From the IMG/VR virus record IMGVR_UViG_3300042506_000135, positions 1 through 20,185 of that record: 20,185 nt of DNA. The stretch is one strand, 5' to 3'. Source of the stretch: a virus. This document shows, piece after piece, positions 1 to 20,185 of the stretch. Both the position numbers and the translations under genes were made by a program. Within the stretch, counting starts at the first letter, position 1. Every line of letters begins with the position of its first letter. The notes under the pieces were generated by a model. The model ran no database searches and was not told the origin of the DNA. It saw nothing but the letters and a program-made list of their open reading frames with translations.

Positions 1-2
1 TT

Positions 3-470
3 ATTGAAAAACTTGTTGGTATTGCAGACGTTCACATAATACACAATCCATCAAATCATGATTATATGGCTGGGTGGTATTTAGCCCAAACTATACAAGC
101 GTGGTTTAAACTAAGTAAAAATATAACTTTTGATACATCAATAAGCCACCGTAAAGCGTTTGTTTATGGAGATAACCTAATTGGCTCAACTCATGGTGAT
201 GGTGCTAAGAATCAAGATTTGCCATTATTGATGGCTCAGGAGTTTAAAAAAGAATGGGCTAATACAAAACACCGTTATATTTATACTCACCACGTACACC
301 ATAAAACATCAAAAGATTATATCGGAATAACAGTTGAAAGCTCACGTAGCCCATCGGGAACGGATAGTTGGCATCACAAACAAGGGTATCAACACTCATC
401 AAAAGCAATAGAAGCATACCTTCACCACCCAGTATATGGTCAGATAATGCGGCTCACCCATAAATTCTAA
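3..470 (+). CDS. Calcineurin-like metallophosphoesterase, C-terminal part (cut by window edge)
   Basis: This reading frame is open from the window edge, so only the last 155 codons are seen; the ATG at 66 is internal. It shows the metallophosphoesterase pattern in order: an NHD triad (positions 54-62, matching the family GNHD metal site), a THGD motif after 'DNLIGS', and 'YTHHVHH' near the end, matching the C-terminal GHxHH metal ligands. Phage members of this family are usually annotated as DNA-repair-exonuclease-like or phosphodiesterase proteins, and the substrate here is unknown. The N-terminal DxH motif would lie upstream. The last codons (cgg ctc acc) are unusually GC-rich for this genome. 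They are repeated with synonymous changes at 875-901, after the HNH gene that follows four bases downstream, so the gene's 3' end seems to have been replaced by a mobile element. Confidence 0.8.
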   Translation: MEKLVGIADVHIIHNPSNHDYMAGWYLAQTIQAWFKLSKNITFDTSISHRKAFVYGDNLIGSTHGDGAKNQDLPLLMAQEFKKEWANTKHRYIYTHHVHHKTSKDYIGITVESSRSPSGTDSWHHKQGYQHSSKAIEAYLHHPVYGQIMRLTHKF

Positions 471-474
471 GGCT

Positions 475-894
475 ATGAAAACTTGTAATTTATGTAATAA
501 AGAAAAACAAATTATTGAATTTGTTAAAAGAAGTAATAGAACTTCAGGAACTCAACCATATTGTAAAGATTGCCATAATAAAAAAATGAGAAATAAATAT
601 GATTCTAAAGTAATGAAGGATTATGATTTAAAAAGAGCTTATGGTATTGATTTAAAACAATATGAAGAAATGTTTTTAGAACAAAAAGGTTGTTGTAAAA
701 TCTGTAATAAACATATTTCTCAATTAAATAATAAACATAAAAAGAGTTTATGTGTTGACCATTGCCACGAAACAAAAAAAATAAGGGGTTTGTTATGTGA
801 TAAATGTAATAGGGGAATAGGGCTACTTAACGACGACGTAAAAATACTAAGTAGTGCAATTGAATACTTAAAAAATAATGAGATTAACACATAA
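475..894 (+). CDS. HNH endonuclease, recombination endonuclease VII type (probable homing endonuclease)
   Basis: A 139-aa protein with two zinc-binding sections. The N-terminal knuckle has C4-x2-C7 and C30-x2-C33. The C-terminal endonuclease VII fold has C74-x2-C77, the catalytic DHCH at 95-98, and C108-x2-C111 within 'RGLLCDKCN', as in T4 gp49-like enzymes, where the Asp-His-His set binds the catalytic metal. Such proteins nick or cut DNA. Free-standing copies scattered among phage genes usually act as homing endonucleases that spread themselves. The gene starts four bases after the phosphoesterase stop. It ends inside a leftover copy of the phosphoesterase 3' end, its stop at 892-894 being out of frame with the remnant. 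Its AT-rich codons contrast with the GC-richer host-gene tail just before it. Family assignment is firm; homing is inferred from the duplicated host tail. Confidence 0.92.
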   Translation: MKTCNLCNKEKQIIEFVKRSNRTSGTQPYCKDCHNKKMRNKYDSKVMKDYDLKRAYGIDLKQYEEMFLEQKGCCKICNKHISQLNNKHKKSLCVDHCHETKKIRGLLCDKCNRGIGLLNDDVKILSSAIEYLKNNEINT

Positions 895-901
895 ATTTTA
901 A
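875..901 (+). repeat. Remnant of the phosphoesterase 3' end, recoded relative to 444-470
   Basis: Read in its own frame this stretch encodes IMRLTHKF and a stop, exactly the last eight residues and stop of the phosphoesterase at 444-470. DNA identity is only 21 of 27, because Arg, Leu, Thr and Phe use different codons (aga/cgg, tta/ctc, aca/acc, ttt/ttc). A stop codon lies two codons upstream in this frame, so it is not translated. The next gene starts four bases later, as expected if this is the original junction before the HNH gene arrived. Confidence 0.85.
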
Positions 902-905
902 TACA

Positions 906-1259
906 ATGGATAGTCTACAATGGTTCTCAATATCAATAATTCACCCTATAAACTCAGCTTTTAATACGGATGAGGAAATAGATGAACTTGATAAAATAAG
1001 GCTTTTAAACGAAGGTTTATTAGATGACTACGAAACAACTATTGGTTACTTTTGTTTATCTCGAAATACAATTACGCAATTAAACCCAAAGGTGTTTATT
1101 CCTAAAGGTAAAACTAATAAGAAATATTACACCGAGATAGTATTTGAGAATGGCGATTTGGTTTATTCACCCGGCAGACCAGAAGTTATTTATTCAAAGT
1201 TAAATGAATATTATGAAAGTCTGCCTATTCCCGATGTTGATAATGAACCACAAATATAG
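906..1259 (+). CDS. Hypothetical protein, 117 aa
   Basis: I do not recognise this protein. It is acidic at the N-terminal third ('TDEEIDELDK') and has no signal peptide or membrane segment. A central section ('KVFIPKGKTNKKYYTEIVFENGDLVY') looks like beta strands. It starts four bases after the remnant phosphoesterase stop at 899-901, so before the HNH insertion it was probably translationally coupled to that gene. It is the last + strand gene before a convergent junction with the early - strand operon, and its end overlaps a weak hairpin at 1248-1270. A regulatory or accessory role is possible, but nothing in the sequence decides it. Confidence 0.7.
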   Translation: MDSLQWFSISIIHPINSAFNTDEEIDELDKIRLLNEGLLDDYETTIGYFCLSRNTITQLNPKVFIPKGKTNKKYYTEIVFENGDLVYSPGRPEVIYSKLNEYYESLPIPDVDNEPQI

Positions 1260-1270
1260 GGTTATTGTGG
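1248..1270. terminator. Weak hairpin between convergent genes
   Basis: CCACAA (1248-1253) pairs with TTGTGG (1265-1270) around an 11-nt loop, between the convergent gene ends at 1259 and 1282. No U-tract follows on either strand, so it is a poor intrinsic terminator. It may still mark the boundary between the two transcription units. Confidence 0.3.
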
Positions 1271-1281
1271 ATAATAAACAA

Positions 1282-1575
1282 CTATTCCTTTAGACTTTGA
1301 GCGATACGAAACAGTATAAGATAGCCTATTAAGTCTTTTAGATTATCCTCATCAAAGCCTTTTAAACCTGCGCTTTTGATACGATTAATTTTATCGTTTG
1401 CTCTGGCTGCTATTCCAAATTCAATCATATCTTTTTTAGTTAGTTCCATTGATGGCTTAATTATCCAGTCAGGATTAAAGATTGAGCCATTATAGCTGTT
1501 ATTCTTTTGAATAGCTAAATCGCTAAGGCTTTGATATTCCTTAGCGATTAGTTTGTTTATCTCGTCTGTGGTCAT
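1282..1575 (-). CDS. DUF1599 / nucleotide modification associated domain 1 (Nmad1)-like protein
   Basis: A 97-aa protein with the pattern of DUF1599: an N-terminal helix, 'KKN/QKNNSYNGS.FNP', then 'GIAARANDKINRIKS' and a C-terminal 'EDNLKDLIGYLILFRI' helix. Pfam calls this domain 'nucleotide modification associated domain 1' because it recurs near base-modification genes in phages; its biochemical activity is not established as far as I know. It is the last gene of the early - strand operon, 40 bases after a PP-loop enzyme gene, which fits a nucleotide-processing neighbourhood. The length is about right for a single-domain member. The start at 1575 is the only reasonable Met. Confidence 0.72.
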   Translation of the reverse strand: MTTDEINKLIAKEYQSLSDLAIQKNNSYNGSIFNPDWIIKPSMELTKKDMIEFGIAARANDKINRIKSAGLKGFDEDNLKDLIGYLILFRIAQSLKE

Positions 1576-1615
1576 AGGTTATTTGTTATTTAGTATCGCA
1601 AAAAATTCCGCATTC

Positions 1616-2323
1616 CTAGCTTTTAATTTTACCGCCTTTATCAGTTTCTAATAATTCATCTAAGTAAATTCTTTTACCTTTTAATTTAACAAGTTTACAA
1701 CCTATTCTTCTGCTCTGTATTGCACGCTCTTCAAACACATCTGGAAAAGTTTTTCTAACTAAATTCCAATAAGTAGGACTTTGCGATTTTACACACCCGA
1801 TACAATTAGCATTTGGATAACCAAGCGAATAAATTAAAGGCAATTTAATCCCAGCCTTTTCAACTATTTTAAAGCAATCTTGTTTAGTTAATAATTCAGC
1901 AATTAGCACAGGTATTGTATTTCCTCTTTCGCCTGTATTAAATCTTTTTTGCCTTTCCCATTCATCAATGGTAAACCCTAAAACGTGCCAGTCAATTTTA
2001 TTTTTCTTTTCAAATTGGTATCTCGCTTCCTTTTTTAATTCCCTTGTGCAAGGCGCACCTGCAACACCACTAATATATTTAACCTTATCAAATACCTCTA
2101 TAATATCAGCATTTGGGTATTTATCATTAGTGGCTTTAATAATCTTTTGTCCTAACCAAGTTTCAACATCAGCTAAAAATCTTAAATTATCAGGATGCTC
2201 GTTTTTAACTGGGTTGTTTACTATTAAAATATTATGAGTTTCACCATACTTTTCAATAGTTTTTTTAGCTGCTACTGCACTTGCAACTCCGCAACTAAAC
2301 CAAACTGCTATTGTTTCTTTCAT
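1616..2323 (-). CDS. PAPS reductase-like PP-loop protein (adenine nucleotide alpha-hydrolase superfamily), copy 2
   Basis: A 235-aa protein of the PAPS reductase / PP-loop ATPase superfamily. The N-terminal nucleotide-binding loop is 'SCGVAS' (10-15), a phage-type variant of SGGxxS with Cys replacing the first Gly. Further motifs are 'NEHPDN' (41-46), 'CTREL' (92-96), 'GFTIDEWER' and 'NCIGCVK' (173-179). The CTREL and NCxxC pairs recur in the 277-aa neighbour, so they may bind a metal or cluster or act in sulfur or thiol chemistry. Known family members activate substrates by adenylation (as in DndC or tRNA thiolation) or reduce PAPS. In phages the function is generally unknown. The start codon overlaps the preceding stop as ATGA, so translation is coupled to the small membrane protein gene. 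Confidence 0.85.
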   Translation of the reverse strand: MKETIAVWFSCGVASAVAAKKTIEKYGETHNILIVNNPVKNEHPDNLRFLADVETWLGQKIIKATNDKYPNADIIEVFDKVKYISGVAGAPCTRELKKEARYQFEKKNKIDWHVLGFTIDEWERQKRFNTGERGNTIPVLIAELLTKQDCFKIVEKAGIKLPLIYSLGYPNANCIGCVKSQSPTYWNLVRKTFPDVFEERAIQSRRIGCKLVKLKGKRIYLDELLETDKGGKIKS

Positions 2324-2568
2324 TTTATTTTTATTTTATAAGATAAATAATCACCAATTAATCCGCTTATTACATAAGCAATACACATTTTTACATCGCC
2401 ATCAATAACAGATTTTACACCTATTGAGCTACTAACAAGCCATGTTAATTTTATTAATGTAGATGTTATAATACCCATTAATACGTTTTCTTTTGCCGTA
2501 TATCTTACATTTAAAGTTCTACTAAAACTAAATGTAAACTGGCTAAGTATTAAGTATATCATTTCCAT
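2320..2568 (-). CDS. Small integral membrane protein, 82 aa
   Basis: This protein has three hydrophobic stretches: an N-terminal segment of about residues 1-15, a middle one around 'VLMGIITSTLIKLTWLVSSSIGV' and a third around 'MCIAYVISGLIGDYLSY', ending in a basic tail. The 'SRTLNVRYTAKENVLMG..TS...L.WL.S..IG' pattern looks like small membrane proteins found in many phage DNA-metabolism regions, related in outline to the DUF5698 group; this is pattern memory, not a database result. It starts one base after the stop of the 42-aa ORF, and its stop overlaps the next start (ATGA). A Met two codons downstream is an alternative start. No function can be assigned. Confidence 0.72.
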   Translation of the reverse strand: MEMIYLILSQFTFSFSRTLNVRYTAKENVLMGIITSTLIKLTWLVSSSIGVKSVIDGDVKMCIAYVISGLIGDYLSYKIKIK

Positions 2569-2569
2569 A

Positions 2570-2698
2570 CTATTCCTTCACTTTTTTACTATCCCTTATT
2601 AGAGATATGGTTAAACATATTGGCTTTAATTTTTTGCCTTTATAAATGACCGTGCTATCATTTAGCACGATCATGTTTGGCAGGATTGGTTTTTCCAT
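2570..2698 (-). CDS. Small ORF, 42 aa, sharing its start region with the upstream PP-loop gene
   Basis: This short frame begins MEKPILPNM and ends KKVKE. Its first four codons and the 18 bases before them duplicate the start of the 277-aa gene (30-bp direct repeat). It sits 15 bases after that gene's stop and one base before the next start, so it fills the gap exactly as a coupled phage gene would. Met9 (2674) could be the original start, as the repeat ends before it. Codons 9-16 overlap a 10-bp hairpin (2648-2672). The residual sequence 'VIYKGKKLKPICLTISLI' reads like a normal basic/hydrophobic protein. No family recognised; coding status is uncertain. Confidence 0.45.
   Translation of the reverse strand: MEKPILPNMIVLNDSTVIYKGKKLKPICLTISLIRDSKKVKE
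2648..2672 (-). other. Strong hairpin inside the 42-aa ORF
   Basis: On the - strand GATCGTGCTA, loop AATGA, TAGCACGGTC can form a 10-bp stem with one G-U pair. It is unusually GC-rich for this region and is not followed by a U-tract, so it is not an intrinsic terminator. It may control translation of the 42-aa ORF, because the alternative start Met9 lies at its 5' edge, or it may mark an RNase site. Confidence 0.45.
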
Positions 2699-2715
2699 TA
2701 CTTAATTTATAGGTT
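2686..2715 (-). repeat. 30-bp direct repeat, downstream copy
   Basis: This stretch matches 3535-3564 at 29 of 30 positions, the only difference being 2709 (a) against 3558 (g). On the - strand it reads AACCTATAAATTAAG then TAATGGAAAAACCAA. In the upstream copy the first half encodes the last residues of gp157 (NLQIK*); here the Gln codon caa is taa, so it is a non-coding relic of that gene end. Confidence 0.9.
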
Positions 2716-3547
2716 ATTTGCATTCCGTAAATATCTCGCATGAGTCATTTAACAAGTCTAATTGTATATTTGAATCTTCGTTGTCGTTGTTAACTTTTCC
2801 GTTATACTCTTTAGATTGTCTTAAAATATCTTCAACATTTCTAGAACCTCTAAATATAGAATAACCTTTGCTATATAACAACTCCATTCTTTTAAAAAAA
2901 TCAAATGCCGATGGTGTTTCTTTAGCTATTTGAAATAGCTTTTTATCGCTTTTTTTATAGCAGGTTATACAATTCCCTTGATAACCTTTTAAGTTTAATC
3001 TAAACGGCATTTGTTTCCAATAAAAATTTATATGTTTTTTTGTAACAGGAATAAAATCTTTTTGGATTAATGGGTAAATAATACCTAATTTTTTATAATT
3101 GGGATTCATTCTATCAAATTCATCACTCCTTATACCTAATGCGAGTAAGTATTTTTGACCGTTAAAATACTCTTTAGCGAAAGATTTAACAGGGGATAAT
3201 TTTAACTCCCTTGTACAATGTAAAAAATTAGTTGTGGGTAATCCGTATTTTTTAATGACATCTTCAAATGGTTCGCCATTTCTACTTGCTGATTTAAAAT
3301 CTATTATTTTATGTCTAGTGCCTTTACCTTTTTCTTTATTTACAACACATTCAATCCAATTAATTTTAAAACCAAATTCATTCTCACAATTGTTTATAAA
3401 CTCTAATGTAGGTTCACTTTCCTGTCCTGTATTAGCGAAAACAAAAACCATGTTATATTCATTATTTTTATGTTTAAAAAGCCATTGCGCCATAAAAGCG
3501 GAGGTCTCCCCTCCGCTAAATGTAACTAATAAATTTGGTTTTTCCAT
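2714..3547 (-). CDS. PAPS reductase-like PP-loop protein, copy 1
   Basis: A 277-aa member of the PAPS reductase / adenine nucleotide alpha-hydrolase superfamily. The classical PP-loop SGGETS is at 11-16, followed by 'FANTGQE' (37-43), 'CTRELK' (111-116), 'GIRSDE' (138-143) and a 'NCITC' pair (192-196). It is therefore a likely ATP-pyrophosphatase or sulfonucleotide-type enzyme. Phage homologues are common but their substrate is not known. It differs from the 235-aa protein in loop sequence and length, so the two are distant relatives rather than a recent duplication. The start overlaps the gp157 stop (TAATG). The gene is bracketed by a 30-bp direct repeat that includes the gp157 end and its own start, so it looks like an inserted cassette of 849 bp. 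The C-terminal ~30 residues are acidic and Asn-rich. Confidence 0.87.
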   Translation of the reverse strand: MEKPNLLVTFSGGETSAFMAQWLFKHKNNEYNMVFVFANTGQESEPTLEFINNCENEFGFKINWIECVVNKEKGKGTRHKIIDFKSASRNGEPFEDVIKKYGLPTTNFLHCTRELKLSPVKSFAKEYFNGQKYLLALGIRSDEFDRMNPNYKKLGIIYPLIQKDFIPVTKKHINFYWKQMPFRLNLKGYQGNCITCYKKSDKKLFQIAKETPSAFDFFKRMELLYSKGYSIFRGSRNVEDILRQSKEYNGKVNNDNEDSNIQLDLLNDSCEIFTECK

Positions 3548-3564
3548 TACTTAATTTGTAGGTT
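3535..3564 (-). repeat. 30-bp direct repeat, upstream copy
   Basis: This copy covers the last codons of gp157 (AAC CTA CAA ATT AAG TAA) and, overlapping them, the start ATGGAAAAACCAA of the 277-aa gene. The second copy lies 849 bp away at 2686-2715. Because it carries functional parts of two genes, it is probably the original sequence and the other copy the duplicate. Confidence 0.9.
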
Positions 3565-4041
3565 TAAATTAGTTTGTAAAATAGCCCCCTGCACATTTTC
3601 ACCACTTTTAATAGCTTCTTTAATCGCTATTTTATCGGCTGCTTTAGTTATAGTTGTTTTAACAAAATCTGCATCTAGCAAGTCAATATCTGTAACTTCA
3701 ATAGATTCTGATTTTCTAAAGTTAATCTTTAATAGCGGTGTTTTTAATTCCGTTACATCAAACATTTGCATGGCTTGTGATAGGTTATTTTTAAGTCTAT
3801 CGATACTATTAACTAAAGGTTTTTTTAATGCCTGTAATCGCTTTATTTCTAAATCAATTAGATCTATATTGCCCTCTAATTCTTTTACAATAAAGCCATA
3901 ACAAACGCCTTTATTTTGTAATTGTTCTTTAGAAATAGAGAGGGCAGTTTCCTGCTCCTCTGTTATTTCGCCACCTGCATCTATTATAGATTGTACAATG
4001 TTTAAATATTCCTGTTCTATTTGGTATAATGCTACTTTCAT
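3547..4041 (-). CDS. Gp157-like protein (Siphovirus Gp157 family)
   Basis: A 164-aa helical protein with the Siphovirus Gp157 layout: an N-terminal helix ('LYQIEQEYLNIVQSIIDAGGEITEE'), a coiled-coil centre ('IDLIDLEIKRLQALKKPLVNSIDRLKNNLSQAM') and a C-terminal beta section with 'KTPLLKINFRKSESIEV'. The family was named after a streptococcal phage protein linked to phage resistance when expressed in the host. In phage genomes it normally sits beside ERF or RecT recombination genes, as here. Its stop overlaps the next start (TAATG), and it begins two bases after the stop of the 56-aa gene, so the genes are translated as one unit. Confidence 0.85.
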   Translation of the reverse strand: MKVALYQIEQEYLNIVQSIIDAGGEITEEQETALSISKEQLQNKGVCYGFIVKELEGNIDLIDLEIKRLQALKKPLVNSIDRLKNNLSQAMQMFDVTELKTPLLKINFRKSESIEVTDIDLLDADFVKTTITKAADKIAIKEAIKSGENVQGAILQTNLNLQIK

Positions 4042-4043
4042 AA

Positions 4044-4214
4044 TTAATTATTTTTTAGATTTATTAGTGTTTCAATATCTTGTTGAATAGATTTTATTGT
4101 TCCGATAGCATAGCCTAAAGCAAACATATTATCTCCATATTTATCTATCGCTAATAAGGCAGCATCTATTTCTTTAGTTAATAATGTTAATTGTTTTTTA
4201 GTTTTAGCTTCCAT
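4044..4214 (-). CDS. Small helical protein, 56 aa
   Basis: This short gene reads MEAKTKKQLTLLTKEI and ends INLKNN. It fills the gap between erf, whose stop is one base before this start, and gp157, whose start is two bases after this stop. The tight packing on both sides is the main evidence that it is translated. The protein is mostly alpha-helical with a leucine-rich N-terminal half, and has no signal peptide or recognisable domain. By position it may assist Gp157 or ERF, but this is only context. Confidence 0.7.
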   Translation of the reverse strand: MEAKTKKQLTLLTKEIDAALLAIDKYGDNMFALGYAIGTIKSIQQDIETLINLKNN

Positions 4215-4215
4215 C

Positions 4216-4746
4216 TTAATTATTTTTTAATGCTAAGTCAATAGCGGTTTGAAATTCTTTTGAGATTGTATATTTTGGTAACGCTTCAATTACCTTGTCT
4301 TTATTGCCACTTGTAATAGTGTTAATTATAGCTTCAAATTGTTGAGCGTTTAAAGTTGGTTTAACTGGTGCAGGTTTTTGACTATCAGCATCCGCCTCTG
4401 TTTCATCAATTAAAAATAAACCATTTAAGGCATATTTTCTAGCATAGCTTGATGCAGTTCCAGTTGCTTGTTCTGGTGACATTCCTTTATGTTCTGCTAA
4501 TTCTGCAAAGCCACAAGTCCAATTATGATCTTGTCCAATATGAATAGATGCAGTTGCTTTAACAAATAGTTTAGTGCCAACTAATATAACTTCATCAGTT
4601 AAGCTAAATGTAGCGTTATACTTGTTTAAGATTGGTTTTACAGCTTCTAAAATATCTTCACAACTTCTGTATTTGTATTTACCAAAGCTGTTAAAGTTAC
4701 CTTTAGGAACTTTTAATTCTGTTTGAATTTTTACTAAGTCTTTCAT
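4216..4746 (-). CDS. erf: ERF family single-strand annealing recombinase
   Basis: A 176-aa protein of the ERF superfamily. The core runs from about residue 1 to 122: 'VPKGNFNSFGKYKYRSCEDILEAVKPIL' followed by beta strands and the diagnostic 'GTASSYARKYALNGLFLIDETEADAD'. A short linker (KPAPVKP) leads to a small helical C-terminal domain. ERF proteins anneal complementary single strands during phage recombination and genome circularisation, typically together with a single-strand binding protein, here encoded just upstream. The start at 4746 has an A-rich leader. It lies directly after a terminator-like hairpin and U-tract (4760-4812), so expression is probably controlled by read-through or RNA structure. 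Confidence 0.92.
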   Translation of the reverse strand: MKDLVKIQTELKVPKGNFNSFGKYKYRSCEDILEAVKPILNKYNATFSLTDEVILVGTKLFVKATASIHIGQDHNWTCGFAELAEHKGMSPEQATGTASSYARKYALNGLFLIDETEADADSQKPAPVKPTLNAQQFEAIINTITSGNKDKVIEALPKYTISKEFQTAIDLALKNN

Positions 4747-4759
4747 TTTGTTTTGTTTT

Positions 4760-4852
4760 AAAAAAGAAACCTAAGCAGGATTGGCGTAGAGAAACCGCAC
4801 CCGCTTAGGTTTTAAATAGTTTAGTTATGAATAACAAGTCTCTACTCTTGTT
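4760..4852 (-). ncRNA. Structured leader RNA: two hairpins with complementary loops, ending in a U-tract
   Basis: Reading the - strand, hairpin A is AACAAG (4852-4847), loop AGTAGAGA, CTTGTT (4838-4833). Hairpin B pairs 13 bases at 4812-4800 (AAACCTAAGCGGG) with 13 at 4779-4767 (CCTGCTTAGGTTT), including one G-U pair. A possible inner GCG/CGC stem carries a loop containing TCTCTA. The A loop GTAGAGA (4845-4839) is perfectly complementary to TCTCTAC (4792-4786) in B, so the loops could kiss. C and six Ts follow B, as in an intrinsic terminator, 14 bases before the erf start. It lies between the ssDNA-binding gene and erf and could be an attenuator, a terminator, or a small RNA. Confidence 0.6.
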
Positions 4853-4880
4853 TAACTTACTGCAAATATACTAATAATAT

Positions 4881-5252
4881 TTAGAACGGCAAATCATCAT
4901 TATCATTTTTATTAGAGTTATTAACAAAAGCATGATTTTCAGCCTGTACGTTTGTAGCTGGTTTAGTAAATTGACTAACACCTTTTATAGCCCATGCTTC
5001 AATACTATTAAAATACTGAGTTCCTTTAGTTGGGTTTTCGTATAAACGCCCTCGCAAGTTTATGCTAACTGTTACTTCGTCCCCACTTGAATAGCTATTT
5101 AATAAGTCACATTTTGCATTAGTAACTTGAATTAATAGATGGTTTGGGTACGGTGTACTTCCGTCTGTCGTTAGTACAAATTCACGCTTTTTAAACTTTT
5201 CGCTAATTGTTTGGGTTGCGAATACCTCTTTGATTGTTCCTTGGATGTCCAT
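4881..5252 (-). CDS. DUF3127 single-stranded DNA-binding protein
   Basis: A 123-aa OB-fold-like protein of the DUF3127 family, common in Bacteroidota genomes and phages. It opens with 'IQGTIKEVFATQTISEKFKKREFVLTT', continues with beta strands including 'GDEVTVSINLRGRLYENPTKGTQYFNSIEAWAI', and ends in a disordered Asn/Asp-rich tail closing with DDLPF. This resembles the acidic DDxPF tip by which bacterial SSB proteins recruit partners. It probably coats single-stranded phage DNA during replication and works with ERF next door. The A-rich leader (AAAATAAAACAAACATG) and a 7-base gap from the preceding stop suggest it is co-transcribed with the genes upstream. A 134-base leader follows before erf. 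Confidence 0.85.
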   Translation of the reverse strand: MDIQGTIKEVFATQTISEKFKKREFVLTTDGSTPYPNHLLIQVTNAKCDLLNSYSSGDEVTVSINLRGRLYENPTKGTQYFNSIEAWAIKGVSQFTKPATNVQAENHAFVNNSNKNDNDDLPF

Positions 5253-5259
5253 GTTTGTT

Positions 5260-5670
5260 TTATTTTATGTTTTGATTTGAATTTATAAATTTAGTTATTT
5301 CCCTTGACTTTTCAAAGAACACACATTTATCTGTGTATAAGTCAATGTTATTAATTACCCGGTAGTCTAGGTTATTTCTATGTGCTATTAAAGTTTCAAT
5401 TTGACTACGATCTAATTTAATAACCATATCACTTTTAGTCATAAAGTTATCCTTTTCAATCTCCCTAGTTTGACGTTCTTTAATTAAAGGCTGTACACCC
5501 TCAATTAAAGTAACCATAGCACCATCGCCTACTTTCTTAATCTTAAATTTAACGTTGTATTTTTCCGAGTAATGGTTTGAGCTTACTCTAATGTTTTGGC
5601 AAACGCCACGTATAAATGTAGCCCTATTAAGTTCTAATTTATCAAAGTTGTATTTAGTGTATAGTCTCAT
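5260..5670 (-). CDS. Hypothetical early protein, 136 aa
   Basis: I do not recognise the family. The protein is basic and probably mixed alpha/beta: strands in the first half ('NIRVSSNHYSEKYNVKFKIKKVGDGAMVTLIEGV'), a charged middle and a helical end ('DRSQIETLIAHRNN'). There is no signal or membrane segment. Its ATG overlaps the previous stop (ATGA), and it precedes the ssDNA-binding gene by seven bases, so it belongs to the early replication/recombination operon. A DNA-related or regulatory role is possible by context only. Confidence 0.72.
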   Translation of the reverse strand: MRLYTKYNFDKLELNRATFIRGVCQNIRVSSNHYSEKYNVKFKIKKVGDGAMVTLIEGVQPLIKERQTREIEKDNFMTKSDMVIKLDRSQIETLIAHRNNLDYRVINNIDLYTDKCVFFEKSREITKFINSNQNIK

Positions 5671-5768
5671 TTGTTTTTATTTTTAGTCCATTCATCATAT
5701 TCATTATCTTTAATCATGTAACTAATAACGCCTAGCGTTACTATGCTTACTCCTGCAATCCATATCAT
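5667..5768 (-). CDS. Tiny single-TM protein, 33 aa
   Basis: The frame reads MIWIAGVSIVTLGVISYM then a charged tail ending WTKNKNK. The first ~18 residues form one membrane-spanning segment; the tail is mixed-charge and probably cytoplasmic. Both ends overlap neighbours by four bases (ATGA), which is the main support for translation. Tiny early phage membrane proteins often modify host membrane functions, but nothing specific is visible. Confidence 0.6.
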   Translation of the reverse strand: MIWIAGVSIVTLGVISYMIKDNEYDEWTKNKNK

Positions 5769-5899
5769 TTTCTCATAATGTATTTATGCCAGTAGTGAGC
5801 AATGGCATCGTGAATAACTATTCCAATGTGAGGGTAGCACATGGTAAGGATTAATAACCCAAAGCTAAATAAAGCCATAAAGATTAATAGTTGTATCAT
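5765..5899 (-). CDS. Tiny membrane protein, 44 aa
   Basis: The frame reads MIQLLIFMALFSFGLLILTM, a strong membrane segment, followed by a His- and aromatic-rich tail (CYPHIGIVIHDAIAHYWHKYIMRK) that carries three His and one Cys and could bind metal. It is joined to the HTH gene before it and the 33-aa gene after it by ATGA overlaps, so it is translationally coupled in both directions. No family recognised. Confidence 0.6.
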   Translation of the reverse strand: MIQLLIFMALFSFGLLILTMCYPHIGIVIHDAIAHYWHKYIMRK

Positions 5900-6060
5900 T
5901 TTCTGCCCCTCCCTCTAATTGGTGTATAATTGATATTATGGTTAATTAAAACTTTACCATACTTAGTGGTAGTTTTAATTTTATTGTGTTTCACTTGCCA
6001 TCTAATGGCTTGAACACTTACTTCGTGAATTTTTGCAAATTCGTTTAATGTTATTAGCAT
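5896..6060 (-). CDS. Small helix-turn-helix regulator (MerR/excisionase-like), 54 aa
   Basis: The frame reads MLITLNEFAKIHEVSVQAIR followed by WQVKHNKIKTTTKYGKVLIN and a basic tail RGRGRK. This is the winged helix-turn-helix pattern of MerR-N / excisionase / AlpA-like proteins: helix 1 'LNEFAKIH', turn, recognition helix 'SVQAIRWQV', then a wing 'KIKTTTKYGKVLI'. It is the first gene of the early - strand operon and lies directly under a good Bacteroidota-type promoter, next to a large palindromic region. It probably binds that region and controls its own operon and/or the divergent + strand genes. Its stop overlaps the next start (ATGA). The start codon lies only five bases from the promoter -7 box, so the mRNA may be leaderless. 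Confidence 0.75.
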   Translation of the reverse strand: MLITLNEFAKIHEVSVQAIRWQVKHNKIKTTTKYGKVLINHNINYTPIRGRGRK

Positions 6061-6064
6061 GGCA

Positions 6065-6096
6065 CAAATATAAATACTATTTTTACAATAAACAAA
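6065..6096 (-). promoter_or_regulatory. Bacteroidota-type promoter for the early - strand operon
   Basis: On the - strand, TTTG (6096-6093) is followed after exactly 20 bases by TATATTTG (6072-6065). This matches the Bacteroidota primary sigma consensus, TTTG at -33 and TAnnTTTG at -7 with 19-21 bp between. The HTH gene ATG starts five bases after the -7 box, so transcription would start at or very near the start codon. Confidence 0.7.
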
Positions 6097-6109
6097 TAAA
6101 TAATTACAT

Positions 6110-6169
6110 TTTTAACAAAATAAATTAGTTGCTTTGATTATCAAACAGTTACAAATTAATTTGTTAAAA
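6110..6169. promoter_or_regulatory. Concentric inverted repeats: candidate operator of the divergent region
   Basis: Outer arms TTTTAACAAA (6110-6119) and TTTGTTAAAA (6160-6169) are perfect reverse complements. Inside them lies the exact 13-base palindrome TTTGATTATCAAA (6133-6145). Both share nearly the same centre, about 6139. An extra half-site ATCAAA is at 6191-6196, just before the + strand -7 box. The arrangement fits binding by a dimeric regulator between divergent promoters; the 54-aa HTH protein is the obvious candidate. A replication origin is a less likely alternative. Confidence 0.55.
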
Positions 6170-6205
6170 GTAAAAATAATGTATTATTATATCAAATTAA
6201 TACTA

Positions 6206-6213
6206 TATCTTTG
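6206..6213 (+). promoter_or_regulatory. -7 box of the + strand promoter
   Basis: TATCTTTG matches the TAnnTTTG -7 motif and lies 25 bases before the start of the 95-aa gene. No clear TTTG is seen at the expected -33 position, so the promoter is weak or needs activation, for example by a protein bound at the dyad or the ATCAAA half-site just upstream. Confidence 0.5.
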
Positions 6214-6238
6214 ACGTATAATTAAAAACCAAACAAAT

Positions 6239-6526
6239 ATGATAACACTACACAATAACACGGAATACATAACAGGAGCTGTTCATGCTATATTCTATAA
6301 TGAAGATCAGGGCGATTATTCACTATCAACTTTATGCGAAGAGGTTAGAGTAGAGATAGATTTTAAAACAGATGAGATAGTAATTACTTGCTATTCTGTT
6401 GAGAAAGGTTTAGAGCCTATTACTAAGAAGTTTAGCCGTCACGGTTTAGACGTTGCAGAATTGTACAAAACTATTTACTTTTTGTATAGTGAGATTTACA
6501 ACGAATTAAGACTAATTGAGGGATAG
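6239..6526 (+). CDS. Hypothetical protein, 95 aa
   Basis: This small acidic protein is not recognised. It has beta-strand-like sections ('EVRVEIDFKTDEIVITCYSV') and a C-terminal helix ('DVAELYKTIYFLYSEIYNELRLI'). There is no signal or membrane segment. It is the first gene of a short + strand unit transcribed away from the early operon, with its own -7 box, and it is followed four bases later by a lipoprotein gene. A lysogeny, immunity or early anti-host role would fit this divergent position, but the sequence does not show it. Confidence 0.7.
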   Translation: MITLHNNTEYITGAVHAIFYNEDQGDYSLSTLCEEVRVEIDFKTDEIVITCYSVEKGLEPITKKFSRHGLDVAELYKTIYFLYSEIYNELRLIEG

Positions 6527-6530
6527 TGTT

Positions 6531-6713
6531 ATGAAATACTTAATACTAATACTAGCGTTAACAAGTTGCTCTGGCAATTCAAAAGAAACTGTTATATTAC
6601 AGGCTAAATTAGATCGTGCTAATAAAGATATACTATATTACCGTACGCAATATTTAAAGGCTAATACACAATTAATAGAAATTAAAAGTAAATGCATTTA
6701 TTGTGCTGAGTAA
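6531..6713 (+). CDS. Small lipoprotein, 60 aa
   Basis: The start at 6531 gives MKYLILILALTSCSGNSKET, a short signal peptide with lipobox LTSC and a lipidated Cys at residue 13. A Met five codons upstream would place charged residues before the signal and overlap the previous gene, so it is less likely. The mature part is about 48 residues, mostly one helix or coil ('VILQAKLDRANKDILYYRTQYLKANTQLIEIKSKC') ending CIYCAE with two Cys. It is predicted to be anchored in a membrane facing the periplasm. Small phage lipoproteins of this kind are either outer-membrane spanin subunits or receptor-blocking superinfection-exclusion proteins. Being on the opposite strand from the lysis genes favours the latter, though weakly. 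Confidence 0.7.
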   Translation: MKYLILILALTSCSGNSKETVILQAKLDRANKDILYYRTQYLKANTQLIEIKSKCIYCAE

Positions 6714-6746
6714 AACTACTTAACTAAAAGCATCCCACCTAAAACG

Positions 6747-6774
6747 CCTAGCCCTAAGAAAGCTAGGTTTTTTT
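6747..6774 (+). terminator. Rho-independent terminator of the + strand unit
   Basis: CCTAGC (6747-6752), a 9-base loop and GCTAGG (6762-6767) are followed by seven Ts (6768-6774). It ends the 95-aa/lipoprotein transcript. The T-tract overlaps the stop codon of the oppositely oriented holin gene; on that strand only a short TTTT follows the stem, so it may terminate weakly in both directions. Confidence 0.85.
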
Positions 6775-7255
6775 ATTTTAGTTTGTCTAATAACGTTTGT
6801 TTGTCTTTAGAGCCTATTGAACTTCCAAAGTAATAACCTATCACTCCCATTGAAATAGTTGTTAAGCTGCCAATTATACCGCTTACTAATACTTCTTTGT
6901 GTGGCTCTAAATCTTTAAATATAATAATGTACCAAAATATAAAGGTACTGCCTAAAACTAACAAGGCTAATATAGGTGTAATGATTTTATTTAATAAAGG
7001 TGCTTTATCACTTGTCGCAATATCAATTTCACGCTTACGAGCTGAGTCCATTTCTTTCTGCTCAATATCCATTTGCTTAGTTAATTCAACTTCCATTAAC
7101 TGAGTGTGTTTATTAGCTTCCTCAATTAGTTTTAATTTAATAGCTTCCTTTTCTTCTTTAGATAAAGTAAATTCGTCAACTGTATTGCTAATTGTTTCTA
7201 TTAACTTAGAGCCACCTCCTGCTAATATGTTTGTTATGAATTTTGGTAAAGGCAT
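6773..7255 (-). CDS. Holin (3-TM, GTA-holin-like)
   Basis: A 160-aa protein with the layout of the 'holin of 3 TMs' family (PF11351-like). It has an N-terminal amphipathic start 'PKFITNILAGGGSKLIETI', a long charged helix (about 27-85) and two clear hydrophobic segments ('IITPILALLVLGSTFIFWYIII' near 90-112 and 'VLVSGIIGSLTTISMGVIGYYFGSSIG' near 122-148). The N-terminal segment could be a third. It would form the inner-membrane lesion that lets the endolysin reach the cell wall at the end of infection. It is the last gene of the virion/lysis operon, one base after the endolysin stop, which supports the lysis role. Confidence 0.82.
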   Translation of the reverse strand: MPLPKFITNILAGGGSKLIETISNTVDEFTLSKEEKEAIKLKLIEEANKHTQLMEVELTKQMDIEQKEMDSARKREIDIATSDKAPLLNKIITPILALLVLGSTFIFWYIIIFKDLEPHKEVLVSGIIGSLTTISMGVIGYYFGSSIGSKDKQTLLDKLK

Positions 7256-7256
7256 A

Positions 7257-7664
7257 TTATGTAATTATTAAAACCATGTTTCTATTTCCACTCATTTTAT
7301 AACTGATATGCACCCAGCTATAATCGTATTCATTAATTAATTGATCGAAATATAAATTAGCTTTACACCAATCAAATAACTTTTTATTTTCTTCTTTACT
7401 TCCTGCGCTAATATCCATTGCCTCACCGGTACAATGTTGCGAAGTTTTAGAACCTTTAACTGCCTTATTTAGTTTTTCACTTCTAAAGAAACTATTAATT
7501 TTAATAGGCTTGCCATACCATTTACGTAAAGGCTCAAAACAAAAGTCTGCTACCTTTTCCATGTTATTAAGTTGAGCATTATTAGGTTTGTTATCTATGC
7601 CTAATCTTAAAGCTGTTGGGCTTAATATTGCCTCCTCTAATGTTATGTGTTCACTAATATTCAT
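7257..7664 (-). CDS. Endolysin, peptidase M15 family
   Basis: A 135-aa M15_3-type zinc peptidase. The core shows 'INSFFRSEKLNKAVKG' then 'SQHCTGEAMDIS', giving zinc ligands His77 and Asp84, and 'SWVHISY' with the third ligand His119. These are the standard three of D-Ala-D-Ala-type peptidases. It probably cuts peptide cross-links of the host peptidoglycan at lysis. There is no signal peptide, so export depends on the holin encoded immediately after it. Its start is adjacent to the end of the single-TM protein gene (7664). The length is typical for a single-domain phage M15 endolysin. Confidence 0.92.
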   Translation of the reverse strand: MNISEHITLEEAILSPTALRLGIDNKPNNAQLNNMEKVADFCFEPLRKWYGKPIKINSFFRSEKLNKAVKGSKTSQHCTGEAMDISAGSKEENKKLFDWCKANLYFDQLINEYDYSWVHISYKMSGNRNMVLIIT

Positions 7665-7915
7665 TATTCATCTTCTCCTTTTATTGTTGGACTTGTTGGC
7701 AATGTTGCAACTTGCTTAGGAAAACTGTTAATTTTTAAGCTTAATTCTAAAGCTGAAATTCTAAAGTCATGCGCTTGAAAAGTTAGATCGCTTTTGCTTT
7801 TATAGATTTCAATCTTATTAGACAAAATAGATAGTTGAGTGAAATAAGCTATTGCAGCCGCAACAATATAAGCAACTTCTTTAAATTCAAACCTTAATTT
7901 AGAAACCTCATTCAT
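7664..7915 (-). CDS. Single-TM coiled protein in the lysis cassette, 83 aa
   Basis: I place the start at 7915 (MNEVSKLRFEF), where ATGAATGA overlaps the previous stop; the Met at 7957 would add a basic stretch inside the upstream gene. The protein has a short N-terminal cytoplasmic part, one membrane segment ('VAYIVAAAIAYFTQLSIL', about 14-31) and then a helical periplasmic part, ending in an acidic tail. This topology, next to holin and endolysin, fits an inner-membrane spanin or an accessory holin-like protein. No family signature is clear, so the spanin idea is an inference from topology and position. Confidence 0.62.
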   Translation of the reverse strand: MNEVSKLRFEFKEVAYIVAAAIAYFTQLSILSNKIEIYKSKSDLTFQAHDFRISALELSLKINSFPKQVATLPTSPTIKGEDE

Positions 7916-8258
7916 AATAATATAGTGCTTTATTTTTCTTTTTATCTTGTAAATCAAATCTTACTCTAATAACTAAAGCACCGCAAGCTGCGCCCCAAAT
8001 AGTCATGCCCATATCTTTATTAGAATAAACGCCATTATCCATCTTTCTATCCCAAACAACCTCTTTTAATATTCCTGCCGTTGTACCGGCTACAAAGCCC
8101 GTTAAAGCACTTAGAAACGGTTTGTCAATCATTTGATTAGTAACTTCGGCTGTTAGTACTGTAATTCCAAAACCAGCGTAAAAATGTTTTGTTTTATCGT
8201 CTATCTGCGACTTAACACAAATAGACGATAACAAAAATATGATTAATAATTTACCCAC
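7908..8258 (-). CDS. YfiM/DUF2279-like membrane or periplasmic protein, 116 aa
   Basis: The start is a GTG at 8258, eight bases inside the previous gene. An N-terminal signal-like stretch (GKLLIIFLLSSICVKS) is followed by 'DDKTKHFYAGFGIT', a hydrophobic segment, 'GTTAGILKEVVWDRK' and 'SNKDMGMTIWGAACGALV'. This order of DKxxH, G-x-KE-x-D, S-x-KD and a final small-residue helix is the pattern of the YfiM/DUF2279 group of small membrane-associated proteins, whose function is unknown. Phage lysis regions of Bacteroidota often carry such a gene. It is coupled to both neighbours by 8-base overlaps. Confidence 0.65.
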   Translation of the reverse strand: MGKLLIIFLLSSICVKSQIDDKTKHFYAGFGITVLTAEVTNQMIDKPFLSALTGFVAGTTAGILKEVVWDRKMDNGVYSNKDMGMTIWGAACGALVIRVRFDLQDKKKNKALYYYE

Positions 8259-8430
8259 GTTTTTTTAATTCCTCATTTATGAATTTAATGTTAGCTTGTT
8301 GGGCTTCAATAGTAGCAAGTGAATCATAAACTAATGCTTTTAATTCAGTTGTAGAATAGTCTTCAATTTTCTTTTGTGTTGGGTCGGTTGCTGCAACTTC
8401 CTCAACTACTTCTATTTTATCTGTTTTCAT
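8251..8430 (-). CDS. Small coiled-coil protein, 59 aa
   Basis: The frame reads MKTDKIEVVEEVAATDPTQK, then a helix 'IEDYSTTELKALVYDSLATIEAQQANIKFINEELKKRG'. It fills the gap between the fibre gene (stop at 8449) and the YfiM-like gene, overlapping the latter by eight bases. Small proteins with this 'acidic start plus heptad-rich helix' often follow tail-fibre genes in Bacteroidota phages, possibly as chaperones or trimerisation aids. This is recollection and context, not proof. Confidence 0.65.
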   Translation of the reverse strand: MKTDKIEVVEEVAATDPTQKKIEDYSTTELKALVYDSLATIEAQQANIKFINEELKKRG

Positions 8431-8448
8431 GCTGTAAATATAATAAAA

Positions 8449-9984
8449 TTATGCTAGCAATCCGATTGTTCTTAAAGCCCTTACTATTTTTTCAAGTGTG
8501 TACCCATCAAAAGTATCATCGTGCTTAACGTTTCCGCCTGTTCCGCTTACAACGGTAGCAGCAGCCACAGCCGTTGTAGGTTGTACTATTGGTGTAGCGT
8601 TCCAAAAAGATATTTTTTGAGAAGTTGTTAATCCTACTGTTATTCCTGTATTTAATACTTGCATATTAGTAACATTATTTACTCTAAAATAAGAACCGAC
8701 TGTGCCACCTACGATTGTGTAAGTAGGATCAAAAACTATATTATAATTTATAGCCGATGGAGTGGCGGCAGTATAAAATGCAGTTAAACTAGCAGGAGCT
8801 GAAACATAACCTTGTATCCTAAACGGATTTGTTGTTCCTACCCCATTACCTACTATTCTAATATCCCCATCAAACCCAGCAGCATATCTATTAGTTATAC
8901 TCGCATTAACTCCTGCTATGGGGCTTTCACAAAACAAATTATACACATTTGTAGCAGTACTTGCACCAACAAAACTAACCGTATTGGCTGTAAAATAATT
9001 GAAGTATTGTGTTGCTAAAGCACCCGTAGCCCATTGTTTGTTAGCTCCTGTTATTTTAAAGTTGGGGATGTTAGTGCCTAATGTTTGATTTGTGTTTGCG
9101 GTTGCGTTAAATGTGAAATTTGTTATTGCAGTTGCAGCAGACGTTGCGCCACTAAAAGTTAAAGCCGTACCTGTTGCGGTTGAAGATATTATTGTATTGT
9201 TAGAACTTTGAAAAGTTAATGCAGCACCTCTTATAGTCATCGGAATCCAAGCACCGCCAGTTCTATTGTATGCGGTTACAAATGCAGTTGGTGCGCTATA
9301 TTCTAATTCAAAACCAGCTCCCGTTGGAACTACACTAAACCCACCACCAACAGCTAAACCACCAGTTGGTATATATACATTGCCATTGTTCTGAATATTC
9401 ATAGCAGTAGTTGCCCCATTATTACCTACTAAAAATTGATGAGCAGCTACTGTTGATGTTCCAACTCCACTTGTTCCTTTATATTGTATTACCGAACCAA
9501 CAGCCGAACCTCCAACAATCAAAGGCGTAGTTATATTTGTTGTAAAAGTCGGGCTTGTTCCAAAAACTAAAGCACCGCTTCCTGTTTCATCACTTATTAC
9601 ACCTGCTAATTGTGAGCTTGTTGTTGCTGCGAATTGACTTAAAGGATTTGATGTTAAAGCATTACCAACACCGTAAACATTACTATCAACAGTACCATCC
9701 GCTTTTAAAAACTGAGTTGATAAACCGCCCGTTTTTACAAAGCCTGTTGTTTCTATTGTTGTTGTTGCAACTTGACCAGCCGTTAATACTTGTTGAATAG
9801 TTGGAGTTGACGCACTTACCGTTGGTAAAAAAGACAAGGCACTTAAAGCCGTTACACCATCGCCTAACTTAAATAAGCCAGTCGTATCATGATAGGCAGG
9901 CTCACCCGCTTTTAATACCATTGCAGCGTTAGCGGTAAACCATGCTGTGTTCTTTGGGTCGTATCTAAATTCTACTGTTGCCAT
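8449..9984 (-). CDS. Tail fibre / tail spike-like protein, 511 aa
   Basis: The N-terminal ~55 residues ('FRYDPKNTAWFTANAAMVLKAGEPAYHDTTGLFKLGDGVTALSALSFL') match the hyaluronidase/major tropism determinant-type anchor, with the E-x-x-Y-x-D-TG-x-F-K-x-GDG signature found at the base of many tail fibres. Low-complexity Thr/Ala/Gly/Ser-rich repeats follow ('STQFLKADGTVDSN', 'TGSGALVFGTSPTFTTNITTPLIVG'), also typical of fibres, and then a long beta-rich region. The C-terminal ~20 residues ('YTLEKIVRALRTIGLLA') are a short helical end common in Bacteroidota phage fibres. It should mediate host recognition. It begins one base after the 197-aa gene stop. No catalytic motif for polysaccharide degradation is visible. 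Confidence 0.82.
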   Translation of the reverse strand: MATVEFRYDPKNTAWFTANAAMVLKAGEPAYHDTTGLFKLGDGVTALSALSFLPTVSASTPTIQQVLTAGQVATTTIETTGFVKTGGLSTQFLKADGTVDSNVYGVGNALTSNPLSQFAATTSSQLAGVISDETGSGALVFGTSPTFTTNITTPLIVGGSAVGSVIQYKGTSGVGTSTVAAHQFLVGNNGATTAMNIQNNGNVYIPTGGLAVGGGFSVVPTGAGFELEYSAPTAFVTAYNRTGGAWIPMTIRGAALTFQSSNNTIISSTATGTALTFSGATSAATAITNFTFNATANTNQTLGTNIPNFKITGANKQWATGALATQYFNYFTANTVSFVGASTATNVYNLFCESPIAGVNASITNRYAAGFDGDIRIVGNGVGTTNPFRIQGYVSAPASLTAFYTAATPSAINYNIVFDPTYTIVGGTVGSYFRVNNVTNMQVLNTGITVGLTTSQKISFWNATPIVQPTTAVAAATVVSGTGGNVKHDDTFDGYTLEKIVRALRTIGLLA

Positions 9985-10578
9985 TTATAAAGTTTGAATA
10001 ATTGTTGCAGGTGCAGGGTCTGTTAATGTTTGTATTATTTCTTGCAATACCTCAACCGTGTAAGTACTATTAGGATTAAGTGTTGCTATTACGTTTCCGT
10101 TTTGGTCTAAGATTGAAACTAAACCAGCGGTGTTATTATTAGGTGTTGTGCAAGTTGAATGGTCATAATGTTGAACTACATTTAATTCAAAGCCCCACCC
10201 GCTTACGTCGTCATCGTAAACCGATTGTAAAGGTTCTAAGGTTATACTTTCATTTACTGTACAATTATAAATAGTTTGTAAATCCGATCTAATTTGCGAG
10301 AATACTTCCAAAGCTACCTTTTGCATTTCACTCATTAGCACATCCATATTTCTGTTATCTTGGTGTACTAAATCTAAAAATACAAAAGCAAAAGATGACG
10401 AATGTATGTTAATGTCTAATGTAACAGGATTAACAGTAACACCCATTAAAGGGTATGTTATTTCATTAGCAGCCCCAAACTCAGGCACTCTATCAAACAA
10501 AAAAGTACCACTACTTAGTTGGTTGTGGTTTGTTTGTTTGTCTTTGAATAACTGTTTTAGTTGGTTTTGGCTTAACAT
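9985..10578 (-). CDS. Probable tail-completion / neck protein, 197 aa
   Basis: The first ~135 residues ('NQLSSGTFLFDRVPEFGAANEITYPLMGVTVNPVTLDINIHSSSFAFVFLDLVHQD' and 'SDLQTIYNCTVNESITLEPLQ..YDDDVSGWGFELNV') resemble a compact beta/alpha protein placed between connector and fibre genes in many Bacteroidota phages, where a head-tail joining or tail-terminator protein is expected. The C-terminal part is a low-complexity extension with 'ILDQNGNVIATLNPNSTYTVE', like short beta repeats. The function is taken from position. The start at 10578 overlaps a possible 39-aa ORF by 68 bases. Confidence 0.62.
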   Translation of the reverse strand: MLSQNQLKQLFKDKQTNHNQLSSGTFLFDRVPEFGAANEITYPLMGVTVNPVTLDINIHSSSFAFVFLDLVHQDNRNMDVLMSEMQKVALEVFSQIRSDLQTIYNCTVNESITLEPLQSVYDDDVSGWGFELNVVQHYDHSTCTTPNNNTAGLVSILDQNGNVIATLNPNSTYTVEVLQEIIQTLTDPAPATIIQTL

Positions 10579-10630
10579 TTGCTTTCTCGAATTGTTCTAA
10601 TTTCTTAATATGTTCTTTTTTGATTCCCAT
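10511..10630 (-). CDS. Possible overlapping small basic ORF, 39 aa
   Basis: The frame reads MGIKKEHIKKLEQFEKANVK and ends NKPQPTK. Its ATG directly abuts the connector stop, as expected for a coupled gene, but its second half overlaps the start of the 197-aa gene in another frame. It is strongly basic with a helical N-terminus. Evidence is limited to packing and composition. Confidence 0.4.
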   Translation of the reverse strand: MGIKKEHIKKLEQFEKANVKPKPTKTVIQRQTNKPQPTK

Positions 10631-11170
10631 TTATTTATATAAATATTTATAACAATCATCGCAGTCATTATCGTCAATCATAATGCCGCTTGTAAAGTTG
10701 TTTCTATTAGGCATTATTTCATCACGCTCTACATTGCTAATGTATAAAGGATAGCTACTAACATATCTGTTTAAATAGTTAGTTACTCTTTGTGCGTAAA
10801 TCTCTGCTTTATTTTTAGACCTATCCATTAAGAATTGAATCTCGGCTAAATCGGCTGCACTAGAATTTTCGCTATTCTTAATCATTACGCCTTTATTCAT
10901 TAGCCTATACTTCATGTCCGGCATAGCCTCCATTTTAGCATAGTGTAACATACAAGGCACAACTAAATCTAATAAAGTTTGGTTTAAAACGGTTACCGTT
11001 GATGTGGTAACTTGGTTTAATACTTCGTTATATAAATTAGTTCCAAGTAAAGGAATAATATAAAAGTCTTGCACCTCTTGTAAAATCGGTGTTAAGATGG
11101 TCATATCAACATTTTTGTTTATGTTGGTATATTCCTTTAAATAGTTTTCTGATATTAATAAACTTGCCAT
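10631..11170 (-). CDS. Head-tail connector / adaptor protein (DUF6712-like)
   Basis: A 179-aa, largely helical protein. The N-terminal pattern 'LISENYLKEYTNINKNVDMTILTPILQEVQDFYIIPLLGTNLYNEVL' matches the DUF6712-type proteins of Bacteroidota phages, whose helical fold and gene position resemble HK97 gp6-like adaptors that form a ring under the portal. A Cys/Asp-rich end (DDNDCDDCYKYLYK) is notable. It lies downstream of the portal gene, as expected for a connector, but is separated from it by the inserted GIY-YIG gene. Its start is one base after the GIY-YIG stop. Confidence 0.78.
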   Translation of the reverse strand: MASLLISENYLKEYTNINKNVDMTILTPILQEVQDFYIIPLLGTNLYNEVLNQVTTSTVTVLNQTLLDLVVPCMLHYAKMEAMPDMKYRLMNKGVMIKNSENSSAADLAEIQFLMDRSKNKAEIYAQRVTNYLNRYVSSYPLYISNVERDEIMPNRNNFTSGIMIDDNDCDDCYKYLYK

Positions 11171-11171
11171 A

Positions 11172-11693
11172 TTATTTATAAAGCCATTTAAAGCCGCCTG
11201 CAGTCTTTCTAACTAAAGAACCGTTTGCAACTTGTGATATACTTCTGTAATCTATTCCTGTTAATCTACCAGCTTCCCTTGTTGATAGAAATACGTTAAC
11301 TATATTATCGTTTTTATCTACTTGATAAACTGTCTTTTTTAAAGGACTTTTAACAAAAGAATTTAATTTTCGTTCCGCAGTATAAAAATTACCCTTTTGA
11401 CTTGGTGGTTTATTACCGCCGTTATTTTTATTTAATAAATTACAACCTTTAAATTTATATAACTCAATATATTCAGCCTCAATAAACTCAGCTAATTCAA
11501 TGTTATCAACTTCTTTTAATATATTCATAATAGGCTTATAACCAGATAACCTAATTTCTTTAATTAAGTTAGATTTTTCAATGTTATTATCTCCCTGATA
11601 ATGATTATAAAATCTATTATAAGGGTTTTTTGTACATCCTACATAGAATATATTTTTATCAATTGGGTTTATTAAATTATATACGCTAATCAT
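11172..11693 (-). CDS. GIY-YIG endonuclease with NUMOD1-like DNA-binding end (homing endonuclease)
   Basis: A 173-aa protein starting at 11693, one base after the portal stop. A longer frame upstream runs antisense to the portal's own reading and is not used. The N-terminal nuclease domain reads 'ISVYNLINPIDKNIFYVGCTKNPYNRFYNHY', the GIY-YIG core with V-Y-N and F-Y-V-G strands and the conserved Arg in 'NRFYNH', and Glu87 in 'EAEYIELYK' as the expected metal-binding Glu. The C-terminal ~55 residues ('TVYQVDKNDNIVNVFLSTREAGRLTGIDYRSISQVANGS') form a NUMOD1-type helix-turn-helix, typical of phage homing endonucleases. It fits exactly between portal and connector (1-base gaps on each side). It probably spreads itself between related phages; virion function is not expected. 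Confidence 0.9.
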   Translation of the reverse strand: MISVYNLINPIDKNIFYVGCTKNPYNRFYNHYQGDNNIEKSNLIKEIRLSGYKPIMNILKEVDNIELAEFIEAEYIELYKFKGCNLLNKNNGGNKPPSQKGNFYTAERKLNSFVKSPLKKTVYQVDKNDNIVNVFLSTREAGRLTGIDYRSISQVANGSLVRKTAGGFKWLYK

Positions 11694-11694
11694 C

Positions 11695-13800
11695 TTAATT
11701 TTTTTTAGTTCTTGATTTTGTAACGGCCAACCATATATGCCTACAATAAGCAGTTGTTTGTTTTGTTTCAGGATTAGTATAAAAACCCCCCCTAAACGAC
11801 CAAGCATCGTCTCCAAAGGCATTGCTTATATCATCTATTTGATTACTAGTCCAACTTCTAATTTTACTTAACAAAAGCATTTTTTGACAAAAAACCCTTG
11901 ACTTTCCGCCGGGTACTAAATCGGGAGCATCTGGTCTTTTTACATATTTGTAAACGGTGTATAGTTCCGTTTCAATAGTTGGTGTGTTAGTTTCTAAACC
12001 TTTAGGCGTGATAGTTATTGTATTGTTTATTGTAGATATTAAACCTGCAACAACTAAACTGTTAATTATATTCTTAACCGTTTCAACATCTAATCCTAAA
12101 ATCTTTGCAGTCTTTTCAGGTGTTGTTTCGGGTGCGCCTTTTAATAAATCTAATACTTGTTTTTCTGTATCCGTTACAAATTTATGTTTTTCAAACTCAA
12201 ACTTAAAAGCTTCCGTATTATTTTCAAATGAAACAAACTCTTCGCTTATAATTTCATCGTCATTATCTTCTAAACTATTTTTTTCAAATAATTCTAAAAC
12301 AAAATCAGTCATATCAACCAACTTATCAAACTTACTAAACTGTGCTTCTGGTGTTGCAAATAAAACATTAATATCTTGGTCTGTTAAATTATATGAAGTT
12401 TTAAGCTTCCATATAGCTATACTTTTTTCTGTTTTACCGTCCCTTACTGATTTTAATAAGTTTTTTAAATCTCGCCATTGTTTAGCTGGCATTTTTTGAA
12501 TATGATTATTAACTTGGTTTTCTGGAATGTCTGCCATATCACCATCAACCGTTACTTTATCTTTAATATCAATACCTAACTTTTTAGCGTAATGTTCACG
12601 TAAAGTATCTAAATCAAATAGTGATTGTAATAAAGCAGTATCAAAAGGTAAATCAACATTAGCAGGTTGTTTCTGTTTTATTTCTAATAAAGATAAATCA
12701 ACACCGTTAACGGCTGCTAAATCTTTAATAATATTTAAGTGTATCTCTTGTCTATGTTCAATATAACTAAACAACCATCTTTCAAACTTTTGTAAATAAA
12801 TAGTGTTATCGCCAATGTTAACCGAGCCATCAAAAATAGCTGCTAAAGCAGGATCTGTTCTATGGGCTGTAAAGATATTTTGTTGTGAACGTTTAGCAAC
12901 CTGCTCAAACATTTTATCTAAATCACTTTGTGAAAACGTTGTTAACTCAGCTTTTTGACCGCCTTTGTCAACAAAGTTAAACATCATTTTACCGGTGTTA
13001 GAACTACCTTTGAATTTACGGTCAAAGAATTTAGCGTATTTTCTTTGCTCTTCCTGAGTTGGCTCGCCATTGAATAAAGATAACATAGCACTTGCAAACA
13101 TTCCATTCTTTAAATGTGAATAGTTAAAGTTAGTTATCTCAATATTTGTTTCAATGTCTTGTAAACCTTGTTGGTAGTTTGGTGCTGGATAAATATTGCC
13201 AAATTCCATTGCACTCATTACTTCTGTTTTGTAGTAAAGTATTTGAGTTCCTGTTCTAATGTTAGGATTAAAAATAGGATATTCAATAAATGATTTATGC
13301 TTATGTGCTTGGTCATTTACACATCCATTATCGTCAACCCATTGCTCACAATAGAAAAGAGTTTTACCGTCGGGTGAACGTCTAAATTTGCTAAATTCTT
13401 GGTTATAAACTTCTGCTATTTTACCGTTAAAATCGTAAACTATTTGTAAAGCAATACCATCAAATATCTCAAATGGTGTTACGTTCTTTCTAAATAAAGA
13501 GTTCCAATCTTCAAAGCGATTAGCGTGTGATAAGAATTTATCGTATTGCGCTTGTTGTGCTAAAGTTAATTTGCTTTCGTCATAACATAAGCCACGTCCA
13601 TAAACATGGTCAGCCTTAGCCTTTATAATAGCACCGTGAACGGCATCTCTATTGTATAGTTCTAATAAGTAATTAGGATGTGAGTTATGCTCACCCCATT
13701 GTAGATATTTGCCACCCGACATTTTTCTGATAGCAGGTTGAAACGAGCTATCAAATTCAATTTGTAAAAGGTTACCGACCTGTGTTATATTATTGCCCAT
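11695..13800 (-). CDS. Portal protein with C-terminal winged-helix and CRH domain fusion, 701 aa
   Basis: The first ~430 residues carry the portal features: 'GGKYLQWGEHNSHPNYLLELYNRDAVHGAIIKAKADHVYGRGL' at the start, then mixed wing/clip segments and 'QKFERWLFSYIEHRQEI', like portal-like proteins of Bacteroidota phages. It forms the dodecameric ring through which DNA enters the capsid. Around residues 545-610 is a clear winged helix ('TEKQVLDLLKGAPETTPEKTAKILGLDVETVKNIINSLVVAGLI'). The last ~85 residues ('RPDAPDLVPGGKSRVFCQKM', 'GGFYTNPETKQTTAYCRHIW') form a Cys/His domain also seen fused to XkdF-type head proteins in other phages, as I recall. The gene overlaps the 136-aa gene by 11 bases. 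At 701 aa it is clearly longer than typical portals of ~450-520 aa. Confidence 0.82.
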   Translation of the reverse strand: MGNNITQVGNLLQIEFDSSFQPAIRKMSGGKYLQWGEHNSHPNYLLELYNRDAVHGAIIKAKADHVYGRGLCYDESKLTLAQQAQYDKFLSHANRFEDWNSLFRKNVTPFEIFDGIALQIVYDFNGKIAEVYNQEFSKFRRSPDGKTLFYCEQWVDDNGCVNDQAHKHKSFIEYPIFNPNIRTGTQILYYKTEVMSAMEFGNIYPAPNYQQGLQDIETNIEITNFNYSHLKNGMFASAMLSLFNGEPTQEEQRKYAKFFDRKFKGSSNTGKMMFNFVDKGGQKAELTTFSQSDLDKMFEQVAKRSQQNIFTAHRTDPALAAIFDGSVNIGDNTIYLQKFERWLFSYIEHRQEIHLNIIKDLAAVNGVDLSLLEIKQKQPANVDLPFDTALLQSLFDLDTLREHYAKKLGIDIKDKVTVDGDMADIPENQVNNHIQKMPAKQWRDLKNLLKSVRDGKTEKSIAIWKLKTSYNLTDQDINVLFATPEAQFSKFDKLVDMTDFVLELFEKNSLEDNDDEIISEEFVSFENNTEAFKFEFEKHKFVTDTEKQVLDLLKGAPETTPEKTAKILGLDVETVKNIINSLVVAGLISTINNTITITPKGLETNTPTIETELYTVYKYVKRPDAPDLVPGGKSRVFCQKMLLLSKIRSWTSNQIDDISNAFGDDAWSFRGGFYTNPETKQTTAYCRHIWLAVTKSRTKKN

Positions 13801-14200
13801 TTGTTACGATTGATGTTCTTACATCTTTATAATAAATATTAGTTACTGAGGGTGCTTTCCACCACGCCTTGCCATTTCCAACTTCACCTGTTAACGTTCT
13901 AATATCTGTTGTATTTATATTTGCATAATTGAATAAGGCTGCATTAGCCGATTGATAAACGTAGAATGAATAACTACCATAGTCATCAAATAAAACGCTG
14001 CCAGTTAACGGAACAGAAGCTCCAACGGTTATAACAAAACGTTGCTTGTTATTATCTAAGTTAGTGTAAGTACTTGTACACGCTACTTTGCGACCTGTAT
14101 TATCATTAATGAATACAAAGACAAATTGAGGATTTGCAATAGTTGAATTTTCCGTTACCGAAATATCAATAGTATTAGCCCCTGTTATTAATTGCATCAT
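13790..14200 (-). CDS. Beta-rich structural protein, 136 aa
   Basis: This is a strand-rich protein ('NTIDISVTENSTIANPQFVFVFINDNTGRKV', 'GSYSFYVYQSANAALF'), Ig-like in feel, with no signal or membrane segment. It lies between the probable tail-tube gene and the portal, so it is likely a virion component, perhaps a capsid decoration or head-tail joining protein. It starts after a terminator (14241-14265) and has the 17-nt shared leader directly upstream, so it seems to begin a separately controlled message. Two adjacent ATGs (14200 and 14197) are possible starts. I do not recognise a named family. Confidence 0.68.
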   Translation of the reverse strand: MMQLITGANTIDISVTENSTIANPQFVFVFINDNTGRKVACTSTYTNLDNNKQRFVITVGASVPLTGSVLFDDYGSYSFYVYQSANAALFNYANINTTDIRTLTGEVGNGKAWWKAPSVTNIYYKDVRTSIVTNGQ

Positions 14201-14202
14201 AT

Positions 14203-14219
14203 ACTTATTAAATACTAAA
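14203..14219 (-). promoter_or_regulatory. Shared 17-nt leader, copy in front of the 136-aa gene
   Basis: On the - strand this reads TTTAGTATTTAATAAGT, ending two bases before the first ATG. Almost identical copies precede the scaffold (16449-16465) and protease (17100-17116) genes. It follows the intrinsic terminator, so here it may be part of a promoter or of a translation signal. Confidence 0.55.
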
Positions 14220-14240
14220 AAGTTACAAATGTTACTAAAT

Positions 14241-14265
14241 AAAAAAGCCCACCTTACAGGGTGGG
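14241..14265 (-). terminator. Rho-independent terminator after the tail-tube gene
   Basis: On the - strand CCCACC (14265-14260), loop CTGTAA, GGTGGG (14253-14248) is followed by C and six Ts (14246-14241). It divides the virion operon after the capsid and tube genes, as expected where highly expressed genes are followed by less needed ones such as the portal. Confidence 0.85.
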
Positions 14266-14292
14266 TCTTACATTTATATTTTAAGAAGTTAA

Positions 14293-14829
14293 TTAAGCAG
14301 GTATCAATAGTAAAGCAGCTAAAGCGTTTGGCACAACGTTTGCAAACGTTCTCTCTTCACCTGTTAACACTATTGTATATCCAGAATCATCATTACCCAT
14401 TGCACCACTTGCAGCAGTTGCAGTTGTAATTCTCATTCCGAACTCTTGACCTAATAATCTGAATGCACCGTTCTTATCTTTAACCATCCAAATAGTATCT
14501 TGCTTTGCTAACAATAAAATTTGTTGAGCAACTGCAGCTTGTTTCTTTGGAATGTATAAATTTAAAGTAATTGCATTCATTAATGTTCCGTTTGTATTAG
14601 CGGTTAAAACCTCAGTCTCATTCGCTTTACCATAGTCAAATTCAAAACCCCACATCTTTTTACCTGTTTGTAAAAAAGAAGCTACGTTAGTAATACTACC
14701 ACTTGCAGCGGTAATAGTTCCTTGTGTATAGTTAGAAAATTCTACGGCATAAACGTTTGTAAGTCCGGGTGAGCCATCTCTACAATCTCTTGCTATTCCC
14801 GATGTTATCGGGCAACTTGATAATGCCAT
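14293..14829 (-). CDS. Probable major tail tube protein, 178 aa
   Basis: The start 'CPITSGIARDCRDGSPGLTNVYAVEF' with its Cys-G-I-x-x-D-C-R and G-x-x-x-V-Y-x pattern, the middle 'TLNLYIPKKQAAVAQQILLLAKQDTIWMVKDKNGAFRLLGQEFGMRITT' and the closing 'GYTIVLTGEERTFANVVP' form a pattern I know from Bacteroidota phages, where it is usually the small, strand-rich tube-like protein near the capsid genes. The D-x-NG-x-x-x-LLG strand and the GEE end suit a tail-tube fold. It follows the major capsid gene and is bounded by hairpins on both sides, so it is probably strongly expressed. A head protein remains possible. Confidence 0.6.
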   Translation of the reverse strand: MALSSCPITSGIARDCRDGSPGLTNVYAVEFSNYTQGTITAASGSITNVASFLQTGKKMWGFEFDYGKANETEVLTANTNGTLMNAITLNLYIPKKQAAVAQQILLLAKQDTIWMVKDKNGAFRLLGQEFGMRITTATAASGAMGNDDSGYTIVLTGEERTFANVVPNALAALLLIPA

Positions 14830-14852
14830 GTTTTTATATTTTTTTTAATTAA

Positions 14853-14876
14853 GAGGGGTAAACTTAATTACCCCTC
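14853..14876 (-). terminator. Hairpin after the major capsid gene
   Basis: GAGGGGTAA (14876-14868 on the - strand) pairs perfectly with TTACCCCTC (14861-14853) around a 6-base loop, seven bases after the capsid stop. The following bases (TTAATT, then As) make a poor U-tract. It is a partial terminator or a 3'-end stabiliser that would let capsid mRNA exceed downstream mRNA. Confidence 0.65.
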
Positions 14877-14883
14877 AATTTAT

Positions 14884-15795
14884 TTAAACTCCTAAATACT
14901 TGTAAACTCTTGAAGGGAATGCAACTTGTACTCCTAGTTTCCACTCAGCATGGAACTTTAAGTTTTGATCGTCATCTGATTTCCAAACTTTGAATTTCTC
15001 TTCTTCGTTTGCCATGTCAGTTCCAATATACATATTCTCAGGCTCGATAGCGTAGATGTAATTTAAACCAGATAAACCAGCAACTTCAACGATTTCAATG
15101 TTTGCACCTTCAGCATACAATTTACTTTCTTCACCTGTTGTATTAAACAAGTTATCAGTACGTAATTTGAAACGGTATGTTGCAGCCATTTGAGGTGACA
15201 TTAACATTTTGACAGTTGGGTTACCTTGGTAAACGTCATTGTTAGCAATAACTAAAGTAGCTAAACCTTTGATAACAGTACGGCTATTAGCTTCAGACCA
15301 TGCAGTTCCTGAATAAGTACCACCGATTGTAGCAGCTCCGATAATTTTTACAAATCCATCAAAACGATTTAAGTAAGCGTTTGTTGAAGTTGTGTCACCT
15401 TGCCATAAAGCAATTTCGATATCTTCTTTAGCTTGTTGCATAGTGTCGTCGATAATTTCTTTGCTATAAGCTAAAGAATCATAATCACCACCTGCAGCTA
15501 ATTTCTTTTGAGTGAAATACGGCTCTAAGTCACGCTCACACCAAAGCATATCAATTTTAGTTTTACCTACTGTGATAGTACGTTGAGTAATTGTAGTTGA
15601 ACCAGATGCGTTAAAAGCACATGATTGAGCTTGAAATACACCACGAGTGTTAACCACGTTAATAGTTTCAGACGACTTAATGCCAGTCTGTTTGTTTTTC
15701 ACTAAGTCCATTGTTGGTGAACCTGAGAAAAGTTTTTGATAAATCAGTTGTTCTGGTTGCTCTACATACGATGGAGCTGTTATTGAATATCCCAT
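14884..15795 (-). CDS. Major capsid protein (HK97-fold)
   Basis: A 303-aa protein whose order suits an HK97-fold capsid protein: an N-terminal arm ('APSYVEQPEQLIYQKLFSGSPTMDLVKNKQTGIKSSETINV'), 'GKTKIDMLWCERDLEPYFTQKKLAAGGDYDS', a long spine helix with 'AKEDIEIALWQGDT', then the P-domain sheet and the closing strand 'WKLGVQVAFPSRVYKYLGV'. It is encoded right after the protease and scaffold genes, the usual head cassette order. A hairpin lies just after its stop and its leader is A-rich (AAAACAAAATAAAATG), consistent with high expression. The lack of a long N-terminal delta domain agrees with the separate scaffold gene. Confidence 0.88.
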   Translation of the reverse strand: MGYSITAPSYVEQPEQLIYQKLFSGSPTMDLVKNKQTGIKSSETINVVNTRGVFQAQSCAFNASGSTTITQRTITVGKTKIDMLWCERDLEPYFTQKKLAAGGDYDSLAYSKEIIDDTMQQAKEDIEIALWQGDTTSTNAYLNRFDGFVKIIGAATIGGTYSGTAWSEANSRTVIKGLATLVIANNDVYQGNPTVKMLMSPQMAATYRFKLRTDNLFNTTGEESKLYAEGANIEIVEVAGLSGLNYIYAIEPENMYIGTDMANEEEKFKVWKSDDDQNLKFHAEWKLGVQVAFPSRVYKYLGV

Positions 15796-15824
15796 TTTAT
15801 TTTGTTTTTTTTATTTGTTTATAT

Positions 15825-16448
15825 TTATTTGTTTAATCCTAATTTGCTAAACATTTTATCTTGCTTTGAAAAAGAACGCTCAGGTGTAACAATAGGGTTA
15901 GCCATTGGCGTACTTAGTAAGTCAGTAAATGTTTTTGAGAATGTTGCTAAAGTTGCTTTTAACTCTGTATTGTCTTTCTCTACAGCATCAAAACGAGATA
16001 CTAAAGCCGAGATAGTTTTGTTAGCCAAATCTAATTTAGCGTTAACGTCATTAACCGCAGCGTCCATAGCTTCTTGAGTTACAGGTGCAACCGGCTCAAC
16101 AACTTCAGTAGGTTCGTATTCTAATAAAAGACCAGCTTCGCCAACTGTAATTTTATCACCATTTTCTAATTCATGGTCACCAGCAGGAGCAGGAAGCTCA
16201 CCATCAGGAGTTACAACAGTTACGATTGTTTCGTTAGGGATTGGCATTGGTGTTGAGTATTTAACAACCGTACCATCTTTTGTTTTTATCTCACCTGCTA
16301 CAGGCGGAACAGTCTCAGGCTCAGCGTTATTAACTGGCTCAACAACTGGAATTGGTGTTTCAAATTTAAAAGCCTTTGCAAAAGTTTCCTTTTGTTCAGG
16401 TGATAAAATTGAGTTTACCAAATCTTTAAATGTTTTTTTATCGTTCAT
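15825..16448 (-). CDS. Capsid scaffolding protein
   Basis: A 207-aa acidic protein: an N-terminal helix ('FKDLVNSILSPEQKETFAKAF'), a Pro/Glu/Val-rich linker, a small strand-rich domain ('GEIKTKDGTVVKYSTPMPI', 'PAGDHELENGDKITVGEAGLLLEYEP') and a coiled-coil end ('NDVNAKLDLANKTISALVSRFDAVEKDNTELKATLATF') with a basic tip 'SKQDKMFSKLGLNK'. This mix of linker, coil and basic C-terminal tip is typical of scaffolds that guide capsid assembly and are removed by the protease, here the gene directly upstream. The 17-nt shared leader lies immediately before its ATG. Confidence 0.8.
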   Translation of the reverse strand: MNDKKTFKDLVNSILSPEQKETFAKAFKFETPIPVVEPVNNAEPETVPPVAGEIKTKDGTVVKYSTPMPIPNETIVTVVTPDGELPAPAGDHELENGDKITVGEAGLLLEYEPTEVVEPVAPVTQEAMDAAVNDVNAKLDLANKTISALVSRFDAVEKDNTELKATLATFSKTFTDLLSTPMANPIVTPERSFSKQDKMFSKLGLNK

Positions 16449-16465
16449 ACTTATTAAATACTTAA
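16449..16465 (-). promoter_or_regulatory. Shared 17-nt leader, copy in front of the scaffold gene
   Basis: On the - strand this reads TTAAGTATTTAATAAGT directly before the scaffold ATG, differing from the copy at 14203-14219 at one position. The position tight against the start codon favours a translation-initiation role over a promoter. Confidence 0.55.
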
Positions 16466-16478
16466 GATTTATTTTTGT

Positions 16479-17099
16479 TTACTCTAAAATTACACTTAGC
16501 AAGTGGGCGCAAAATTCATCACTTAATTCAGTAGCCACACTTTCATAAAAATTACCCTCAACACTAAAGCCGGTATAAATACCAGTCTTAATATATTCGT
16601 CCCAAACATTCTTATCACCTATGTAAATAAAACCAAACCAAGTACCGTCAACTAAATGTTCTTGTCCTAAAGGCGGATTAACACCCATAGCACGATTAAT
16701 AATAAACGATTGATATAAGTAGCTATCGTTAATCATGCGTGTGTTATCGTGCATTTGATTAACGTTATTGGCATAACTTAACTTAGCGTGTTTCTTAACT
16801 ATTTGCTCAATAGTTTTAGATGAGAATTTAACGTTATATTCCTTTTTAGTTTTCTCGTCTATTCTAGGAATAGCCATGTCGGGGATCATTAAAGCACCTG
16901 CAAGTATTTGTCTATCGCCTGTAGGAGCTGCAAAGTTTCCTTTTTGAGAGCCGCAAGTAATACGGATTGTTTTTAATTCTTTGTTAGAACCAAAGGCAAA
17001 GTAGCCTTGTTCAATGGCAGGACTATCTACGGTTGCAATGGCAGTTACACCGCTTGCATCTTTTACATCGTCTTCGATTGTTAAATCTATTAGTTCCAT
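16479..17099 (-). CDS. XkdF-like phage serine protease (prohead protease)
   Basis: A 206-aa protein of the XkdF-like protease family. It begins with 'VTAIATVDSPAIEQGYFAFG', continues with 'AAPTGDRQILAGALMIPDMAIPRID' and carries the catalytic His in 'NQMHDNT' (His117) and the catalytic Ser in 'TGIYTGFSVEGNFYE' (Ser179 in GFSVEG). It cuts the scaffold inside the prohead during maturation. The gene precedes scaffold and capsid, as expected for this cassette. The usual downstream E-x-x-x-x-x-I/L end is shortened to a ~25-residue tail. The shared leader lies directly before its ATG. Confidence 0.88.
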   Translation of the reverse strand: MELIDLTIEDDVKDASGVTAIATVDSPAIEQGYFAFGSNKELKTIRITCGSQKGNFAAPTGDRQILAGALMIPDMAIPRIDEKTKKEYNVKFSSKTIEQIVKKHAKLSYANNVNQMHDNTRMINDSYLYQSFIINRAMGVNPPLGQEHLVDGTWFGFIYIGDKNVWDEYIKTGIYTGFSVEGNFYESVATELSDEFCAHLLSVILE

Positions 17100-17116
17100 A
17101 ATTATTAAATACTAAA
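17100..17116 (-). promoter_or_regulatory. Shared 17-nt leader, copy in front of the protease gene
   Basis: On the - strand this reads TTTAGTATTTAATAATT directly before the protease ATG, one base different from the copy at 14203-14219. It sits between the tape-measure-like gene stop (17135) and the head cassette. Confidence 0.5.
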
Positions 17117-17134
17117 TTGTTTAGTTTGTTTACT

Positions 17135-18772
17135 TTAGAATGTAGCTTGGTCTTTAATCTTATCTATTGTGTTTGTTGAATTTCTTAAATCTGTTTCAAC
17201 TACGTATGTTTTAATTGGCGGTTGGTTAAAGTTGTTGTTATTGTTTCCTGTAAAGGTTGTAGTGTTTTGTTGCGGTGCTGCTATTGATGGTGTGCCATTG
17301 CCACTTGGCATAGATGGTGCGGACGGTGTAGCTCCTAATGATGGTGCAGCCCCAGCAGAGCCACCACCTAATGCACCTAATGCTTTAGTAGTTGCTGCTA
17401 TTGATGCTGCAATACCTAAAGCTGCCGATATATTATTAAAAGCAATTACAGGAATAGCAGCTGCCCCACTTGTTGCAATAGCTTGTGGTGTAAGGTTAGC
17501 AGCGGCATTAGCCGCTCTAGTTGATATAATTATTTTAGCTATTCCTATTGCGCTTTCTGCTATTAATGCCGCTTTTTGTACATTCTTATTTGAGCCTGCT
17601 AGCTGATTTGCTAAACCTACTAATTGACTAGCAGTGTTTAGTGCTTGCATTTGAATTTGTTGTTTGTGAGCTTGTTTTGTTTTTTCTATTTCAATTTCTT
17701 TAGCCGCTTGATCTTTTATAAACTGTTCAATAAATAAACCATCTTGGAATTGTTGTTCTTGTGCTGCTTTTTCGGCATCTAACTCATCCTTACGAGCTTT
17801 ATTTCTTAAGGCTAATTCGGTATCTTGGTGTAAAGAAAGTTGTTTAAATAACTCCTCAGCATCTATAATAGATTGTTCACGCTCTAATTTAGCCGCTTCG
17901 GCTTTGTCTTTTAATCTATCACCTTGTAATTTTTTTAAACTTTCATTTTGTTTTTTCTCTGCATCAATAGTTTGTAACTTTGTTTCAGTTTCTAACTTAG
18001 ATATTGTAATTAAATCCGTTCTTATTTGATCCCCAAACTCAGATGCTCTTTTAAGTTTATCCTGTTGAATTTTAGCTTCTAATAAGTCAGCATCCCTAGC
18101 ATTGCCTTGCGCTCTTAAAACACTTATCGCAGTTCTTTGTAAACTTTCTGTAACACTATCATTTAAAAAAACCTCTTTAATTTTTAACTTTTGTAATTCA
18201 ATGTCATCCTTAGCCGCTTTAATTTTAGCTGAGTTTAGTTTTTCGGTAGCTTCTAACACATCCTTCATGCTAGCACCCTCTGCTTTCATTATAGCGATAG
18301 CGTTTTCTTGAACAGAAAATAAACCCTCATTAACTTTCTTTTGTCTCTCTAACGCAGCCGTTAACCTATCACTTTCAGTTACACCAATTCCAAAGAATTT
18401 AACTACTTCTTCAAAATTCTGAACTAATAACATTATACCCTCTATAAGTAAGAAGATAGGAATAGCAGACATTGCAGAACCTAAGCCTTTAAAACCTGTT
18501 TTAATTTTATCAAAGTCAAAGTCTTTAAAACCTTGTCCTAATAAATCAAATCCAGATGTTATTCTTTCAACTCCCGAACCTTGTAAAGACTTTGTGGAAT
18601 CGGTTAAGTCATCCATTTTATCTTTTAACTCAGCTACTCTTTTAGCAGCTTTACCATCACCATTTAAGGCAGCGGATTGAGCCGCTTTTAATTCGGCTTT
18701 TAATTCTTTAATTGAGTTAATGGCTTTGCCCGTTCCCTCAACCTCAATACTTATTACTGTTTTTTCTGCCAT
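17135..18772 (-). CDS. Tail tape measure-like protein, 545 aa
   Basis: This protein has the tape-measure layout. An N-terminal helical section ('ISIEVEGTGKAINSIKELKAELKAAQ') is followed by 'GLGSAMSAIPIFLLIEGIMLLVQNFEEVVKFFGIG', a hydrophobic segment, a long Lys/Glu-rich coiled coil (about 190-370), and 'NVQKAALIAESAIGIAKIIISTRAANAAA' with further hydrophobic Ala-rich stretches. It ends in a Gly/Ser/Asn-rich region and 'IKTYVVETDLRNS'. Bacteroidota phage tape measures often carry this 'KAALIAESAIGIAKII' motif. If about 1.5 angstrom of tail per residue applies, the tail would be roughly 80 nm. Its place upstream of the protease and head genes is unusual. An internal virion protein is the alternative. 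Confidence 0.68.
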   Translation of the reverse strand: MAEKTVISIEVEGTGKAINSIKELKAELKAAQSAALNGDGKAAKRVAELKDKMDDLTDSTKSLQGSGVERITSGFDLLGQGFKDFDFDKIKTGFKGLGSAMSAIPIFLLIEGIMLLVQNFEEVVKFFGIGVTESDRLTAALERQKKVNEGLFSVQENAIAIMKAEGASMKDVLEATEKLNSAKIKAAKDDIELQKLKIKEVFLNDSVTESLQRTAISVLRAQGNARDADLLEAKIQQDKLKRASEFGDQIRTDLITISKLETETKLQTIDAEKKQNESLKKLQGDRLKDKAEAAKLEREQSIIDAEELFKQLSLHQDTELALRNKARKDELDAEKAAQEQQFQDGLFIEQFIKDQAAKEIEIEKTKQAHKQQIQMQALNTASQLVGLANQLAGSNKNVQKAALIAESAIGIAKIIISTRAANAAANLTPQAIATSGAAAIPVIAFNNISAALGIAASIAATTKALGALGGGSAGAAPSLGATPSAPSMPSGNGTPSIAAPQQNTTTFTGNNNNNFNQPPIKTYVVETDLRNSTNTIDKIKDQATF

Positions 18773-18774
18773 GA

Positions 18775-20013
18775 TTAATTTACTATTTCAGCACTTGCTG
18801 CATAATGAACACCTACTAAATCACCAATCGCTCCGTTAGCATCGCCTGTTGCAGATACTACTAAGCCATAATCCATAACACCTGTTTGAGCAACTGTTGT
18901 TTGAACGGCAGGGGTTGTTCCGGTTATTCTATAAGGTACTGCACCAGCACCAACAGGTGTGTATAAAGTAACGGCAGGGACTTTAAACATTCTAACAGGG
19001 AATTGAATATTAATAAAAGAAGCTAATGCTGTTGCTCCTGCTTTACCTATTATTCCAGTTACACCATTACCAGCCGTTGCAACCGCTATTGATGCAGCAG
19101 GGACAGTTGTTAAAGGAAATGATTTACAGTAACGTCTTAAACATCTATTAATATTTTCTGAAAAAAGTGGTTCTAAATAATCGACAAGTTCAGTTCCTAA
19201 AGTTATCTGAGCTTCTGCTATTGATACGTTATCGGTAGTTCCGCCTGTTGCATCACTAAAGAAAACCATTACTAAGTTTTTTGCATTAGTTGGAACGGTA
19301 AAAACACAACTTGATTTAGTCCATACACCAGCGGCTACGTTTACATTTAAAAAGTTTCCTGTTATAGTTCCATTTTCTCCCGTTGGACTTGCATCTGGTG
19401 TGATAGCTGTTAAGTTAGTATTAAAAGCAGGGTCAACACCCGTTGTAACAGACCATGCGCCACTTAAAAAAGCGGGTGATGTATCAATAGTTCCTGCACT
19501 TGTTAACTGAATTAATCCTAGTTTAAAGGTTTGGTCTGTTCCAACTTTCTTATTATGTTTAATTGATACCCTTACTTTTCTACCAACTAAGTGACGCATA
19601 TCTTCATTTAATATCCATTGGCTCAGCATTACTTTTTTACCAGCAGTTGCAGAAATTATAGAGCCATAATAACGTGCATTTACACCTGTTTCTGGTGCTG
19701 AGCCAGTATCGACTTGCTGCCAGTTTAAGTTTGATGCTACAGATGAAGTAACACTCCAAGCATCTGAAACCACACCACCACGAGTTGTTGTTGATACTCC
19801 TGCAATAGCCGTTGATGCTACTGCAACTTTTTGTTGAACACTAAACCCACCGTTAACAAGTATATTGCGTTCATCTAATCCGTTGTGATTAAAAACGGAT
19901 ATAACGCCTTTGTCATCTATACTGCAAGTTTTATTGTTATTGTCTATAAAAATTTCTACTTTGTTACTTACCGGTGTTGAGGGGGCTTCCCCTTTTGTCA
20001 TTTTTAATCCCAT
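18775..20013 (-). CDS. Tail appendage / receptor-binding-like protein, 412 aa
   Basis: The N-terminal part ('KVEIFIDNNNKTCSIDDKGVISVFNHNGLDERNILVNGGFSVQQK') leads into the 'N-L-L-x-NGGF-x-x-QQ' start of a jelly-roll domain found in phage fibres. The domain closes with 'DNVSIAEAQITLGTELVDYLEPLFSENINRCLRRYCKSF', matching the usual 'A-E-x-Q-x-E-x-G' strand followed by 'E-x-x-x-C-x-RYY'. The C-terminal ~120 residues are strand-rich and could be the tip. It is probably a carbohydrate-binding appendage or baseplate fibre protein. Its stop is two bases before the next start, so the genes are co-translated, and its leader is A-rich (AAAAACATAAAACAATG). Confidence 0.75.
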   Translation of the reverse strand: MGLKMTKGEAPSTPVSNKVEIFIDNNNKTCSIDDKGVISVFNHNGLDERNILVNGGFSVQQKVAVASTAIAGVSTTTRGGVVSDAWSVTSSVASNLNWQQVDTGSAPETGVNARYYGSIISATAGKKVMLSQWILNEDMRHLVGRKVRVSIKHNKKVGTDQTFKLGLIQLTSAGTIDTSPAFLSGAWSVTTGVDPAFNTNLTAITPDASPTGENGTITGNFLNVNVAAGVWTKSSCVFTVPTNAKNLVMVFFSDATGGTTDNVSIAEAQITLGTELVDYLEPLFSENINRCLRRYCKSFPLTTVPAASIAVATAGNGVTGIIGKAGATALASFINIQFPVRMFKVPAVTLYTPVGAGAVPYRITGTTPAVQTTVAQTGVMDYGLVVSATGDANGAIGDLVGVHYAASAEIVN

Positions 20014-20029
20014 TGTTTTATGTTTTTAA

Positions 20030-20185
20030 TTATCCTATTTCTAAAGTTGAATTTATGCCTATTTCTAAAAATTTAGTATTTGCTATTTCATAATAACCAG
20101 AGTAGTATGCACAATAACCATCTGTAATTGTTTGGTTTAATGCAGGGGCTTGTTTAGTTATTATTAAGTCGGGTAAAGAAGCTGA
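20030..20185 (-). CDS. C-terminal end of a fibre-like structural protein (cut by window edge)
   Basis: The - strand frame is open from the window end and stops at 20030, giving 51 residues. It ends 'DGYCAYYSGYYEIANTKFLEIGINSTLEIG'. The repeated L-E-I-G steps preceded by 'ITDGY..Y.SG.YEI' resemble the beta-roll tips of surface-exposed phage proteins in Bacteroidota genomes. It precedes the appendage gene by 16 bases and is probably another tail or baseplate component. Confidence 0.6.
   Translation of the reverse strand, partial: SASLPDLIITKQAPALNQTITDGYCAYYSGYYEIANTKFLEIGINSTLEIG

Follow-up and report, generated by a model that had tools for sequence, protein, structure and literature searches.

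Our study identified what is very probably a homing element that substitutes its own version for the 3' end of the gene it targets, located in a stretch of viral DNA of 20,185 nucleotides (positions 1 to 20,185 of IMG/VR virus record IMGVR_UViG_3300042506_000135), hereafter called the window. At the level of sequence, the analysis shows that the insertion is optional, that the breakpoints are sharp, that gene endings have been replaced and displaced, and that the pattern recurs with two nuclease families. The features on which the analysis is based are the following.

3 to 470, plus strand: 3' part of a metallophosphoesterase-type gene ('DNA repair exonuclease'; phrog_704, E 3e-40)
384 to 470, plus strand: putative replacement block, the last 28 codons and the stop, recoded relative to locus L007 (from the mismatch pattern)
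444 to 470, plus strand: upstream copy of IMRLTHKF*, the putative replacement copy, ATAATGCGGCTCACCCATAAATTCTAA
475 to 894, plus strand: predicted free-standing homing endonuclease of the HNH / Endonuclease VII type, 139 aa (Pfam Endonuclease_7, 9e-20; phrog_2633, 1e-40)
875 to 901, plus strand: downstream copy of IMRLTHKF*, the putative displaced native ending of the host gene, ATAATGAGATTAACACATAAATTTTAA
906 to 1259, plus strand: next gene, function not assigned (no Pfam or PHROGs match)
11172 to 11693, minus strand: predicted GIY-YIG homing endonuclease gene at the portal 3' end (Pfam GIY-YIG, 2e-7; phrog_314, 3e-8)
11695 to 11740 (far limit approximate), minus strand: portal ending, recoded and one codon longer than in uninterrupted portals (measured on L230/L232)

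The phosphoesterase reading frame is truncated by the start of the window, and its full-length form is present in L003; it gave no Pfam match at 0.01 and no PDB match in a sequence search. The first-pass annotation had claimed that its ending, IMRLTHKF*, is encoded twice, and our study confirms this, with 21 of 27 nucleotides and 8 of 8 residues identical between the copies and four of the nine codons changed, all synonymously (CGG/AGA, CTC/TTA, ACC/ACA, and TTC/TTT). The downstream copy had also been described as the more AT-rich one, which agrees with third-position GC contents of 0.125 for this copy, 0.62 for the upstream copy, and 0.25 for the rest of the gene slice; likewise, the last HNH codons do overlap the old host-gene tail, with the HNH stop (TAA, 892-894) falling within the downstream copy but read in a different frame. 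Across all six frames, the window contains 1346 distinct words of eight residues plus a stop, two of which occur twice, IMRLTHKF* being one of them. The other corresponds to a repeated gene leader: two minus-strand genes with starts at 2686-2712 and 3535-3561 have a near-identical leader and first codons (AAATTAAGTAATGGAAAAACCAA), and the plus-strand reading of this leader is the only other repeated word. The 475-894 junction was also found on five further IMG/VR contigs (L002-L006, among the best 80 of 162 candidates), which makes an assembly error unlikely, and we rejected that explanation. The duplicated phosphoesterase ending is confirmed as real and recurrent. In L002/L005, the 3' end of the phosphoesterase and the HNH gene are identical to those of the window over about 950 nt and the next gene is 87% identical, as expected after a recent transfer; the divergence distant from the gene in this comparison may partly reflect an alignment shift.

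Special attention was given to establishing which of the two endings is native. The closest HNH-less relative among the matches listed, L007, has a phosphoesterase protein 98% identical to that of the window and about 97% identity upstream of the last 28 codons. The window gene (as in L003) differs from it at 24 of 756 positions and then at 21 of 84 in the last 28 codons, 18 of which differ, 17 of them synonymously; the Fisher value of this contrast (5e-11) is descriptive because the tail lengths, in this and the other mismatch pairs, were set after the breakpoints had been seen. This pair, like the other mismatch pairs in our study, was selected as a close, clean pair with and without the nuclease and was compared without gaps. 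The breakpoint falls between -73 and -82, so that the recoded stretch begins at about position 384. Relative to the outgroup L008, the bodies of the two genes are equally close (identity of.808 for the window and.805 for L007), whereas in the last 85 nt L007 is the nearer one (.800 against.718), which points to the ending of the window as the changed one. The downstream copy shares its ending, ACACATAAATTTTAA, with L008 and L009, in which the gene is uninterrupted. From the comparisons with L007, L008, and L009, the most plausible reading is that the native end was displaced to the downstream position and that the upstream copy replaced it; the phosphoesterase of the window would then be a chimera of its own 5' part and a replacement 3' block. 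When 73 phosphoesterase loci, many of them near-duplicates and a few carrying a nuclease, were compared with the two copies, 45 were nearer to the downstream copy, 14 nearer to the upstream copy, and 14 equally near.

The proposal that the insertion supplied a recoded ending at the 3' end of the host gene is therefore upheld by these relatives, except for its length: the 21 mismatches are distributed across 28 codons, and the recoded block covers about 84 nt rather than the eight codons first noticed. An exact empty site, with the 875-901 sequence directly before gene 906, had also been predicted and was not found; L007 ends instead in IMRLTHKFI*, one residue more, followed by a 29-nt spacer and the same downstream gene. 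In the last eight codons alone, L007 matches each copy at 20 of 24 positions and is equally far from both. On sequence grounds, L007 appears to be a close empty allele rather than the exact parent. By reading of the loci, a gene other than the phosphoesterase precedes the gene-906 relatives in 12 of the 20 fetched; this preceding gene (L083-L100) ends in KIVNNKIY* or similar, and the L007 spacer holds the tail of a gene of this type, between the phosphoesterase and gene 906.

The HNH gene starts 4 nt past the host-gene stop. Among named phages, its relatives include F-CphI of S-PM2, with 43% identity, and genes of T7-like Klebsiella phages, with 46%, and its best PDB matches by sequence profile are Hpy99I and T4 Endonuclease VII. 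In an alignment of eight sequences that includes F-CphI (A1), residues D95, H96, H98, R104, and N112 are invariant, as are the CxxC cysteine pairs C74/C77 and C108/C111; these correspond to the DHHRN catalytic and zinc-binding residues listed in the available text of PMC6083498. The product is accordingly predicted to be a free-standing homing endonuclease of the DHHRN type (EndoVII motif, F-CphI-like). It is an optional gene, missing from the close relative L007 and, in the case of the related gene of L051, from L042. On its own strand, the insert contains no reading frame of 50 aa or more besides the HNH gene, which is overlapped by two reverse-strand frames of 56 aa. We considered and rejected an integrase-type element at the gene 3' end, as the insert holds only the HNH frame and no site-specific recombinase.

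The same phosphoesterase gene has been a target in other phages. We found a relative of it in 107 fetched loci (repeat fetches of the same contig counted), and a genome scan added three loci from Flavobacteriaceae MAGs (L257-L259), which entered the donor scan only. In L051, an HNH gene 55% identical to that of the window lies downstream of the same host gene; compared with the empty L042, there are 16 mismatches in 750 positions and then 27 in 90, about half of the changed codons being nonsynonymous, and a short remnant of the old end follows the HNH gene and continues into the downstream DNA of L042. We also conducted a change-point scan of 59 close pairs among 83 distinct gene ends; the pairs come from about three lineages and hence are not independent. 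The log-likelihood ratio (LLR) exceeded 10 in 13 of the 18 pairs differing in nuclease content, ten of these breaking between -100 and -70; among the 36 nuclease-free pairs, 8 exceeded this value, three of them with a breakpoint in that range, all involving L036, which has a swapped tail without a nuclease.

A second nuclease family occupies this position in 13 of the 23 loci of a GIY-YIG scan (L124-L136), where the GIY-YIG gene lies behind the phosphoesterase; 19 of the 23 loci were examined for old ends. By reading of the DNA, the old end is retained behind the nuclease in L127, L128, L129, and L132-L136, as LTHIF*, VSHIF*, LTNIF*, or THIF*, and none was seen in L124-L126, L130, and L131. 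One GIY-YIG lineage has two ending alleles that switch at about -93. A counterexample is L128, whose last 42 aligned nt are the same as those of the nuclease-free L081 and which has a 14-nt exact repeat on either side of the nuclease gene. At the GIY-YIG insertions (L128, L132, L135, and others), the phosphoesterase often reads into T-rich DNA before the nuclease, which adds a hydrophobic tail such as SLLFVFSLYL. Similar tails occur in L034, L065, and L072, where no nuclease gene was found, and they are perhaps scars; L039 carries at 2709-2951 a GIY-YIG copy with an in-frame stop that looks degenerate.

In the window, the 3' end of the portal gene is occupied by a GIY-YIG gene, predicted to be a second element of the same kind. 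This insertion is present in 6 and absent in 15 of the 21 portal loci examined, from a total of 27. The portal figures come from L230 (with GIY-YIG) and L232 (without), several other pairs having failed on indels in the ungapped comparison. These two differ at 1 of 798 positions and then at 14 of 42; over a longer stretch there are 8 mismatches between -1080 and -43. In the L230 tail, 11 of the 14 codons are changed, 10 of them synonymously, which amounts to 11 of the 13 codons that could change, and there are also a new stop and one extra codon, explained by the overlap of the native stop with the start codon of the next gene. Among close nuclease-free portal pairs, 12 of 14 are identical over the last 42 nt, and the remaining two, with 8-9 mismatches, both involve L235. 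L235 has no nuclease at its portal, whose ending combines native and replacement-like parts; it may be a resistant allele produced by partial conversion. As a separate observation, the GIY-YIG proteins of L230 and of the window are mosaic, near-identical in the C-terminal half and different in the N-terminal nuclease half. A search for the portal C-terminus in named phages gave no match.

Sharp switches of the same type were identified in three other host genes. The first is a scaffold-like gene (phrog_28737, which carries no function, so that the name is a guess), for which 22 loci from the best 80 of 235 candidates were examined. Four of them carry the HNH gene (L275, L276, L279, and L296), and 11 loci without it have a 98-100% identical protein. 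L275 (with HNH) and L280 (empty) differ at 1 of 816 positions and then at 10 of 24, with 6 of the 7 changeable codons changed, and the two copies, GATTGGAGTGAGTGA and GACTGGTCAGAATAA, differ; past the HNH gene, the displaced tail and its flank are identical to the empty site over 228 nt. Close HNH-free scaffold pairs, taken as a control, have no mismatches in the last 24 nt. The second is a gene for a Cas4-domain exonuclease, with HNH insertions in L260 (the same contig as L122), L267, and L270 among the 13 of 15 loci examined. Behind the L260 HNH gene lies RKGCDLWLPI*, the native tail of L261-L263, while the L260 gene itself ends in TGCPDNWLPI* and is one codon longer than that of L261. Between L267 and L268 there are 47 mismatches in 741 positions and then 33 in 99, about half of the changed codons being nonsynonymous.

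The third gene is found in cultured Klebsiella phages. In vB_Kpn24-P1, an HNH gene 46% identical to that of the window follows an internal virion protein gene, which differs from that of the HNH-less K80PH1317a at 1 of 320 positions and then at 20 of 88 (8 synonymous and 6 nonsynonymous codon changes and a lost stop). No displaced tail was seen at this Klebsiella locus (L147), and the replaced tail was found by the comparison with K80PH1317a. Phages SH-Kp 152410 and 150004 share this replaced ending but retain only about half of the HNH stretch, so that scars do occur. The kpssk3 and cp10 phages carry an HNH gene at the vB_Kpn24-P1 junction, but their tails have hardly changed, with 2 mismatches over the last 60 positions; in kpssk3, there is one added Arg codon, and the HNH is 37% identical to that of vB_Kpn24-P1. 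It is important to consider that nuclease-free phages differ among themselves in this gene by another sharp block further upstream, and mosaic blocks are therefore not unique to nuclease sites.

To place these cases in context, we surveyed 96 loci of Endonuclease VII-type HNH genes, 76 of them with a usable upstream ORF, against an all-by-all null that includes related loci. The copy of the window locus (L102) scores 43, and the null expects 0.04 of the 100 upstream ORFs at 30 or more. A displaced tail scoring at least 20 was present in 5 of the 76 loci (four lineages), with 0.4 expected. Tail replacement at nuclease genes is not universal. One further set of candidates comprised the best 80 of at least 592.

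The element, as we envisage it, would be a unit formed by an endonuclease gene and, just upstream, a diverged copy of the last codons of its target. During infection of one cell by two phages, the uninterrupted copy of the gene would be cut by the nuclease close to the conserved 3' end, and the break would be repaired from the element-carrying genome. The recipient would thereby gain a chimeric gene, with its own 5' part and the 3' end of the element, followed by the nuclease gene, and its own old ending would be shifted downstream, beyond that gene. The new ending would leave the protein nearly unchanged while removing the target sequence, and it may also be too unlike the displaced copy for recombination and loss of the element. 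From the sequence patterns described above, we infer the cutting, the repair route, the immunity, and the stability of this cycle. In T4-like phages, resistance arises by site polymorphism. As the first-pass annotation had suggested as a possibility, the recoding would likely confer immunity to self-cleavage. Beyond the window, the balance of the evidence moderately favors a general phage class of gene-end-replacing homing elements, in which the rewritten endings would provide both self-immunity and gene repair and the loss of the nuclease would leave scars. Such elements would have evolved separately with HNH/EndoVII and GIY-YIG nucleases and would home into the conserved 3' ends of needed genes, with the phosphoesterase, portal, scaffold-like, Cas4-like exonuclease, and T7-like internal virion protein genes as targets.

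A possible but rather doubtful alternative is that the rewritten endings are passive hitch-hikers, that is, a co-conversion tract from a diverged donor allele that looks synonymous due to protein conservation, with no selection for immunity or for avoidance of repeats. In L051, L267, and vB_Kpn24-P1, nonsynonymous changes account for about half of the altered codons, which fits a foreign allele rather than a tuned recoding; L036 has its swapped tail without a nuclease, and co-conversion beside free-standing phage homing endonucleases is known (PMC2988022, in the text available). However, the diverged tracts are short (24-99 nt) and end at the nuclease, with upstream DNA 94 to nearly 100% identical, and the changeable codons are changed in 6 of 7 cases in the scaffold gene and in 11 of 13 in the portal. 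Moreover, no donor of the recoded endings was present among the fetched loci: the best other matches in the donor scan were 19/27 for the scaffold, 40/48 for the L230 portal, and 64/87 for the phosphoesterase of the window, and the 40/48 match is itself another nuclease-bearing portal.

It is improbable that the recoding serves mainly to keep the two copies of the ending from undergoing homologous deletion rather than to block cleavage. The copies do differ, in the scaffold gene as well as in the window (6 of 27 nt), but a length of 15-27 nt is short for repeats that would recombine in this way, L128 still has its nuclease gene with an exact 14-nt repeat, and the replaced block far exceeds the duplicated part (84 against 27 nt in the window). 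A target-site duplication by transposition-like insertion would account for an insert flanked by two copies, and chance similarity for their resemblance; both are highly improbable, given that a fresh duplication is exact whereas the scaffold gene has one copy unchanged and the other changed at 10 of 24 nt, with 1 mismatch in 816 upstream, that the nearest empty sites contradict it, and that the null of the HNH survey and the word count in the window make chance very unlikely. The least credible alternative, practically negligible, is an intron, such as a group I intron with its endonuclease, or an alternative 3' exon spliced to the downstream ending: this copy does supply an entire ending for the protein, but the upstream copy already completes it, Rfam matched nothing in the window at gathering scores, and, with only 4 nt between the host stop and the HNH start and with the HNH stop inside the downstream copy, the DNA around 475-894 has no non-coding space in which an intron core could fit.

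The homing element proposed here finds its closest parallel in the WHO elements, which lie at FBA1 in yeasts of the genera Torulaspora and Lachancea (Coughlan et al. 2020, PMC7282813; this and the other sources compared here are cited from the portions of text available). For WHO, it has been proposed that the nuclease cuts a sensitive allele and that repair yields the recipient 5' part joined to the 3' end of the element, with the old end left beyond the nuclease. As in WHO (PMC7282813), a nuclease gene lies between a full-length chimeric target and a displaced old 3' fragment, a layout found in the window (384-470, 475-894, and 875-901), L275, and L260; the 5' part is conserved with a sharp switch to a swapped 3' part, and insertion has occurred repeatedly downstream of the same gene. 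In WHO, resistance depends on the allele sequence, and the allele-specific action of Who6 was tested (PMC7282813). The differences are also clear: WHO elements have intein-like zinc-finger nucleases, nuclear yeast genes as targets, and fragments of about 400 bp (PMC7282813), whereas the putative phage elements have replacement blocks of 24-99 nt and HNH/EndoVII and GIY-YIG nucleases, Pfam giving Endonuclease_7 and GIY-YIG and no intein-like zinc-finger nuclease. By analogy, the phage element would work like WHO without being a member of it.

A similar parallel is provided by the mORFs of the fungal mitochondrial genes atp6, atp9, cox2, and nad3, traced to Allomyces atp6 (Beaudet et al. 2013, PMC3630166). 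They also combine an inserted C-terminal coding end and an endonuclease ORF, displace the native C-terminal end downstream, and preserve similar amino acids with different DNA; unlike the phage elements, which are shorter and use two other nuclease families, they are mitochondrial, have longer ends, and have a LAGLIDADG ORF, named for atp6. F-CphI of cyanophage S-PM2 (Fang et al. 2018, PMC6083498) belongs to the same DHHRN family as the HNH of the window, is free-standing, and adjoins its target gene. Its self-cleavage is prevented by a change at the site, which in its case, unlike in the window, is a group I intron in psbA (PMC6083498), and no displaced psbA tail copy is visible past F-CphI (L148). 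The intronless homing of the T4-like seg and mob genes (PMC2988022) resembles our cases in its free-standing HNH and GIY-YIG nucleases beside their targets, in the co-conversion of flanks, and in the overlap with upstream gene ends; in the portions available, no displaced gene ending is described, and the word stem 'duplicat' is absent from the main text.

Free-standing phage homing endonucleases and co-conversion (PMC2988022), as well as replaced-and-displaced endings in yeast and fungal mitochondria, are thus already known from the sources consulted. Our literature search, conducted mostly outside subscription journals and covering the titles and abstract openings of the matches listed, found no paper in which the gene endings beside phage homing endonucleases are displaced or recoded, and the available text of PMC2988022, PMC10448857, and PMC12724721 contains no phage description of replaced-and-displaced endings. 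Our comparisons point to this arrangement in phages with two nuclease families and five host genes. These results extend the WHO/mORF architecture to bacteriophages with unrelated nucleases and suggest convergent evolution toward keeping the target gene working while removing the element's own target site. They would explain why closely related phage genes may differ sharply in their last codons only, and the comparison of native and replaced endings offers a search rule for the natural targets of uncharacterized homing endonucleases. If this reading is true, these elements would drive the chimeric evolution of phage gene ends, and the loss of the nuclease would leave rewritten or lengthened endings behind.
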